Assembly: GCA_947457195.1 (NCBI GenBank)
Contig: CANGUU010000008.1
Coordinates: 1-64,000 of the forward strand
DNA length: 64,000 bases
Direction of reading: 5' to 3'
Source of the DNA: Gammaproteobacteria bacterium
Lineage (GTDB): Bacteria > Pseudomonadota > Gammaproteobacteria > Pseudomonadales > Pseudohongiellaceae
Shown here: positions 1-64,000 of the stretch, one piece after another
How positions within the stretch are numbered: position 1 is the first letter of the stretch
How the letters are laid out: every line of letters begins with the position of its first letter
Notes under the pieces: model-generated
What the model was told of the DNA's origin: nothing
Seen by the model: the letters and a program-made list of their open reading frames with translations, nothing else
Databases searched by the model: none
Made by a program: the position numbers and the translations under genes

Positions 1-19
1 GGCGCGCGCGGCGCTCGCC

Positions 20-2365
20 TCAGAAGGTGTAGCGCAGCGTGGCACCCCAGGTGCGGGGATCGCCCAGCACGCCGGCGTAGTGCCCGTAGTTGCCGGCGCC
101 GGGCAACAGCTGCTCGAAGTAGTCGCGGTCGGTGAGGTTGCGTGACCACAGGAACGCCGACCACGCATCGTCGGTGCGGAAGCCGATGCGGGCGTTGATG
201 AGCGTGTAGCTGTCGATGTTCAGGAACTGCGAGGGCGACGCGCTCGACGAGAACTCGGACCGGTAGTAGGCGTCGGCGCCGGCGAACAGTTCGCCGGGCG
301 TGCCGAACAGCGTCACATTGCGGAAGTACTCGCCCGTGAACGAGACGGCATTCTTCGAGATGCCTGGCAGGCGGCCTCCCGAGATGTCAATGAACGACAC
401 CGGCGCGCCGACCTGTTCAAGCGGCAGCGGGGCGTTGGTGAACTCCTCGTACTTGCCATCGGTGTAGGCGTAGGACGCCTGCAGCGTGACGTTGTCGAGC
501 CGCAGGCGGGCGTCGATCTCGACCCCCTTCACCTGCACGGCTTCGGCGTTGGCCAGGTAGCCGCGATTCACGGCGATGTCGGCGGTCTGCACCTGGGCCT
601 GGTAGTCCTCGATGTCGGTCTGGTAGGCCACGAAGTTCAGCGTGGTGTTGGGCAGCGGCGAGGTCTTCACGCCCAGTTCAGTGTGCTGCACATACTCGGG
701 CTTGATGACGCTGAGTTCGGTCATCACGCGGCCATTGTCGGTGGGCAGGCCACCGAGGTTCAGCCCCACCGGCTTGAAACCGGTGCTGTAGGTGGCATAT
801 ACGTTGATGGCGTCGCTGAGTGCGTAGTTCAGCGTAACTGTGCCGGTGACGTTGTCGTCGTCGATGCTGGCCTTGAAGGCCTGGTTGCTGTACTGACCGC
901 GACGGATCGCCAACAGTGCCGGGTCGGTGAGCGGCGCGCCACCATTGGCGCTGCGCTGGAAGTCCACGTCCTTTTCGTCATAGTTGAAGCGCAACCCGGT
1001 GAGCAGGCTCAGGTCGTCGCTGAGCAGCCAGTCGAGCTGGCCGAACAGCGCGGCGCTGAAGGTTTTCAGCCCCGGGCTGCTGTCGGTACCAAAGCCCTGC
1101 AGCAGGCCCGGTGTGCGGTACTGCGCCGCGCTGGCGGCGTTGGGTGCAATGAAGCGCCACTGATCGGGGCCCAGTTCCTCGCGGTGGAACGGATCCGAGC
1201 TCAACTGCTGGTCAATGGCAAAAAGGCCGATGACACCGTCAACCCGCTCACCGATATGGCCGGTCCAGCGGAACTCCTGCGAGAGCTGCTCGTGGTCGGA
1301 AGGGGCTTCCGACTTCTGCAGCGCATTGAGGCCCAGAAAGTCGCGGTCGTTGGCAGGGCGCCAGTCCCAGAAGTACCAGGCCGTCGTCGAGGTCAGCGTG
1401 CCGCCGAACAGGTCGGTGTCGATGTTCAGCGACAGGCCGCCAATATCGTTGCCTGAGCGCCAGGTACTGTTGGTGTCGATGAGGCGCGCGAAGGGGTCGC
1501 GCGGCGGGTTGTAGTTGAGGTCCTTGATGATGGCCTCGAACTGCCGGTAGGCAGAGCGGCGGTTGGGTACCGAGCCGGCGAATACCTGCGCATAGCCGAC
1601 CGGGTCCTGCCGCGAGAGTTCTGCGATTAGGCGTACCTCGGTGGTATCTGCCGGGGTCCACAGCAACTGGCCACGCGCCGACCAGTTCTCCAGCGTATTC
1701 ACGTCTTCGCCGGTGGAGATATTGGTGAGCGTGCCCGCGCGATTGGTGGACGTCAGCGAGAGGCGGCCCGCCAGCGTGTCGGTGAGGCCGCCGGTGGCAG
1801 TGCCCTTCACCTGCACGAAGTCATAATTGCCGGTGGTGAGTTCTACCCGGGCATCGCGGGCCTGCGTGGGCTTGGCGGTGGTCACGTTGAAAGCACCGGC
1901 CGTGGTGTTCTTGCCATACAGCGTGCCCTGAGGGCCACGCAGTACCTCGATGCGCTCGACGTCGAGGAAGTCGAGGGTGGTGATGGCGGGGCGCGCAAAG
2001 AACACGCCGTCGATGTAGTAGCCCACACCCGGGTCGATGCCGTCATTGGTGAGGCCGAACGTGGTGCCCTGGCCACGGATGCTGATGGCGGTGTTGCGCG
2101 GGTTCGACGAATACAGCTGTACCGACGGGATCAGCTCCTTGATGCGGTTCACGTTGAAGGCACCGGTGTCGGCAACGAGTTCGCCGCTGACCACGGTGAC
2201 CGGAATGGGCACTTGCTGTGCGAGTTCGGCCCGGCGACGTGAGGTGATCTGGATTTCCTCTACGGCACCGGATTGGGCGAACGTAGCAGACGCCGGGGCG
2301 GCCAGTGCTGCGGCAAGCGCCAGCGGCAGTGCGCGACGGCGTCCGCGGATGAAGGGGTGCTGCAT
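20..2365 (-). CDS. TonB-dependent outer-membrane receptor
   Basis: 781 residues. Residues 1-31 form a signal peptide (Arg-rich start, Ala/Leu core, ATFAQ). EEIQITS at 36-42 is a likely TonB box. The plug domain follows, with LRGPQGTLYG near 142-151, and then a 22-strand-type barrel ending in an aromatic residue (LRYTF). The ATG at 2365 has GGAG six bases upstream. Such receptors take up siderophores, vitamins, peptides or sugars across the outer membrane using TonB energy. Nothing in the protein identifies the ligand. It lies 121 bases downstream of the aminotransferase on the same strand and probably has its own promoter in that gap. The family call is secure; the substrate is unknown. Confidence 0.93.
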   Translation of the reverse strand: MQHPFIRGRRRALPLALAAALAAPASATFAQSGAVEEIQITSRRRAELAQQVPIPVTVVSGELVADTGAFNVNRIKELIPSVQLYSSNPRNTAISIRGQGTTFGLTNDGIDPGVGYYIDGVFFARPAITTLDFLDVERIEVLRGPQGTLYGKNTTAGAFNVTTAKPTQARDARVELTTGNYDFVQVKGTATGGLTDTLAGRLSLTSTNRAGTLTNISTGEDVNTLENWSARGQLLWTPADTTEVRLIAELSRQDPVGYAQVFAGSVPNRRSAYRQFEAIIKDLNYNPPRDPFARLIDTNSTWRSGNDIGGLSLNIDTDLFGGTLTSTTAWYFWDWRPANDRDFLGLNALQKSEAPSDHEQLSQEFRWTGHIGERVDGVIGLFAIDQQLSSDPFHREELGPDQWRFIAPNAASAAQYRTPGLLQGFGTDSSPGLKTFSAALFGQLDWLLSDDLSLLTGLRFNYDEKDVDFQRSANGGAPLTDPALLAIRRGQYSNQAFKASIDDDNVTGTVTLNYALSDAINVYATYSTGFKPVGLNLGGLPTDNGRVMTELSVIKPEYVQHTELGVKTSPLPNTTLNFVAYQTDIEDYQAQVQTADIAVNRGYLANAEAVQVKGVEIDARLRLDNVTLQASYAYTDGKYEEFTNAPLPLEQVGAPVSFIDISGGRLPGISKNAVSFTGEYFRNVTLFGTPGELFAGADAYYRSEFSSSASPSQFLNIDSYTLINARIGFRTDDAWSAFLWSRNLTDRDYFEQLLPGAGNYGHYAGVLGDPRTWGATLRYTF

Positions 2366-2486
2366 GACAGTCTCCGGTTGGACGAAAAGGCGGCCACTGT
2401 AGTGGCGCGACTTTCACGCATGAACCAAGAAAAACTGCGTTGCTTTGCAGGTTTTGAGGGGTTTTGCCACCCGGGCAGCCGTTTGT

Positions 2487-3674
2487 TCAGAGCGCACACA
2501 GGCGGGCAGCAGCCCCCTGCAGTACGTCGTCGCTCTTGGCGAAGCAGAGGCGCACGAGTTGCTGCGCCGCCGGAGGCGTCCGATAAAAGACCGACAGGGG
2601 GATCGCCGCAACTCCGGCCTCACGCACCAGCCAGTGGCAAAAGGCCACATCGTCCTGTCCGGGTGCCAGCGCACCGAAGTCGGCGAGCTGGAAGTAGGCG
2701 CCGCTGACCGGCAGCAGGCGCAAACGTGACGCGGCCAGCAGGGTACGCAGGGTATTGCGGCGCGCCTCGTAAAAATCCCGCAACAGCACGCAGTGTTCGG
2801 GCAATTTTTCCATTACCGCGGCGAGCGCGTACTGGGCGGGTGTGAAAGTGCTGAAGGTCAGGTACTGGTGCACCTTACGCAGCTCTTTGCTCAGCCAGGC
2901 AGGGGCCACGCAGTAGCCGACCTTCCAGCCCGTGCAGTGGAAGGTCTTGCCGAAGGAACTGACGACGACGCTGCGCTCAGCCAGTTCGGCATGCCGGTGC
3001 ACACTCTGGTGCTCGAGGCCATCGAAGATGATGTGTTCGTAGACTTCATCAGACAGCAGCAGGCACCTGCTATTGCGCAGCAGTGCTGCCAGGCGGTCGA
3101 GATCGTCCGCCGACAGGACGGCCCCTGAAGGGTTGTGCGGGGAATTGACGATCAACAGGCGCGTGCGTGCCGTGAAGGCGGCTGCCAATCGCTCCCAATC
3201 GATCGCAAAGTGTTCGCCTTGCAGTGGCACATGAATGGTGGTTCCCCCGTTGAGCACGACAGCCGGCTCGTAGCTGTCGTAGCAGGGATCGAGCAGCACG
3301 ACTTCATCGCCGCTGCGCACCACGGCGGCGATCGCCGCAAAGATCGCTTCGGTGGCACCCGAGGTGATCGTCACCTCGGTGTCGGCGTCCACCAGGCGAC
3401 CGTACCAGCGCTGCACCCCGGTCGCGATCTGCTCGCGCAGCGGCTGCACGCCGGTCATCGGCGCATACTGGTTCTTGCCCTGCTGCATCGCCTCTTGCAG
3501 CGCGGTCCTCAGCAGCAAGGGTCCATCAAAGTCGGGAAAGCCCTGGCCGAGATTGAAGGCCCCGTGCGAGGCAGCCAACTGGCTCATGACGGTGAAGATG
3601 GTCGTCCCTACGGCGGGAAGCTTGGAGTCGAAGCCGGACCTCGGTGTCTGTACAGTCGCGGACGGGTGTGGCAT
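2487..3674 (-). CDS. PLP aminotransferase, methionine/KAT type (YbdL-like)
   Basis: 395 residues, fold-type I class I/II aminotransferase. Visible landmarks are NLGQGFPDFD (41-50), the substrate/PLP loop NSPHNPSGAVL (177-187), SDEVYEHIIF (208-217) and the PLP-binding lysine in SSFGKTFHCTGWK, Lys243. GQGFPDFDGP and the FGKTFHCTGWK context are typical of the YbdL/kynurenine-aminotransferase-like branch, which transaminates methionine and aromatic amino acids. An open frame runs upstream to 4163, but the ATG at 3674 is preferred. It overlaps the TGA of the upstream ModE-like gene by one base (TGATG), so the two are probably translationally coupled. Cytoplasmic. Likely role: methionine salvage or amino-acid catabolism. 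Confidence 0.88.
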   Translation of the reverse strand: MPHPSATVQTPRSGFDSKLPAVGTTIFTVMSQLAASHGAFNLGQGFPDFDGPLLLRTALQEAMQQGKNQYAPMTGVQPLREQIATGVQRWYGRLVDADTEVTITSGATEAIFAAIAAVVRSGDEVVLLDPCYDSYEPAVVLNGGTTIHVPLQGEHFAIDWERLAAAFTARTRLLIVNSPHNPSGAVLSADDLDRLAALLRNSRCLLLSDEVYEHIIFDGLEHQSVHRHAELAERSVVVSSFGKTFHCTGWKVGYCVAPAWLSKELRKVHQYLTFSTFTPAQYALAAVMEKLPEHCVLLRDFYEARRNTLRTLLAASRLRLLPVSGAYFQLADFGALAPGQDDVAFCHWLVREAGVAAIPLSVFYRTPPAAQQLVRLCFAKSDDVLQGAAARLCAL

Positions 3675-4054
3675 CAGCTGCCTCTGGGCGCCTCGGCGGC
3701 GCCGCCGGGCCTGGCACGACGCGGCGGCAGCGCCAGTCGGGGAAACTGCTGGTCGAGCAGCGCCAGACATTGCGCCTCGAAGGCCCGGTAGTCCGCCACC
3801 ACCTGCCGGCCGAGGTCGGTGAGGGTGGCGCCACCGCGGCCCTGGCCGCCGTGCTGAGTTTCGTAGAGCGCGTGGCCGTAGAGGCCATTGATTTCGTCGA
3901 GCAGCAGCCAGGCCTGGCGGTACGACATCGACAGCGCGCGCGCGGCGGCTGCTATCGAACCGGTCTCCGCCAGCAACTCGAGCAGCCGCACCTTGCCGGG
4001 TCCGATACGGCCGGGTTGGCGGTCGAAGATGATCTGGATGTTTAGGCGCGTCAT
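3674..4054 (-). CDS. ModE-like winged-helix regulator lacking the TOBE domain
   Basis: 126 residues. It matches the N-terminal DNA-binding part of ModE: GPGKVRLLELLAETGSI, AAAARALSMSYRQAWLLLDEI (helix-turn-helix about 35-55) and a wing with a Gly-rich loop and LTDLGRQVVADY. Full ModE proteins (about 260 residues) carry a C-terminal molybdate-binding Mop/TOBE pair; here only about 25 Pro/Arg/Ala-rich residues follow the HTH. The stop overlaps the aminotransferase ATG by one base. It may control that gene. Either it does not sense molybdate or it senses something through the HTH domain alone. Family assignment is good; ligand and targets are unknown. Confidence 0.75.
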   Translation of the reverse strand: MTRLNIQIIFDRQPGRIGPGKVRLLELLAETGSIAAAARALSMSYRQAWLLLDEINGLYGHALYETQHGGQGRGGATLTDLGRQVVADYRAFEAQCLALLDQQFPRLALPPRRARPGGAAEAPRGS

Positions 4055-4078
4055 GGAGAGGCTGGGGGGTGCCAGCGC

Positions 4079-4447
4079 CTAGCGCAGCGGTCCGCGCAGG
4101 ATGCTGGAGATCACCTGCGTGCTGCGGTTGACCAGCAGCAGGTCGGTGCCGGCGGCCTTCCACTCGTGGCCGTCCACGACCGGCAGACGGGCAACGAAGT
4201 CCTGTGGCAGCGGGAAAAGTGGCACCTCGGCGGGCAGGGGCTGACCCTCCTGCAAAAGACGCCGGTACTCTGCAGGCAGGGCCCGCCGGTTCACCAGTCC
4301 GCGCAGTCGCGCGTGCTCGCGGGCGGCCCGCACGGAGATGCCGGCCACTACCACGCTACCGGTGGTGGAAGAGACGCGTTCGGCGGCGCAGCCGGCGAGT
4401 GCCAGACTGGCGCTCGCGCAAAGGTACAGCAGGTGACGTCGTTGCAT
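4079..4447 (-). CDS. Small lipoprotein, possibly RcnB-like
   Basis: 122 residues from the ATG at 4447. GAAGGAG sits upstream at good spacing, while the longer frame to 4510 lacks this. The signal peptide ends in a lipobox LALAGC, so the mature protein would be a periplasmic lipoprotein. The last 35 residues (HEWKAAGTDLLLVN then STQVISSILRG) resemble the short C-terminal repeat of RcnB-type periplasmic proteins, where a W-x-G-x-D-LLLV pattern precedes a V-x-x-I-x-x-G turn. I rate that similarity as suggestive only. It is separate from the ModE gene by 24 bases and may be co-transcribed with it. Confidence 0.6.
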   Translation of the reverse strand: MQRRHLLYLCASASLALAGCAAERVSSTTGSVVVAGISVRAAREHARLRGLVNRRALPAEYRRLLQEGQPLPAEVPLFPLPQDFVARLPVVDGHEWKAAGTDLLLVNRSTQVISSILRGPLR

Positions 4448-4564
4448 GGGGACTCCTTCGAAAAACCGGCACTGGGGCTGGCGACCGGAGGGGCCGACCG
4501 CAGCCCTCATGTACCGCGAATTCCCGGCCGAGACAAGCGGCCGCCGTGGGCTGCCAACCCGGAC

Positions 4565-5482
4565 TTAGTCCTTGCAGCTGCTGGTGCAGAGCGCGATGAA
4601 GTCGTCGGCGAATTGCCGCTGCAGCTGCCCCTCGCGCACGGCGATGCGCGTCAGGTTGGCGGGAAAAAGGTGGGTGCAGTCGAGCAGGCGCAGCCCGAGA
4701 TCACGCTCCGGATTGAAGGCCAGCGAGGCCACGATACCGATGCCGAGACCCAGCTCCACGTAGGACTTGATCACATCGGCATCGAGGGCGGACAGCACGA
4801 TCTCCGGCGTCAGCCCGGCGGCCTGGAAGGTTTTCTCGAGTACGGCACGGCCCGTGAAGCCTTCGTGATAGGTAATGATCGGGTAGGCGGCGATGTCCTT
4901 GAGCGCCAGCTGCTTGCCGGCCTTCGCCAGTTTGGTCACCTGCTTTTCCAAGGCGTGGCCGGCCGGTATCACCACGGCATGGTGCCAGCGGTGGAACGGG
5001 TAGGTGATCAAGCCCTCGACGTCGCCGAGGGCCTCGGTGGCAATGCCGATGTCGGCTTCGCCACTGCTGAGCATCTGCGCGATTTCCTGCGGGCTGCCCT
5101 GATGCAGGTGCAGCTTCACCTTCGGGTAGCGCAGCCGGAACTGCGCCACCACCGCCGGCAGCATGTAGCGCGCCTGCGTGTGGGTGGTGGCCACGGTGAG
5201 CGTGCCCTGGTCCTGCTGGCTGTACTGCTCGGCGAGATTCTTGATGCTCTGGGCGTCCAGCAGCATGCGCTCGACGATCTTGGCGAGTTCGCGGCCCGGC
5301 GCCGTGAGACCCAGCAGGCGCTTGCCCTTGCGTTCGAACAGCGCCAGACCGAGTTCGTCCTCCAGATCCTTGATGTGCTTGGACACACCGGACTGCGAGG
5401 TATACAGCCGGCTGGCCACTTCCGTGAGATTGAACTGGCAGCGCAGGGTTTCGCGGATGATGCGCAGTTGCTGGAAGTTCAT
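4565..5482 (-). CDS. cysB: LysR-type regulator, CysB/Cbl-like
   Basis: 305 residues, close to the usual CysB length. The N-terminal HTH (MNFQQLRIIRET, then TEVASRLYTSQSGVSKHIKDL) has the YTSQ-S/P-GVSK signature of CysB. The effector domain retains ATTHTQARYMLP, HQGSPQEIA, ADIGIATEAL, YHEGFTGRAVLEKTF and ALDADVIKSYVELGLGIGIVAS, which are CysB hallmarks for N-acetylserine/sulfate-type ligand binding. It is known as the activator of cysteine biosynthesis and sulfur-starvation genes. No cys genes lie in the window, so its targets are elsewhere. CysB versus its paralogue Cbl cannot be settled here; the family is very secure. Confidence 0.88.
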   Translation of the reverse strand: MNFQQLRIIRETLRCQFNLTEVASRLYTSQSGVSKHIKDLEDELGLALFERKGKRLLGLTAPGRELAKIVERMLLDAQSIKNLAEQYSQQDQGTLTVATTHTQARYMLPAVVAQFRLRYPKVKLHLHQGSPQEIAQMLSSGEADIGIATEALGDVEGLITYPFHRWHHAVVIPAGHALEKQVTKLAKAGKQLALKDIAAYPIITYHEGFTGRAVLEKTFQAAGLTPEIVLSALDADVIKSYVELGLGIGIVASLAFNPERDLGLRLLDCTHLFPANLTRIAVREGQLQRQFADDFIALCTSSCKD

Positions 5483-5544
5483 GGGCTGCCACCGGGCGGG
5501 AATGGAAGGCGCGTACTCTAGCGAGCGCGACCGGCCGGCTTAAA

Positions 5545-5577
5545 CAACAAATTCAGCTATCGTTAGCTGGTTTGTTG
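5545..5577 (-). terminator. Hairpin at the 3' end of oxyR
   Basis: An imperfect inverted repeat (arms 5545-5559 and 5564-5577, loop of four) overlaps the last codons and stop of oxyR. Read on the minus strand it is followed by a short T-rich stretch (TTGTTTAAG), so it could be a weak intrinsic terminator between oxyR and the CysB-like gene. Confidence 0.45.
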
Positions 5578-6449
5578 CTAAGGGGCGTGGCGCGCAGCAC
5601 CTGCGCCAGTTTCTGCCAGAGCGGGATGCGCCAGTCGCTGTGGCGGAACACGAGCGCCACCTCGCGCTGCGGGGGCTCCACGAAAGCCAGGTAGCGAATG
5701 CCCGCCAGCGGGGTGGCGGCCAGCGCCGGCATGAGCGTGATGCCCAGACCGCCGGCCACCATCTGGCGCAGCGTTTCCAGGCTGCTGGCACGAAAGTGGC
5801 TGTTTTCGCCGCTGCTGGCGAGCTGACAGACCGCCAGCGCCTGTTCGCGCAGGCAGTGGCCTTCCTCCAGCAGCATCAGGTTCTGCCCCTGCAGGTCCTC
5901 CAAAGACACCTGCAGGCGCCGGGCCAGCGGATGTCTTTGCGGGACTGCCAGCAGGAAGTCCTCCTTGCAGACCGGGATGGCATCCATCAGCACGCCCGGC
6001 AGCGGCAGCGCCAGCAGCGCGGCGTCCAGTTCGCCCGTCTGCAGCAGGTGCAGCAGCTGCTGGGTCTTTTCCTCCACCAGGAAGAGGCGCAGCTCGGGCA
6101 GGGCCTTGGCTGCCCTTGGCAGCACGCGCGGCAGGTAGTAGGGCGCGAGGGTGGGGAAGGCGCCCAGCCGGATGTCGCCCGCCAGTGGATTGAACTGGCT
6201 GCGCGCCAGTTGCTTCAGGCCCTGCGCCTCGTGCAGCAAACGTCGGGCCCTTACCGCCATTTCCTGGCCGATCGGCGTCAGCCACACACGGCGGCTGTCA
6301 CGCTCCACCAGGGTGACGCCGAGGTACTGCTCCAGCTTCTTGATCTGGGCACTCAGCGTCGGCTGACTGACATGGCAAGCCGCCGCTGCGCGGCCGAAAT
6401 GGCGGTGCTCGGCCACGGCCACAAAGTATTCCCAGTCGCGCAGATTCAT
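5553..6449 (-). CDS. oxyR: OxyR, peroxide-sensing LysR regulator
   Basis: 298 residues. The N-terminus MNLRDWEYFVAVAEHRHFGRAA and CHVSQPTLSAQIKKLE match OxyR's HTH. The peroxidatic pair is intact: Cys199 in EEGHCLREQ and Cys208 in ALAVC, at exactly the residue numbers of the E. coli protein. SLETLRQMVAGGLGITLMPALA follows, as in OxyR. Peroxide oxidises Cys199 to a disulfide with Cys208 and turns the protein into an activator of catalase and peroxiredoxin genes. No such target gene sits next to it. The start is the ATG at 6449. Confidence 0.93.
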   Translation of the reverse strand: MNLRDWEYFVAVAEHRHFGRAAAACHVSQPTLSAQIKKLEQYLGVTLVERDSRRVWLTPIGQEMAVRARRLLHEAQGLKQLARSQFNPLAGDIRLGAFPTLAPYYLPRVLPRAAKALPELRLFLVEEKTQQLLHLLQTGELDAALLALPLPGVLMDAIPVCKEDFLLAVPQRHPLARRLQVSLEDLQGQNLMLLEEGHCLREQALAVCQLASSGENSHFRASSLETLRQMVAGGLGITLMPALAATPLAGIRYLAFVEPPQREVALVFRHSDWRIPLWQKLAQVLRATPLSNKPANDS

Positions 6450-6540
6450 GCCGGCTCCACGGTCGCTGCCTGTCGAGCGGGGGATTATCGTGAAAAGCCC
6501 CGTCGGCGGCCATGCGGGCCGTCAGTGGCAGGCGTCGGGT

Positions 6541-8844
6541 TCAGTGCTGCCACATCAGTGAAAACTTCAGGAAGAACTGTTCGCCATCCTGCCGCAGGTC
6601 GTTGCCGAGCAACAGCTCGCGGCCGCCGTCTTCGGTGTCGACCAGTGCGAAGTTGCTGGCATTGGCGTTGTAGCCCACGAAGAACGCCGACCACGGGTTC
6701 AGCACGTAGCGCAGCAGCAGGTCGAGGTTGAGGTTTTCCCTCGTGGGCAGGCTGGTGGCCGGTCCGGCTTCGGTGTTGTCGTACTGCGCAATGAAGCGCA
6801 GCGACAGTTCCCTGGTGAACTGGTAGTTCCAGGTACTGCGGAAAATCTCGTTGCTGAAGGCCTTGGTGCCCTCGCGGGTGTCTAGCCGGGTGTTGAGGTA
6901 GGTGCTGTTTACCCGCAGGCGGGCCAGCGGACGCCACAGCAGTGTGAGATCGGTGCGCACCGTGTCGGCCACGGCCGGTAGCGAGCCCGCCGCCGGTACC
7001 AGGTTGAGCGCAGTCCCCACGCGGTGCGACGCCTCGACAATCAGGCTGGACAGCATGTTGTTGGTGTAGGTGGCGGTCCAGTAGTCGTAGTCGTAGCCGG
7101 TGGCCGCGCGCAGGCCACGAAAATCCTGCGGACGCAGCACTTCGGTGAAGCGGCTGTAGCCGGTGGTGAAGGTGCTGGTGGCAAAGCTTACGTTCAGCGA
7201 GGGACTGAATTCCTCGTAGAGCTGTTGGCCGCTGCGGTCCTGCAGCGCGGCGCCACCGATGCGCGGAGCCCAGCTGATCATGCGCGACTCCTGCGGGTAG
7301 AACGTGAGCTGCGCGTTGCCGTGCACACCGTAGGTGTCGGTGCGGAAGTAGCGGTTCTGGAAGCCCAGCTGGGAGCGGAAGCCGTCGTCGGTGCCCACGT
7401 AGTGGATGTGGGTGCTGAAGGTGCGACCCGTGCGATCCAGCCGGATGTTGCGCTGGCTGCCGGTGAAGGAGGCGCCACCGGCCGTCGGCTCGGTGTCGGT
7501 GCCGATCACCTGGATGTTGGTCACCCAGTTGGGCGTCAGCTTGAAGCGGCCGTCTGCGCTCAACACGCGGTTGAAGCCTTCGCCCAGTTGGCGGTCGGTG
7601 AGCAGCAGCCCGATGCGATTCTGGCCGGACAGGTCGCGGAAGCCGCGCAGCACCGTGATCAGCGCCGCTTCGCCGGCCAGGGGATCGCTCGGCTTGCGAT
7701 TGAGTCCCGGCGCCACGTCGTTCATGACGATGCTGCCGAAGCCCCAGCCATTGCTGCGACCAGTGAAGCGCAGGCCCCCCTCGGGGTCGACGATGCGGCG
7801 CGTAAAGACCAGTGTCGAATCGGTAGCGAAGAAGTCGGCGTTTTCCACAAAGAACGGGCGCCGCTCCGGGAACTGCACCTCGAAGCGCTCGTTGACCGTG
7901 ACCTGGGGTTCGTCGGACTCCACCTGCGAAAAGTCCGGATTGAGCGTGAGGTCCAGCACCCAGGCATCGTTGAACACGAACTTGCTGTCGAGGCCGAGCG
8001 TGGCCTCTGTGCTGCTGGCAAAGGCCGGCCCGCCGGGCGCGCTGCGCTGCAACACGTCGGCACTGCGGGAAAACACGTACGGGATGAACATCATGTTACT
8101 GCCGGGTTCCACGCCGCGAATGCCGGAAAGCAAGGCCGTCTGGTTCAGCCGCCCTTCCAGCTGCAGCGAGTAGTGTGGCCAGTACACTTCTTCGCTCAGG
8201 CGGGGAATCTGCCGGCCGACCTGGATCCGCCACAGCTGCTCTTCGCGACCAGGGAAGCGCAGTCCGGCCAGCGGCACGGCGATGCGCACCACATACCCGC
8301 GATCGGTCACTGCGCCGTCGCTGTCCCACACCGCCTCCCAGGTGGTGTCGAAGCCGGCGCGGTTGGAGGCGCCCTCGGTCCAGCGGGCGTCGCGCTGGAT
8401 GCCGAGCGGCGTCACCCGGAAGGAATAGGCCGTGCGCTGATCATTGAAGGTGTCGAGCGTCAGCTCCACGCTGTCGTCGCCGTCGATGTTCTCGCGTGAG
8501 GACATGGTGGCGCGGATAAGCTCGGGCTCGGCATCGAAGGCCAGGAAGATGGCGTACAGCGTCTGGCTGTCGTAGCCGAGATAGACCTCGGTGCGCTGAC
8601 TGGGTGCAGCTCCGTCGGCCGGCAGTCGCTGCACGAGGGCATCGACCTTCACGAGTTCGCGGGCCAACGCCGTGGCGGGCTGCATGCCGGCAAAGTCGGC
8701 CAGTTGTGGCACGCCGCTGATCACCGGTAGCTGCAGGGCTTCCGGGGCCGCCGCAGCCTGCACGGGGAACGGCAACACCAGGTCGGCCAGCAGGGTCAGG
8801 GCCAGCAGGGTCAGGCGCAGCATGGGCAGGAATCTCGACGACAT
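6541..8844 (-). CDS. DUF5916 outer-membrane barrel with CBM9-like N-terminus
   Basis: 767 residues from the ATG at 8844, eleven bases after the stop of the upstream gene; the frame runs open to 9117 but inside that gene. Signal peptide about 1-30. Residues about 75-230 form a CBM9-like beta-sandwich (YLGYDSQTLYAIFLAFD, DDSVELTLDTF, FRVTPLG). Then comes the DUF5916 barrel with its marker DLTLNPDFSQVESDEPQ and FPERRPFFVENADFF. Members sit in the outer membrane of proteobacteria and Bacteroidetes and are often found with peptidases and TonB receptors; their function is not established. It is the last gene of the nine-gene array. A second member lies at 34469. Confidence 0.85.
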   Translation of the reverse strand: MSSRFLPMLRLTLLALTLLADLVLPFPVQAAAAPEALQLPVISGVPQLADFAGMQPATALARELVKVDALVQRLPADGAAPSQRTEVYLGYDSQTLYAIFLAFDAEPELIRATMSSRENIDGDDSVELTLDTFNDQRTAYSFRVTPLGIQRDARWTEGASNRAGFDTTWEAVWDSDGAVTDRGYVVRIAVPLAGLRFPGREEQLWRIQVGRQIPRLSEEVYWPHYSLQLEGRLNQTALLSGIRGVEPGSNMMFIPYVFSRSADVLQRSAPGGPAFASSTEATLGLDSKFVFNDAWVLDLTLNPDFSQVESDEPQVTVNERFEVQFPERRPFFVENADFFATDSTLVFTRRIVDPEGGLRFTGRSNGWGFGSIVMNDVAPGLNRKPSDPLAGEAALITVLRGFRDLSGQNRIGLLLTDRQLGEGFNRVLSADGRFKLTPNWVTNIQVIGTDTEPTAGGASFTGSQRNIRLDRTGRTFSTHIHYVGTDDGFRSQLGFQNRYFRTDTYGVHGNAQLTFYPQESRMISWAPRIGGAALQDRSGQQLYEEFSPSLNVSFATSTFTTGYSRFTEVLRPQDFRGLRAATGYDYDYWTATYTNNMLSSLIVEASHRVGTALNLVPAAGSLPAVADTVRTDLTLLWRPLARLRVNSTYLNTRLDTREGTKAFSNEIFRSTWNYQFTRELSLRFIAQYDNTEAGPATSLPTRENLNLDLLLRYVLNPWSAFFVGYNANASNFALVDTEDGGRELLLGNDLRQDGEQFFLKFSLMWQH

Positions 8845-8854
8845 GGAGCGGACA

Positions 8855-10204
8855 TCAGGGCGGAGTGCCGGCACCCTCGACCGTCGGCGCAGTCTGCAGC
8901 AGGCGCGCCTGAGGATCCAGCAACACGCCTTGCAGCACGCTCCACGCCTCTTCCGTGGGGCGGCTCGCCGCCAGCTCCTGCAGGCGCTGCTTCGCCACCG
9001 TGTAACCGACTGAGTAGGCACCGAACTCATCCACGTACTGCAGTAGCGCCGACGGACTGGAGACCATGGCCTCCCGCTCCAGCCGGAACGTGGCGGAATT
9101 GAAGGAGACGCTGCCATCGCGGTACTGCTGAAGCAGGGGCACCACGCCCACGGAAAGGCGGGTAATCAGCGCTTGCACGGCGGCATGCTGGTCGGCGAGC
9201 TGTGGCGACAGTCCGGCCAGCGGAAACAGCACGTCGCGCTCGAAGGCCAGCCGTTCCGCCGGGGGAAACACCAGGTCGATGCCGAAGTTGGCAGCGCCCT
9301 CCCGCAGCACCGACTCCGGTGACCGCAGCAGCGCCAGCTTGTCTTCCACCAGCAGGCCAGTCGGCGCCGCTGCCTGTTCCAGCAGCACGAACTGCGCGTG
9401 GTGCCCGGGGTAGCCCTCGTGACAGGCCACGTCGAGGGCCGAGCCAACGAAGGGCAGAGCCAGGGAATTGACCCGAACGGTGCTGCGGTAGTTGCCTTCG
9501 TAGCGGTGCCAGGCGGCCTCGACGGCGCGGGTCCACTCCACGGTCAGCTGCTCTTCGGGGGGCAGCGTCCAGTGGGCGAGCGTGCGGGTACGGCACTCGG
9601 CCAGCGCCCGCTCGAACACGGCGCTGCGTTTGTCGGCAGGCACCACCAGCTTGTTCTGCAGGGCCGCGACGCGAAACGCCAGCGTGCCTTGGCCCGGCAG
9701 CAGCGCTTCGATCTCGTCCATCAGTGCCTTCTGGCCAGCGGCATCGGTCTCGGCCGGGGGCAGCGCGATGTCGTAGAGCTGCAGCGCCTCGTCGGCGAAG
9801 CTGAGTGCCTTGGGGTCCAGCAGCGTCTTCAAGGCGAGGACGAACGTGCCGACGCGGCGCTCGAGTCTGGCGCTTCGCGCCGACGGGGCGGCGGCAGAGT
9901 CTGCCGTGATCTCGGCGTGCAGCTCCTCGGCAGCGGCGAGCAGCTGAGCCACCGGCACGGCGCTGGTGCCGCTGGCGCGGGCATCGAGCGACGCCGGTCC
10001 GAACCAGGCGTCGATCTCATCGGGGTGCTCTACTCCCAGCGCCAGCGCCAGTTCCACGAAGCGCTCGGCCTGCCTTTGCAGCGGATCAGCCGGCCCTCGC
10101 TGCCACAGCAGCAGGGCGCCGGCGACCAGCAGGGCGGCTGCGGCGGCCGCGAGCCATCTTGCAGTGAGTCGACCGGATGGCGAGCGGGGTGCAGAGGGAC
10201 TCAT
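8855..10204 (-). CDS. DUF885-like putative metallopeptidase with membrane anchor
   Basis: 449 residues from the ATG at 10204. Residues 18-34 are one hydrophobic segment (uncleaved signal anchor or signal peptide), so the rest is periplasmic. The central motif HEGYPGHHAQF places His262, Glu263, His268 and His269 as in DUF885 proteins (HE-x-x-PGHH-x-Q), a group related to zinc peptidases. A downstream helix REGAANFGIDL could supply a further Glu ligand. DUF885 proteins are often larger (500-600 residues), so this is a compact or divergent member. The stop of the upstream permease is four bases before its start, indicating one transcript. Catalytic activity is likely but unproven. Confidence 0.75.
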   Translation of the reverse strand: MSPSAPRSPSGRLTARWLAAAAAALLVAGALLLWQRGPADPLQRQAERFVELALALGVEHPDEIDAWFGPASLDARASGTSAVPVAQLLAAAEELHAEITADSAAAPSARSARLERRVGTFVLALKTLLDPKALSFADEALQLYDIALPPAETDAAGQKALMDEIEALLPGQGTLAFRVAALQNKLVVPADKRSAVFERALAECRTRTLAHWTLPPEEQLTVEWTRAVEAAWHRYEGNYRSTVRVNSLALPFVGSALDVACHEGYPGHHAQFVLLEQAAAPTGLLVEDKLALLRSPESVLREGAANFGIDLVFPPAERLAFERDVLFPLAGLSPQLADQHAAVQALITRLSVGVVPLLQQYRDGSVSFNSATFRLEREAMVSSPSALLQYVDEFGAYSVGYTVAKQRLQELAASRPTEEAWSVLQGVLLDPQARLLQTAPTVEGAGTPP

Positions 10205-10208
10205 GACT

Positions 10209-11549
10209 TCACTCGGTGCGCAGGGCTTCGATGGGATCGAGCTGGGCGGCCCGCCGCGCCGGATAGCTGCCAAACACCAGGCCCACGCTCGCCGCAATGC
10301 CGATCGCCAGCGCCATGGCGCCGAGTGAGACGGTGGTGGGCCAGCCCAGCGACCAGCCGATCAGCTGGGCCGATACCAGCCCGAGCACCAGCCCGACCAG
10401 ACCCCCCACCATGCTGAGCGTCACCGCTTCGATGAGAAATTGCAGCGCCACATCGCCCGAGCGGGCGCCAGCCGCCATGCGCAGGCCGATTTCGCGGGTC
10501 CGCTCCGTGATCGACACCAGCATGATGTTCATGATGCCGATGCCGCCGACGATGAGGGAAACCCCGGCGATGCTGGCCAGCAGCGCTGTCATGGTGTCGC
10601 TGGCGCGGTCAAGCGTGTCGGCCATCTCCTCGAGTGTGACCTCGTCGAGCTTGGGCAGGTTGGCCAGCGCGAAGGCGGCGGCCGGCGTGTAGAGCCCCTT
10701 GGTCAAGGCCTGCGCGGCCTGCGTTTCCACGGTGAAGTCGTCGGGCACGCCGCCCACACCACCCTGACCGGCCAGGTAGCCGGCCGAGGGCGTGCCGGTG
10801 ATGCCGTGCCGCTCGCGCAGCAAGTTGGTGATGTCGCTGGCGATGCGCGAGGACTCGCCGGCCTTTTCCGCCGCGAGGGTAATGGTGTCCAGGTGATTCT
10901 GCCCAAGGCTCTTCTGCAGCGTCTGCCAGGGCACGAACAGCACGTCGGCATGGTCCTCTGCCTGGCCATCACTGACGCCTACCACGCGGTAGGCAGAATC
11001 CCGCACCTGGATCATCTGGCCGAGCGGATCCGTGTCGGCACCGAACAGCGTGGCGGCGAGATTCGCCCCCAGCACGGCTTCGGGCGCGGCGGCGGCGCTG
11101 TCGAGCATGCGTCCTGCACTCATGTTCCACGAGTAGATCGCGGCAAAGCCGGAGTCGATGCCCTGCACCCGCGTGAACGCACGCGAGCTGCCGCTGGCGA
11201 TGAAGGTGCGCAGCGCCACACCGGGACTCAGCGCCTTGATGCCGCTCACGCCCGCACGGATGGCATCGGCGTCGCCGGCCACCAGCGTGGTGGCGGCACC
11301 GCGGCCGGACACGATGCCGACGGCGTCACCCCCGCGCGTGTAGTTGCCCGCCCGCACGAAGATGATGTTGGTGCCCGCCGAGCCCACCTCGCCTTCGACC
11401 GAGGCACGCGCCCCGGTGCCGAGCGCCACCATCGTGAGTACCGCGGCCACGCCGATGATGATGCCGAGCATGGTGAGCAGCGTGCGCAGGCGATTACGGT
11501 TCAGCGAGCGTACGGCGAGCTTGAGGTTGACTGGCAGCATGGCAAACAT
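10209..11549 (-). CDS. MacB/FtsX-type ABC permease (third of three)
   Basis: 446 residues. One transmembrane helix near 20-45 (LLTMLGIIIGVAAVLTMVAL) is followed by a periplasmic MacB-type core (GTNIIFVRAGN at about 60-70, then roughly 200 residues) and three C-terminal helices starting at about 320 with the family signature GGIGIMNIMLVSITERTREIGLRMA. There is no ATPase domain, so it must pair with the separate ATPase at 15133-15876. Type VII (MacB-fold) ABC systems move substrates within or out of the periplasm rather than import them into the cytosol. GGAG precedes the ATG by six bases. Confidence 0.88.
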   Translation of the reverse strand: MFAMLPVNLKLAVRSLNRNRLRTLLTMLGIIIGVAAVLTMVALGTGARASVEGEVGSAGTNIIFVRAGNYTRGGDAVGIVSGRGAATTLVAGDADAIRAGVSGIKALSPGVALRTFIASGSSRAFTRVQGIDSGFAAIYSWNMSAGRMLDSAAAAPEAVLGANLAATLFGADTDPLGQMIQVRDSAYRVVGVSDGQAEDHADVLFVPWQTLQKSLGQNHLDTITLAAEKAGESSRIASDITNLLRERHGITGTPSAGYLAGQGGVGGVPDDFTVETQAAQALTKGLYTPAAAFALANLPKLDEVTLEEMADTLDRASDTMTALLASIAGVSLIVGGIGIMNIMLVSITERTREIGLRMAAGARSGDVALQFLIEAVTLSMVGGLVGLVLGLVSAQLIGWSLGWPTTVSLGAMALAIGIAASVGLVFGSYPARRAAQLDPIEALRTE

Positions 11550-11583
11550 GGGTCACTCCGGGTGTTGCAGGTTGAAATCGCGG

Positions 11584-13026
11584 TCACTCGGCCTTGAGGG
11601 CCACCACCGGGTCGAGGCTGGCCGCGCGACGCGCCGGACTGTAGCCAAAGATCACGCCGGTGCTGACCGCCATGGCGATGGCGGCCAGCAGCATGGTCGG
11701 TGAAATCGCCGTGGCCCACGCCAAGCCGTATTCCGCCACCAGCAGGCCGCCGGCCCCGAGCAGCAGGCCGAGCAGCCCCCCGATGGCGGCCAGCACGACG
11801 GCCTCCACGAGAAACTGCAGCATCACGTCCTGCATGCGGGCCCCGAGTGCCATGCGCAGACCGATTTCGCGCGTACGCGCCGCGACCGATACCAGCATGA
11901 TGTTCATGACGCCGATGCCGCCGACGACCAGCGAAACCGCCGCTGCGGCCGCCAGCAACAACGTGAAGGTACGGCCGGCCTGACGCAGGCTCTTGGCCAT
12001 TTCCTCCCAGGACTCCTGCTCGAACTCCACCACATTGGAGTGCACGGCACGGGCCAGTCGCGGATCCATACCCATGCTCGGCATGGCCGACACGCTCTGC
12101 GATTCCACGCGGAAGTCATCGAGGGTGTCGTCAGGCAGCGCATGCAGTTGCCGTAGCGCCAGCTTGATGTCGGCCGCCACCTGCGTGGTGGTGCCCACTG
12201 AGGCGGAGCGCACGATGATCTCGTCGTAGGTGCTGCGGCCGAGCAGGCGCTGGGCCATCGCCAGCGGCAGGTGGATGGTCGGTACGATCACTGAACTGCC
12301 GTCGCCCTGCGTATCGCGGATCACACCGACCACCGTCAGCGTCTGACCCTTGAGCCCCAGCTGCTGGCCGAGCGCATCTCCGGCGGGCCAGAGACGTGCG
12401 GCCACATCATGGCTGACGAGCAGCAGCGGAGCGCCGGCGGCGTGCTCGCTGGCCGTCGGCAAGCGACCGGCCAGCAGGTCCCAGCCACGGATCTCCGGCC
12501 ATGCCTCGCCGAAGCCGGCCACACGGGTGATGCGCACCGGCAAACCGGTGCCAGCATCGAGTGTCACGTTGCCGGACAGGGTGCCGGCCACGGCGCGCAC
12601 GTTGGCGACCTGACCGTCGATCAGCGCGAGTTCGGCGCTGTCGAGGGGGTCAGCCGGCGTGCGGTACTTGTCCATCACGGGCGTTTTGGCGCGCGCCTGT
12701 TCGCGGGCCACCGCCGCCGATTCCGCCTCTTCCCAACTGTTCCAGCTCTCCTCGGAGCCCGTGCCTTCCGGCGGTTCGCCACCACTGCTGTCTTGCTGTC
12801 CGCTGGTGACGATCGCGGCCGGCCGGTAATTGCCGGCGCGCACGGTGATGAGGGTGGGCCCGGCGCTTTCGATCTGGTCCTCGATGCGCTGCTGCGCACC
12901 GAGCCCGAGCCCGCTGACCACCACGACCATCGCCACCCCCACGCTCATCCCGCAGAGGGTCAGCGCAGTCTGCAGCTGGTTCTGCAGCAGCGCCCGCAGC
13001 GCCATGTGCAGGTTAATGCCCATCAT
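11584..13026 (-). CDS. MacB/FtsX-type ABC permease (second of three)
   Basis: 480 residues if the first of two adjacent ATGs (13026, 13023) is used; either overlaps the stop of the His-rich protein gene by 11-14 bases, so translation is probably coupled. TM1 is about 15-40 (ALTLCGMSVGVAMVVVVSG). The periplasmic region is longer than in its neighbours because of an acidic Ser/Glu-rich insert around 80-105 (GGEPPEGTGSEESWNSWEEA). The C-terminal three-helix block carries GGIGVMNIMLVSVAARTREIGLRMALGAR and ends in VIFGYSPARRAASLDPVVALKAE. It is a type VII ABC permease without a fused ATPase. The acidic insert could contact the His-rich partner or a substrate; that is speculation. Confidence 0.87.
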   Translation of the reverse strand: MMGINLHMALRALLQNQLQTALTLCGMSVGVAMVVVVSGLGLGAQQRIEDQIESAGPTLITVRAGNYRPAAIVTSGQQDSSGGEPPEGTGSEESWNSWEEAESAAVAREQARAKTPVMDKYRTPADPLDSAELALIDGQVANVRAVAGTLSGNVTLDAGTGLPVRITRVAGFGEAWPEIRGWDLLAGRLPTASEHAAGAPLLLVSHDVAARLWPAGDALGQQLGLKGQTLTVVGVIRDTQGDGSSVIVPTIHLPLAMAQRLLGRSTYDEIIVRSASVGTTTQVAADIKLALRQLHALPDDTLDDFRVESQSVSAMPSMGMDPRLARAVHSNVVEFEQESWEEMAKSLRQAGRTFTLLLAAAAAVSLVVGGIGVMNIMLVSVAARTREIGLRMALGARMQDVMLQFLVEAVVLAAIGGLLGLLLGAGGLLVAEYGLAWATAISPTMLLAAIAMAVSTGVIFGYSPARRAASLDPVVALKAE

Positions 13027-13498
13027 GACCGGCCGCAGGGGCGGCTGCGTCGGCTGCCGGGGCAGTGTCGGCCTGCAGCAGGGAGGAAGCAGGCACATCC
13101 AGTAGCAGTGGCTTGCCGGCGTAGAGGAAGCCCACGCGCACGATGGCGTCCGAATCGGTCAGCGGGCTGCTGGCACCCTCCCAGAAATCACCGCCGGCAC
13201 TGATGCCCATCGCCACCGTCTCGATCGGCTTGCCAGCGCTCTCGATTTCGACCGCCACGTCGGAGACGGTGGCGGCCGGCAGCTCGCTGCGGGCTGCATC
13301 GGTGAAATACAACTGCACGCCCCCGCCGGCCACGGCGGTGACCTCGAAGTGCAGATCCTGATACATCATCACGAAGCCACCGTGGGCTGCGTCGTGGTCC
13401 CCGTGCGGTTCGTCGCCGTGCGCCACTGCGCGGGTGGCAATACCACTCGTCAGCAGCAGCGCGGCGAGTGGCAGAACGGCCAGTAAGTTCCTGTTCAT
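13013..13498 (-). CDS. His-rich periplasmic protein, predicted mature N-terminus His
   Basis: 161 residues from the ATG at 13498 (AGGAAG seven bases upstream; an in-frame ATG at 13516 overlaps the previous gene and lacks a site). The signal peptide ends ATRAVA, giving a predicted mature start His27-Gly-Asp. The first 16 mature residues contain four His (HGDEPHGDHDAAHGG) and the protein ends GHDGH. The middle (LHFEVTAVAGGGVQLYFTDAARSELP) looks like a small beta-sandwich of the type seen in YtkA/FixH-like or metal-efflux adaptor N-terminal domains. It lies between two ABC permease genes where a MacA-like adaptor might be expected. Metal binding is an inference from composition. Confidence 0.65.
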   Translation of the reverse strand: MNRNLLAVLPLAALLLTSGIATRAVAHGDEPHGDHDAAHGGFVMMYQDLHFEVTAVAGGGVQLYFTDAARSELPAATVSDVAVEIESAGKPIETVAMGISAGGDFWEGASSPLTDSDAIVRVGFLYAGKPLLLDVPASSLLQADTAPAADAAAPAAGHDGH

Positions 13499-13508
13499 GG
13501 CAAGCTTC

Positions 13509-15101
13509 CTACTCATGTTGAAGGGCCCCGATCGGGTCGAGCTGTGCGGCCCGGCTGGCGGGGTAGACACCGGAAAGCACCCCCAGCGCGGCGGCGACAG
13601 CGATGGCGAGTACGGCGGACAGGGGCGACACCGCCGTGGACCATTGGAAAAATTCTTCGAGACCGTTGGCGGCCAGCACACCGAACCCGGCACCGAGCAC
13701 GCCACCGACGAGGCACAGCACCACGGCCTCACTGACGAATTGCCGGGCGATGTCCCGTCGGCGGGCCCCCAACGCCATGCGCAGGCCCACCTCGCGGGTT
13801 CGCTGCGTGACCGACAGCAGCAGCAGGTTCATGACGCCGATACCACCGACCAGCAGCGACACGGTGGCCACACCGGCCAGCAGGGCGAGCATGGTGCGGT
13901 TGGCGCGCTGCAGCGAGGTGCTGAGCTGCTCGATGGTGAGCTGCTCCATGGTGGCGAGGTTGCCGCCTACGATGCGCGCCAGTTCGGGCGACAGGCCCTT
14001 GCCGAGCATTTCCTGGGCCTGCGTACGCACCGTGAAGTCGTCGGCCATCGCCTCGCCGATGCCGTGTCGCTGCCTCAACAAGGCGGTTATTTCGCCGGCG
14101 ATCCGCGTGGTATCACCTGCACTGGCCGTGGTCACAGTGATGGTGTTGAGCTTGCTGAGGTTCAGCAGGCGGTGCACGGTGGTGACCGGGATGTAGAGTG
14201 CGTCGAACTGGTCATCGCCGGCAGCCGGCTGCTGGGCCCAGCTGGTACTGCCGACCACCCCCACGACCTCAAAGGGCTGGTTCCACAGGATCACACGCTT
14301 ACCCACCGGGTTTGCGCCTGCCCCGAACAGTTTGTCGGCGGCAAAGCGCCCGAGCACCATGACCTGCTCGGCGTCGGCCACCTGACGCTCGGTGAGGAAT
14401 TCGCCGAACGGAAACACCCAGCCGCGCCGGATGTCGGGCAGTCGAGACTCGGTGCCGTGCATGCGGGTGAACCATTGGCGCGTAGGGTCACCGTCGACGG
14501 CAATGCGGGCGTTCTCGTGTACGCCCGAGGCGGCGAACTGCACACCCGGAATCTGTTCGCGGATCGCCACGGCGTCGTCGAGCGTGAGGGTGGCGGCGGC
14601 GCCGAGTCCGGCCATGGAATCGCCGAGGCGCTCCTTGGCCGTCGGATGGTCATGCTCTGCCATCGGGTCGTCTTCGAAATGCACACGCTGCAGGCGGCCT
14701 GTCGATGCGACGGCGGAGACCGGCAGCCCAGCGCCGGCCCGCAGGGCCGCGTCGATGTTGTGCGCCGCGTAGCCGCGCGCCAGCAGATCACGGCGGGCGG
14801 CGGCGAGACGGGCGATGAACTGCAGCGGATCGACTGGCGGTGTGAAGCGCGCGTGGTCGGCGGCAGGCTCGGTGCCCTGGGTTTTCTGGGTAGCGTAGTT
14901 TCCGGCGGTCACCACGATCATGTTGGCGCCAGCGGCCAGCAGCTGGTCCTTGATCGACTCCTGGGCGCCGCGTCCGAGCGCGAGACTGGCCACCAGGGCT
15001 CCCACACCCACCGTCACGCCGAGCATGGCGAGCGCCGTCTGCAGGCGGTTGCGCAGCAGCGCCGTCAGGCCGAGCAGCAGGTAGTGCAGGGGGCTGTGCA
15101 T
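13509..15101 (-). CDS. MacB/FtsX-type ABC permease (first of three)
   Basis: 530 residues from the ATG at 15101, which has GGAGG eight bases upstream; the frame is open to 15245 but that part lies in the ATPase gene. TM1 is about 18-42 (LGVTVGVGALVASLAL). A long periplasmic domain has the MacB marker GANMIVVTAGNYA at about 65-77 and an extra His/Asp-rich stretch (FEDDPMAEHDHPTAKE). Three C-terminal helices start with GGIGVMNLLLLSVTQRTREVGLRMALGARR. There is no fused ATPase. It lies 31 bases downstream of the ATPase stop. Confidence 0.88.
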   Translation of the reverse strand: MHSPLHYLLLGLTALLRNRLQTALAMLGVTVGVGALVASLALGRGAQESIKDQLLAAGANMIVVTAGNYATQKTQGTEPAADHARFTPPVDPLQFIARLAAARRDLLARGYAAHNIDAALRAGAGLPVSAVASTGRLQRVHFEDDPMAEHDHPTAKERLGDSMAGLGAAATLTLDDAVAIREQIPGVQFAASGVHENARIAVDGDPTRQWFTRMHGTESRLPDIRRGWVFPFGEFLTERQVADAEQVMVLGRFAADKLFGAGANPVGKRVILWNQPFEVVGVVGSTSWAQQPAAGDDQFDALYIPVTTVHRLLNLSKLNTITVTTASAGDTTRIAGEITALLRQRHGIGEAMADDFTVRTQAQEMLGKGLSPELARIVGGNLATMEQLTIEQLSTSLQRANRTMLALLAGVATVSLLVGGIGVMNLLLLSVTQRTREVGLRMALGARRRDIARQFVSEAVVLCLVGGVLGAGFGVLAANGLEEFFQWSTAVSPLSAVLAIAVAAALGVLSGVYPASRAAQLDPIGALQHE

Positions 15102-15132
15102 GCCGGTGTCCTCCGCAAGGATGAGGGGCCGT

Positions 15133-15876
15133 TCAACCCACGGCGGCCAGTGGCAGCGCTTCCGGTTCGTCGGACACGCGGCGCGGCACGTTGGGCTTGT
15201 CACTGATGATGATGCCGTCGCGCACGGCGATGATGCGTGTGCCATAGGCGGCGATGTCAGGTTCGTGCGTAATCAGCACGATGGTGATCTTCTGCTTTTC
15301 ACGCAGCTCCTGCAGCAGTCGCATCACTTCGATGCTGGTGGCGGTGTCGAGGTTGCCGGTCGGTTCGTCGGCGAGGATGAGGGTCGGGCGGTTCACCAGG
15401 GCGCGGGCGATGGCGACACGCTGCTGCTGCCCCCCGGACAGCTGGCTGGGATGGTGGAAGGCCCGATCGGTCAGCCCCATGGCTCGCAGGGCTTCCAGCG
15501 CCCGCGCGCGCCGCTCGCTCGCCGGCAGTACCGGTCGCGAATACAACAGGGGCACCTCCACGTTCTCCGCGGCGGTGGTCCGTGGCAGCAGGTTGAAGCC
15601 CTGGAAGACGAAGCCGATCTGCCGGTTGCGGATGTCGGCCAATTCATCGCGCGACAGGTTCGAGACGTCGTTGCCGTTCAGCAGGTAGTGACCCTCGGTG
15701 GGGCGGTCGAGGCAGCCGAGGATATGCATCATGGTCGACTTGCCGGAGCCGGACGGTCCGGTGATGGCGACAAACTCGCCCTCCTCGATGTCGAGCGAAA
15801 CGCCGCGCAGGGCGTTCACGGTGTTGTCGCCGAGCTTGTAGACCTTCTTGAGATTCTGGAGCGAAATGACGGGCAT
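15133..15876 (-). CDS. ABC ATPase, MacB/LolD type
   Basis: 247 residues, complete nucleotide-binding domain. Walker [10 protein letters not shown] at 40-48, Q-loop [11 protein letters not shown] near 85-95, signature LSGGQQQR near 143-150, Walker [13 protein letters not shown] near 163-174, switch His in VLITHEPD. LolD/MacB-type ATPases energise FtsX-fold permeases. This is the only ATPase gene in the array, so it probably serves all three permeases that follow (13509, 11584, 10209). AGGA lies about eight bases before the ATG at 15876. An 81-base gap with a hairpin separates it from the M20-like gene upstream. Confidence 0.93.
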
Positions 15877-15922
15877 GGGCAGATTCCTGGAAACGAAGGG
15901 CTGGGCAGACAGCGGCGTTCAG

Positions 15923-15950
15923 GGTGGGGCCCCGGTAGTGGAGCCCCACC
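15923..15950. promoter_or_regulatory. Hairpin between M20-like gene and ABC genes
   Basis: A perfect 8-base inverted repeat, GGTGGGGC at 15923-15930 and GCCCCACC at 15943-15950, encloses 12 bases. It starts seven bases after the stop of the M20-like gene. There is no T-tract, so it is more likely an mRNA stabiliser or partial attenuator than a strong terminator. It may set different expression of the lipoproteins and the transporter. Confidence 0.4.
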
Positions 15951-15957
15951 GCCGGGG

Positions 15958-17694
15958 TCATTCGGCCGCGCTGGCCACCACGCTGGCTGTCGCCACCGAC
16001 GCCGGCGGTTCGTTCAGTCCGGCGTAGTTGTACAGTGCCGTCGCGACCGATTTTTCCGCACCGGCCATGCCGTAGGTGTTGCCGGCCCCCTCGATCACGA
16101 AGAACTCGTTGGCGGCGTGCGAATTGCCGCCGGAGCTGACGTTGCCGCCAGCAATCGGGATATCCAGCACGTCACCGGCAAACAGGTAGGCCGGCCAGTA
16201 CCCACCGAGGATGGATTCGTGCTCCACCGCCGGCGGCGTGGGCTTGCCGAAGGCGGCGAACATACGGTCCACCGAGCGCGCGAGGTCGTTGTCGTAGCTC
16301 ATCTTGGCCCAGGGCACGTCGCCGACCACGTTGATCTCCACGTCGGAGTAGCCGTGCTTGTCGAGATGGGCGCGCAGCTTGGCCACGATGTCCATGCCGT
16401 TCATGTTCGGCACGTAGCGGAAGTTGTGCTTGGAAACGATGCGGTTGGGCAGGATGGCGCCGGAACCGCCGGCGAACATGTTGCCGCCCCAGATCCCATC
16501 GAGGTTCATGGAGGTGCCGTAACGCGCCATGGTGAGCTGCTCGAGCGGGTCGTCGGAGATGAAGCGCTCGACCCCGAGGTTGCGGGCGGCGACGCCGAGA
16601 TCACGCCCTTCGGAGTCGCGCTTGAGGGCATCCAGTTCCTGCTGGGTCAGTGGCTCGATGTCGTCATAGAACCCGTCGATCATCACCTTGTTGCCGGTTT
16701 CGTCGACGAGCGTGGACAGCATCTTGATGTGGCGCCAGGCCGGTGCGTCCACCGAGCGCTTGTTGCCGCCGTGGATGTCGCTGTAGTTGGGGCCGCGGCC
16801 CCAACTGCTGCCGCTGGTGATCAGCTCGACGAACACGCAGCCTTCCGAGCCGCCGCCGTCACCGAGCGCCCACATGGCATCCACGCCTTCGAAAAGATGC
16901 GGGTTGTCCCGGATGAACTTGCGATAGCCGATCGACATGCGCTCTTCGTCGCCTTCGGCCACGAAGATGAGGTTGACAGGTAATTTGCCGGTGACTGCCT
17001 TGATGGACATCATGGCGTTCCAGAAGGTCATTTCGCGACCTTTCGAGTTGTTGGTGCCACGGCCGATCATGACTTTCGAGTAGGGAGCCTGTTCGACCAG
17101 GCGCCCTTCGAAGGGCGGCGCCTTCCAGAGGTCGGGCTGGGTGACTGGCATGGTGTCGTACATCCAGTACACCACCAGGGTTTTTTCGGCGCCTTCGTCG
17201 CACTTGGCGTAGACCACCGGGTTGCCCTGCTGGCCCCACTCGGTGATGCCGACGTCGTTGACGCTGGTCTCCTGGCAACCGAGCTGGTCGAAGAAGCCTT
17301 TCACCATCTCGGCGGATTCCTGGATGCCCTCACCGGTGTTGCTGATGCTGGGCTGCTGGATCCACCGCTGCAGGTTGAGCACGTGCTCATCGATGTTGGT
17401 ATCGATGTGGCTGAAGATCTGCTTGAGCTCCTCGGAGTGGATCATGCTCATGTCGATCTCCACCTCCTCGTCGCCGCGCGGACGGATGCCAAGCACGCCA
17501 GGGGCCGGCGCGGCGCTCGCGGCGACAGTGGCAGGCTCAGCGGGGAGGGCTGCAGTGGAGGCGGGCTCCTCGCTGCAGCCGGCGAGCAGCACCAGACTGC
17601 CCGCCATGACCGGTAACCAGCGGCGGCTGGCGGCTCGAATGGCGCCGGAGAGCAGGACGGATTTTCGGGCGGACGGACACAGGACATTCATCAT
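15958..17694 (-). CDS. M20-family-like lipoprotein with altered metal ligands (copy 1)
   Basis: 578 residues. Lipobox LLAGC with Cys40, so a lipid-anchored periplasmic or surface protein. It follows the M20 dipeptidase (carnosinase-like) plan: metal motif region VYWMYDTMP (175-183), GRGTNNSKG (211-219), EGDEER (247-252), dimerisation lid YSDIHGGNKRS (about 304-313), GFYDD and C-terminal GGNSHAANEF with His526. Compared with the canonical GHYDVQP and GRG-x-x-DDKG, the first His is Met178 and the bridging Asp is Asn216; the Glu pair 250/251, Asp180 and His526 remain. It could be a changed metalloenzyme or a pseudo-peptidase that binds peptides. It lies nine bases after copy 2, with a GAGG site overlapping that stop region. 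Confidence 0.8.
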   Translation of the reverse strand: MMNVLCPSARKSVLLSGAIRAASRRWLPVMAGSLVLLAGCSEEPASTAALPAEPATVAASAAPAPGVLGIRPRGDEEVEIDMSMIHSEELKQIFSHIDTNIDEHVLNLQRWIQQPSISNTGEGIQESAEMVKGFFDQLGCQETSVNDVGITEWGQQGNPVVYAKCDEGAEKTLVVYWMYDTMPVTQPDLWKAPPFEGRLVEQAPYSKVMIGRGTNNSKGREMTFWNAMMSIKAVTGKLPVNLIFVAEGDEERMSIGYRKFIRDNPHLFEGVDAMWALGDGGGSEGCVFVELITSGSSWGRGPNYSDIHGGNKRSVDAPAWRHIKMLSTLVDETGNKVMIDGFYDDIEPLTQQELDALKRDSEGRDLGVAARNLGVERFISDDPLEQLTMARYGTSMNLDGIWGGNMFAGGSGAILPNRIVSKHNFRYVPNMNGMDIVAKLRAHLDKHGYSDVEINVVGDVPWAKMSYDNDLARSVDRMFAAFGKPTPPAVEHESILGGYWPAYLFAGDVLDIPIAGGNVSSGGNSHAANEFFVIEGAGNTYGMAGAEKSVATALYNYAGLNEPPASVATASVVASAAE

Positions 17695-17703
17695 GACAGT
17701 ACC

Positions 17704-19413
17704 TCAAGGCTGGGCGGGCAGGTCGACGGATGCAGACACCACTTCCACCGGGGGTTTGTTCAGCCCGGCGTAGTTGAATAGCACAGTGGCGATGGATTTC
17801 TCGGTGCCGGCGAACCCGTAAGTGCGGCCGGCGCCTTCGATGACGATGAATTCATTGGCGGCGTGCGAATTACCGCCGTTACCGACCGCGCCGCTGGCGA
17901 TCGGAATGTCGAGCACGTCCCCGGCGAACAGGTAGGCCGGCCAGTAACCGCCAAGGATGGACTCGTGCGGCACCGGCGGATCGGGCGGGTTGCCGAAGGC
18001 GGCGAACATGTCGTTGGCGGCGTAGGCGAGCTCGTTCTCGTAGCTCATCTTGGCCCAGGGCACGTCGCCGACCACGTTGATCTCCACGTCGGAGTAGCCG
18101 TGCTTGTCGAGGTGGGCGCGCAGCTTGGCCACGATGTCCATGCCGTTCATGTTCGGCACGTAGCGGAAGTTGTGCTTGGAAACAATGCGGTTGGGCAGGA
18201 TGGCGCCGGAACCGCCGGCGAACATGTTGCCGCCCCAGATGCCGTCCAGGTTGATGGAGGTGCCGTAGCGCGCCATGGTGAGCTGCTCGAGCGGGTCGTC
18301 GGAGATGAAGCGCTCGACCCCGAGGTTGCGGGCAGCTACCTCAAGATCGCGTCCTTCGGCATCACGCTTGAGCGTGTCGAGTTCTTCCTGGGTCAGCGGC
18401 TCGATGTCGTCATAGAACCCGTCGATCATCACTTTGTTGCCGGTTTCGTCCACCAGCGTGGACAGCATCTTGATGTGGCGCCAGGCCGGTGCGTCTACCG
18501 AGCGCTTGTTGCCGCCGTGGATGTCGCTGTAGTTGGGGCCGCGGCCCCAGCTGCTGCCGCTGGTGATCAATTCGACGAATACACAGCCCTCCGAGCCACC
18601 GCCGCCCCACATGGCGTCCACGCCCTGGAAAAGGTCGGCGTGCTCGCGAATGAATTTGCGGTAGCCGATCGACATGCGCTCCTCGTCGCCTTCGGCCACG
18701 AAGATGAGGTTGACCGGCAGTTTGCCGTACACGGCCTTGATCGACATCATCGCGTTCCAGAAGGCCATCTGCCGACCCTTGGAGTTGGTAGCGCCGCGCC
18801 CGATCAGCACCTTGTTGTAAGGCGGCTGCTCCACCAGCCGACCTTCGAAGGGCGGCGCCTTCCACAGATCGGGCTGGGTCACCGGCATGGTGTCGTACAT
18901 CCAGTACACCACCAGGGTTTTCTCGGCGCCCTCGTCGCACTTGGCATACACCACCGGGTTACCCTGCTGGCCCCATTCGGTAATGCCGACGTCATAGACC
19001 TGGCTCTGCTGGCAGCCGAGCTGGTCGAAGAAGCCCTTCACCATCTCGGCGGATTCCTGGATGCCTTCGCCGGTGTTACTGATGCTGGGCTGCTGGATCC
19101 AGCGCTGCAGGTTGCCGACGTGCTCGTCGATGTTGACGTCGATGTAGTCAAACACCTTCTTCAGGTCTTCGGAGTAGATCTTGCTCATGTCGATGGCGAC
19201 GGCTTCATCGCCGTAGGGCCGTACACCCAGTGTCGGAGCGGGCGGGCCGCTGCTGACCATGGTGGCGGCGACGGGGGGAGTGTCGGCTGCGGTGGCTGCT
19301 GGTTGATCACTGCAGCCGGCCAGCGCCAGGCCGCTGGCAGCCAGGGGCAACCAGCAGCGGCTGCTACGCGGCAGCGCGTGGGAGATTCGAATGACGCTTG
19401 CCAGTTTTTTCAT
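17704..19413 (-). CDS. M20-family-like lipoprotein with altered metal ligands (copy 2)
   Basis: 569 residues from the ATG at 19413 (GAGGGG about eight bases upstream). Lipobox LALAGC. It is a tandem paralogue of the gene at 15958, nearly identical through the central part and divergent in signal peptide and C-terminus. It shares the same substitutions (WMYDTMP, GRGATNSKG). It also lacks three residues after DAMW: copy 1 reads ALGDGGG there, copy 2 GGGG. That removes an Asp that could be the second-site metal ligand. EGDEER and GGNSHAANEF are kept. It is the first gene of the nine-gene array and has a -24/-12-like promoter about 120 bases upstream. Confidence 0.8.
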   Translation of the reverse strand: MKKLASVIRISHALPRSSRCWLPLAASGLALAGCSDQPAATAADTPPVAATMVSSGPPAPTLGVRPYGDEAVAIDMSKIYSEDLKKVFDYIDVNIDEHVGNLQRWIQQPSISNTGEGIQESAEMVKGFFDQLGCQQSQVYDVGITEWGQQGNPVVYAKCDEGAEKTLVVYWMYDTMPVTQPDLWKAPPFEGRLVEQPPYNKVLIGRGATNSKGRQMAFWNAMMSIKAVYGKLPVNLIFVAEGDEERMSIGYRKFIREHADLFQGVDAMWGGGGSEGCVFVELITSGSSWGRGPNYSDIHGGNKRSVDAPAWRHIKMLSTLVDETGNKVMIDGFYDDIEPLTQEELDTLKRDAEGRDLEVAARNLGVERFISDDPLEQLTMARYGTSINLDGIWGGNMFAGGSGAILPNRIVSKHNFRYVPNMNGMDIVAKLRAHLDKHGYSDVEINVVGDVPWAKMSYENELAYAANDMFAAFGNPPDPPVPHESILGGYWPAYLFAGDVLDIPIASGAVGNGGNSHAANEFIVIEGAGRTYGFAGTEKSIATVLFNYAGLNKPPVEVVSASVDLPAQP

Positions 19414-19531
19414 GCCGCCAACCCCTCGTTGTCGTTGTGCTGCGGTGATGGTCGAGCGCTGAGCTCGCGGCGGGTCGGACGCAGGGCGCCCGACGTCGCC
19501 GGTCAGCGACGTTCTCGTTCTGGAGGGGTGA

Positions 19532-19547
19532 AGCAGAATCTGTGCCA
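19532..19547 (-). promoter_or_regulatory. Candidate sigma-54 (-24/-12) promoter of the nine-gene array
   Basis: The minus strand reads TGGCACAGATTCTGCT. Against TGGCAC-R-N4-TTGCW it has the invariant GG and GC at the correct 12-base offset and one mismatch (C for the first T of TTGC). It lies about 120 bases upstream of the start at 19413, leaving a leader of ordinary length. Confidence 0.45.
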
Positions 19548-19977
19548 TGCCCGCTGCGCCGCCGCGCCGCGCCGGTTCGCGCCGCTGCACGGGCGCTGTG
19601 CCTTGGCGGAAGGACCGGCTGCTGTCATGGACCCTACAGCACTGAATTGCCGACGAAAGCTGCGCGGCGATGACGCGGCTGAGCGTGCCGCTGCCCGCTA
19701 CCGCGACTCCGCTGCCCCCACCTGCCTGCAGGTCGCTCGCTGGTGCGGCGCCGGGACCGACCCCGCACCATCGAAGGTCGCGGTCGGTGGTGGCCGCACC
19801 AGCCATGTGCAGAAAGAGGCGAGCAGTCATACCAGGTCAGCAGCGGACCCCCTGTGCGCCACACGCGCCTTGCCGCAGGCGTGGCGCTGGAATTTTTAGT
19901 GCGCGCAACGCCCGCCGCCGCTTTGCACTGGTGCGCGCAGCGCTGAGGGGTGCCCGCTGACTGCACCACCCCCGGGC

Positions 19978-19993
19978 TGGCACACATCATGCA
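19978..19993 (+). promoter_or_regulatory. Candidate sigma-54 (-24/-12) promoter of the zincin gene
   Basis: Reads TGGCACACATCATGCA, matching TGGCAC-R-N4-TTGCW except A for the first T of TTGC. The same mismatch occurs at 32759. It ends about 41 bases before the ATG at 20035. Confidence 0.5.
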
Positions 19994-20034
19994 CGGCCTG
20001 TTCCCACGACCAATGGCTCGTCAAGGAAACCGAC

Positions 20035-22485
20035 ATGCAGGACCCCGCGCTGAATTCGCGTTCTCCCCGCTTGGCGCCGATCGACGGCGCTGCGTTCGCG
20101 CGCTGGAGCCGGCGGCTGTTGCTGGCCGCGCTGCTGCCCATCGCGGCGGCGGCACAGGCAGCCGAGGACGGCCTTGCCGCACGCACGGCTGGACTCGAGG
20201 CGCACAGCGGCTTCGTACCGCTTTGGTGGGATGCCACGCGCGGGCGCGTGCTCCTCGAAGTCCCGGTCTTCAATGAAGACGTGCTCTATTACGTGTCTGC
20301 GGCGAGCGGAGGCGGCTCCGTGGAGCTCGGTCTCGACCGCGGCATCATGGTCAGCAGCGTCATTCACTTCCAGCGTTCGGGCCCGCGCGTGCTGGTCATC
20401 GACCAGAACCAGTCCTTTCGCGCCGTTGGCGGAACCGAGGACCGGGTGGAAAACGTCGTGGCCTCTTTTCCGGTTTCCGTGCTGGCGTCCCTGCCGGTCG
20501 AGGCGGAGGAGGGCGGACGCGTGCTGGTCGACGCCAGCGCTCTGCTGCTGCGCGATGCCGCGGGCATCGAGGGCGAACTCAGCAGCATCCGCCAGGGCGA
20601 TATGCGCTTCGACGCCGCGCGCAGCAGTGTGCTGCCCGAGCAGCTGAAGGCATTTCCAGACAATTCCGAGGTGGAGACGCTGGTGACCTTCAGCGTCAGC
20701 AATGCCGGTGCCGTGGCGCGCAATGTGCTGCCCGACGAGCGTGCGCTGAGTCTGCGCATCCATCACTCGTTCCTGCGTGCCCCCACGGGCTACGTGCCGC
20801 GGCTGGCGGATACCCGGATCGGTGTTACCTCTTTCGATTTCAAGAATTTCGCGGCGCCGGTCAACGAAAACCCGCAGCAGTCCTGGATCACCCGCTGGCG
20901 CCTGGAAAAGCGCGACCCAACGGCCGCCCTCAGCGAGCCGGTGAAGCCGATCGTGTTCTACCTCGATCCGGCCATCCCCGAGCCTTTTCGCAGCGCCATG
21001 CGGGACGGCACGCTGTGGTGGAACCAGGCCTTCGAGGCTGCCGGTTTCCGTAATGCCGTGCAGGTGGCGGATCCGACGCCTGACATGGATCCGATGGACA
21101 TCCGCTACGCGTGGGTACTGTGGATCGAACGCGACGGCCGTGGGTTTTCCAGCGGCGGCACCTACCGTGATCCCCGTACCGGCGAAATTCTTGGCTCGAA
21201 AACCCGCATGGATTCCGACCGCATCCGCACCATCGCCAATTATTGGGAAAGCTATGTTGGCGCCACGGGCAGCGACACGGCGCAGCTCGACATGGTGACG
21301 CTCCGTCAGTCACTGCTGGTGGCGCACGAGCTCGGTCATGCGCTGGGCTTCCAGCACAACTGGGCGGCCAGCCTCAACGAACGCTCGTCGGTGATGGAAT
21401 ACCCCACGCCACGCGTGAAAGTGGTGGACGGCAGGCTCGACCTGTCCGAGTCGTTCCAGAGCAGCATCGGCGCCTACGACACGTTCATGGTGCGGTACGC
21501 CTACACACCGTTGCCGGCGGCCGGTGAGCGGGACGGGCTTGACGGTGTCATCGCCGACATGCGGGCGCAGGGCCTGCTGTTCGTGCCCGACAGCGATCCG
21601 CGCTGGTCCTGGTACGACGACCGTGCCACCCCCACCGAGTACCTGCGCGAGACGCTGGCCGCGCGCGAGCTCATGCTGGCACAGTACGGACCGGGCATCC
21701 TCGACGACGGCGAGCCGCTCGGCGCGCTGCGCGACATGCGTCTGTGGATGGCCTATCTGCACCACCGCTGGGCCATCGAATCGGGCCTGCGCTACATCGG
21801 CGGGATGTACCACGAGTTCACGGTGAAGGGCGAAGACCGCACACCGACGGAAATCGTGCCGGCGCCGCTGCAGCGTGAGGTGCTTTCCCTGCTCATGGAG
21901 AGCATCACCCCGGACCGGCTGCTGCTGCCTGAAAGCCTGCTGGTTCAACTGGCGCCGCACCCGGGCGATAACCGGGAGGACATGTCCGCCGACTACGCCT
22001 TCGACCAGTTGCGCGCGGCCCGCATCATCGCCGGCCTCGTCATCGAGCCGCTGCTGGAGCCGGCCCGCGCGGCACGGCTGCTGGCGTTTGCCGACCGCGA
22101 CAGCAGCACGCTCGGGTTGCCGGAAGTCATCGACACCCTGCTCGATACCACCTGGAATGCCCCGCGCGACGCCGACCTGCGGCGCGCCAGCCTGCGCCGC
22201 GTGAGCATGGGCGTGACCCTCGACGCACTCATGCTGCTCGGTGCCAGCGAGGAGGCCTCGCCCGAGGTTCGTGCCTACGTGCTCGACCAGCTGGCCCAGC
22301 TCGGGGAACGCACTGCCACGCGCCGGGATGACGATCCGCTGACCCAGGCTTTCTTGCGCCAGAGCGCGCGTGACATTTCCCGCTATCTGGAAGACCCGTC
22401 TGCGCATGCGCCGGACGCGGCCGGTGTGGCCTGGGGCGCACGGCCGCGCTCGCGCTTTCCGCTGCCGCCGGGGCCTCCGCTGTGA
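20035..22485 (+). CDS. Zinc-dependent metalloprotease (DUF5117/DUF4953 type)
   Basis: 816 residues. A signal peptide or anchor is within 1-45 (LLLAALLPIAAAAQA). The N-terminal DUF5117-like domain (about 60-250) is followed by a metzincin-type catalytic domain with HELGHALGFQH: His431, His435 and His441 as zinc ligands, Glu432 as base. VMEYPTPRV a few residues on supplies the Met-turn-like element. The C-terminal 300 residues are helical. The family is extracytoplasmic, common in proteobacteria and Bacteroidetes, with unknown natural substrates. It stands alone, with a near-consensus -24/-12 element upstream, and is divergent from the ABC-peptidase array. A protein- or peptide-degrading role is likely. 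Confidence 0.88.
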   Translation: MQDPALNSRSPRLAPIDGAAFARWSRRLLLAALLPIAAAAQAAEDGLAARTAGLEAHSGFVPLWWDATRGRVLLEVPVFNEDVLYYVSAASGGGSVELGLDRGIMVSSVIHFQRSGPRVLVIDQNQSFRAVGGTEDRVENVVASFPVSVLASLPVEAEEGGRVLVDASALLLRDAAGIEGELSSIRQGDMRFDAARSSVLPEQLKAFPDNSEVETLVTFSVSNAGAVARNVLPDERALSLRIHHSFLRAPTGYVPRLADTRIGVTSFDFKNFAAPVNENPQQSWITRWRLEKRDPTAALSEPVKPIVFYLDPAIPEPFRSAMRDGTLWWNQAFEAAGFRNAVQVADPTPDMDPMDIRYAWVLWIERDGRGFSSGGTYRDPRTGEILGSKTRMDSDRIRTIANYWESYVGATGSDTAQLDMVTLRQSLLVAHELGHALGFQHNWAASLNERSSVMEYPTPRVKVVDGRLDLSESFQSSIGAYDTFMVRYAYTPLPAAGERDGLDGVIADMRAQGLLFVPDSDPRWSWYDDRATPTEYLRETLAARELMLAQYGPGILDDGEPLGALRDMRLWMAYLHHRWAIESGLRYIGGMYHEFTVKGEDRTPTEIVPAPLQREVLSLLMESITPDRLLLPESLLVQLAPHPGDNREDMSADYAFDQLRAARIIAGLVIEPLLEPARAARLLAFADRDSSTLGLPEVIDTLLDTTWNAPRDADLRRASLRRVSMGVTLDALMLLGASEEASPEVRAYVLDQLAQLGERTATRRDDDPLTQAFLRQSARDISRYLEDPSAHAPDAAGVAWGARPRSRFPLPPGPPL

Positions 22486-22577
22486 GCCATGGCAGAGAAC
22501 GGGAGCAGGGGTTGCTCCGTAACAGCCGGCAGGGCCAGTGGCTGCCGACGTCCACAGTGACAGGAGAGTAGCAGCAC

Positions 22578-23666
22578 GTGAGCAAGCGCACACCGCTTTA
22601 CCAGAAGCATCTCGACAGCGGCGGCAAGATGGTGGACTTCGCCGGTTGGGACATGCCCATCAATTACGGGTCGCAGGTTGCCGAGCACAAGCAGGTGCGC
22701 GAGCACGCCGGTGTATTCGATGTTTCGCACATGACCGTCGTCGATATTCATGGCGGCGACTCGCTGGCCTTCCTGCGCCGGCTGGTCACCAACGACGTAG
22801 CCAAACTCGATGTGCCGGGGCGGGCGCTGTATACCGGCATGCTCAACGAGCAGGGCGGCGTGGTCGATGACCTGATCGTCTATCGGCTCGGTACGCACTA
22901 CCGGCTGGTGGTCAACTGTGCCACCCGCGCAAAGGACCTCGCCTGGCTGCACAAGGTTGCGAGCGGTTTCGCGCTCACCATCACCGAGCGCCCGGAGCTG
23001 GCCATCCTCGCTGTGCATGGCCCGGAGGCCATTGATCGGGTAGCAGGCCTGCTGCCGACCGCGTGGGCCGAGCCGGTGCGCTCGATGGGCAATTTCCGTT
23101 GCGGCGAGTTTGGTGACTGGTTCATCGCCCGTACCGGCTACACCGGCGAAAAGGGCCTCGAACTCATCGTCCCCGCGGCGGACGCGGCGGGGCTGTGGGA
23201 CCGGCTGCTGGCAGCGGGTGTGGCACCGATCGGTCTCGGTGCGCGTGACACCCTGCGGCTGGAAGCGGGTATGAACCTCTATGGCCATGACATGGATGAG
23301 ACCGTCTCGCCGCTCGCCGCCAACATGGAGCAGACCATCAGCTGGCTACCGGAGGATCGTGATTTCGTCGGACGGGCGGCAGTGACCGCCCACAAGCAGC
23401 TGCAGCTGGCAGGGCAGCTGCCGGTGCTGGTCGGCCTGGTGCTGGAGAGTCGCGGTGTGCTGCGCGAAGGCCAGCGCGTGGTCACCGACCGGGGCGAAGG
23501 CATCATCACCAGCGGCACCTTTTCGCCCACACTGGGCTGCTCGATCGCCATGGCGCGCGTGCCTGCGCACAGCAGCCGCTGCGACGTGGAATTGCGTGGC
23601 GGTCTGACGCCGGTGCGCATCGTCAAACCCAACTTTGTCCGTTTTGGCAAGAAAGTCTTCGAATAA
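22578..23666 (+). CDS. gcvT: Glycine cleavage T protein (aminomethyltransferase)
   Basis: 362 residues, GTG start at 22578 with AGGAG about eleven bases upstream. It transfers the aminomethyl carbon from lipoyl-GcvH to tetrahydrofolate, releasing ammonia. Landmarks: [64 protein letters not shown] and [21 protein letters not shown], which includes the folate-site Asp. Length is typical. It is the first gene of gcvT-gcvH-gcvP. The 92-base gap before it holds two small GC hairpins but nothing resembling a glycine riboswitch. Confidence 0.96.
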
Positions 23667-23701
23667 CCCCGCGTCGGGGCCAGAGGCTGGAGGAGAAGCA
23701 C

Positions 23702-24076
23702 GTGAGCAAACAAGTGAAATACACCAAGTCCCACGAATGGGTCAGCGTCGATGAGAGCGGCATGGCCACGGTAGGTATCAGCGACTACGCACAGGGCGCC
23801 CTCGGCGACGTGGTATTCGTGGAACTCCCGGCCATCGGTGCCATCGCCAAGGCGACCGGCGAGATCGCCGTGGTCGAGTCAGTCAAGGCTGCCTCCGACA
23901 TTTACAGCCCGGTGTCGGGTGAAGTGATCGAGGTCAACGCGGCCTTGCAGGGGGCGCCCGATCTCATCAACTCGTCCCCGCTCGGCGAAGGCTGGCTCTA
24001 CCGCCTCAAGCTGAGTAATCCCGCTGAACTCGACGGGTTGCTCGACGAGACCGCCTATGCCGCCATCTGTGCCTGA
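23702..24076 (+). CDS. gcvH: Glycine cleavage H protein
   Basis: 124 residues, GTG start at 23702 preceded by GGAGGAG. It is the lipoyl carrier that shuttles the aminomethyl group between GcvP, GcvT and the L protein. The lipoylated lysine is Lys62 in VVESVKAASDIYSPVSGEV. KYTKSHEW and IGISDYAQ-type segments are as expected. It lies 35 bases after gcvT and 48 bases before gcvP. No lpd gene is present in the window. Confidence 0.96.
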   Translation: MSKQVKYTKSHEWVSVDESGMATVGISDYAQGALGDVVFVELPAIGAIAKATGEIAVVESVKAASDIYSPVSGEVIEVNAALQGAPDLINSSPLGEGWLYRLKLSNPAELDGLLDETAYAAICA

Positions 24077-24124
24077 TCCTGCGACCGCGCCGCCTTGCCT
24101 GCCGACCCTACCGGAGCGACAACC

Positions 24125-27058
24125 ATGAATTCCATACTCCCCGTGGCCACCGCCGCCGACTCTCCGCTGCTCGAGACGCTGCAGTACCAGGACGAGTTCA
24201 TCCAGCGTCACGTCGGGCCCGACTCAGGCCAGGTGGACGCCATGTTGCAGACACTCGGCCTGCCATCGCTCGACGCCCTGATGGAGGCGACTGTGCCGGA
24301 GACGATCGCGCTGCGGCGTCCGCTGGCGCTGCCGGCCCCGCTCACCGAAGCGCAGGCGCTCGGCAAGCTCAAGGCGCTGCTGGCCGCTGACAAGCCCGGC
24401 CGCTCATTTATCGGCATGGGGTACTACGATACCTTCACGCCGCCGGTGATCCTGCGCAACGTGCTGGAAAATCCGGGGTGGTACACGGCCTACACTCCCT
24501 ACCAGCCGGAGATCTCGCAGGGGCGGCTCGAGTGCCTGCTGAATTTCCAGCAGATGGTGATGGACCTGACAGGCATGAACCTCGCCACTGCCTCGCTGCT
24601 CGACGAGGCCACTGCCGCCGCTGAGGCCATGGCACTGGCCAAACGCGTGTGTGGCGCCACCAGCAACCGCTTCTTCGTGGACCATGAGTGCTTCCCGCAG
24701 ACCATCGACGTGATCCGCACCCGTGCGCGCGCCTTTGGCTTCGAGGTCATCGTTGGAGATCCTGCATTGCTGGGTGCGGAGGAGGTTTTCGGTGCGCTGC
24801 TGCAGTACCCCGCGCAGAGTGGCGAACTGCGTGACTTCGGCGCCATCATTACCGAGTTGCATGCCAAAAAAGCCATTGCCATTGTCGCGGCCGACATCCT
24901 GGGCCTTACCCTGCTGAAGCCGCCCGGCGAAATGGGCGCGGATGTGGTGGTCGGAAGCACCCAGCGCTTCGGTGTGCCGATGGGCTACGGCGGGCCGCAT
25001 GCGGCCTACTTCGCCACCCGCCAGGATTACCGTCGAAGCGTACCCGGCCGCATGATCGGCGTGTCGGTCGACAGCCGTGGGCGTCCCGCGCTGCGCATGG
25101 CGCTGCAGACGCGCGAACAGCACATCCGTCGCGAGAAAGCCAACAGCAACATCTGCACGGCGCAGGTGCTGCTTGCCAACGTCGCGGCCCTGTTTGCCAT
25201 GTATCACGGACCGGCCGGTATCCGGCGCATCGCGTCGCGCGTTCAGCGGCTCACGGCGATTCTGGCCAGCGGCCTGCGTCGCGCCGGCTGCGCGCCGCTG
25301 AACACGACATATTTCGACACGCTCACCCTGGGCTTCGAGCCCGCTGCTGGCGCTGCCGTGCTGGCGCGTGCTGAGGCGGCTGGCATCAACCTGCGGCTCG
25401 ACACCGCCGACGCCACCCGCATCGGTGTCAGTCTCGACGAGGTTGCCTCGCCCGAGGACGTTCAGGTGTTGTGGCAGGTGCTGCTCGGCGAGCGTGCCAG
25501 CGGGCTGGCGGTACCGGTACTCGATCAGGCGATTGTCGCCACGGGCGATCTCCCGGGAATTCCGCACACGCTGCGCCGGAGCAGTCCTTATCTGACTCAC
25601 CCGCACTTCAACAGCTACCACAGCGAGACCGAGATGCTGCGCTACATGAAGCGCCTCGAGGATCGCGACGTCGCGCTCAACCGCTCGATGATCGCGCTCG
25701 GGTCTTGCACCATGAAGCTGAACGCGACTGCCGAAATGATGCCGATCTCCTGGCCTGAGCTGAATCGCGTGCACCCGTTCGTACCCAAGGCCAAGGTTCC
25801 CGGCTATCAGCAGCTCATCCGCGACGTGGAGAGCATGCTGATGGCCATCACGGGCTTCGATGCCGTGTGCATGCAGCCCAACTCCGGCGCGCAGGGCGAG
25901 TATGCTGGCCTCATGGCCATCCGCAACTACCTCGACAGCCAGGGCCAGCAGCAGCGCAACGTCTGCCTGATCCCCAGTTCGGCCCACGGCACCAACCCGG
26001 CCACGGCCCAGATGGTCGGCATGCGCGTGGTGATCGTGGCCTGTGATGCGCGCGGCAACGTGGACGTCGACGACCTGCGCAGCAAGGCCGAACAGCACGC
26101 CGCGGAGCTGGCGGTGCTGATGATCACCTACCCCTCCACCCACGGCGTATTCGAAGAAGCGGTGAAGGACATCTGCGCCATCGTCCATGCCCACGGTGGC
26201 CAGGTCTACATGGACGGGGCCAACCTCAATGCCCAGGTTGGCGTCTCACGGCCAGCCGACATCGGCGCCGACGTGTCGCACGTGAACCTGCACAAGACCT
26301 TCTGCATTCCACACGGCGGCGGTGGTCCCGGCATGGGCCCGATCGGTGTCAAGGCGCATCTGGCGCCTTATATTTCCGGCCACGTGGTGGTGGCACCGAA
26401 GGACGTCCCGCTGCCCTGTGGCGCAGTCGCTGCTGCCCCTTGGGGCAGTGCGAGCATCCTGCCCATTTCCTGGATGTACATCACCATGATGGGGGCGAGC
26501 GGCCTGCTGAAAGCCACGCAGGTGGCGATCCTCAACGCCAACTACGTCGCCCACCGACTTGCGCCGCACTTCCCGGTGCTCTATACCGGTACCCACGGCC
26601 GCGTGGCGCACGAATGCATCATCGACCTGCGCCCGCTCAAGCAGATTTCGGGTATCACCGAAGAGGACGTGGCCAAGCGTCTCATGGACTTCGGTTTCCA
26701 TGCGCCGACCATGTCCTTCCCGGTGGCCGGCACGTTGATGATCGAGCCTACCGAGAGCGAGTCGAAGGCGGAACTGGACCGTTTCATCGATGCCATGATC
26801 ATCATCCGCAGCGAGATCGAGGCGGTGATCAAGGGCGAGCTCGACGCAGAGGACAATCCCCTCAAGCACGCGCCGCACACCCTGGCGGACCTGATTGGCG
26901 ACGAGTGGGCGCGGCGCTACAGCAGGCAGCGCGCTGCCTTCCCGGCGCCGTGGATCGCCCAGCACAAGTACTGGCCGACCGTTAACCGAGTCGACAACGT
27001 ATACGGCGACCGCAACCTCATCTGCTCCTGCCCCGCGGTGTCCGATTACGAAATGTAG
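24125..27058 (+). CDS. gcvP: Glycine dehydrogenase (decarboxylating), GcvP single chain
   Basis: 977 residues from the ATG at 24125 (GGAG eight bases upstream; an upstream in-frame ATG at 24095 lacks this). P protein of the glycine cleavage system: PLP-dependent decarboxylation of glycine and transfer to GcvH. It is the fused form, with both halves of the GcvPA/GcvPB type. The PLP lysine is Lys724 in [33 protein letters not shown] near residue 90 and [12 protein letters not shown] near 525 are diagnostic. A strong terminator follows at 27102. Confidence 0.97.
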
Positions 27059-27101
27059 GGCAGCACGCCGGGCAGGCGCCGGCCGACTCAAGCCACACCC
27101 G

Positions 27102-27135
27102 AGCAGCAAACGCTCCGCGTTTGCTGCTTTTTTTT
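27102..27135 (+). terminator. Intrinsic terminator of the gcv operon
   Basis: A perfect 12-base stem (AGCAGCAAACGC at 27102-27113 and its complement at 27117-27128) with a TCC loop is followed directly by a run of eight T. It lies 44 bases after the gcvP stop. Confidence 0.93.
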
Positions 27136-27148
27136 GCGGGAAAAATAT

Positions 27149-27178
27149 TTGAAAAACGCCGCGCGGCTGGACTACGCT
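27149..27178 (+). promoter_or_regulatory. Possible sigma-70 promoter
   Basis: TTGAAA at 27149-27154, an 18-base spacer, and TACGCT at 27173-27178. It lies just after the gcv terminator and about 95 bases before the start at 27273, so it could drive that gene. Motif quality is moderate. Confidence 0.35.
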
Positions 27179-27272
27179 ACCGCTCCGTTGCAACAAGAGC
27201 AAAAACCGTGCAGAGCGCACTATTCAGGTGCATCTTTGCCGTACGCAACAGGTCGGCGCCGAGGGGAAGTCC

Positions 27273-28682
27273 ATGCAGTTGCCAGTATCCGGGTGGCAAA
27301 AATTCCTGCAATTTTGTTGTGGTATGACGGTCATACTGGCTGCTTGCCCTGTGGCTGCCGGCGGTTCCGTGGATCTGCGCCAACTCGCCTTCTATCCCGC
27401 ACCGCTGGAGGCGACGGGTCAGCAGCCCTTCGGCCCGGCGCCCGCACCCCCGGGGTGGCGGCAGGCAGACACCGTTGATATGCACAATGATGGTGCGTTG
27501 CTGCTGGAGCGCCACCAGCGTGAAATCGCCGCCCTCCGCGACGCCTCAGGCGTCTTTGCTGCGGGTCTCATCGAACCGCTCGCCGCGCTGGCCCGCCAGC
27601 ATCAGGCGCGCGGGGAACATGAGGCCGCGCTGGCGGCGCTGAGCGAGGCCGTCCAGATCAGCCGGCGCTACGACGGCCTGCGGAGTGACGAGCAGCAGAT
27701 GCTGAACGAGCAGATGATCGTCAGCCTGCGCGCATTGCGTCGGTATGCCGAGGTCGACGAAAAGTATCGCTTCCTGGTGGAACTCAGCCGCCGCCGCAGC
27801 GATGCCACCGCCGCCGGCCGCGCCGAGGCGCTGGCCCGCCTCGGCGAATGGAAGCTCGAGTCCTTCCACCGCAACCTCGCCCTGCCCGACCAGGGGCAGA
27901 TGCAGGCGGCTTCGCTCAGCCTGGGTCGCCTCGGCACCCAGGCCGTGCGCAACACGCATTTTGACGCCCTCGCCGAGGCGCAGCACTGCTTCGTCGAAGC
28001 GGCACGCCTGCTCATCGAGAGCGAGGCCTGGACCAACCCCACACTGTTCGCTGCTGAGCGCAATCTGGTGCGCACCTTCTATGCCGACGCCCACCGCGAG
28101 CGCGTCATCGCTGACCCGTTGTCCTACGCCGGGCGGGTGGAGTCGAGCCGTGACCGCATGCGGCGCCAGGCCGCTGCGCTGGATCTTGCCAAGCCGTATC
28201 AGCAGGGTGAAGCCGCCTACCGTCGAATGATCGGCTACCTGAAGAAGGATCCAGCGGCCACCATCGGTGCGATCGCCGAGGTGCTGCAGGGTCTGGCCGA
28301 CTGGCACCTGCTGTTCGGCAAACAGGTCGAGGCCGAGGCGCAATACCGGCAATTACAGAAATTTCTCGCACTCGCCGAGGCACCCCCCGAGCAGGCGGCC
28401 GCTATCCTGACGCCGGCGCTGCCCGCCACCTTGCCAAGCTTCCTCGCCTCGCCGCTGGCCGGGGGCACGCGGCCGGACGACGGGCAGATGCACGGCTATG
28501 TCGACTTCGCCTTCGAGGTGCAGCGCCACGGCCATGCGGCTAACCTCGAAGTGCTCGGCAGTTCGGCGGGTACGGATGCGGCGATCACCGACCGTTTGGT
28601 GAGCCTGGTGCAGCATGCCCGCTTTCGCCCCGCGCCAAACGGTGACGCTGCCGTCGCCATACGCTACTACTACCAGTACTGA
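27273..28682 (+). CDS. Exported helical-repeat protein with TonB-like C-terminal domain
   Basis: 469 residues from the ATG at 27273 (AGGGGA about seven bases upstream; the frame is open from 27228). N-terminal signal peptide (FLQFCCGMTVILAACPVAAG). Residues about 70-370 are helical and TPR-like (EPLAALARQHQARGEHEAALAALSEAVQISR matches a TPR pattern in pieces). The last 75 residues (GYVDFAFEVQRHGHAANLEVLG then LVQHARFRPAP and AIRYYYQY) resemble the C-terminal domain of TonB: a V-x-F-x-V strand, G-x-x-x-x-x-x-V and a final strand. There is no proline-rich linker and only a signal peptide as N-terminal helix. The name is by resemblance. It sits upstream of a TonB receptor, which may be meaningful. 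Confidence 0.6.
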   Translation: MQLPVSGWQKFLQFCCGMTVILAACPVAAGGSVDLRQLAFYPAPLEATGQQPFGPAPAPPGWRQADTVDMHNDGALLLERHQREIAALRDASGVFAAGLIEPLAALARQHQARGEHEAALAALSEAVQISRRYDGLRSDEQQMLNEQMIVSLRALRRYAEVDEKYRFLVELSRRRSDATAAGRAEALARLGEWKLESFHRNLALPDQGQMQAASLSLGRLGTQAVRNTHFDALAEAQHCFVEAARLLIESEAWTNPTLFAAERNLVRTFYADAHRERVIADPLSYAGRVESSRDRMRRQAAALDLAKPYQQGEAAYRRMIGYLKKDPAATIGAIAEVLQGLADWHLLFGKQVEAEAQYRQLQKFLALAEAPPEQAAAILTPALPATLPSFLASPLAGGTRPDDGQMHGYVDFAFEVQRHGHAANLEVLGSSAGTDAAITDRLVSLVQHARFRPAPNGDAAVAIRYYYQY

Positions 28683-29054
28683 CAGCACTGGCCCGCCGGC
28701 CTCGCATCGCACTGCCGCAGCGCCAACTCCTCACGGCCTCTCCCCGCGCTGACCTGATCTGCCGCCTTCGCCACAAAAGTGCGTGATTTTGGCCCGCAGC
28801 TGCCTCCGCATGGTGCGTCGCCGCACGCTGCGCCACGGCGAGGCTGAGAAAAGTCGCGTTAATTTACTGATTATTTTGAACAAAAAAGCAGCCCGTAGTG
28901 GCTGGCACGCCTATTGCAGAATCGGAGTGAAGCAAGCGTACGCGTGGTCTGGCCACGGCGGCGTCGTGAGCGGCGGCGACAAAAGCGCAGCCGATCGCAG
29001 GCAAAGCCAGAACAGATTCGATTGCCGATCTCATCACTCCATAAGAGGTGCATT
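28683..29054 (+). promoter_or_regulatory. Leader region of the large TonB-dependent receptor
   Basis: 372 bases without a supported gene. It has an AT-rich patch at 28860-28890 followed by an exact -24/-12 element at 28903-28918. The next 136 bases form a long untranslated leader before AAGAGGTG and the ATG at 29055. An upstream enhancer for a sigma-54 activator would be expected in 28700-28880, but I could not identify a repeated operator there. Confidence 0.5.
28903..28918 (+). promoter_or_regulatory. Sigma-54 (-24/-12) promoter, exact consensus
   Basis: Reads TGGCACGCCTATTGCA, matching TGGCAC-R-N4-TTGCW at every defined position. It lies about 137 bases upstream of the receptor start at 29055. 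This is the best single promoter motif in the window. Confidence 0.75.
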
Positions 29055-31916
29055 ATGCAAAAGTCGCAGACAGCCAAGGCGAAACTCCCGTCAGAACGGG
29101 TGCTCGCACGCTCCATCCGCAACGGCCAGGCCCTGCTGGTCGCGTCTCTGGTCACCGCATCGTCCTCGTTGCTCGCGCCGCAGTCCGCGTTCGCGCAGTC
29201 ACAGGCCATCGAGGAGATCGCCATCACCGGTAGCCGCATTCAGCGGGACGGTTATTCGGCACCGACGCCGGTGAGCGTGCTCAACACCGACGAGATCAAC
29301 GCCGTCGCGCCAGCCAACATCACTGACTTCGTGCGAACGCTGCCCTCGATCCAGGGCACCGCCACCGCCTCCAGTAACTCGGGTTCGCTCAGCAACGGCC
29401 AGGCCGGTATCGCGTCTCTTAACCTGCGTACGCTCGGCGCGAACCGCACGCTGGTGCTGCTCGATGGCCAGCGCTCGGTGACGTCGGCTGCAACGGGTCT
29501 CATCGACATCAATACCTTCCCGCAGGCTCTGGTGAGTCGTGTGGAAGTCGTAACCGGCGGCGCCTCCGCCGCCTACGGCTCGGACGCTGTTGGCGGCGTG
29601 GTCAACTTCGTGCTCGACCGCGATTATGAAGGCATCAAGACTGACTACCAGTACGGTGAGACCACCTACGGTGACATCCCTAATCAGAAATTCAGTTTCA
29701 CGGCCGGTACCGGCTTCGCCGAGGGTCAGGGCCATGCGCTGTTCAACATGGAAGTGTTCGACCAGAAGGGTGAGCACACCATCAGCCGTGACTGGAACAA
29801 CATCGGTTTCTTCCAGATGCAGAATCCGGCGTGGACCGCCACCAGTCGCGTACCCGAGCGCATCGTCGGCCCTGGCATCGGACCGAGCCTGCACACGCCG
29901 GGCGGCCTGATCACGGCCGGTCCGCTGCGCGGCACCTACTTTGGCACCATCGACCCTGCCACCGGCACCGCTTCCACCGGCCAACTGGTGTTCGGACAGG
30001 TCAGCGGTCCCTGGATGATCGGCGGTGACTACGAAATGACCCGTGCCGGCCACCTGGGGTCGAACTCGCTGGCCTCGGACGAAAGCCGCCAGACCTACTT
30101 TGGCCGCGTGAGCTGGAACCTCACGCCCAACACCGAGATCTACTCGCAGTTCTCCATGAGTGAATTCGAGGGGCTGAGCTACTACCAGCAGACCCCGAAC
30201 ACCGGCAACGTCACCATCCGTGCCGACAATGCCTACCTGCCCGCCAGCATCCGCAGCCAGATGACGACGCTGCGGCTCACCAGCTTCGCCATGGGCACCA
30301 CCAACAATGGCATTCCGCCCGCGGGCAGCAACAATACCCGCCAGGTATCGCGCGCCGTGGTCGGCGCCAACGGAACAGTGCCCCTGTTTGGCCGCACCTG
30401 GGACTGGGATGGCTACTACCAGCGCGGCAAGGCCGAAACCGACGAGTTGCTGGTGAACACCTGGAACAACTCGCGCATGGCGCTGGCGCAGGATGCCGTC
30501 GTCAACCCTGCCACCGGTGGCATCGTCTGTCGCTCCACGCTCACGGCCCCCACCAACGGCTGCGTGCCACTCAACCGCATCGGTATCGGTGGCGTCACAC
30601 AGGCCGCCATCGACTACATCATGGGTCCCTCACAACCCTACCGTTCGCAGGAACTCATCCAGGATGTCGCCGCCTTCAACATCTCCAATGGGGAGTTGTT
30701 CAACACCTGGGCGGGCCCCGTGTCTTTCGCCACCGGTCTGGAGTGGCGCAAGGAGCAGATCGGCGGTTTCGTCGACCCAATCCACAATACCGGTTGGCTG
30801 TATGGCAACTACGTGGTGACCGAAGGCCAGTACGACGTGATCGAAGGCTACGTGGAAACCATTGCGCCCCTGCATGAAACCCTCGAGTTCAACGGTGCCA
30901 TCCGCTGGACCGACTACGAGATCTCCGGCCAGGTGGAAACCTGGAAGCTGGGCTTCACCTGGCAGCCGATCGACGATGTGCGCATGCGCGTAACGCAGTC
31001 ACGTGACATCCGTGCCCCCAACCTGTCGGAGCTGTTCGCGGCCGGCACGGCACGTACCAATACAGTCAACCTCTTCCCCAGCAACCAGGCCGCCCAGTTC
31101 GTGGAGAACACCTCCGGCAACCTGGAACTCTCGCCGGAAAAGGCCGACAGCTTCGGCGTTGGTTTCGTGTTCAGTCCGCGCTTCCTGCCGGACGTGACTT
31201 TCTCGGTGGACTACTACGAGATCGAGATGACCAACAACATTGCAGTCATCAACGCCCAGAACACGGCCAACCTCTGTCTGGAGAACAAACTGCAGGAATT
31301 CTGCAGCAACCTGATCTACGACAGCGCCGGCGTACTGCAGCGCATCAACCTCAAGCCGGTGAACTTCGCCAGCCTGGATGCCAAGGGAGTGGACATGGAG
31401 GCGACCTACAACCTCACTGTCGGTCCGGGTGACCTCACGATCCGTGGCATGCTCACCAACTACATCGACAGTCTCGTCGACAACGGCATCAACCTGCCGA
31501 GCGACGACGCGGGTACCTCGTCATTGCCGTCCTGGACCTACCGCGTGGCGGCAGCCTACGACGTCGGCCCGGCCACGGTGAACCTGATCGCCCGCGGTTT
31601 CTCCGACACGGTCTACAATGCGATCTGGATCGAGTGCACCACCAACTGCCCTATCTCCGGACCGGACATCAAGACCATCAACGACAACGACGTGCCGGGC
31701 GCCTACTACCTGGACGCATCGTTCTCGTATGACCTGCCGGTGACCAATGGGGAGGCAGAGGCGTTCTTCTACGTCAACAACCTGCTGAACACCGATCCCG
31801 AGCCGTACGCCAACGGACCGACCGGCAACAACACGCCCGCCTACCCGCAAACCAACCGCAACCAGTTCGACACCTTCGGCCGCGCCTTCCGTTTCGGGCT
31901 GCGCGCCAACTTCTGA
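29055..31916 (+). CDS. TonB-dependent receptor, GSRI-type
   Basis: 953 residues from the ATG at 29055 with AAGAGGTG seven bases upstream; the frame is open from 28914. Long signal peptide to about residue 48 (APQSAFAQ). TonB box candidate EEIAITG at 53-59, followed by GSRIQRDGYSAPTPVSVL, the start of the plug in a receptor class with many members in Xanthomonas- and Alteromonas-like bacteria. The plug has LRTLGANRTLVLLDGQR and EVVTGGASAAYGSDAVGGVVNF. The barrel ends FRFGLRANF. Such receptors often import peptides or glycans rather than iron. The neighbouring peptidases and sigma-54 promoter favour peptide or other nitrogen-source uptake; ligand unproven. Confidence 0.92.
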   Translation: MQKSQTAKAKLPSERVLARSIRNGQALLVASLVTASSSLLAPQSAFAQSQAIEEIAITGSRIQRDGYSAPTPVSVLNTDEINAVAPANITDFVRTLPSIQGTATASSNSGSLSNGQAGIASLNLRTLGANRTLVLLDGQRSVTSAATGLIDINTFPQALVSRVEVVTGGASAAYGSDAVGGVVNFVLDRDYEGIKTDYQYGETTYGDIPNQKFSFTAGTGFAEGQGHALFNMEVFDQKGEHTISRDWNNIGFFQMQNPAWTATSRVPERIVGPGIGPSLHTPGGLITAGPLRGTYFGTIDPATGTASTGQLVFGQVSGPWMIGGDYEMTRAGHLGSNSLASDESRQTYFGRVSWNLTPNTEIYSQFSMSEFEGLSYYQQTPNTGNVTIRADNAYLPASIRSQMTTLRLTSFAMGTTNNGIPPAGSNNTRQVSRAVVGANGTVPLFGRTWDWDGYYQRGKAETDELLVNTWNNSRMALAQDAVVNPATGGIVCRSTLTAPTNGCVPLNRIGIGGVTQAAIDYIMGPSQPYRSQELIQDVAAFNISNGELFNTWAGPVSFATGLEWRKEQIGGFVDPIHNTGWLYGNYVVTEGQYDVIEGYVETIAPLHETLEFNGAIRWTDYEISGQVETWKLGFTWQPIDDVRMRVTQSRDIRAPNLSELFAAGTARTNTVNLFPSNQAAQFVENTSGNLELSPEKADSFGVGFVFSPRFLPDVTFSVDYYEIEMTNNIAVINAQNTANLCLENKLQEFCSNLIYDSAGVLQRINLKPVNFASLDAKGVDMEATYNLTVGPGDLTIRGMLTNYIDSLVDNGINLPSDDAGTSSLPSWTYRVAAAYDVGPATVNLIARGFSDTVYNAIWIECTTNCPISGPDIKTINDNDVPGAYYLDASFSYDLPVTNGEAEAFFYVNNLLNTDPEPYANGPTGNNTPAYPQTNRNQFDTFGRAFRFGLRANF

Positions 31917-31922
31917 GCCAGT

Positions 31923-31949
31923 GCCGGGCAGCCGTCAAGGCTGCCCGGC
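31923..31949. terminator. GC-rich hairpin between convergent genes
   Basis: Perfect 11-base stem (GCCGGGCAGCC at 31923-31933, complement at 31939-31949) with a 5-base loop, seven bases after the receptor stop and 28 before the convergent DUF3299 stop. There is only a weak T-run (CCTTGCCT) on the plus side. It could end transcription in both directions. Confidence 0.6.
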
Positions 31950-31976
31950 CTTGCCTCTACCCGCCGTCACGCGTCT

Positions 31977-32522
31977 TCATTCCTCGTACAAACGCACCCC
32001 CGCCGCCTCGATGCGGTACGCGGCCAGCGCCACATCGTTGCTGGTGATGCCGGTACTCAAACGACCCTCCACCACGAATGGCTCCTGAATGGAGGCCACG
32101 GCAATGCCTTGAGCGTAGCGCACGTAGACGATCTGGTTGGGCGGCGGAGGGGGTACATGGATGCAGGCGCCGAAGTAGGGCACAAGGAAAAATTCGGTGA
32201 CCTTCTGCTCCTCGTCGTATTCCAGCGGCACGATGAACCCGGGCAGGCTCACGTCTTGCCCGTCGTACTCGCTGCGCACCTTGGTGGAGTAGAGCGCCTC
32301 GTCGAAGCCGAAGGCGGCACTGGCGCTCTGCAGCGGGATAGGTGCCCCGCCGGCATCACCACCCGTGTGCTGGATCGGCGGGGCTGACAGCAGCGCCTGA
32401 TAGTCTTCCTCGGGCAGCAGGGCCACCCAGTCCAGGCTCGTGAAGACAGGGCTGGCGGCAGAGGCCAACAGGGCGAGACTCAGGGTGGGGGCGCTGAGCA
32501 GCGCAGGAACAAGGCGTTTCAT
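31977..32522 (-). CDS. DUF3299 exported protein
   Basis: 181 residues from the ATG at 32522. Signal peptide about 1-23 (LSLALLASAASPVF). The DUF3299 core is clear: DGQDVSLPGFIVPLEYDEEQ, TEFFLVPYFGACIHVPPPPPNQ and then VYVRYAQGI. These small periplasmic proteins have no established function; the Cys-His-Pro-rich CIHVPPPPPNQ loop is their hallmark and could bind metal or heme. It converges on the receptor gene and is divergent from the M20D gene. A near-consensus -24/-12 element lies about 90 bases upstream. Confidence 0.85.
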   Translation of the reverse strand: MKRLVPALLSAPTLSLALLASAASPVFTSLDWVALLPEEDYQALLSAPPIQHTGGDAGGAPIPLQSASAAFGFDEALYSTKVRSEYDGQDVSLPGFIVPLEYDEEQKVTEFFLVPYFGACIHVPPPPPNQIVYVRYAQGIAVASIQEPFVVEGRLSTGITSNDVALAAYRIEAAGVRLYEE

Positions 32523-32611
32523 GGTGTGATCTCCCGATGGACGGCTGGGCAAGCGCGGCGCCGGCCCATGCTACGCGCTCTGCCCGCTGGAGGGCATGGC
32601 ACGCTGACGCA

Positions 32612-32627
32612 TGCAAACGCTGCGCCA
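32612..32627 (-). promoter_or_regulatory. Candidate sigma-54 promoter of the DUF3299 gene
   Basis: The minus strand reads TGGCGCAGCGTTTGCA. The -12 part is exact (TTGCA) and the -24 part has one change (TGGCGC for TGGCAC). It lies about 90 bases from the start at 32522. Confidence 0.45.
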
Positions 32628-32758
32628 GTTGACTGGCCCTGGTCATTAACGGCCGCCAGGCCTCGAAACGGTGCCGGTGGCGGCGGTCGCGCACAGCGGT
32701 GGGGCATACAGCACGCGTGCAGGGGCCTGCTGCGTACAAACCGCCGGCCAACAGCGGC

Positions 32759-32774
32759 TGGCACGCAATATGCA
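32759..32774 (+). promoter_or_regulatory. Candidate sigma-54 promoter of the M20D-DUF5916 operon
   Basis: Reads TGGCACGCAATATGCA. The -24 part is exact; the -12 part has A for the first T, as at 19978. It ends 40 bases before the ATG at 32815. Confidence 0.5.
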
Positions 32775-32814
32775 GGTGCTTCCTTCGTCCCGTCCCCCCT
32801 ACAAGGAGAACTCG

Positions 32815-34452
32815 ATGCGCAACTCCGCACCCGCCACTCGTCGGCACAAAACCCGGCTGCTCAGCAGCCTCATCGTCTTGGCACTGGGCTCGCTGACAGC
32901 GGCCACCGTGCAGGCCCAGGCCAGCCTGGAGCTCAAGCAGGTGGTGGCGATCGGGGTCGACCAGCGTACCAAGCTGGTCCAAGAGATGGTGGACTCCATC
33001 TTCAGTTTCGCCGAGCCCGGTTTCCAAGAGGTGGAAACCTCCAAGTACATCACCGGCATTCTCGAGGCCAACGGCTTCGTCATCGAGCGCGGGATCGCTG
33101 GAATTCCCACCGCGTGGACGGCCACCTGGGGCAGCGGGGGTCCGCTGATCGCACTCGGCAGCGACATCGACGGACTGCTTGGTCTGTCCCAGTTCCCGGG
33201 CACGGCCGACATCAAGCCGATGGTGCCCGGTGCTCCCGGCCACGGCGAAGGCCATAACTCCGGCATGCCGATGATGGTGGCTGCCGCGCTGGCCCTGAAG
33301 GAGGTCATGGAGCGCGACGGCATCGAGGGCAGGTTGATGCTGTGGCCCGGCGTGGCGGAAGAACTGCTGGCAACCAAGGCTTTCTATGTGCGCGACGGCG
33401 TGTTCGACGATGTCGACGCCACCATCTTCTCCCACGTCGGCCGCAACCTCGGTACCGGCTGGGGTGATTCCGGCAACAATGGCATGGTATCGGTCGAATA
33501 CACTTTCCGCGGCAAGACCTCGCACGCCGCCGGGGCGCCGTGGGCCGGGCGCAGCGCGCTCGATGCAGTGGAGGTGATGAACTACGCGTGGAACCTGCGC
33601 CGTGAGCACCTGCCGCTCACCCAGCGCTCCCACTACATCATCAGCAACGGCGGCGGGCAGCCCAACGTGGTGCCGGATGTTGCATCGGTCTGGTACTACT
33701 TCCGTGAGCAGGACTTCCAGTCGGTACGCAACCTGTTCGAGATCGGCAATACCATCTCTGAAGCGGCTGCTCAGGCCACCGAAACCACCGTGACGCGCCG
33801 GGTGCTCGGCTACGCCGCACCGAATCACGGCAACAGGCCGATGGCCGAGGCCGCCTACGAGAACATCAAACTCACCGGGCTGCCGGCCTGGAGTGACGCC
33901 GACCAGCAATTTGCTGCCATGGTGCAAAAGGGTAACCGTACGTCCTTCGTGCCCTACGCCGGCGGCGGTGATTTCGAGCCGCTGGCCACCGAGATTCCGC
34001 CGCTTTCAACGCCGGAAACCCGTGGTCCGTCGACTGGCGGCGGCTCCGACGACATCGGCGACATCATGTGGTCAGTGCCGACCATCACCATCCAGTATCC
34101 GTCCAACATCCCCAACACCACCGGCCACCACGTGACATCGGCGATGGCCATGGCCACGCCCATCGCACACAAGGGCGCTGTGGCCGGGGCCAAGGTAGTG
34201 GCGATGACCGTGCTGGATCTGCTGCTGTCGCCAACGCTGCTTACCGACGCCAAGGATTACTTCCAGAATGTGCAGCTGAAGGGCATGAGCTACGACCCCG
34301 TGCTCACCGCCGAGGACAAACCGGCGATCCACCTGAACAAGGAGCTCATGGACCAGATGCGGCCGCGCATGCGGGAGTTCTACTACGACCCGACCAAGTA
34401 CGGCAGCTATCTGGAGCAGCTCGGCATCACGTATCCGCCCGCGGCGCAGTAA
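32815..34452 (+). CDS. Exported M20D amidohydrolase, AbgB-like
   Basis: 545 residues from the ATG at 32815 (AAGGAG seven bases upstream). Signal peptide to about 37 (AATVQAQA). It resembles the AbgB subunit of p-aminobenzoyl-glutamate hydrolase and related M20D amidohydrolases: FAEPGFQEVETSKYI, ALGSDIDGL, GHGEGHNSGMPMM (metal-ligand region), PGVAEELLATK, the dimerisation lid GKTSHAAGAPWAGRSALDAVEVMN, and NTTGHHVTSAMAMATPIAHKG near the C-terminus. AbgB is cytoplasmic in E. coli; here a signal peptide puts the enzyme in the periplasm. It probably removes an acyl or aminoacyl group from a small amide or peptide. The DUF5916 gene follows after 16 bases. Confidence 0.85.
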   Translation: MRNSAPATRRHKTRLLSSLIVLALGSLTAATVQAQASLELKQVVAIGVDQRTKLVQEMVDSIFSFAEPGFQEVETSKYITGILEANGFVIERGIAGIPTAWTATWGSGGPLIALGSDIDGLLGLSQFPGTADIKPMVPGAPGHGEGHNSGMPMMVAAALALKEVMERDGIEGRLMLWPGVAEELLATKAFYVRDGVFDDVDATIFSHVGRNLGTGWGDSGNNGMVSVEYTFRGKTSHAAGAPWAGRSALDAVEVMNYAWNLRREHLPLTQRSHYIISNGGGQPNVVPDVASVWYYFREQDFQSVRNLFEIGNTISEAAAQATETTVTRRVLGYAAPNHGNRPMAEAAYENIKLTGLPAWSDADQQFAAMVQKGNRTSFVPYAGGGDFEPLATEIPPLSTPETRGPSTGGGSDDIGDIMWSVPTITIQYPSNIPNTTGHHVTSAMAMATPIAHKGAVAGAKVVAMTVLDLLLSPTLLTDAKDYFQNVQLKGMSYDPVLTAEDKPAIHLNKELMDQMRPRMREFYYDPTKYGSYLEQLGITYPPAAQ

Positions 34453-34468
34453 TCCGGAGCAATCATCC

Positions 34469-36718
34469 ATGGCAGGTGCGGGCCAGGTCGCGGCGGGGGT
34501 GCTGGTACTGCTGAGCGCCGCCGCAGCGGCCGGCGCCGCAGAACTGCCGGGCACCCGCGACAAGAGCATCGTAGTCCCCAAGTTGGCCGGCGAGCTGCAT
34601 ATCGATGGTGTGCTCGACGAGCCGCAGTGGGCCGAGGCGCTGGTGGTGGAGGACCTCCACCAATACCAACCTTACGAGTACAGCGCGCCTTCGCAGCAGT
34701 CCGTCGTGCGCCTTTTTTATACCGAGGAGGCGCTGTACGTGGCGGCCTTTTTCGAGGAGACCGATCCTTCGCTGATCTCGGCGAGCGTGCTGCGCCAGGG
34801 CGAAAGCCTGGTGGCCGACGACATCTTCTCCGTGATCCTCGATCCCTATCTCGATCGCCGTAACGGCTACCGCTTCACGGTCAATCCCAACGGCGTGCGC
34901 TGGGAGGGCCTGTACCAGAACATCACCGATATCCAGGGCAACTGGGATGGTATCTGGCAGGCCGACGCGCGCGTGGTGGCAAACGGCTGGTACTCCGAGC
35001 TGCGCATCCCGTTCCAGACCATTTCCTTCAATCCGGCCTCCGATGCCTGGGGCATCAATTTCCGCCGCGAAATCCGCCGCAGCAACGAAGGCATCGGCTG
35101 GGTCACCCGCAACCGCCAGCTCAATCCCAGCATCGCCGGCACCATGCGCGGGCTGTCCGGGCTGCAGCAGGGGCTCGGGCTCGATATCGTGCCGTCGATG
35201 ACGCTGCGCGAAAACCGGCGCTATGGCGCGGTGGCCGCTGCCAGTCGAGACTACGAGCCCTCGGTGGACCTGTTTTACAAGCTCACCCCGCAGCTCAATG
35301 CCTCGCTGACCGTGAACACGGATTTTTCGGCGGTCGAGGTCGATAACCGTCAGGTCAATCTCACCCGCTTCAGCCTGTTCTTTCCAGAGCGCCGCGACTT
35401 TTTCGTGCGGGAGGCCGACATCTTCGAGTTCGGTCAGATCGGTGGCGGGCAGAGCGAAGAAACCGGTGGCGCCAATCCGGCGGTGCCGAGTGCCAATGCA
35501 CAGAACGGCCGCCCGTTTTTTTCGCGGCGCATCGGCCTCAACAGTCGCGGCGGGCCAGTGGGCATCGACTACGGCGCCAAGCTCAGCGGCCGCATCGGCG
35601 ACTGGAACGTCGGGACCTTGCTGGTGAGTCAGGAAGCCGATGCGGCCACCGGTGTCGGCCAGCGCGACGTCGCCGTCGGCAGGGCCGTGCTCAATGTGTT
35701 GAGCGAATCACAGATCGGCGTGATTGCCACCCGGGGTGCCCCGCAGTCCAACGAGGACTCGACGCTCGGTGGCATCGATTTTCGCTACCGCAATTCGCGG
35801 CTGCCCGGCGGCCGGGCACTGCAGGCTTTCGCGTACTACCAGGAAAGCCAGTCGGCCCGTGTCGAAGGGGAGGGCGCGGCCTACGGCGTCGGTCTGAGCT
35901 TTCCCAACAACGAAGGCTGGCGCGGGGCCTACGTCTACAAGGCCATCGGGCGCCACTTCAGTCCTGCACTCGGCTACGTGAACCAGACGGACATGAACGA
36001 CCATGCCCTCGATTTCGGATACCGGCACTTCCTCGCGCCGGGGCGCTGGTTTCGCTCGGTCTACACGGCCTTCGACGGCTATCGGGCCGAATACCTCGAC
36101 GATGGCTCGGTGAACAGCCAGAACCTCGGGCTGCGCGTCAGCGCCAACAACAACAGCGGCGACAATCTGTTCGCCCGGCTGATGACCAATCAGGAAGTGC
36201 TGCGAGATCCCTTTGTCATTTACCGCGCGGCGGATGCCTCCCGCCAGGTGAGCCTGGCACCCGGGGTCTATCACTTCGACGAGGGTATGCTCGGGCTGGA
36301 ATTGGCCGATCAGCGCCTCGTCAGTGGCCGCCTCACCACGCGCTGGGGCCAGTATTTCGACGGCACGCGCTGGCAGCAGAATGCCGATCTCGTCATCCGG
36401 CCCAACCGCCATCTCGGCCTTGGGGTCCAGTACACGCAAAACCGTATCGCCCTGCCTGCCGGCGACTTCACCACCCGCCTGTTCGGTCTGCAGACGCGCA
36501 TCGCCTTCACCAACACGCTGTCGTGGAGCACGCTGCTGCAGTACGACAACGTGTCTGAACTCATGGGCGTCAACAGTCGCCTGCACTGGATACCGGAAGC
36601 CGGTAAACAGATCTTCGTCGTGCTCAATTACGGACTCGCCGATCCCGACCGCGACAACCGTTTCCAGTCGGTCTCGGCAGATCTCTCGATGAGGGTGAAT
36701 TACACGCTGCGTTATTGA
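34469..36718 (+). CDS. DUF5916 outer-membrane barrel with CBM9-like N-terminus (second copy)
   Basis: 749 residues; GGAG ten bases before the ATG. Signal peptide about 1-24. CBM9-like domain about 40-200 (LHIDGVLDEPQWAEAL, VVRLFYTEEALYVAAFFEE, DDIFSVILDPYLDRRNGYRF). The DUF5916 barrel follows with VNTDFSAVEVDNRQVNLTRF and FFPERRDFFVREADIFEFG; it ends MRVNYTLRY. It shares the whole plan with the protein at 6541 but is only distantly similar. It is the second gene of a two-gene operon with the M20D enzyme. Possible roles are a channel or surface binding platform for peptides. Confidence 0.85.
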   Translation: MAGAGQVAAGVLVLLSAAAAAGAAELPGTRDKSIVVPKLAGELHIDGVLDEPQWAEALVVEDLHQYQPYEYSAPSQQSVVRLFYTEEALYVAAFFEETDPSLISASVLRQGESLVADDIFSVILDPYLDRRNGYRFTVNPNGVRWEGLYQNITDIQGNWDGIWQADARVVANGWYSELRIPFQTISFNPASDAWGINFRREIRRSNEGIGWVTRNRQLNPSIAGTMRGLSGLQQGLGLDIVPSMTLRENRRYGAVAAASRDYEPSVDLFYKLTPQLNASLTVNTDFSAVEVDNRQVNLTRFSLFFPERRDFFVREADIFEFGQIGGGQSEETGGANPAVPSANAQNGRPFFSRRIGLNSRGGPVGIDYGAKLSGRIGDWNVGTLLVSQEADAATGVGQRDVAVGRAVLNVLSESQIGVIATRGAPQSNEDSTLGGIDFRYRNSRLPGGRALQAFAYYQESQSARVEGEGAAYGVGLSFPNNEGWRGAYVYKAIGRHFSPALGYVNQTDMNDHALDFGYRHFLAPGRWFRSVYTAFDGYRAEYLDDGSVNSQNLGLRVSANNNSGDNLFARLMTNQEVLRDPFVIYRAADASRQVSLAPGVYHFDEGMLGLELADQRLVSGRLTTRWGQYFDGTRWQQNADLVIRPNRHLGLGVQYTQNRIALPAGDFTTRLFGLQTRIAFTNTLSWSTLLQYDNVSELMGVNSRLHWIPEAGKQIFVVLNYGLADPDRDNRFQSVSADLSMRVNYTLRY

Positions 36719-36788
36719 GTGTGGGCATGAATCACAGGACCCGGACGTGGCAGAGGCCCGACCGGTACTCGGCACGCATGCGCCGTCA

Positions 36789-36839
36789 CTGGTGCGGCGT
36801 GTGCGCTGGTGCGGCGGATGTGCTATTGCCGCACCAGCG
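36789..36839. repeat. Direct and inverted repeats before the permease gene
   Basis: CTGGTGCGGC occurs at 36789-36798 and again at 36806-36815 (17 bases apart). The second copy, extended to CGCTGGTGCGGC (36804-36815), has a perfect 12-base inverted partner at 36828-36839 across a 12-base loop. It lies 45 bases upstream of the permease start. It could be an operator or leader hairpin. Confidence 0.5.
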
Positions 36840-36883
36840 GGCGTTGGGCAATGATGGCAAACCAAATCATTTGGAGCTCGTAC

Positions 36884-38344
36884 ATGGACTTTCTGCGCGT
36901 CAAAACTCTCGAAAGCATTCTGGCCAGCGCGGAAAAGCGTCCGCTGAAACGACAGCTCAACGCCTTCCATCTCATCCTGCTCGGCATCGGTGCGGTGATC
37001 GGCACCGGTATCTTCGTGCTCACTGCCGTAGCCGCCAACAAGGCCGGCCCCGGCATGCTGCTGTCGTTCGTGATCGCCGGGATCGTCTGCATGCTCACCG
37101 CGCTCATCTATGCCGAGATCGCCGCCATGGTGCCGGTGTCAGGCTCGGCCTACACGTATTCCTACGCCGTGCTCGGGGAGGGTGTTGCGTGGATGGTCGG
37201 CTGGGCACTGATCCTGGAATACGCGATTGCCGCCGGCGCCGTGGCGGTCGGCTGGTCCGGCTACATGAACGGCATCCTGCGGGAGGCTGGCCTCGGACTG
37301 CCCCTCACGCTCACGGCGGGTCCTGCCGACACCATCACGCTGCCCGATGGCAGCGTGGCCAGTGGTGGCTTCAACCTGCTGGCCTTCCTGGTGGCGCTGT
37401 TCGTGACCTGGCTGCTGGTGATCGGCACCTCGAAGAGTGCCAAGTTCACTGGCGTGCTGGTGGTGATCAAGATCATCGCGCTCACCGCCTTCATCGTGCT
37501 GGCCATGCCAGCCGTGGAGATGGGCAACTTCGAACCCATGCTGCCGAACGGCTGGGGCACGCCGCTGTCGGGCGTGGGTGTCCTGGGGGCGGCTGCGTCC
37601 ATCTTCTTTGCCTACGTCGGCTTCGATGCCGTGTCGACTGCCGCCGAGGAGACCGAGAACCCGCAGCGCAACATTCCCATCGGCCTCATCGGCTCGCTGT
37701 TCATCTGCACCGTGTTCTACCTGCTGGTGGCCTACGCAGCCGTCGGCGCTGCCGGTGCCCAGCCCGGCGGCGAGCTGTCGGCGTCGCGGGAGCCGCTGGC
37801 CTTCATCCTGCGCCAGCTCGGCTACGAAAGCATCGGCAACTGGGTGGCGCTGGCGGCTGTGCTGGCGCTGCCGTCGGTCATCCTCATGATGATCTACGGC
37901 CAGACGCGCATTCTCTTCAACATGTCGCGCGATGGGCTGATACCGGCCCGCTTTTCCGAGGTGCATCCGCGTTTCCACACGCCGCACATCGTGACCATGG
38001 CCACTGGCGTGGCAGTAGCGATCTTCGCGGCGATCTTTCCGGTGGACGTACTGGCCGACATCTCCAATTCCGGCACGCTGTTCGCGTTCCTCGTGGTAGC
38101 AATCGGTGTGATGGTGCTGCGCAAGTCACAACCTCACCACGTGCGGCACTTCCGTACCCCCTTCCTCTGGGTGCTGGGGCCGCTGGCGGCCGCCGGTTGC
38201 CTGCTCCTGTTCATCAGCCTTGGCAGTTACACGATCAAGCTGTTCTTCGCCTGGGCTGTGCTCGGTCTGCTCGTGTATTTCTTCTACAGTCGCCACCACA
38301 GCCTGCTCGGCAAGCAGATACTCGGCGACATCAACGCCAACTGA
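36884..38344 (+). CDS. Amino-acid permease, APC superfamily (CAT-like)
   Basis: 486 residues from the ATG at 36884 (GGAG nine bases upstream; longer in-frame starts at 36809-36854 lie in the repeat leader). About 12 transmembrane segments. The first carries the substrate-binding GIGAVIGTGIFVLTA. FAYVGFDAVSTAAEETENPQRNIP is the TM6-loop signature of cationic and neutral amino-acid transporters of the CAT/YfnA group. Inner membrane, proton-coupled uptake of amino acids. It converges on apbE with one base between stops. It fits the amino-acid theme of the preceding 18 kb. Confidence 0.9.
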   Translation: MDFLRVKTLESILASAEKRPLKRQLNAFHLILLGIGAVIGTGIFVLTAVAANKAGPGMLLSFVIAGIVCMLTALIYAEIAAMVPVSGSAYTYSYAVLGEGVAWMVGWALILEYAIAAGAVAVGWSGYMNGILREAGLGLPLTLTAGPADTITLPDGSVASGGFNLLAFLVALFVTWLLVIGTSKSAKFTGVLVVIKIIALTAFIVLAMPAVEMGNFEPMLPNGWGTPLSGVGVLGAAASIFFAYVGFDAVSTAAEETENPQRNIPIGLIGSLFICTVFYLLVAYAAVGAAGAQPGGELSASREPLAFILRQLGYESIGNWVALAAVLALPSVILMMIYGQTRILFNMSRDGLIPARFSEVHPRFHTPHIVTMATGVAVAIFAAIFPVDVLADISNSGTLFAFLVVAIGVMVLRKSQPHHVRHFRTPFLWVLGPLAAAGCLLLFISLGSYTIKLFFAWAVLGLLVYFFYSRHHSLLGKQILGDINAN

Positions 38345-38345
38345 G

Positions 38346-39299
38346 TCAAGGCGGGCTGGCGAGCAGCGGCCCGCCCCGGCGTCCTGCCTGGTCCACCCAC
38401 AGGTGGGGCAGGCCGAGGGAATCGAGCCAGGCCTTGCCCGCCTCGCCTTTTAGCATGGCGATCGTGGCCGCACTGCCCGCGACCACGCAGAAGTCCGCCA
38501 CCACGCTCACCGCCACCAGGCCCTGCACCGGCCAGCCACTGCGCGGATTGAGGATATGGCCGTAGCGCACGCCGTCGATCACCATGCAGCGCTGGTAGTC
38601 ACCGCTGCTGGCCAGTCCGCCGCCCCGCTGCGCCACGCTGGCGAGTGCTGCCTCCGGCCGCGCCGGGTCGCTGATACCGACTTGCCAGGCACTGCCGTCG
38701 GGCTGGCCACCCACGAAGCGCAGATCACCGCCGAGGTTGATCAGGGCGTGTCCCACGCCTTGCTGCTGGCAGAGCGAGGCGGCCCGGTCGGCCGCGTATT
38801 CCTTCACCACACCGCCGAGGTCCAGCTCCATGCCAGCCAACGGAAAACCAAGGCGGGGGCGCTGCCAGTCGACGTGCTGCCAGCCTGTGCGGGCGAGGAG
38901 TGACTGCAACTGCGCCGGGTCGGGCAGGCGACCCGACTTGAAGTCCCAGGCGCGCCGCAGGATGCCGGAGCTGATGTCGAACAGTCCCTCGCTCTCGGCG
39001 TGGCAGGTGGTGGCGTAGTCGAGCAGCGTGGCGGTCTCGTCGTCGACATGCACCGTGCCGCCGGCGGCGGCCACGCGGTTGATGGCCGACAGCTCGCTGC
39101 TGGCGCGGTAGCGCGAGTACTTGGCCTCGAGACGCTCGACATCAGCCTGCACGGCCGCTGCACACGCATTGGCCTTGGCCGCGGTGGCCGCATACAGCCG
39201 CAGCTCGCAGCGGGTGCCCATGGCGTGGAAGGGGAAGTCGAAGCGCTGCACGGGGGGCCGCAGGTCAGTGGAAAAACGGGCAGAGTAGCGGTTGTTCAC
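38346..39299 (-). CDS. apbE: FAD:protein FMN transferase, ApbE family
   Basis: 317 residues, GTG start at 39299 (start uncertain, no strong ribosome site). ApbE attaches FMN from FAD to Ser/Thr of target proteins. Visible: FHAMGTRCEL, ISSGILRRAWDFKSG, MELDLGGVVKEYAADRAA (FAD site), LINLGGDLRFVGG, HILNPRSGWPV. The metal loop reads VVADFCVVAGSAATIAMLKG, which differs from the usual ADALSTA by an inserted-looking AGSAAT. No signal peptide or lipobox is visible from this start, which is a puzzle if its target is exported. It is the last gene of the DUF4266/DUF3570 cluster, 92 bases after the DUF3570 stop. Confidence 0.88.
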   Translation of the reverse strand: MNNRYSARFSTDLRPPVQRFDFPFHAMGTRCELRLYAATAAKANACAAAVQADVERLEAKYSRYRASSELSAINRVAAAGGTVHVDDETATLLDYATTCHAESEGLFDISSGILRRAWDFKSGRLPDPAQLQSLLARTGWQHVDWQRPRLGFPLAGMELDLGGVVKEYAADRAASLCQQQGVGHALINLGGDLRFVGGQPDGSAWQVGISDPARPEAALASVAQRGGGLASSGDYQRCMVIDGVRYGHILNPRSGWPVQGLVAVSVVADFCVVAGSAATIAMLKGEAGKAWLDSLGLPHLWVDQAGRRGGPLLASPP

Positions 39300-39391
39300 G
39301 CACGCCCGGCATTCGCCGCCGCGCGTCGGGAGTATCGACGCAGAGTCGCCGGCAATTCAACCGCGGGCCGCGCTGGCGCTGCCAGTCGACC

Positions 39392-41773
39392 CTACAGGGG
39401 CAGCTGCCAGCTCAGCCAGAGCTGGCCGCCGGCCATGGGCCCCATCGGCGTTTCGACCCGATTGCTGGCGACGCGCTCGAGCCACTCCAGCGACACCGGC
39501 AGCGAAAACACCGAGCCGGCCACGCCAAGCGCCACGGCAGTTTCCTGCCGTGTGCCGATGCCGCTGAAGGACGCCTCGTTGTGTAGCACGCGCAGCGACA
39601 GGCGGGTGGCGGCCGTCAGCGGATAACTCAGCCAGGCGCTCTGCTCCAGGCTGCGGGTGGGATCGGTATCGGTCGCTGGCTGGCTTTCCAGCGCCGCACT
39701 GGCGGCGAGACGCAGGCCCCAGCGCCAGCCGCTGGCGGTGGTGGAATACTGCAGCGAGGGTAGCAGGTCGGTGGCGGCGGCACGGCGGCTCGGCAGTCCG
39801 AGTCCGGCGGTGAGCTGCCACAGGCCGCCGTCTGTGGGTCGATGCCAGAGAGCCGCCACTACCGTGTCGGCATAGGCGCTGGCCGGCACGTAGCTGCTGC
39901 CACCGGCGTGCACGTGCGGCGTACCGGCATGGTCCATGGTCATGAACTGGGGCATCAGCATCAGGCTGAAGCGCTCGCTGTGGTGGTAGACGACGTCGAG
40001 CATGTGCATGGTCATCTGCCCCTGCTGCTGCAGGCGATAGCCTCCCATCCAACTGCCGGCGCTGCCCGGTGTATGGGCGTACATCACTCCGGCCGGGGCG
40101 GCGTCGTGCGTCGGGGCGCCATGCTCGTGGGTAGCTGACGAGCCGGTCTTGTGGCCGGCGCCGCGCGGGCTGCCGGCGAGATCGAGGGTGAGCGACAGGC
40201 TGGCCAGCGAGTAGCTGAAATCGGCGTAGCTACTGTCACCGCGACCGTTGAACTGCAGGTCGCTTGCCCGCCAGTAGCGATCGAAGGCGGCTTCCAGCAG
40301 CAGACCGGCGCCGAGGCGTCGCTGCACGGTCAGCCCCGCGCTCTGTACCCCGTAGCCCGCCAAGCGGGGATCACTGGAAAACTGCGCCGGCAGCAGTGCC
40401 GGCGCGAAGTCCCGGAACTGCGGTGTGAGATCGAGCAGGGCCGGATCGCGCTCGCGACCTGCGGTGTCGAGGTAGCGCCCGTCGCTGCTGCGGAAGAAGC
40501 GCTGCGCAGGATCGCGGGCATCGAGCCAGATTTCGCGACCGCTCTCGTCGCGCGCAAAACTGCGGAACCGCTGCCGGCTCACCAGCACGTCGCGGTGGAA
40601 CCAGGCCGCCTGCTGGCTGTACCGGCGCAGGCGCGGCGCCAGCAGCCAGTCGCCCCACGGCTGCAGCCACTGCAGTTCCAGCGCGTGCGATTCGACGTCC
40701 CAGCTGTCGCGGCTGTAGTCGTAGTCGATGTGCAGCGACGCATCGGCCGCTCCCACATGCTGCACGTAGTGCAGGCTGGCGCTGCGGCCACGGCGGTGGT
40801 CCGGGCGTTGCTCGAGCAGTGCGCGCACGTCACCGGTCAGCGGGCCGCCGGCGGCCGCCTGTATCGGATCCACGAAAAGGACGCTCATGGCGCGGTAGGG
40901 GTTTTCCAGCAGTCCGCCTTCATCGTTCAGCGACACGCCGATGTCGAGCAGGGCGCGACGGTTCAGCACCTGGGTCAGGGCGAAATCGAGTGCGCGTGCA
41001 CGCCGCTTGCCGCGCAGCGTCACAGCGCCTGCCTCGCGTTCGATGCTGTGCCGGAAGGCGCTGGTGGTCACATAGGCCAGCCAGTCACCGTCGAGCCGGG
41101 CCGCGACGGCGTCGTCGCTGACGTGTGCTGCGACTGCCAGCGTAGTGCGTTGCTGGTTGAAGTCGATCGTGCTGCCGACATCAAGCCGTCGGGAGCGGTA
41201 GTCCGGCTCAGTCGAATAGCCGAGACCCAGCGAAGGTCGCCAGCGTCCCGTGGTGGCGCCAAGCGCCAAGGTGGCCTCGCGTCGCACCTCGGGGGATGCT
41301 GAGGAAAGCACCAGTTCTGCTGCGTCGAGCGGCACGAGTTCGCCTTGGCTGCTGTCGACCAGCGGCCTGAGGTCGGCATCGAGCGGCAGACGGCCGTTGA
41401 TGAGCGGCGAGGCACCCGACAGCACGGTGCGGTCACCCACCTGCTGCAGCTGCGCGCGGTTGCCGCCAAAGGCCACCGGCGCCACGGTGACCGGTGTGGC
41501 GCCGGACCAGCTGTCCTGGTTCAGTGTCAGCGCTCCCTGCAGTCCGCGCGGCAAGGCGCCTTCCGCGCGAGCCGACAGCGACCAGGCCGTGAGCGGTGCG
41601 GGCTGCAACCCGGACGCCGTGCGGCGCCGACCTTCCTGATAGTGGGCACTCTGCACGCTAAGCCCGGGGCTCGCGGTCTGCGCAGCGGCCGACTGCACAC
41701 CCGGCAGCAGCAGCGCGGCGGCGGTCAGCGCCTGTAGGGCGCGCCGACGACCGGCCGCGTCAGTAGCAGCCAC
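39392..41773 (-). CDS. DUF3570 outer-membrane protein fused to a second barrel-like domain
   Basis: 793 residues if the GTG at 41773 is used: GGAGG lies six bases upstream, inside the DUF4266 gene, and the next residues form a signal peptide (RRRALQALTAAALLLPG, then SAAA). An ATG at 41824 is the alternative. Residues about 35-535 match DUF3570 (strand-rich, IDYDYSRDSWDVESHALE, QRFRSFARDESGREIW). A His-rich linker (541-556) leads to a second beta-rich domain of about 235 residues with clustered Met and His (GQMTMHMLDVVYHHSERF, MLMPQFMTMDHAGTPHVHAGG). That part resembles transporter-type barrels often found near copper genes. Such a fusion is unusual. SGAS at 119-122 is a possible FMN acceptor. 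Function unknown. Confidence 0.75.
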   Translation of the reverse strand: MAATDAAGRRRALQALTAAALLLPGVQSAAAQTASPGLSVQSAHYQEGRRRTASGLQPAPLTAWSLSARAEGALPRGLQGALTLNQDSWSGATPVTVAPVAFGGNRAQLQQVGDRTVLSGASPLINGRLPLDADLRPLVDSSQGELVPLDAAELVLSSASPEVRREATLALGATTGRWRPSLGLGYSTEPDYRSRRLDVGSTIDFNQQRTTLAVAAHVSDDAVAARLDGDWLAYVTTSAFRHSIEREAGAVTLRGKRRARALDFALTQVLNRRALLDIGVSLNDEGGLLENPYRAMSVLFVDPIQAAAGGPLTGDVRALLEQRPDHRRGRSASLHYVQHVGAADASLHIDYDYSRDSWDVESHALELQWLQPWGDWLLAPRLRRYSQQAAWFHRDVLVSRQRFRSFARDESGREIWLDARDPAQRFFRSSDGRYLDTAGRERDPALLDLTPQFRDFAPALLPAQFSSDPRLAGYGVQSAGLTVQRRLGAGLLLEAAFDRYWRASDLQFNGRGDSSYADFSYSLASLSLTLDLAGSPRGAGHKTGSSATHEHGAPTHDAAPAGVMYAHTPGSAGSWMGGYRLQQQGQMTMHMLDVVYHHSERFSLMLMPQFMTMDHAGTPHVHAGGSSYVPASAYADTVVAALWHRPTDGGLWQLTAGLGLPSRRAAATDLLPSLQYSTTASGWRWGLRLAASAALESQPATDTDPTRSLEQSAWLSYPLTAATRLSLRVLHNEASFSGIGTRQETAVALGVAGSVFSLPVSLEWLERVASNRVETPMGPMAGGQLWLSWQLPL

Positions 41774-41963
41774 AGCCGCCTCCGCCTGCACCTCCCGTCC
41801 CGCGGCCTGCTTCGCGGCTGTCACGCAGATGGCGGTCGCGCAGTGACTGCAGCGGCAGCGGATCCGTGGCCATGTGGGGTCGCGCGAGGATGTCGCGCTG
41901 CCAGGGCTCGACCTGCTGGCAGGCCGCCAGTGCGCACAGGCAGAGTATCAGCAGCCGTCTCAT
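41760..41963 (-). CDS. DUF4266 small lipoprotein with Gly-Cys tail
   Basis: 67 residues. Lipobox-like CALAAC after a short hydrophobic segment, conserved WQRDILARPHM, then HLRDSREAGRGTGG and the tail GGGGCGCY. DUF4266 proteins are about this size, and the SREA-Gly-rich-CGC ending is their hallmark. The Cys pair at the very end could bind a metal or cofactor or be a processing site. The start overlaps the stop of the upstream gene (ATGA), and its end overlaps the DUF3570 start. The four genes 42400-39392 are therefore tightly coupled. Confidence 0.8.
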   Translation of the reverse strand: MRRLLILCLCALAACQQVEPWQRDILARPHMATDPLPLQSLRDRHLRDSREAGRGTGGAGGGGCGCY

Positions 41964-42412
41964 TTGAACTGGTCGACCACGATGTCGGTGCCGGTGTGGT
42001 CACTGGCAGTGGTGAGGCAGTGGTAATCGATATCGAATTGGCGTGCCCCGGCTGCCGTCTTGCCGACCAACACGGTGTATACGCCCGCACCGCCAGGTAG
42101 CTGCAGCGCCTCGCTGTAAAGTGCATCGCCGGAATTGGTGTCGCTGATCCCCAGGGCCTGGGTGCCCTTGAGCACCTGCAGAGTCACCAGCAGACCGGCG
42201 ACCGGCGGCGAGTTGTCGCGTACCCGCACATAGAGCTGCGCCGGTGTGCCCGCGCCGTCATCGAAGCAGGTGATACGGGCAAGACCGAGGAAGCTCGCCC
42301 GGCTGCCGCCGGGGTCGAGCACGGCGCGGGCCGTGTGCGCGGCTACTGGTGCGGCGGCCAACAACATGGCACAGCCGAGCGGCAGCAGGAGACGCCGGCC
42401 TATTTCGGCCAT
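41960..42412 (-). CDS. Small exported protein with predicted N-terminal His
   Basis: 150 residues. Signal peptide MAEIGRRLLLPLG then AMLLAAAPVAA; predicted cleavage before His26 gives a mature protein starting HTARAVLDPGG. The rest looks like a small beta-sandwich (ITCFDDGAGTPAQLYVRVRD, GLLVTLQVLKG, YTVLVGKTAAG) with two Cys (ITCFDD, DYHCLTT) that could form a disulfide. I do not recognise a named family. The start overlaps the preceding gene by 13 bases and the stop overlaps DUF4266 by four, so it is one unit with them. An N-terminal His is a common copper ligand in exported proteins; binding here is inferred. Confidence 0.7.
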   Translation of the reverse strand: MAEIGRRLLLPLGCAMLLAAAPVAAHTARAVLDPGGSRASFLGLARITCFDDGAGTPAQLYVRVRDNSPPVAGLLVTLQVLKGTQALGISDTNSGDALYSEALQLPGGAGVYTVLVGKTAAGARQFDIDYHCLTTASDHTGTDIVVDQFK

Positions 42413-43194
42413 ATCTGCACCCCGTCGATGCGAATCGGCATATCGCGCTCGAGCTGGGCCTTCGATGGCCGCACCTCGACCGCCACGCCAGCCCCGTTGC
42501 AGCTGGCCGGCAGCGGGTTGGTACTGAGATTGCGGTTGATGGTGAGGCGGGCGGCGTTGTCGGCTTCCTTGCTGTCGTACAGCGAACCGAGCGTGTTGGA
42601 TGTCCAGAATTCGGCAATGCCGTCATTGTGGAGACGCGCCGCCGTGGAAATTTCGCAGACGTCCACGATGCTGGCCCGCAGTTGCACGCTGATGGCACAA
42701 GATGTGGGCGTGATGCGGGTGGCATTCACGCGGAATGGCAGGTAACCCACCATGTGGTTGGGCATGCCCGGACCGCCACCAGCCCAGAAGCCGACGACGT
42801 TGCCGTTGGCGTCGTTCTTTTCGTCGACAGTGGTAAACACGGCGCGGTCGATCAGCGGCTGGATGTTGGGGCCCCAGGTCGTGAGGAAGTCGGCAAGCCG
42901 GGCCGTGGTCGACACCTGCCCGCCCAACAGAATGGTGGAGTCCTTGCCGTCGGGGAACACCACCGAAGTACCGATCACGCTGGTGCCGGTGCCGCAGGCG
43001 TGGCCGATCTGCACGTTGTTCAGGACACGCACGCCTTCGTTCATGCTCGAGGTTTCAAAGGTGGTGTGCGCAGCCGCCATGCAGCTGAACAGCAGGCCGC
43101 CCACTAGCAGGCTGCTTAGCCGCAGCCTGAGCTGCCGCGAGACAGGATTGACCGAACCATGACGGTGCGGGACGGGCGTACTTGATCGGGACAT
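42400..43194 (-). CDS. Exported YcnI-like protein with predicted N-terminal His
   Basis: 264 residues from the ATG at 43194 (GGAG six bases upstream). Long basic n-region, then SSLLVGGLLFSCMAAA; cleavage before His43 gives mature HTTFETSS. The following GHACGTGTSVIGTSVVFPDG recalls the YcnI/DUF1775 pattern (H-x-C-x-G-s-x-T then V-x-P-x-G). In that family the N-terminal His is a copper ligand. Four Cys in the mature part could give two disulfides. I treat the YcnI relation as probable at fold level only. First gene of the five-gene leftward unit ending with apbE; a RegA-type site lies 64 bases upstream. Confidence 0.65.
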   Translation of the reverse strand: MSRSSTPVPHRHGSVNPVSRQLRLRLSSLLVGGLLFSCMAAAHTTFETSSMNEGVRVLNNVQIGHACGTGTSVIGTSVVFPDGKDSTILLGGQVSTTARLADFLTTWGPNIQPLIDRAVFTTVDEKNDANGNVVGFWAGGGPGMPNHMVGYLPFRVNATRITPTSCAISVQLRASIVDVCEISTAARLHNDGIAEFWTSNTLGSLYDSKEADNAARLTINRNLSTNPLPASCNGAGVAVEVRPSKAQLERDMPIRIDGVQIWPK

Positions 43195-43257
43195 GAGGGC
43201 TCCGGGCAGGGTTGAACACCGACCCGCATCATCGGCAGCGAGGTGACCGCCAACAAT

Positions 43258-43272
43258 GTGGCATTTTGTCGC
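43258..43272. promoter_or_regulatory. Candidate RegA/PrrA-type binding site
   Basis: GTGGC-ATTTT-GTCGC; on the minus strand GCGAC-N5-GCCAC. This resembles the inverted GCGNC / GNCGC half-sites I recall for RegA/PrrA regulators, with one mismatch. It lies between regA and the start of the YcnI-like gene, 64 bases upstream of the latter. Confidence 0.35.
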
Positions 43273-43350
43273 AGCCTGCTGGGCCGCTGCACCGGCCCTG
43301 GCGCTGGTACGTCGCTGTGCGCGGCTGGCCACCGCACCGTCTGCGACCAG

Positions 43351-43899
43351 CTACTGACGGACCGGGCGCTTCTGCAGCATGCGCTGCAGGGTGCGTCGGT
43401 GCATGCCGAGACTGCGGGCCGTGGCGGACACATTGCCGCCGTTCTCGAGCAGCACGCGCTGGATGTGTTCCCAGGCCAGGCGCCGGACCGACAGTGGCTG
43501 TACCTCGTCTTCCCCCAGCGCTGGCGCGGCCGTCTGTGCGCCGATCGCCAGCTTCTGCAGGATCTCGTCGGCATCCAGCGGCTTGCAGGCGTAGTCGAAG
43601 GCGCCGGCCTTGATGGCAGTGACAGCGGTCGCCACCGAGGCGTAGCCGGTGAGGATGAGAATCCGCATGGCGGGGTTGAGAGCCAGCAGCGGTGCAATGC
43701 AGTCCAGCCCACTTGCCTCGGCGATCTTGAGATCGACGATGGCGTAGTCCGGCGCCTGGGCACCCGTCACGCGCAGCAGAGTGGCCAGATCGTTGGCCGC
43801 CTTCACCTCGTGGCCGCGCCGCCGCAGGGCACGGGCCAGCACCTCGACGAATACCGGATCATCGTCGAGCACGGCGATACGGCAGCCGCCCTCAGCCAT
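43351..43899 (-). CDS. RegA/PrrA/RoxR-type response regulator
   Basis: 182 residues, the usual size. Receiver domain with acidic pocket LDDDP, phospho-acceptor Asp56 in YAIVDLKI, and switch residues LTGYASVATAV and KPLDADEI. The C-terminal Fis-type HTH (RLAWEHIQRVLLENGGNVSATARSLGMHRRTLQRML) is near-diagnostic for the RegA family. It pairs with the RegB-like kinase, whose gene overlaps it by eight bases. RegA proteins control respiration, cytochrome, nitrogen and carbon genes by redox state. The gene cluster directly downstream is the obvious local target. Confidence 0.92.
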   Translation of the reverse strand: MAEGGCRIAVLDDDPVFVEVLARALRRRGHEVKAANDLATLLRVTGAQAPDYAIVDLKIAEASGLDCIAPLLALNPAMRILILTGYASVATAVTAIKAGAFDYACKPLDADEILQKLAIGAQTAAPALGEDEVQPLSVRRLAWEHIQRVLLENGGNVSATARSLGMHRRTLQRMLQKRPVRQ

Positions 43900-45280
43900 C
43901 TTCGTACTCCAGTGGCAGCTCGATGACGGTCAGCGTACCGCGCGGGGTTTGCGGGTAGAGACTGACGCTGCCGCCGAGCCGGTTGAAGGTGGCCTGGCTC
44001 AGCACCAGCCCCACGCCGAGTCCGCCAGTTTTGCCGCTGATGATCGTGGTACCCAGTTGCTCCTGCAGTTCCCGCGGCACACCGGCGCCGAAGTCGCGGA
44101 CCTGCATGGTCCAGGCGCGTGGCTGCCAGCACACGTCGATCTCGATGCCTCCAGGACCGGCCTCGGCGGCGTTGTTGAGCAGATTGACCAGCGCCTGCTC
44201 CAGCGTGGCATCGACCCGCACCTTCGGCGCCGGCCCCGGCTGCACGGTGCTGCGGCAGGGGACCTCCGGGCGCAGCAGCTGCCAGTGCTGCAGCAACTCC
44301 TCGATGAAGGCCCGCAGGTCCAGCCGTCGCCAGCGGGCCTGCTTGAAGTCGGCCTTGCTCACCACGCCCTGCAGGGCGTCCCGGCACAGTGCCACCTGGG
44401 TTTGCAGCGTCTGCAGGTCACGGCCGAGTTCGCTGTCCCCCGCGTGATCGCGGCGCAGGTCAGTGAGCAGAACGGCCATGGTGCCGAGCGGGGTGCCCAG
44501 CGAGTGCGCAGTACCGGCGGCCTGGATCGCCACCGCCATGATCTGCTCGTTGCGCAGGGTTTCCTCGCGGAACCTTGCCAAGCGCTGCTCGCGCTGCCGC
44601 AGCTCTGCCGCGAGGCGGACAATGAAGAAGATGATGAGCGCGGCACTCACCGTGAAGTTGAACCACATCCCGAGGATGTGCAGGTTGGGCATGGTGCCGC
44701 TCTCGGCCAATGCCTGAGGATGGTCCGCGTGTGCCATGCTGTCGGCAGGCATGAGGGCGGGCAGGGGCTGGAAGTAGAAGAGCAGCAGGCTGTAGAAGAG
44801 CAGGGCAATGCCACCCAGCCCGAGCGCGTAGGCTGGCGGCAAGGCGATGGCGGCTATGGTGATCGGGACCAGAAGGTACGACACGAAGGGATTGTTGGCA
44901 CCCCCGGTGAAGTACAGCAGCAGCCCCAGCCCGAGTACATCCACCAGCAGATGCACGAACAGTTCTTGCTGTTTGGGGTGGGGTGCGAGTCGCAGGCGCA
45001 GCAACAGGCCGCCATTGACCAGTGCCAACAGCAGCAGCACGGCGAGCAGCAGCGGATAGTCCAGGGGCAGCGCCAGTGCATAGCGGGTGTAGGCAAGGGC
45101 CAGCAGCTGGAGTACCAGCACCAGTGCACGGATCAGCAGCAACCGGTAGAGGTTGGTTTGCAGCGGGTTGGCAGCAGGCAGTGGCACAGGATCGTCGGAG
45201 CCGTTCTGCCGCGCGGACGGGGTGCCCGCGGGCTTCGAGCTGCCATGGTAGCAAGCTGCCGCGCGAAGGGTCTGCGGCAT
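43892..45280 (-). CDS. RegB/PrrB/RoxS-type redox sensor kinase
   Basis: About 462 residues from the ATG at 45280; the start is uncertain (TTG at 45295, GTG at 45187 are options). Six membrane segments, with the quinone-binding heptad GGANNPF at 126-132. H-box AHSLGTPLGTM with His259. Cys299 in QVALCRDAL aligns with the redox-active Cys of RegB. HATPase boxes NLLNNAAEAG and DFGAGVP. RegB senses the ubiquinone pool and cysteine oxidation. The H-box reads H-S-L rather than the common H-E-L. It lies downstream of the porin with only a 23-base hairpin between them, so read-through is likely. Confidence 0.88.
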   Translation of the reverse strand: MPQTLRAAACYHGSSKPAGTPSARQNGSDDPVPLPAANPLQTNLYRLLLIRALVLVLQLLALAYTRYALALPLDYPLLLAVLLLLALVNGGLLLRLRLAPHPKQQELFVHLLVDVLGLGLLLYFTGGANNPFVSYLLVPITIAAIALPPAYALGLGGIALLFYSLLLFYFQPLPALMPADSMAHADHPQALAESGTMPNLHILGMWFNFTVSAALIIFFIVRLAAELRQREQRLARFREETLRNEQIMAVAIQAAGTAHSLGTPLGTMAVLLTDLRRDHAGDSELGRDLQTLQTQVALCRDALQGVVSKADFKQARWRRLDLRAFIEELLQHWQLLRPEVPCRSTVQPGPAPKVRVDATLEQALVNLLNNAAEAGPGGIEIDVCWQPRAWTMQVRDFGAGVPRELQEQLGTTIISGKTGGLGVGLVLSQATFNRLGGSVSLYPQTPRGTLTVIELPLEYEDG

Positions 45281-45292
45281 AGTGCCGCAGAC
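45270..45292. promoter_or_regulatory. Perfect hairpin over the regB start region
   Basis: A perfect 10-base inverted repeat (GTCTGCGGCA at 45270-45279, complement at 45283-45292) with a 3-base loop lies between the porin stop and the kinase. The ATG at 45280 sits at the loop edge. No T-tract follows. It may limit read-through or block translation initiation. Confidence 0.6.
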
Positions 45293-45304
45293 CAATGGCG
45301 GGGG

Positions 45305-46780
45305 TTACTGGTAATTGAACTGCAGCTGTAGACGCAAGGCGTCGGCTTCGAACTCGGCGTAGTCGGGTCGTCCGGCCCGGTTGCCGGTCACGAGATTGTT
45401 GCGCCGCATGCGGTGAAACACGGCGGCCAGCTCTACCTCGCGGGCGATCTGCCATTCGACGCCGATCTCGAGGTCGTTGACGCGGTTGACCGGGGCATTG
45501 GTCTCCGCCTTGTTGGCCCCATCGAAATACTGCCAACGCACGAAAGGCAGCACGGTGCCGAGTGCGGTCTTCGCCATGTACATGGCCTGCAGATAACCGC
45601 CGTCGAGGGATTGTTCGACAATGCTGTTACTGGCCAGGTCGAGGCCAGGCGTGGTGCCCCAGTTCCACTCCCCCTGCAGGCCGAAAGGCTGCGGATACAG
45701 CATGAAGCTCACACCGACGCGTTGGTCCTTGAGGCCGAACTCGTCGGCGGCAGCCACGGTCGGCGTGCGAGTCTGATTGCCGGCGCTTCGATAAGCGCCG
45801 AGCGTGGGTGCATACTCGCCGGTGTAGGCCTGCACGCCGGCCTCGAGATACTGGCCGCTGGCCAGCTTCCACGGGTACGTCAGGCGCGTCACCACGTGCT
45901 GGTTGTCGTTGCGGTCGGCTCGGTTGGCACCCTGCCCGTTATACAGTCCGAGCCCGAACATGCCGTAGTTGCCGCTGTGCTTGAGACCCGCAGTGTTGAT
46001 TTCGGCGAACAGCGCCTGGATGGCGACCGGGGTGTAGTAGTAGAACACCCCGAGATCGCGCTCGTCGCGCACTGCGCTGTTGAGCGAGTCGGCGCGGTCC
46101 AGCGCCAGACGGTTGGAGCTCGATTGCATGTTCTCGAAGCCATAGGGCACCTTCGACTGGCCCACACGCAGCCGGTGCACGCGGTCCTCCGTGAGGTAGA
46201 AGTCGCCGTAGGCGTCGCGCAGCTGCGCTACCTGGCCGGTAGTGCCGGCGCTGCTGGCAAGGTCGGGCTGGATGTAGAACGACAGGCGCTTGCCGATATC
46301 CCCCTGGATGATCACGCGGGCCCGGCGGATCAGATAGTTCTTGTCGGCATCGGCGAGGGAATTCTGATCACCGACCGACCGGTCGGCCCAGAGGTTGATG
46401 GCCTCGTCACCCCCAAGCATCTCGGTATAGCGGTTTTGCAGGTAGCCGCGTATCTGCATGTTCTGCGTCCAGCCGCTTTTGCTCTGCGCTGCCGTCAGCG
46501 TGGCGAGTTTTTCGTCCTGCTGGTCAACGCGCGTTTCGAGGGCGGCCACGGCCGGTATGCTGCTGGCGGTTGTCGTGTTTGCCGGGGCTGTCTCGGTGCT
46601 GGCCACCGGACGGAAGGTCCCGAGGCTGACCCTGCCGGGACCAGGCTCTGCGTACAGCTGGCGGGTGGTCGTGTCGAGATAGAGCTGCAGATCGCTTTCG
46701 GCGGCAACACCAGGGCGGGCCAGCAGCAGTGCCAGTGCGAGCAGGAGGGGACGACGAGGAAGCGAGAATGGCATCAGCAT
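45305..46780 (-). CDS. Phosphate-selective porin O/P family
   Basis: 491 residues. Signal peptide MLMPFSLPRRPLLLALALLLARPGVAA. A coiled-coil stretch at about 80-100 (AVAALETRVDQQDEKLATLTAAQ in pieces) precedes the barrel, as in OprP/OprO trimers. The barrel has GYLQNRYTEM, RRARVIIQGDIGKRLSFYIQPD, VGQSKVPYGFENMQSS and GVEWQIAREVELAAVFHRM, ending LQFNYQ. It passes phosphate or polyphosphate across the outer membrane. Pho-box-like repeats lie upstream and it is divergent from phoB, which supports phosphate control. regB-regA follow on the same strand after 24 bases. Confidence 0.85.
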   Translation of the reverse strand: MLMPFSLPRRPLLLALALLLARPGVAAESDLQLYLDTTTRQLYAEPGPGRVSLGTFRPVASTETAPANTTTASSIPAVAALETRVDQQDEKLATLTAAQSKSGWTQNMQIRGYLQNRYTEMLGGDEAINLWADRSVGDQNSLADADKNYLIRRARVIIQGDIGKRLSFYIQPDLASSAGTTGQVAQLRDAYGDFYLTEDRVHRLRVGQSKVPYGFENMQSSSNRLALDRADSLNSAVRDERDLGVFYYYTPVAIQALFAEINTAGLKHSGNYGMFGLGLYNGQGANRADRNDNQHVVTRLTYPWKLASGQYLEAGVQAYTGEYAPTLGAYRSAGNQTRTPTVAAADEFGLKDQRVGVSFMLYPQPFGLQGEWNWGTTPGLDLASNSIVEQSLDGGYLQAMYMAKTALGTVLPFVRWQYFDGANKAETNAPVNRVNDLEIGVEWQIAREVELAAVFHRMRRNNLVTGNRAGRPDYAEFEADALRLQLQFNYQ

Positions 46781-46866
46781 ATCCGGTGAGTTGAAAGTGA
46801 GTGCAAGGGAGGGCGCTTAACGCAAAATGCGCCAAAAACCCGCCTAACCTTTTCTGGCGCTTAATA

Positions 46867-46884
46867 TAGACAGCTGGTTTTAAG
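46867..46884 (-). promoter_or_regulatory. Candidate Pho box (porin, proximal)
   Basis: The minus strand reads CTTAAAA-CCAG-CTGTCTA: two 7-base units 11 bases apart, the second close to the canonical CTGTCAT. It lies about 87 bases upstream of the porin start. Confidence 0.5.
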
Positions 46885-46921
46885 GATTAATGAATGAAAA
46901 CTGTGCGTTGCTTGTGTTTTT

Positions 46922-46939
46922 GGTGAAGATTGCGTAAAG
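46922..46939 (-). promoter_or_regulatory. Candidate Pho box (porin, distal)
   Basis: The minus strand reads CTTTACG-CAAT-CTTCACC, 7+4+7 with an 11-base period. The same CTTTACG unit occurs in the phoB-facing site. Confidence 0.45.
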
Positions 46940-47027
46940 CCGCGCCCGCGCTGGGTACGCTTGGCCGCCGCCTGAAACCGCGCAAAGCCCGGCCATTGGG
47001 TGAAGATTGATGAAAAGCACAGGTTTG

Positions 47028-47045
47028 CTTTACGGATTCTTTATG
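47028..47045 (+). promoter_or_regulatory. Candidate Pho box of phoB
   Basis: CTTTACG-GATT-CTTTATG, 7+4+7 with an 11-base period, ending 49 bases before the phoB start. Autoregulation of phoB by such a box is usual in the family. Confidence 0.55.
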
Positions 47046-47094
47046 GCCGGGTGGTAGTGTTCTTTAGCAACAACGCACGTGTGGAGTGAGTCGC

Positions 47095-47787
47095 TTGAGC
47101 AAGCGCAAGATCATCATCATCGAAGATGAACCGGACATCCTGGAAGTCCTGAGCTACAACCTGCGGCGTGAAGGTTTCGAGATCATGAGCGCCACCGACG
47201 GCAACCAGGGCCTGGCGCTGGTAAAGCGCGAATTGCCCGATCTGGTGCTGCTCGACCTGATGTTGCCCGGCATGGATGGTGTGGAGCTTTGTACCAACAT
47301 CAAGAAGCATCCCCAGACCCAGCACACCCTGCTCATCATGGTCACCGCCAAGGGCGAGGAAAGCGACATCGTGCTCGGGCTTGGCGTGGGGGCAGACGAC
47401 TACGTGACCAAACCTTTCAGTCCCAAGGAACTGGTTGCGCGCGTGAAGGCAGTCCTGCGTCGCGGCATCCTGCTGGAAGCGCAGGCTCCCCAGGAAAAGA
47501 TCGTGCACGGCGACCTCGTGATCGACTCTGTGAAGTATCGGGTGACCTATGCCGGTCGTGAGGTCAAGTTAACGGCGACTGAGTTTCGCATACTCCAGTA
47601 CCTGGCCAGTCACCCCGGCCGCGTGTTCACCCGCGAACAGCTGCTCAATCATGCCCTTGGCGATGACGTGGTGGTGGTTGATCGCAACATCGACGTCCAC
47701 GTGCGCGGCATCCGCAAGAAGCTGGAGGTCGAGCCGCCGCTGATCGAAACCATCCGGGGAATCGGATATAGAATGGCCGAACTTTGA
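47095..47787 (+). CDS. phoB: PhoB, phosphate regulon response regulator
   Basis: 230 residues if the TTG at 47095 is the start: GGAGTGAG lies eight bases upstream and the protein begins MSKRKIIIIEDEPDIL. GTG at 47086 is the alternative but has no site. Phospho-acceptor Asp54 in VLLDLMLPGMDG; LVTAKGEE-type loop (VTAKGEESD), KPFSPKELVARVKAVLRR; OmpR-type winged helix with LTATEFRILQYLASHPGRVFTREQLLNH and DVHVRGIRKKLE, ending GIGYRMAEL. It activates phosphate-starvation genes by binding Pho boxes. phoR follows after 24 bases. Confidence 0.95.
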   Translation: MSKRKIIIIEDEPDILEVLSYNLRREGFEIMSATDGNQGLALVKRELPDLVLLDLMLPGMDGVELCTNIKKHPQTQHTLLIMVTAKGEESDIVLGLGVGADDYVTKPFSPKELVARVKAVLRRGILLEAQAPQEKIVHGDLVIDSVKYRVTYAGREVKLTATEFRILQYLASHPGRVFTREQLLNHALGDDVVVVDRNIDVHVRGIRKKLEVEPPLIETIRGIGYRMAEL

Positions 47788-47811
47788 TACAGGCGGGCCT
47801 CTCACTCCACC

Positions 47812-49182
47812 GTGAACGCGTTCAAGTCGGTCTTTTTCTGGCGCACGGCCATTGGGCACCTCGCCTTTGCCGTGATGGGGCTGTTCTTCGGGGCCAGCGT
47901 GTGGGTCCTGCCGCTCGCCCTGGTGTTGGCTGCCCTGTTGGCTTTTCGCCGTCAGAACGAGATGGAGCACCTGGCCCAGGTCACGGAAGCCATCGGCCAG
48001 GGCGATTTCGAACGGCGCGTACCTGAGCAGCACACGCCGGGAATGAAGCGCCTCGCGGATGCTGTCAACCAGCTGGCACGTACCTCCGCCCGCCGTGTGT
48101 CGCTGCTGACGGCCGACCGCAACCGGCTTGCCACTATCTTTGCCGGCATGGTGGAGGGTGTGGTCGACGTCGACGAGAAGCAGAACATCATCCACATCAA
48201 CGATGCGGCAGCCGTGCTGCTCGATCTCACGCGGGATAGCAGCGCAGGCAAACCGGTCTGGCAGGAAATCCGCAACCAGAAAATCACCCAGGCCATCGAC
48301 GATGCCATTCGCAACCGCACGGTGATCAAGGCGCGCGTGGACTACCCGCGCCAGAGCGAGCAGCTGGTCATCGACATCTATGTGGCATCGCTGTCCGACG
48401 ACCAGGGCGAGCCGATCGGTGCCGTGCTGGTGCTGCACGACGTCACGGAGCTCAAGCATCTCGAACGCATCCGCACCGACTTCGTGGCCAACGCCTCCCA
48501 CGAGCTGAAGACGCCGATCACCGCCATCCGGGGCCTCGCCGAGACCATGGTGGGGGATCCAGAGGCCGAGCGTGACACCCTGCGGCAGTACATGGAGCGC
48601 ATCCACGCCCAGAGCCTGCGGCTTTCCAACCTGATCACCGACCTGATGACCATCTCGCGACTGGAAGCCGATCAGGGCACTGGCGACTTCACGCGCTTCA
48701 ATTTCTACGAGCTGGTGCGCCGCGAGGTCCGTGCCGCCGCCAGTGCCGTGGAGGCCAAGTTCCACCGTCTGGTGCTGGAGCCCTGGCCGACGCCGATCGA
48801 CATCTATGCCGATCGCCAGAACCTCAGTCAGCTGGTGAACAACCTCATCGACAACGCCATCAAGTACACTCCCGAAGGAGGGCAGATCAAGGTGCGGGTG
48901 CGTGCCGAGCAGGGCGAGGCCGTGTTGGAGGTGGAGGACAACGGTATCGGGATCAGCCCCCAGTACCAGGAGCGGGTCTTCGAGCGTTTCTACCGCATCG
49001 ACAAGGCCCGCTCCCAAAGCCTGGGCGGCACCGGTCTCGGCCTTTCCATCGTGCGCAACATTGCCGAGCGCCATCAGGGGCGGGTCGGGGTGATCAGCCA
49101 GCTGGGCCGCGGGTCGACCTTCACATTCCGCATGCCACTGGCCGAGCAGCCGGTGCTGGCGGTGGGCGAGAGCCAGTCCTGA
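47812..49182 (+). CDS. phoR: PhoR, phosphate regulon sensor kinase
   Basis: 456 residues, GTG start. Two membrane helices lie within 1-47 (TAIGHLAFAVMGLFFGASVWVLPLALVLAALLAF as two segments), with no large periplasmic loop, as in PhoR. HAMP-like stretch, PAS domain about 105-215, H-box NASHELKTPITAIRG with His230, then NLIDNAIKYTPEGG, DNGIGISPQYQERVFERFYR and GGTGLGLSIVRNI. It signals with PstSCAB-PhoU to phosphorylate or dephosphorylate PhoB. No strong ribosome site is visible, so translation may be coupled to phoB. Confidence 0.95.
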   Translation: MNAFKSVFFWRTAIGHLAFAVMGLFFGASVWVLPLALVLAALLAFRRQNEMEHLAQVTEAIGQGDFERRVPEQHTPGMKRLADAVNQLARTSARRVSLLTADRNRLATIFAGMVEGVVDVDEKQNIIHINDAAAVLLDLTRDSSAGKPVWQEIRNQKITQAIDDAIRNRTVIKARVDYPRQSEQLVIDIYVASLSDDQGEPIGAVLVLHDVTELKHLERIRTDFVANASHELKTPITAIRGLAETMVGDPEAERDTLRQYMERIHAQSLRLSNLITDLMTISRLEADQGTGDFTRFNFYELVRREVRAAASAVEAKFHRLVLEPWPTPIDIYADRQNLSQLVNNLIDNAIKYTPEGGQIKVRVRAEQGEAVLEVEDNGIGISPQYQERVFERFYRIDKARSQSLGGTGLGLSIVRNIAERHQGRVGVISQLGRGSTFTFRMPLAEQPVLAVGESQS

Positions 49183-49219
49183 GCCGCGCCAGCCCGACGG
49201 CGCTTGCAGGGAGGGGCGC

Positions 49220-49237
49220 CTTAACAATTGCTTTAAA
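49220..49237 (+). promoter_or_regulatory. Candidate Pho box 1 of pstS
   Basis: CTTAACA-ATTG-CTTTAAA, two 7-base units with an 11-base period. It lies just after phoR in an AT-rich segment and about 110 bases before the pstS start. Confidence 0.6.
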
Positions 49238-49248
49238 CCCTCGCCTAT

Positions 49249-49266
49249 CTTTATTTTTTCTTAACA
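49249..49266 (+). promoter_or_regulatory. Candidate Pho box 2 of pstS
   Basis: CTTTATT-TTTT-CTTAACA, again 7+4+7 with an 11-base period, about 80 bases before the pstS start. Tandem boxes before pstS are common and indicate strong PhoB activation. Confidence 0.6.
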
Positions 49267-49345
49267 GGTCGGCTTCAAAATTCGCCGGGCGCGGCCGCGA
49301 TTTCAGTAAGTAGCCGAACTAAATCAATATCTTATGGAGAACACG

Positions 49346-50305
49346 ATGATCGCTGCCACCCCCGCTACCCGATTGATCTCCCTGCTGGCCACAGCGATCC
49401 TGCTCGCTGCCTGCTCGGATGACAACAGTACCGCTGCCGCAGGCGACAGCAGCGACGCCACCGCTCTGACCGGCACCGTGCGCCTCGATGGTTCGAGCAC
49501 CGTGTTTCCGATCAGCGAGGCCATTGCGGAGGAATTCCAGATTCTCAACCAGGGTGTGCGTGTGACCGTCGGCTCCTCCGGGACCGGTGGCGGTTTCAGC
49601 AAGTTCATGGCCGGGGAAACCGACATCAATAATGCCTCTCGTGCAGTGAAGACCGAGGAGATCGCGCTCGGCACGGCCAAGGGGGTCGAATACCTAGAAC
49701 TTTCCGTGGCCTTCGACGGACTCTCCATCGTCGTCAATCCCGCCAATACCTGGGTGGATGCCCTCACCGTCGCCGAGCTCAAAAGCATCTGGGAGCCGGG
49801 CAGCACCGTCGACAGCTGGAACGATGTTCGTCCCGAGTGGCCGGACAAGCCCCTCCATCTCTACGGCCCGGGCACCGATTCCGGCACCTTCGACTACTTC
49901 ACCGAGGTCGTGGTCGGTTCCACCGGCGCCGCGCGCCCCGACTATACGGCCAGCGAAAACGACAACATCCTCGTGCAGGGTGTGGCGGGTGACGAAGGCG
50001 GCCTCGGGTTCTTCGGCTTTGCCTACTACGAGCACAGCGCCAGCCAGTTGAAGCTCATCCCGGTGGACGGCGGCAACGGACCGGTGGCGCCGACGGCCGA
50101 AACGATCAACAACGGCAGCTACAGCCCGCTGTCCCGCCCGCTGTTCATTTACGTCAGCAAGGCGTCGGCAGCGCGCCCGGAAGTGCGGGCCTTCGTCGAC
50201 TTCTACCTCGACAGCGCGCCGGCGCTCGTTACCGATGTGGGCTACATTCCACTGCCCGCCGACCAGTACGCGGCCGGCAAGTCCACCTTCGCTGCGTTCC
50301 ACTGA
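49346..50305 (+). CDS. pstS: PstS, periplasmic phosphate-binding lipoprotein
   Basis: 319 residues from the ATG at 49346. An in-frame ATG at 49334 is followed by GGAG that is ideally placed for the 49346 start. Lipobox LLAAC. Phosphate-site segments LDGSSTVFPISEAI, GSSGTGGGFSKFMAGETDINNASRAV and GTDSGTFDYFTE are all present. It delivers phosphate to PstCA. Two Pho-box-like repeats lie upstream. First gene of pstS-pstC-pstA-pstB-phoU. Confidence 0.95.
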   Translation: MIAATPATRLISLLATAILLAACSDDNSTAAAGDSSDATALTGTVRLDGSSTVFPISEAIAEEFQILNQGVRVTVGSSGTGGGFSKFMAGETDINNASRAVKTEEIALGTAKGVEYLELSVAFDGLSIVVNPANTWVDALTVAELKSIWEPGSTVDSWNDVRPEWPDKPLHLYGPGTDSGTFDYFTEVVVGSTGAARPDYTASENDNILVQGVAGDEGGLGFFGFAYYEHSASQLKLIPVDGGNGPVAPTAETINNGSYSPLSRPLFIYVSKASAARPEVRAFVDFYLDSAPALVTDVGYIPLPADQYAAGKSTFAAFH

Positions 50306-50320
50306 GCAGGATCGGTTGCC

Positions 50321-51250
50321 ATGTCCAGCAGCTCAGGCCAGAGCAGCGTTAGCTTCAGCATCCGCAAGGGCGGCTTGCGCTGGGGTGAGACCGCGATCAA
50401 GACCTGGCTGCGCATCTGCACGCTGGTGTCGCTGTTCACCACCGTTGCCATCGTAGTGCTGCTGCTGGCCGAGTCGCTCGGCTTTTTCCGCGAGGTCAGT
50501 CCGCTCGAGTTCTTCTTCGGCACCCGCTGGGTGCCGCTGCTCAATCCGAGCTCCTTCGGGGTGCTGCCGCTGGTGTGGGGCACGACGCTGATCACCGTCG
50601 GAGCTGCCGTCATCGCCATTCCGCTGGGACTGGCCAGCGCCATCTACCTCAGCGAATACGCCAGCGATCGCGTGCGCGCCTGGGTCAAGCCGGTGCTGGA
50701 GCTGCTGGCCGGCATTCCAACGGTGGTCTACGGCTATTTCGCGCTCACGTTCGTGACACCCGTGCTGCGCACGCTCATCCCCGACATCCAGGTATTCAAC
50801 GCCCTCAGCGGTGCCATCGTGGTGGGCATCATGATCCTGCCGACCATTGCCACCCTGAGCGACAATGCGCTGCGCGCTGTTCCGGTGAGTCTCCGGCAGG
50901 CGGCCTATGCCGTGGGCGCCACCTCCTACGAGGTCACTACCCGCATCGTCGTGCCCGCCGGACTCTCGGGCGTCATGGCGTCCTTCCTGCTGGCCATCTC
51001 GCGCGCCATCGGCGAAACCATGGCTGTGACGCTGGCCTCCGGTCAGACCCCCAACCTCGAATTCACCATGCTGGAGAGCATCCAGACCATGACCGCCTAT
51101 ATCGTGCAGATCAGCCTCGGCGATGCGCCCTCCGGCGGTGTGGCTTACCAGACCCTGTTCGCAGTCGCGACCATGCTGTTCTTCATCACCCTGCTGATCA
51201 ACATCATCTCGCAGTGGATCCTCGGCCGCTTCCGCGAGGTATATGACTGA
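50321..51250 (+). CDS. pstC: PstC, phosphate ABC permease
   Basis: 309 residues, six membrane helices. The permease EAA-type loop ([30 protein letters not shown]) is the ATPase contact. Early [18 protein letters not shown] and [12 protein letters not shown] are typical of PstC. It is 15 bases after pstS, and its stop overlaps the pstA start by one base. Confidence 0.95.
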
Positions 51251-52128
51251 TGGCCTTCTCGAGCGAGCAGGAACAGCGCAATCTCGTCGCCCGGCATCGC
51301 AGGTCGAGGCTGTTTGCCCGACTGTGCGCTGTGGTCACCTGGTCCAGCGTATTCCTGCTGGCCGTGTTGCTGGTGCGTGTCTCCCTCGATGGTCTCAGTT
51401 GGCTGGACTGGCAGTTTCTCGACAGCTTTCCCTCGCGTATTCCCGAGCGCGCCGGCATCAAGGCGGCGCTGGTCGGCACGCTGTGGATGATCGTGCTGGT
51501 GGCGTTGATCGCCATCCCGGTCGGTGTCTCGGCGGCGCTTTATCTGGAAGAGTTTGCCAAGCGCGGTCGCCTGTCGCGCCTCATCGAGGTGAACATCGCC
51601 AACCTTGCCGGCGTGCCGTCCATCGTCTACGGCATCCTCGGCCTGGCGATCTTCGTGCGGTTTTTTGCGTTGGAGCGCAGCCTGATTTCCGGCGCCTTGA
51701 CCATGAGCCTGCTGATCCTGCCCGTGATCATCATCGCCAGCCGCGAAGCCATCCGCATGGTCCCCATGAGCATCCGCTATGCGGCGCTCTCGCTCGGTGC
51801 GACGCGTTGGCAGACCACCTGGTCGCACGTGCTGCCGTCGGCCTTCCCCGGCATCATGACTGGCGTGATACTGGCACTGTCGCGCGCCATCGGTGAAACG
51901 GCGCCGCTCATCTTGATCGGTGCCATGTCCTTCGTGGCCTTCCTGCCGCAGGGCCCGATGGACTCCTTCACGGCGCTGCCGATCCAGATCTACGACTGGG
52001 CCTCGCGCCCACAGGCCGAGTTCCAGGAGTTGGCGGCTGCCGGCATCATCGTGCTCCTGATTGTGCTGCTGCTGATGAACGCCACAGCCATCTACATCCG
52101 CAACAAAACCGAGAAGAGACAGAAGTGA
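51250..52128 (+). CDS. pstA: PstA, phosphate ABC permease
   Basis: 292 residues, six membrane helices. [30 protein letters not shown] and the EAA loop [30 protein letters not shown] match PstA, as does the C-terminal [21 protein letters not shown]. The TGATG junction with pstC and the TGATG junction with pstB imply coupled translation. Confidence 0.95.
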
Positions 52129-52925
52129 TGGACGCTCGCGAAAACGCCGACGCTGCGGCCGACAAGAAGAAGGGCACCGAAGCAGTCCTCGACCTGCAGG
52201 ACGTCAGCGTGCTGTATTCCGGCAAGCCGGCCGTACGCAACGTATCCTGTGCCATCTGGCGCAACCGCATCACCTCCATCATCGGGCCCTCCGGGTGTGG
52301 CAAGAGCACCCTGCTGCGTTCACTGAACCGCATGAACGACTTTGTGGATGGTGTGTCCATCGAGGGCAAGATCCTCTTTGCCGGCCAGAATCTCTATGGA
52401 GGCGACGTCGATCCAGTGGAAGTCAGGCGCCGCATCGGCATGGTGTTCCAGAAGCCCAACCCGTTCCCCAAGTCCATCTACGCCAATATTTCCTGGGGTC
52501 CGAGCATCAACGGCTACGATGGCTCGATGGACGAGTTGGTGGAAAGGTCGCTACAGCAGGCAGCGCTGTGGGAAGAGGTGAAGGACCGCTTGCATGACTC
52601 GGCCCTCAACCTGTCCGGTGGACAGCAGCAGCGCCTCTGCATTGCGCGTGCGCTGGCGATGGAGCCGCAGGTGTTGCTGATGGATGAGCCCTGCTCGGCG
52701 CTGGACCCGATTTCCACCGCCCACATCGAAGACCTGTTGTTCGAACTGCAGTCGCGCTACACGATCGTGATCGTGACGCACAACATGCAGCAGGCAGCGC
52801 GTGTGTCGGACTATACGGCGTTCATGGAAACCGGCAGCCTCGTCGAGTTCGGCGAGACAGACCAGATTTTCACGCGGCCCGAAAAGAAGCGCACGGAAGA
52901 ATACGTGACCGGGCGCTTCGGTTGA
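52128..52925 (+). CDS. pstB: PstB, phosphate ABC ATPase
   Basis: 265 residues from the ATG at 52128 (overlapping the pstA stop; a GTG at 52125 adds one residue). Walker [17 protein letters not shown] and [18 protein letters not shown] (PstB-specific Q-loop), signature [15 protein letters not shown], Walker [13 protein letters not shown], switch His VTHNMQQA. It powers phosphate import and relays transport status to PhoR with PhoU. Confidence 0.96.
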
Positions 52926-52957
52926 CCGTTCCACTGGCGTGACTCAGGCAAAATCCT

Positions 52958-53614
52958 ATGTCCTTGCATCTCCAACGTGACCTCGAAACCCTCAAGAAAG
53001 ATCTGCTGCAGCTTGGCAATCTGGTGGAAACGGCGATCAACCACGCCATTCTCGCCCTGCACAACCGCGAGCCAGGGCTCGCCGAGCGCGTGCTGCAGAT
53101 CGAGCTCGAGATCAACGAGAAAGAGGTCTACATCGAGGAGGAGTGCCTGAAGCTGCTGGCGCTGCACCAGCCGGTGGCGGTGGATCTGCGCTTCATCGTG
53201 GCGGTGCTGAAGGTAGACAACGACCTCGAGCGCATGGGTGACTTCGCCAAGAACATCGCCCGTCGCGCCATGGACCTGGCGCGCATGCAACCAGTACCAC
53301 TGTCGTCCGATTTCGTCACCGAGCTGCCGAATCTGGTGCGCACCATGGTGCGCAAGTCGCTCGATTCGCTGGTGGCCCTCGATGTGGAACTGGCCCGCAA
53401 CGTCATCAAGATGGACAAGCGCGTGGACGAGATCAACGCGCAGATGTACGTGGAAGTGCAAAAGCTAATCGAGGAGGACGTCGGCCGCATCGCGGTGGCG
53501 CTGAACCTGCTGTCCTGCTCGCGGCACATGGAGCGTATTGCCGACCTCAGCACCAACATTGCCGAAGATGTGCTGTTCATGGTGGAAGGCAAGGTGATGC
53601 GCCACCGCGGCTGA
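52958..53614 (+). CDS. phoU: PhoU, negative regulator of the Pho regulon
   Basis: 218 residues in two three-helix PhoU repeats (about 10-105 and 115-210). Conserved LVETAINHAILAL, VLKVDNDLERMGDFAKNIARRA and the second-repeat counterpart CSRHMERIADLSTNIAEDVLFMVEG contain the E/D-x-x-R-x-x-D metal-binding motifs. It links PstB to PhoR. It closes the operon, 33 bases after pstB. Confidence 0.95.
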   Translation: MSLHLQRDLETLKKDLLQLGNLVETAINHAILALHNREPGLAERVLQIELEINEKEVYIEEECLKLLALHQPVAVDLRFIVAVLKVDNDLERMGDFAKNIARRAMDLARMQPVPLSSDFVTELPNLVRTMVRKSLDSLVALDVELARNVIKMDKRVDEINAQMYVEVQKLIEEDVGRIAVALNLLSCSRHMERIADLSTNIAEDVLFMVEGKVMRHRG

Positions 53615-53747
53615 GCCGCCAGGAGACGCACCAGGTGCCGGCCGGCAGATCGTGGCGCCCAGCGGTGTTTCCACGCCAAGTTCATGGTTTTTACGCGGTC
53701 GGCTTTGTGCCATGCTTGTCTCACACCGCGTGAATCCATGGCCCGGT

Positions 53748-55070
53748 ATGAAGTCGCCCCGATCGTTTGCCCGCCCCATCCTGCTCGCCCTTGCTCTTGC
53801 CGTCCTCGGCGCCTGCCAAAGCAATACGCCGGCGCCTCCTGCGGCGGTGGCCTTGCCCTCGTCGCCTGCGCCGCAGCCTCCGGCAGTCGCACCGAGTGCC
53901 CGGGCCATACTTGCCACCTATGTGGCTATCGCCGAGGCCAGCTACAGCGATGCCCTGCAGGGTGCACGCCAGTTGAGCGCAGCCATCGACGCCCTGCTCG
54001 AACGTCCCGGTGAGGACACGCTGCAGCGGGCCCGTGCCGCATGGCTGGCTGCGAGGGTGCCTTACCTGCAGACGGAGGCCTACCGCTTCGGGAATGCCTT
54101 CGTCGACGAATGGGAGCCGCGGGTGAATTCCTGGCCACTCGACGAAGGGCTCATCGATTACGTGTCCGCCTCTTATGGAGCGGAGTCCGACAACAATTAC
54201 TTCTACACGGCAAACATCATCGCCAACCCGCTGCTCGACATCGGTGGGATCAGCGTCGATGCGAGCAGCATCACGCCGCAACTGCTCGCGGAAACCCTGC
54301 ATGCCATCGATGGCGTCGATGCCAATGTGGCGACGGGTTACCACGCCATCGAGTTCCTGCTGTGGGGCCAGGATCTGAACGGGACGCTCCCCGGTGCCGG
54401 TCAGCGGCCCGCAACCGACTACGACACCAGTCGTTGCAGCCATGGTGCCTGTGAGCGCCGGCGCGACTACCTGCGGGCGGTGACCGCCCTGCTCATTACC
54501 GATCTGGAAGAGATGGCCCAGAGCTGGCAGAGCGGTGGGGCGGCCTACGAGCAGTTGATGGCAAAGGGCGATGCCGGCGGCCTGGCCACGATGCTGACCG
54601 GTATGGGCTCGCTGGCCTACGGTGAACTGGCCGGTGAGCGCATCCGGCTGGGCCTGCTGCTGCACGATCCGGAGGAGGAGCAGGACTGCTTCTCCGACAA
54701 TACGCTGTGGTCCCACTACTACGACGCGGCGAGCATCCACAACGTCTACCGCGGCCGCTATACGCGCAGCAACGGCCAAGTCGTGAGTGGCGCCAGCCTC
54801 GAAGCGCTGCTGCGCGTGCAAGCGCCTGCCGAGCACGCCGAAATGAATGCGCGCGTGGAAGCCACCGAGGCGGCCATGGCCGCGCTGGTTGCGCAACCCC
54901 AGCCCTATGATGTGCTGATCGCCAGCGGCAATGCCGATGGCGAGCGCCTGCTTAGTGCCGTGGTCACGGCTCTCATGGAAGAGACGCGGGCCATCGAGCG
55001 CGTCATCAACGTGCTGGGTCTGCAGAATGTCAGCATCGAAGGTTCGGACAGCCTGCCGCCGGTTCGCTAG
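53748..55070 (+). CDS. Imelysin-family lipoprotein (IrpA/ICMP-like)
   Basis: 440 residues from the ATG at 53748; longer starts at 53652 and 53712 add no signal-like sequence. Lipobox VLGAC. Imelysin (M75) domain about 60-430 with the GxHxxE motif GYHAIEFLLWG (His199, Glu202) and a second imelysin repeat with SHYYDAASIHNVYRGRY. Members (ICMP, IrpA, EfeO M75 domain) are periplasmic iron-related proteins; the GxHxxE site is thought to bind metal. First gene of a five-gene unit that recurs in iron-regulated clusters. Its stop lies inside the next gene (44-base overlap). Confidence 0.88.
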   Translation: MKSPRSFARPILLALALAVLGACQSNTPAPPAAVALPSSPAPQPPAVAPSARAILATYVAIAEASYSDALQGARQLSAAIDALLERPGEDTLQRARAAWLAARVPYLQTEAYRFGNAFVDEWEPRVNSWPLDEGLIDYVSASYGAESDNNYFYTANIIANPLLDIGGISVDASSITPQLLAETLHAIDGVDANVATGYHAIEFLLWGQDLNGTLPGAGQRPATDYDTSRCSHGACERRRDYLRAVTALLITDLEEMAQSWQSGGAAYEQLMAKGDAGGLATMLTGMGSLAYGELAGERIRLGLLLHDPEEEQDCFSDNTLWSHYYDAASIHNVYRGRYTRSNGQVVSGASLEALLRVQAPAEHAEMNARVEATEAAMAALVAQPQPYDVLIASGNADGERLLSAVVTALMEETRAIERVINVLGLQNVSIEGSDSLPPVR

Positions 55071-56172
55071 CGCCGCGCTGCTGCTGGCGGATACCGCGGC
55101 GGCGCAGTCCACGCTGGATGCGGCCGCCGGTCAGGCACTGTTCGAGAAGAACTGGGTGACGCCACCGGCCTCCACCCGCGCATCGGACGGGCTCGGTCCC
55201 TACTACGATGCTCGCTCCTGTGCTGGCTGCCACCCGCGCGCTGGGCAGGGGGCCGCCCCCGAAGCCCTCACCATCGTCATCGACGATGCCGTGCTGGGTG
55301 CCCAACTGCAGCGCCATGCCGTGGCGGGACTGCCAGTCGAAGCCCGGGTCGAGGTTGTCAGCGTGCCGGGCCAGACGCCCTGGCTGCGTGCACCCGCGGC
55401 CGGTCTGCAAGGCTACTCGCTGCGCCTGGCACCGCCCTTGGTCGGCGTCGCGGCTTTCGAGCAGGTGGTAACTGCTTACCTGCAGTCGCTGGCCGATCCC
55501 TTGGATGCCAACCGCGACGGCGTCTCCGGTCGTCTCGGCGGTCGCTACGGCTGGAAGGCCGAGGTACCCGGGCTGCGCCAGCAGATTGGCAAAGCCCTCA
55601 GCCTCGACATCGGCATCGGCAGCCCGGAATATCCGGCGGTGGCAGGCGACTGTACCCCGCGCCAGTCGGCCTGCGTGGGGCTGGCCGAGGCCAGTGCCGA
55701 GGCCGACGTCGAGGCCAGCTCGCTCGTCCTCGACCTGCTGGTTGCCTACCTGGCGTCCCTGCCGTTGCCGGTGCCGGCCAGGCCAGCGGCCGAGTCCCTG
55801 CCCGGTGCCTGGTTGTTCGGGGATTTTGGCTGTACCGCCTGCCACGTCCCGTCGCTGCCGACAGCCGCCGGACGGCCCCTTGAGGCCTACAGCGACCTCT
55901 TGCTGCACGATCTCGGTCCCGGGCTCGCCGATTCCCTGCTTCGCCCGCCCGCCGCGCCGGGTGCGGTGGCTGAGGCAAGCCCCGCCGAGTGGCGCACCGC
56001 GCCGCTGTGGGGAGTTGCCTCACGCAGCCGCCTGCTGCACGACGGCCGCGCCACCACCCTCGATGCCGCCATCCGCTGGCACGACGGCGAAGCTTCCGGC
56101 AGTCGCCGCCACTATGAACAAGCGGAGGAAGCCGCGCGTGAACTGTTGCTGGGCTTCCTGCGTAGTCTATAA
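55027..56172 (+). CDS. Di-heme oxidoreductase (DUF1111/COG3488)
   Basis: 381 residues. The ATG at 55027 lies inside the imelysin gene and gives a signal peptide KVRTACRRFASAALLLADTAAA. Two c-type heme sites: CAGCH at 65-69 and CTACH at 269-273. Further markers are DGLGPYYDARSCAGCHPRAGQG, DANRDGVSGR and RTAPLWGVASRSRLLHDGRA, which define this thiol-oxidoreductase-like family. It is periplasmic and probably changes the redox state of iron or of a partner. Between two imelysins it follows the conserved order imelysin / COG3488 / imelysin / DUF1513. Confidence 0.9.
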   Translation: MSASKVRTACRRFASAALLLADTAAAQSTLDAAAGQALFEKNWVTPPASTRASDGLGPYYDARSCAGCHPRAGQGAAPEALTIVIDDAVLGAQLQRHAVAGLPVEARVEVVSVPGQTPWLRAPAAGLQGYSLRLAPPLVGVAAFEQVVTAYLQSLADPLDANRDGVSGRLGGRYGWKAEVPGLRQQIGKALSLDIGIGSPEYPAVAGDCTPRQSACVGLAEASAEADVEASSLVLDLLVAYLASLPLPVPARPAAESLPGAWLFGDFGCTACHVPSLPTAAGRPLEAYSDLLLHDLGPGLADSLLRPPAAPGAVAEASPAEWRTAPLWGVASRSRLLHDGRATTLDAAIRWHDGEASGSRRHYEQAEEAARELLLGFLRSL

Positions 56173-56177
56173 TCGCA

Positions 56178-56190
56178 AATGCGAAGCATT
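56178..56190. promoter_or_regulatory. Short palindrome before the second imelysin gene
   Basis: AATGC-GAA-GCATT at 56178-56190, inside an AT-rich patch between the stop at 56172 and the start at 56208. It could be an operator. It does not match the 19-base Fur consensus well. Confidence 0.3.
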
Positions 56191-56207
56191 CTTGATTAGG
56201 ATACGCC

Positions 56208-57260
56208 GTGTATCGCCTGCTCTGTGGCTGGCTGCTGCTGGGTCTCACCCATGCCGTGCATGCCCAAAACACCGAATGGACCGCCGTCAATCTGGCCGTC
56301 ACCGATGCCGTGGTGCTACCGGCCTATGCCCGGTTTGCGGCCAGTACCCCGCCCTTGCTGGCCGCCAGCGAGCAGCTTTGCGCAGCCGTGACGGAAGGCA
56401 ATCTCGCCGCGGTACAGCAGGCTTTCGGCGCCGCCTTCGCGGCCTGGCAGGGGGTGCAGCACCTCCAGTTCGGCCCCATCACCTACTTCAATTGGAACTA
56501 CCGCCTGCAATTCTGGCCCGATGACAACGGGACAGCCCTGCGCCAGCTCGACGCCCTGTTGGTCGCCGCCGATCCTGCCGTACTGGAGTCGGCCGCCTTC
56601 GCCCAGCAGAGTGTGGGCGTGCAGGGGTTTCCGGCGCTGGAGCGCCTGCTGTTCGCCGACGACAGCCTCGGCACACTGCAGAAACAGCCCTACCACTGTG
56701 CCGTGGTGCGGGCGATCGCCAACAATCTGAATGACATCAGCACAGCCGTTGCTGCCCGCTGGCGCGACGAGTTCCGAACCACGGTGGCCAACGCCGATGA
56801 GCGGGGTTTTTTCGAGAGTGCGGAGGACGCCACCATCGACTACCTGAAGGCCGTGGTCGAAAGTGTGCGACGTGTCCAGCAGCAGAAACTGGCGGCAGTG
56901 CTCGGGGAAAACCGTGCGGCCGCCCGTGGCCGGCGCGCCGAGGCCTGGCGCTCCGACCTGTCGGTACCGGCCCTGCGCAACAACGTCGCCGCCCTGCAGG
57001 CCCTGCTGAGTGAGGGTTCGCCTGCGCTGAGTTCGGTGTTCCTGCCAGACGATCTGCCTGCCATCGACAGCGCCTTCGCCACCCTGCAGCAGGATCTGGC
57101 CGCCACGCCAGATTCGATGAATGCCGCCTTGGCCGACGAGGCCGGCTATGCCGCGCTGCAGCGCATCCATGCCGATCTCGACGCCCTCTTCGAGTTGCTG
57201 GAGGCGGCGGTCAAGAAGACCGATCTCTACCTCGGCTTCAACAGTCTGGACGGCGACTGA
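56208..57260 (+). CDS. Second imelysin-family periplasmic protein (COG3489)
   Basis: 350 residues, GTG start at 56208. Signal peptide MYRLLCGWLLLGLTHAVHA. Imelysin-like helices: AVVLPAYARFAA, WQGVQHLQFGPI, and VGVQGFPALERLLF, in which the GxHxxE motif of classical imelysins is replaced by G-x-x-A-L-E, as is usual for this subgroup. The C-terminus ends TDLYLGFNSLDGD. Iron-related role by family and context. DUF1513 follows after one base. Confidence 0.88.
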   Translation: MYRLLCGWLLLGLTHAVHAQNTEWTAVNLAVTDAVVLPAYARFAASTPPLLAASEQLCAAVTEGNLAAVQQAFGAAFAAWQGVQHLQFGPITYFNWNYRLQFWPDDNGTALRQLDALLVAADPAVLESAAFAQQSVGVQGFPALERLLFADDSLGTLQKQPYHCAVVRAIANNLNDISTAVAARWRDEFRTTVANADERGFFESAEDATIDYLKAVVESVRRVQQQKLAAVLGENRAAARGRRAEAWRSDLSVPALRNNVAALQALLSEGSPALSSVFLPDDLPAIDSAFATLQQDLAATPDSMNAALADEAGYAALQRIHADLDALFELLEAAVKKTDLYLGFNSLDGD

Positions 57261-57261
57261 C

Positions 57262-58425
57262 GTGTCCATCGGTGCTCGCTCGGGACTCGATCGCCGCTCC
57301 GTGCTGCTGCTGGCCGCGCTGGGTTGGGCTGCGCCCGCGCGCTTGCTGGCCGATGGCGCCGCACCCCTGCGCCTGTGGAGCGCAGCCTCCGACCGCGAGG
57401 ACAGGCATTTTCTGATTGGCTTTGCCGTGCAAGAAGGCGCGCTGAAGGCGTTTGCCCGCCTGCCACTGCCCGAACGCGGTCACCATGTCGCGAGTGCCCC
57501 CTCGCGCGCATTGCTGGTATCGGTGGCGCGTCGCCCCGGCAGCAGCCTGGTGCTGGTCGATGCGACAACGGCCAGCGTCACCGCTGAACTCCGGGTACCT
57601 GCCGATCGCCACCTCTACGGGCACGGCGTGTTCTCCCCCGACGGCGACTGGTTCTACACCACGGAAAATGCCTTCAATGAGCCTGGGGACAGGAGCGGCC
57701 GCGTGGTGCGGTGGCGGGTCAGCGGCCACGGGGCCAGTGCAGCCCTCACCCGCATCGATGAATTTCCGACAGGAGGTACCGGCCCCCACGAACTGCTGCT
57801 GTTGCCCGACGGCGACACGCTGGTGATTGCCAACGGCGGCATCCGTACCCATCCCTCGTGGGACCGCGACATTCTCAACCTCGACACCATGCAGCCCTCG
57901 CTCGCCTATGTCGATCGCCACAGTGGCCGCGTGCTGGAACAGCACTTCCTGCCCGCCGAGTTCCACCAGAGCAGCATCCGCCATCTCGATGCCAACGCCG
58001 CCGGTGAGGTGGTGTTGGGCATGCAGTTCGAAGGTGCCGCCTTCCTCACGGTGCCCCTGCTGGCCACGCACCGCCGGGGTGAAGCGCTGCGGCCGTTGCT
58101 CGCGACGGCCGAGCTGCAGCCGCGGCTGCAGCAATACGTCGGCTCGGTGCGCTTCGCGCGCGACGGGCGGCACGTGGCTGCCACCTGTCCACGTGGCAAC
58201 CTGCTCACTGTCTGGAACACCGGCAGCGGACAGGTCGTGCAGCAGTTACGGGCGCGCGACAATTGCGGTGTCTACGCCACCGCCAAGGGCTTTCTCTACA
58301 GCACCGGCATGGGCAAGGTGGCCGAACTCGACCTTGGCACCGGCGCCCTCGAGGAACTGGCTGACGCCGAGACGCTGGACCTGCTATGGGACAACCACCT
58401 GTGCGCCGATCTGCCGACCGCTTGA
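57262..58425 (+). CDS. DUF1513 beta-propeller-like protein
   Basis: 387 residues, GTG start one base after the imelysin stop. Tat-like or plain signal (RRSVLLLAALGWAAPARLLA). DUF1513 repeats resemble a seven-bladed propeller: HLYGHGVFSPDGDWFYTTEN, GTGPHELLLLPDGDTLVIANGGIRTHP, QSSIRHLDANAAGEVVLGMQ, YVGSVRFARDGRHVAATCPRG. A constant member of the imelysin cluster; function unknown. The twin Arg (DRRSVLLLAAL) would allow Tat export after cofactor loading. Confidence 0.88.
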   Translation: MSIGARSGLDRRSVLLLAALGWAAPARLLADGAAPLRLWSAASDREDRHFLIGFAVQEGALKAFARLPLPERGHHVASAPSRALLVSVARRPGSSLVLVDATTASVTAELRVPADRHLYGHGVFSPDGDWFYTTENAFNEPGDRSGRVVRWRVSGHGASAALTRIDEFPTGGTGPHELLLLPDGDTLVIANGGIRTHPSWDRDILNLDTMQPSLAYVDRHSGRVLEQHFLPAEFHQSSIRHLDANAAGEVVLGMQFEGAAFLTVPLLATHRRGEALRPLLATAELQPRLQQYVGSVRFARDGRHVAATCPRGNLLTVWNTGSGQVVQQLRARDNCGVYATAKGFLYSTGMGKVAELDLGTGALEELADAETLDLLWDNHLCADLPTA

Positions 58426-59582
58426 GCTGGGCCGCCGCCGCGCTGGTCTCGCTGCTGGCTGCCGCTGCCGTGGCCGACGATAGCAGTGCAGCACGGCAGA
58501 CGGCGCTTGAGGACCTTGGGCGTGCGCTGTTTTTCGACGTCAATCTTTCCCGCGAGCGCAACCAGAGCTGTGCCACCTGCCATGACCCCGCGCGCGCCTT
58601 CACCGACTGGCGCAGCAGCGGGGTGGCCGCAGCCGCTTCACTGGGCAGCGATCTCGCGAGTCTCGGCGACCGCAATGCGCCGACACTGAGCTACGCTGCT
58701 GCGATACCGCGCTTTGGCCGTATGGCTAACCACGACTTTGCCGGTGGGCTGTTCTGGGACGGTCGGGCCGCAACGCTGGAGCAGCAGGCCGGAGGGCCGC
58801 CACTGAATCCGCTGGAGATGGCCATGCCTGACAAGGGCGCCGTGGTGCAGCGTCTGCAGGAAAATCCCAACTACCAGTACGCGTTCAAAGGCCTGTTCGG
58901 TGCCGATATCTTCAGCGATGCCGACCGTGCCTACGAGGCCATGACCTCGGCCATCGCCGCGCTTGAGCGCACGCCGTTTTTTTCACCCTACGATTCGCGC
59001 TACGACCGCTACCTGCGCGGTGAATACCAGCCCACCGAGCAGGAGGCGCTCGGCATGACGCTGTTTTTTTCCAACCAGTTCACCAATTGCAACAAATGCC
59101 ATCAACTGCAGCCACTGCCGGAGGCGCAGCAAGAAACCTTCAGCAACTACAGCTACCAGAACATCGGCGTACCGGTGAATGCCCTGCTGCGCAGCGCCAA
59201 CGGCAAGGGCGCCAACCACGTCGATCGGGGCTTGCTGGACGGCGCGGTCGCGGATGACCCGGCGCAAGCCGGCAAGTTTCGCGTTCCGACGCTGCGCAAC
59301 GTCGCCATCACCGCCCCCTACATGCACAACGGCGTCTTCCGTGACCTGCGTACGGTGGTGCAGTTCTACAACAAATTCCTGCAGAAGGGTTCCAAGGCGC
59401 AGATCAATCCGGAAACCGGGCTCGACTGGGGGGCGCCGGAGGTGGCCGACAACATCGCCTACGAGAAACTGCAGGCCGGTCGCGCGCTTGATGCGCGCAG
59501 CATCGACGCCCTCGTGGCTTTCCTTGGCATGCTCACCGACCGGCGCTACGAACCCTTGCTGGACGCCAGCGCGGCGCCCTGA
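58386..59582 (+). CDS. Di-heme cytochrome c peroxidase / MauG family protein
   Basis: 398 residues. The ATG at 58386 lies within the last 40 bases of DUF1513. Signal peptide LSWAAAALVSLLAAAAVA. Heme sites CATCH (62-66) and CNKCH (235-239). LGRALFFDVNLSRERNQSCATCHDP, NAPTLSYAA, GLFWDGRAATLEQQ and FRVPTLRNVAITAPYMHNG are CcpA/MauG markers. It reduces peroxide or performs a MauG-like oxidation. This is an addition to the usual imelysin cluster and brings the number of c-type hemes encoded here to four. Confidence 0.9.
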   Translation: MGQPPVRRSADRLSWAAAALVSLLAAAAVADDSSAARQTALEDLGRALFFDVNLSRERNQSCATCHDPARAFTDWRSSGVAAAASLGSDLASLGDRNAPTLSYAAAIPRFGRMANHDFAGGLFWDGRAATLEQQAGGPPLNPLEMAMPDKGAVVQRLQENPNYQYAFKGLFGADIFSDADRAYEAMTSAIAALERTPFFSPYDSRYDRYLRGEYQPTEQEALGMTLFFSNQFTNCNKCHQLQPLPEAQQETFSNYSYQNIGVPVNALLRSANGKGANHVDRGLLDGAVADDPAQAGKFRVPTLRNVAITAPYMHNGVFRDLRTVVQFYNKFLQKGSKAQINPETGLDWGAPEVADNIAYEKLQAGRALDARSIDALVAFLGMLTDRRYEPLLDASAAP

Positions 59583-59629
59583 ACGAGCCTTCGACGTCCA
59601 GATTGGTGCCCTGACCGGGCACTGGCGCC

Positions 59630-60259
59630 TCAGCCGAGTCCGGGCAGCAGTCGGCGCAGCCCGTCGATGATGAACTCCACCGCCATGGCGGCGAGGATGA
59701 GTCCCATCACGCGCGAGGCGATGTTCATGGTGGTCTGGCTCAGCCGCTGACCTATCTGGGGTGCCAGGTGGAAGCAGATCCAGACCGAGCCAGCCACCAG
59801 CCATCCCAGCCCGATCAGCGTGAGTTTGTGGGCAAAGGTGGCTGACTGCTGCGAGAAAAGGATCATGGTGCTGATCGCGCCGGGGCCCGCCAGCAGCGGC
59901 AGGGCGAGCGGTACCACGCCGATCGCGGTGGATTGCATGGCTTCTTCGCTTTCTTCCGGCGTCTGCTTGGTACGGCTGGTCTTGGCCTGTAGCATCTCGA
60001 AGGCAATCGACAGCAGCAGGATGCCGCCAGCCACACGAAAGCCTTCGATGCTGATGCTGAAGATGCCGAGAATGCGTGCACCAGCCAATACGCTGACCGT
60101 GAGGATGCAACCCACGGCGAAGGCTGCAGTACGGGCGATGCGACGCCGCTGGCCGCGCAGGTTGTCGGTGAAGTTGAGAAACAGCGGCACGGTGCTTAGC
60201 GGCCCGACGATGGCGATCAGACCGGTCAGCATTTTCAGGTAATCGTTCCAGTTCAACAC
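59630..60259 (-). CDS. MarC/UPF0056 family membrane protein
   Basis: 209 residues, GTG start at 60259. Six membrane helices. LIAIVGPLSTVPLFLNFT, RIARTAAFAV, GFRVAGGILLLSIAFEML and PLALPLLAGPGAISTMILF are typical of MarC/YchE proteins. Inner membrane; function unsettled (it is not part of the mar multidrug response). It converges on the peroxidase gene with 47 bases between stops and no clear terminator. Confidence 0.88.
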   Translation of the reverse strand: MLNWNDYLKMLTGLIAIVGPLSTVPLFLNFTDNLRGQRRRIARTAAFAVGCILTVSVLAGARILGIFSISIEGFRVAGGILLLSIAFEMLQAKTSRTKQTPEESEEAMQSTAIGVVPLALPLLAGPGAISTMILFSQQSATFAHKLTLIGLGWLVAGSVWICFHLAPQIGQRLSQTTMNIASRVMGLILAAMAVEFIIDGLRRLLPGLG

Positions 60260-60311
60260 GACACACGCTCCCGTGGTGGCAGGCGGCGCAGCCGGCCCGG
60301 CTGTGCTGCAC

Positions 60312-61154
60312 TCAGGATATTGCGCCCGTCAGGTCGGCACTGCGGTCGAATGCCGCCAGAATCTCCGCATGGCGCCGTTCCACCAGGTTCCTGTCCTGCG
60401 GGTGGGTAATCACGTAAAGCCGGTTCTGCTCCATGGCCTTGAGGACCCAGCGCCCGTAGTGCAGGGGGTCGGTCCCCTGCAGGGCGGCTTTGGCGAGCAC
60501 AAAGTCGTCGCTGGTTTCCAGCGGTCCGCCATAGCGCTGTGGTCGCTGGCGGCCCGCGTGGGAAAGCGCTGTATTGATCACGCCCGGGCAGAGGATGGAG
60601 ACGCCCATGCCGAGGGGGCCGAGATCGGCCTGCAGTGCCTCCCCATAGCCCACCAGAGCGAATTTGGTGGTGTTGTACATGCCCTGTCCGCGGCTCGGCT
60701 GATAGACGCGCAGACCACTGATGGAACTCGTCAGCACGATGTGGGCGGCGGCAGGATGCTGCAGCAGCGCCGGCAGACAGGCCTGCACGGTATTGACCGC
60801 TCCTTTCAAGTTGATATCGATGACCCAGTCCCAGTCGCCATCGCTGGTCTCTTGCAAGGGCCCGAGATAGCCGGGTACGCCGGCATTGGCACACACCACA
60901 TGCAGGACACCGTGGCGGGCGAGCACCTGCTCGATGGCTGCGCGCAGGGCCTGGCGATCACAGATGTCGGCGCAGAGGGTGAGGACAGTGTGCCCCGCCG
61001 CGGCCAGCGTCGACCTTGCGGCTTCCAGACCAGCGCCGTCCACATCGAGCAGCACCGGCTGCAGACCCTTTTCCGCAAAAGCACGCGCCATCCCGAGGCC
61101 GATGCCCGAGGCGCCTCCCGTGATAAGGGCGATCTTGCCTTGGAAACTACGAAT
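60312..61154 (-). CDS. Short-chain dehydrogenase/reductase with apparent ATT start
   Basis: 280 residues if it starts at the ATT at 61154. The only ATG in frame near the start (61091) would cut off the cofactor motif TGGASGIG, which is encoded just upstream in the same frame. Between the in-frame TGA (61170-61172) and TGGASGIG there is no ATG, GTG or TTG, but GGAG lies seven bases before ATT, giving RSFQGKIALITGGASGIG after the initiator. NAG motif CANAGV, catalytic Ser in LTSSISG, and YNTTK. A classical SDR with an unknown substrate. Alternatives are a point change or sequence error at the start codon. Confidence 0.82.
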   Translation of the reverse strand: MRSFQGKIALITGGASGIGLGMARAFAEKGLQPVLLDVDGAGLEAARSTLAAAGHTVLTLCADICDRQALRAAIEQVLARHGVLHVVCANAGVPGYLGPLQETSDGDWDWVIDINLKGAVNTVQACLPALLQHPAAAHIVLTSSISGLRVYQPSRGQGMYNTTKFALVGYGEALQADLGPLGMGVSILCPGVINTALSHAGRQRPQRYGGPLETSDDFVLAKAALQGTDPLHYGRWVLKAMEQNRLYVITHPQDRNLVERRHAEILAAFDRSADLTGAIS

Positions 61155-61166
61155 GGTTCCGCTCCT
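61154..61166 (-). promoter_or_regulatory. Ribosome-binding site that fixes the ATT start
   Basis: The minus strand reads CAGGAGCGGAACCATT. GGAG at 61165-61162 is seven bases from ATT, and no standard start codon lies within its reach in the SDR frame. Confidence 0.6.
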
Positions 61167-61308
61167 GGTTCAGGGTTGCTCGCGCGGGCTAGCGCCAACC
61201 GGGGTTTCGGCACCGCGACCCGGCCAGCACAGCGGGCAGCCCGCTGCGAATTGCGGCGCATTCTCTGGATTGCCCCCCGGATTTGCAACCCAAGGGCCGC
61301 AGCGGCGC

Positions 61309-63048
61309 TCAGCGCCGGAACAGCTTGCCCTGCCGCAGCCGGTCACCGAGCGAGCGCCACAGGCTGTCACTGGCTGCCTTGGCCGGCAGCCCGAAGCTGG
61401 CGCCTTCGCGGTTGCCGGACACCGGTCGCTTCGGCTGCTGCTCCGCTGCCGCTTGCGGTCGCGGCGCCCGATTGCCCGGCGCCGGTCCCTGCCGCAGTTC
61501 ATTGCCGGGGTTGGCTGAACCCCCCGTCTGTGGCCGGCCTCCTCCGTGCCCACGACCGCGCCGACGTCCCCCTTGGCCGGCACCCTGCAGGCTGCGACCG
61601 CCTGGCTGGGGCGAGCTGGATGCGTTGGCTCCGAAACCAGCGCCGTGCTGCCGCATGTCCGGCTGGCGTGAGGAATGCTGCCGTGGCGGCTGCTGCGCGG
61701 GGCGCTGCCCGATGTTGTCCGGGCGTGGATAGGCCGGTGCCGAGCGTTGCCCTCCGTTATCCTGCCGTGCCTGGCGCTGGCCCGGCTGGGGCTGCCCGGA
61801 CGACGAACGCGGTGGTTGCTGGCCGCCGGGATGGCGCGGGCGGGCAGGACGCTGGCGTCCATGCTGCCCGCTGGCCGACTGCTCCGATGACCGAGCCGGT
61901 TCCTGTACTGCCTTGGGCGCCGGCAGACTCTGGGCATCGAAGCTCATGCGGTTGATCTTGCGCCGGATCAGGCGTTCGATGGCGCGCAGCTGGTCGCTGT
62001 CTTCGTCGCATACCAGCGACACGGCCAGCCCGCTCGCACCGGCGCGGCCCGTGCGCCCAATCCGGTGCACGTAGTCCTCTGGTACCTGCGGCATGTCGTA
62101 GTTGATCACCATGGCCAGGAGCTCGATGTCGAGGCCGCGCGCGGCGATGTCGGTGGCCACCAGGACCTGAACGCGGTTGTTCTTGAAGTCGTCTAGTGCC
62201 TTGGTGCGCTGGTTCTGGCTCTTGTTGCCGTGGATGGCCGCGGCATCCACGCCAAAACCGGCCAGTTTCTTCACGAGCGCGTTGGCGCCGTGCTTGGTCC
62301 GGCTGAATACCAGTACCTGTTCGCGTGTCTCCTGCAGTAGTTTACCAAGCAGGGGCAGTTTCTTGTCCTTCTGTACCTCGTAAACCTGCTGCTCTACCGT
62401 CTCCACCGTGGAATTGCGCGGCGCCACGTCGATTTCGAGCGGGCTGTGGCAGATGGTCTTGGCGAGCGTACGGATCTCGTCCGAGAACGTGGCTGAGAAC
62501 ATCAGGTTCTGTCGCTGCTTCGGCAATAACTGGAGGATCTTGCGGATGTCGCGGATGAAGCCCATGTCGAGCATGCGATCCGCCTCGTCGAGCACCAGAA
62601 TCTCGAGGTCGGAGAAGCTCACGGCTTTTTGCTGATGGAGATCAAGCAAGCGGCCTGGCGTGGCCACGAGGATGTCGCAGCCGCGCTGCAGCGCGTCGAT
62701 CTGCGGGTTTATGCCAACGCCACCGAACACCACCACGGTACGCAGTTTCTCATGCTTGCCGTAGACCACAATGGCCTCCTGCACCTGAGCGGCGAGTTCC
62801 CGCGTTGGAGTGAGCACGAGGGCGCGGATCTGCTGGTTGCGGGCGGGTGGCTTGCCACCGAGGCGCTGCAGCAGCGGTAACGTGAAACCGGCGGTCTTGC
62901 CGGTGCCCGTCTGTGCCGCTGCCATCACGTCCTGCCCGCTCAGAATGGCAGGAATGGCGCGTTGCTGGATGGGGGTTGGGGTGGTGTAGCCAGTGTCGTG
63001 CACGGCCTGCAGCAGCGATGCGCTGAGGCCCAGTTCATTGAATGACAT
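61309..63048 (-). CDS. rhlE: DEAD-box RNA helicase, RhlE type
   Basis: 579 residues from the ATG at 63048 (AGGAA six bases upstream). Helicase core about 1-370: Q motif YTTPTPIQQRAIP, Walker A AQTGTGKT, VLDEADRMLDMGF, SATFS, and HRIGRTGRAG. The C-terminal 200 residues are low complexity (Gly, Gln, Pro, Ser, Arg), typical of RhlE tails that bind RNA. It acts in ribosome maturation and mRNA turnover. It lies 52 bases after the RIO kinase gene. Confidence 0.92.
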   Translation of the reverse strand: MSFNELGLSASLLQAVHDTGYTTPTPIQQRAIPAILSGQDVMAAAQTGTGKTAGFTLPLLQRLGGKPPARNQQIRALVLTPTRELAAQVQEAIVVYGKHEKLRTVVVFGGVGINPQIDALQRGCDILVATPGRLLDLHQQKAVSFSDLEILVLDEADRMLDMGFIRDIRKILQLLPKQRQNLMFSATFSDEIRTLAKTICHSPLEIDVAPRNSTVETVEQQVYEVQKDKKLPLLGKLLQETREQVLVFSRTKHGANALVKKLAGFGVDAAAIHGNKSQNQRTKALDDFKNNRVQVLVATDIAARGLDIELLAMVINYDMPQVPEDYVHRIGRTGRAGASGLAVSLVCDEDSDQLRAIERLIRRKINRMSFDAQSLPAPKAVQEPARSSEQSASGQHGRQRPARPRHPGGQQPPRSSSGQPQPGQRQARQDNGGQRSAPAYPRPDNIGQRPAQQPPRQHSSRQPDMRQHGAGFGANASSSPQPGGRSLQGAGQGGRRRGRGHGGGRPQTGGSANPGNELRQGPAPGNRAPRPQAAAEQQPKRPVSGNREGASFGLPAKAASDSLWRSLGDRLRQGKLFRR

Positions 63049-63099
63049 GAGTTTCCTGTGGTGTGTTTGCATCGCGCCCGAGGACGGGGCCGACGATGC

Positions 63100-63951
63100 T
63101 CAATCGAGCGATTCTGCGGCGCGTGCCACTCGCTCGGCTTCTTCCTGCTTGGCGGCTTCGATGACGGCGAACAGTTGTGCCAGATCGGCAATGGTCGTGT
63201 CTGCTTCGAAGTGCCCGGTCAACTCGCTGTCCTCGTGCAAATCGCCGGTTTCATACAGTGCCCAGATTTCGTTGGCGTAGTCGGTTTCCAGCAACTCCGG
63301 GGCGAAGCGGCCGAAAAACTCGCGCATATTGGCAACATCCCGCTCGAACAGCATGCGCGCGCTGTTGTTGCCTGCTGCGTCGACGGCCTGCGGCAGGTCG
63401 ATGATGACCGGGCCGTTGGCGTCCACCAGCACGTTGAACGGCGAAAGATCGCCGTGTACCAGGCCCGCACAAAGCATACGGACCACTTCCTTGATGACTT
63501 GTCCGTGCAGGGCCAAAGACCGCTCGGGTGTCAGATCGAGATCACCGAGACGCGGCGCCGAGAGGCCATCTACATCCGTGACCAGTTCCATCAACAACAC
63601 GCCGTCCACGAAACTGAGAGGCTCCGGCACCCGCACTCCGGCTGCCGAGAGTTTCCGCAGCGCCTGCACTTCGGCATTCAGCCAGGCGGCTTCCTGCTCC
63701 TGCTGGCCGTAACGGGTTTTCTTTGCCATCGCACGGCCGCGCCGGCTGCTGCGTTCGCCACGGCCCTCCTGATACTGGACCGCTTGCCGAAAGCTGCGCT
63801 TATGCGCTTCCTTGAACACCTTGGCACAGCGACGCACCCCACCGCAGTCCACGATGTAGACCTGCGCTTCCTTGCCGCTCATCAGCTGGCAGATCACGGC
63901 ATCAATCAGCCCGTCTTCGAGCAATGGTAAAAGCCTTGGCGGTATCTTCAT
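63100..63951 (-). CDS. RIO-type serine kinase
   Basis: 283 residues. RIO fold: GKEAQVYIVDCGGVRRCAKVFKE (ATP loop and catalytic Lys), the basic GRGERSSRRGRAMAKKTRYG, NAEVQALRKLSAAGVRVPEP, catalytic loop LVHGDLSPFNVLV and metal loop VIIDLPQAVD. In archaea and eukaryotes RIO1/RIO2 act in small-subunit maturation; bacterial members are poorly studied. A neighbour coding for RhlE, an RNA helicase with ribosome links, fits. The start is the ATG at 63951, near the end of the window, so an upstream operon partner could be missing. Confidence 0.9.
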   Translation of the reverse strand: MKIPPRLLPLLEDGLIDAVICQLMSGKEAQVYIVDCGGVRRCAKVFKEAHKRSFRQAVQYQEGRGERSSRRGRAMAKKTRYGQQEQEAAWLNAEVQALRKLSAAGVRVPEPLSFVDGVLLMELVTDVDGLSAPRLGDLDLTPERSLALHGQVIKEVVRMLCAGLVHGDLSPFNVLVDANGPVIIDLPQAVDAAGNNSARMLFERDVANMREFFGRFAPELLETDYANEIWALYETGDLHEDSELTGHFEADTTIADLAQLFAVIEAAKQEEAERVARAAESLD

Positions 63952-64000
63952 GGCTTCATGGTGCCGGGCGCTGCAGGTCGGTCGGATCGACCGGAACTGC

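Follow-up and report, generated by a model that had tools for sequence, protein, structure and literature searches.

The closest described counterparts of the locus analyzed here are clusters built around DUF3570 proteins, which Meheust et al. (2021; PMC8238504) identified as substrates of the flavin transferase ApbE, with flavinylation at two motifs demonstrated in C. luteolum. According to the available text of that study, the one paper mentioning DUF3570 or DUF4266 in the open-access literature searched, DUF3570 is often accompanied by DUF4266 and a thioredoxin-like gene, and sometimes by DsbD. Two other groups of proteins are relevant to the comparison: YcnI, a DUF1775 protein that binds Cu(II) (PMC8424229, accessible text), and the COG4313 channels, which have been implicated in the uptake of hydrophobic molecules (PMC4493636, accessible text).

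A DUF3570 cluster with two additional exported proteins

The window, a stretch of 64,000 nucleotides from a gammaproteobacterium of the Pseudohongiellaceae, contains a cluster with the minus-strand gene order regB, regA, NH264, NH150, DUF4266, fused DUF3570 and ApbE (Table 1). The first-pass annotation had described five leftward genes downstream of regB-regA, the first four tightly packed, and both points were confirmed, as all are on the minus strand and the overlaps are 13 (NH264/NH150), 4 (NH150/DUF4266) and 14 bases (DUF4266/fused gene). Gaps of 156 and 92 bases separate regA from NH264 and precede apbE, respectively. Chance adjacency of these genes was rejected, as the identical gene order was found again in other genomes.

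The core of this cluster is already known. In common with the DUF3570-DUF4266-thioredoxin-ApbE (DsbD-type) clusters of PMC8238504, as far as its text describes them, it has a two-motif DUF3570 protein, a DUF4266 with a CXC motif and an adjacent ApbE. It differs from them in having its DUF3570 fused to a Met-rich barrel and in encoding two extra exported proteins; in addition, the window's lineage is without the thioredoxin gene in the cluster, and no DsbD was present among the flanking genes scanned. The new elements are the fusion, a distant tie between NH264 and YcnI, recurrence of the cluster in Nitrosomonas, an ApbE without a leader and a linkage to RegBA that is local to one genus.

Table 1. 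Positions of the cluster genes and of the parts of the fused protein within the window
Feature	Position	Strand	Basis
RegB-like sensor kinase	43892..45280	-	stop at 43892, start uncertain
RegA-like response regulator	43351..43899	-	NCBIfam ActR_PrrA_rreg 171.1 bits; Pfam Response_reg and HTH_8
NH264 exported protein, distant DUF1775/YcnI homologue	42400..43194	-	fold, hhalign and profile matches
NH150 exported beta-sandwich protein	41960..42412	-	without Pfam family
DUF4266 lipoprotein, C-terminal CGCY	41760..41963	-	PF14086 2.4e-16; lipobox-like LAAC by eye
Fused DUF3570 and second barrel	39392..41773	-	PF12094 4.5e-67; two-barrel model
Barrel 1 (DUF3570), 16 strands as read from model	40181..41665	-	DSSP of model; fold matches
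Predicted flavinylation site 1, SGAT	41495..41506	-	GA[ST] conservation
Predicted flavinylation site 2, SGAS	41408..41419	-	GA[ST] conservation
His-rich linker joining both barrels	40052..40180	-	His composition of fused rows
Barrel 2, COG4313-like by model, 12 strands, Met-rich	39395..40051	-	4rl8 fold match; Met/His columns
ApbE flavin transferase	38346..39299	-	PF02424 2.7e-74; without hydrophobic leader

The predicted flavinylated fusion protein

The fused protein, of 793 residues from an inner GTG or 810 if translation starts at the GTG at 41824, has a strong match to PF12094 (227.1 bits versus a cut-off of 25). Its AlphaFold model (mean pLDDT 81.9) contains two outer-membrane barrels in one chain, an arrangement of a DUF3570 and a COG4313-like barrel that is new here as modelled, and for which a search for two-barrel outer-membrane proteins in the open-access literature returned unrelated papers only. 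Two outer-membrane barrels in a single chain would, if true, be of specialist interest. A search with the model gave fold matches to barrel 1 with Z up to 21.6 (residues 20-517).

Both flavinylation motifs are found in the window protein. At site 1, GA[ST] is present in 45 of 47 aligned rows; at site 2 it occurs in all 41 fused rows and, at the same place, in none of the six unfused rows, and the first residue of this second motif is V or A in 30/41 fused rows. Among unfused DUF3570 proteins, six rows have one [ST]G[AS][ST] each and three shorter ones have two. In the model, the strand count would place both motifs on the outer side of the barrel. The first-pass annotation knew of no assigned function for DUF4266 or DUF3570; for DUF3570 a role is published (PMC8238504, accessible text). 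The proposal in the annotation that ApbE flavinylates a partner gains support from that same work together with the presence of both motifs. The fused protein is, in our judgment, very probably a flavinylated outer-membrane barrel. DUF3570 has been proven to carry flavin, with iron assimilation as a suggested but uncertain purpose, and the fused variant offers a testable location for the flavins, on the outside of an outer-membrane barrel. The ApbE of the window has no signal peptide by hydropathy, unlike the two other ApbEs of the same genome, and a leaderless ApbE acting on an exported protein would likewise, if true, interest specialists.

Barrel 2 has a 12-stranded fold in common with the COG4313/Phenol_MetA_deg channels (model versus 4rl8: Z 20.4, 212 residues aligned), but unlike them it sits behind another barrel and is rich in Met and His. 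No Pfam family matched this domain in the window protein, PF13557 not reaching its gathering score, and the putative tie to COG4313/Phenol_MetA_deg comes from the fold and from a bridging unfused relative (L152), which has 36.3 bits to PF13557 (cut-off 22) and matches the barrel-2 profile at 3e-20. When the two barrels of the fused chain are compared with each other, mean Met content is 5.7% in barrel 2 versus 0.7% in barrel 1. An MxMHM motif in barrel 2 is invariant in the 41 fused rows, the Met/His columns of this barrel are kept in at least 37 of them, and the linker has a mean His content of 14.6% over the same rows. The Met/His richness that the first-pass annotation ascribed to an outer-membrane barrel is located in the linker and the C-terminal third (the second barrel).

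Exported proteins and the relationship of NH264 to YcnI

Searches with NH264 of Pfam, NCBIfam and PDB sequences produced no convincing family, and PF07987 had no match in the window protein or in five other NH264 proteins at E values up to 5. In profile searches, DUF1775 proteins were the next relatives. An hhalign comparison of NH264 with a 13-row DUF1775 alignment gave 95.6% (E 1.2e-8), versus 2.1% for the NH150 control, and the NH264 profile against one divergent DUF1775 protein gave 8.6% only. Two looser relatives fell on either side of the PF07987 cut-off of 25, L151 passing with 30.1 bits and L153 failing with 15.6, and a DUF1775 family search was positive in one of 75 genomes of the class. 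The model of an NH264 relative (L045) matched the W137F mutant of YcnI (8um6) with Z 11.9 and an rmsd of 2.6 Å over 127 of 128 residues, and wild-type YcnI (7me6) with Z 11.8; model and YcnI chain both begin at residue 27, the N-terminal His. On these profile and model comparisons, NH264 is classed as distantly homologous to YcnI, a copper protein; we do not call it a DUF1775 member because PF07987 did not match it.

NH264 resembles YcnI/PcuD (PMC8424229, accessible text) in fold and in the N-terminal His after the signal peptide, and also has an HGC-like stretch and an invariant Trp, the positional equivalence of which is putative. It differs in lying below Pfam detection, in the length of the matched domain, which exceeds that of YcnI by ~50 residues, and in carrying a C-terminal extension. 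The mature N-terminal His, residue 43 in the window protein as read by eye, is present in 97 of 99 NH264 proteins (by pattern, rather than by signal-peptide predictor). One Trp is invariant in 46/46 rows and is a candidate for the Trp of the monohistidine brace; four Cys, C40, C139, C153 and C205, are also invariant in 46/46 rows. According to the accessible text of PMC8424229, the majority of DUF1775 sequences without the full brace set, mostly proteobacterial, retain His and Trp while lacking Glu. Other exported proteins with an N-terminal His (DUF4198) bind nickel (PMC12537917, accessible text).

The second exported protein, NH150, has various beta-sandwiches as structure matches (best Z 10.9), from which no function was drawn. 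Its mature N-terminus is His in the window protein and Asp in 14 of 69 relatives, and a copper-ligand role on the basis of His alone was rejected for that reason. As a required feature of both exported proteins, the N-terminal His noted in the first-pass annotation is not supported. A natural NH150-NH264 fusion exists (L049); aligning both proteins on it misaligned the domains. DUF4266, for its part, is not a Cys-ending lipoprotein; it ends in CGCY, with a CXC motif in place of a terminal Cys.

Distribution and possible function

Among 85 Nitrosomonas genomes, NH264 was found in 79 and DUF3570 in 74, all of which also have NH264; the other five NH264 genomes had no DUF3570 match. Isolates that carry the cluster include N. 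ureae Nm13 (L108) and N. communis Nm44 (L090). NH264 was found in none of 40 genomes across the three other genera of the Nitrosomonas family. The gene-neighbourhood search proposed at the outset bore out a conserved gene set, with NH150, DUF4266 and DUF3570 downstream in 53 of 68 NH264 loci: NH150 and DUF4266 are present in every NH264 locus with DUF3570 (53/53), and ApbE lies within 8 kb in 38 of them. In eight of the 68, NH264 is solitary, with neither NH150 nor DUF3570 downstream despite room. A thioredoxin gene is part of 47/53 clusters; it is absent from the window cluster and from six related gammaproteobacterial loci, L061-L066, none of which is titled Nitrosomonas. No thioredoxin-like gene was matched on the window's contig, and one in its own genome adjoins a second DUF3570. 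As the available text of PMC8238504 lists thioredoxin as frequent, lack of this gene is compatible with membership in the flavinylation system.

Control by RegBA, proposed as part of the system, is unsupported. Besides the window, three of the four further same-genus loci have the RegA-like gene adjoining the cluster, and profile searches did not detect it in the remaining loci that were read. Matches to RegA beside Nitrosomonas clusters were longer proteins below the 1e-20 requirement and were rejected as RegBA. We use the labels RegB-like and RegA-like because both proteins score below NCBIfam equivalog cut-offs (ActS_PrrB_HisK, 193.9 bits versus 350; ActR_PrrA_rreg, 171.1 versus 250). The window kinase has GGANNPF, which fits the RegB motif GGXXNPF; that motif is present in L041 and L044 and absent from the other 70 loci searched, and the contig of L043 starts inside the RegB-like kinase gene. 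RegBA is probably not a core component.

Our preferred reading, on which belief and doubt are about equal, is that the cluster serves flavin-based metal handling at the outer membrane, probably of copper. ApbE, without a signal peptide, would load the DUF3570 part with two FMN either ahead of export or while it is under way. Once inserted into the outer membrane, the fused protein would form two barrels from a single chain, its flavins lying at or close to the external face of barrel 1. The flavins would draw periplasmic electrons via the CXC lipoprotein DUF4266, itself possibly fed by the thioredoxin-like protein, whose gene is in the cluster in Nitrosomonas and elsewhere in the window's genome. 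Reduced flavin would then reduce a metal that crosses the Met-rich barrel 2 to NH264 and NH150 in the periplasm. A Met-rich path suits Cu(I), and the order of these steps is strained because YcnI binds Cu(II). Such working would be similar to that of the MtrCAB porin-cytochrome conduits, in which a barrel with redox cofactors also spans the outer membrane, although MtrCAB uses multihaem cytochromes whereas the window system would use predicted covalent flavins and thiols; no homology is claimed.

The envelope redox or metal-handling system of the first-pass annotation is partly supported, its metal part because NH264 is a distant YcnI homologue and barrel 2 has a conserved Met/His array. Points against the preferred reading are the nickel binding of DUF4198 proteins, the lack of any copper transporter or ATPase noticed by eye in five neighbourhoods, the clusters without a thioredoxin gene, the NH264 genes found without NH150 or DUF3570, and the V or A that opens most second motifs. 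That a metal is the substrate seems fairly likely, the case for copper is evenly balanced, and inward reductive transport is somewhat unlikely. It is quite unlikely that the flavin barrel instead reduces surface ferric iron, with the N-terminal-His proteins and barrel 2 having an iron or mixed-metal role. A VIT1 ferrous transporter is encoded in 25 published DUF3570-type clusters, for which iron assimilation was suggested (PMC8238504, accessible text), but no iron transporter was noticed by eye in five neighbourhoods, and the YcnI-like protein and Met array suggest a soft metal.

Two further explanations are, in our view, improbable. Periplasmic copper may be held in one redox state or sent out rather than imported, as NH264 would bind Cu(II) as YcnI does and copper efflux, too, involves Met-rich channels; yet no copper ATPase or RND pump was noticed by eye in the main clusters, and an RND-type pump adjoins one solitary NH264 only (L121). 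In the five neighbourhoods, inspected by eye from protein starts, neither a copper transporter nor a copper ATPase was noticed, which counts against the preferred copper reading; by eye, no copC/copD or PCuAC was noticed beside NH264. Alternatively, DUF4266, thioredoxin and the flavin barrel may pass electrons to an external acceptor without any metal, NH264 and NH150 being disulfide-bonded clients. The invariant NH264 cysteines and the prevalence of the thioredoxin gene fit such a thiol system, which nevertheless leaves the N-terminal His of NH264 and the Met array of barrel 2 unexplained.

The full form of the preferred metal-handling reading, in which a flavin reductase barrel that receives its FMN from a cytosolic ApbE ahead of export, a Met-lined Cu(I) channel fused to it in one polypeptide and YcnI-like periplasmic carriers together form a reductive outer-membrane copper uptake system that is a signature of Nitrosomonas and is shared by a few gammaproteobacteria, is doubtful as a whole. 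Searches of the open-access literature on flavinylation and ApbE did not name Nitrosomonas among the matches listed, and those on Nitrosomonas copper acquisition and the outer membrane gave methanotroph work only. The ammonia oxidisers of this genus depend on copper enzymes, and the cluster may bear on copper supply or control in Nitrosomonas because DUF3570 is present in so many of its genomes and NH264 in none of those from the three other genera of its family. The fusion to a Met-rich barrel and the YcnI-like protein together provide a new and concrete guess for the substrate of DUF3570, namely copper.

NH264 and the copper protein YcnI

NH264, one of two exported proteins of the cluster, is a distant DUF1775/YcnI homologue, based on the fold match of its model and on profile comparisons. 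The model, a read-through of two adjacent genes at locus L045 (mean pLDDT 87.5), matched the W137F mutant of YcnI (8um6) with Z 11.9 and rmsd 2.6 (127/128 residues) and wild-type YcnI (7me6) with Z 11.8, the YcnI alignment starting at residue 27 in both proteins, the N-terminal His of each. Foldseek paired it with 7me6 at E 1.4e-3 (TM by target 0.76). Profile-profile comparison with DUF1775 gave 95.6% and E 1.2e-8 over 62 N-terminal columns including the signal peptide; the same comparison with NH150, a control that has a signal peptide too, gave 2.1%. Of the 13 weak NH264 matches in the phylum, all but G688 were retrieved as proteins, together with those of the class genomes G391 and G229. 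The 12 phylum proteins were DUF1775-like by eye; all seven that were scanned passed the DUF1775 cut-off, one of these being a PCuAC fusion. The G391 protein, which matched NH264 at 2e-13, also passed (30.1 bits vs 25), and that of G229 fell below (15.6 bits vs 25).

Fixed in 46/46 NH264 rows are the N-terminal His, the following Thr, four Cys, one Pro and one Trp. The mature N-terminus was His in 97 of 99 NH264 proteins, all except the remote L121 protein and the L049 protein, in which NH264 is naturally fused behind NH150, and in 55 of 69 NH150 proteins (49 by pattern, six by eye), with Asp in the other 14. Duplicate contigs, short or over-long pieces, matches with E >1e-8 and identical rows were removed before these counts, which exclude the window's own NH264 and NH150 (both His).

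Modeled architecture of the fused protein, with two predicted barrels

Two barrels were modeled in the fused protein (mean pLDDT 81.9), of 16 and 12 strands in a manual DSSP reading that counts one interrupted strand as single and ignores short loop strands. The strands of barrel 1 are joined by turns of 2-4 residues at one end and by loops of 2-86 residues at the opposite end. Known outer-membrane barrels have both chain ends toward the periplasm, and if the same holds for each barrel here, the two predicted flavinylation sites of barrel 1 would lie on the outer side, site 1 at the top of strand 3 and site 2 in the following 52-residue loop. VIA matches were a BamA model (Z 21.6) and PelBC (Z 20.8) for barrel 1, and FapF (Z 21.2) and the COG4313 channel 4rl8 (Z 20.4) for barrel 2. 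Barrel 2 averages 5.7% Met over 41 fused rows and barrel 1 averages 0.7%; from the linker onward at least 37 of the 41 rows share 11 Met and 6 His columns, and the window protein keeps the residue in 8 and 4 of these columns, respectively.

An unfused Met-rich barrel lies beside an NH264 tail in G391 (L152), which suggests that NH264 and the channel formed a module predating their union with DUF3570. The DUF3570 search of 369 class genomes found no match in G391.

Features located in the window and at related loci
Feature	Coordinates (strand)	Description
Site 1	window 41495..41506	SGAT
Site 2	window 41408..41419	SGAS
Exported protein	window 34469-36718 (+)	749 aa, DUF5916 match, 1.6 kb past cluster; probably another outer-membrane barrel
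Porin O/P-like gene	window 45305-46780 (-)	upstream of regB; with next row, looks like a phosphate regulon
Regulatory genes	window 47086-50305 (+)	response regulator, sensor kinase (by eye), phosphate-type binding protein
L044, same genus	L044:8951-9118	ApbE a 55-residue remnant only; rest of cluster kept, then RegBA-like genes
L048, own genome	G000:C6:17000-36000	classical thioredoxin-DUF4266-DUF3570 cluster without adjacent ApbE; neighbors: metallo-beta-lactamase-fold, PSD/PSCyt, DUF1552 and FMN_red/flavodoxin-like genes
L049 (G341)	L049:2696-3802	NH150-NH264 fusion in one protein, NH150 first
L121	L121:9929-14000	L121 and L123 taken together: solitary NH264 and remote NH264-like protein; in L121 the neighbor resembles RND-type efflux pump (by eye)
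L123		see L121
L152 (G391)	L152:1-2433	Phenol_MetA_deg barrel between NH264 tail and thioredoxin-like gene; small protein with CGACH haem-like motif, no Pfam match, encoded between barrel and thioredoxin-like gene; unfused relative of the module

Gene set and distribution

The gene positions and overlaps of the first-pass annotation hold in window coordinates. Pfam assigned DUF4266, DUF3570 and ApbE within the cluster and no family to NH264, NH150 or the C-terminal third of the fused protein. ApbE is encoded three times in the genome itself (G000), which also carries a second, unfused DUF3570 adjoining DUF4266 and a thioredoxin-like gene.

Among 369 genomes of the class, DUF3570 was found in 95 and NH264 in six. 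Four genomes (G000, G266, G341, G414) have a DUF3570 frame >850 aa among the matches listed, and all four have NH264, vs 1/91 of the other DUF3570 genomes (Fisher 1.6e-6, ignoring relatedness and with the weakest DUF3570 matches outside those listed). Rows of the NH264 profile came from three of these four, so that only G266 matched without a row of its own; L049 and L051, in two other fused genomes, had been matched earlier by the window proteins alone. The remaining NH264 matches were G391, a contig-edge case, and G229 (marginal, E 9.6e-4). In 398 phylum genomes there were 15 matches, 13 of them weak. Within the family of G414, NH264 was present in 79/125 genomes, comprising 79/85 of one genus, taken to be Nitrosomonas, and 0/40 of three others. 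All 74 of those 85 genomes with DUF3570 (in some as fragments only) have NH264, five have NH264 alone and six have neither (Fisher 1.1e-6).

A genome-contig scan gave 68 NH264 loci, 53 titled Nitrosomonas and the rest proteobacterial bins with other titles; its patterns were derived from NH264, favoring close relatives, and one genus supplies most loci. In 53/68 a same-strand DUF3570 follows within 8 kb downstream, a number equal to the Nitrosomonas-titled count by coincidence. These 53 hold NH150 (53), DUF4266 (53), a second barrel (49), thioredoxin (47) and ApbE (38), the absences partly reflecting contig ends (in L118 ApbE is >8 kb off). The six thioredoxin-less loci, L061-L066, rank nearest to the window in the scan, five being the same contigs as L041-L045. 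At four of the other 15 loci the contig ends too soon for the gene set to be read. Three have NH264-NH150-thioredoxin with DUF3570 not downstream (~10 kb off on the opposite strand in L084), and eight have NH264 without downstream NH150 or DUF3570. Among these eight, L123 has an NH150 match ~8 kb upstream, and L117 and L119 a thioredoxin-like match, that of L117 in a cytochrome c maturation cluster (by eye).

The window and loci L041, L043 and L044 each have an adjacent RegA-like gene (downstream in L044). L042, the remaining locus of the five from this genus, has none adjacent, on a contig that starts 1.4 kb upstream; at 1e-20 there was no RegA match in L045, L049, L050, L051 or L065-L128. 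Of the loci searched for the kinase motif GGXXNPF, the window, L041 and L044 have it and the other 70 do not.

Flavinylation and the proposed mechanism

In the literature searched, DUF3570 or DUF4266 appeared by name only in Meheust et al. 2021 (PMC8238504). According to that paper, FMN passes from ApbE to DUF3570, the Chlorobium luteolum DUF3570 is flavinylated by its own ApbE, flavinylation stopped only with both [S/T]GA[S/T] motifs changed, and DUF4266, a thioredoxin-like gene and DsbD are frequent in DUF3570 clusters. In the window ApbE the N-terminal region lacks a hydrophobic stretch, the highest 12-residue hydropathy mean being 0.14. An upstream in-frame stretch of at least 1.5 occurs at 5/42 distinct related loci (44 rows less two duplicates), by eye before the likely start. 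Two ApbEs of 21 distinct unfused DUF3570 loci reach 1.5, and the genome's two other ApbEs have stretches of 2.48 and 2.20.

The fold, homology, motifs and gene set were computed here. YcnI binds Cu(II) (PMC8424229). The Cu(I)/Cu(II) mismatch is a weak point of a copper mechanism, and a second is that no copper genes were noticed near the cluster. In the mechanism we propose, ApbE would flavinylate DUF3570 in the cytosol and the flavins would sit on the outer side, electrons would be routed via thioredoxin and then DUF4266, and copper may be the substrate, with transport perhaps inward.
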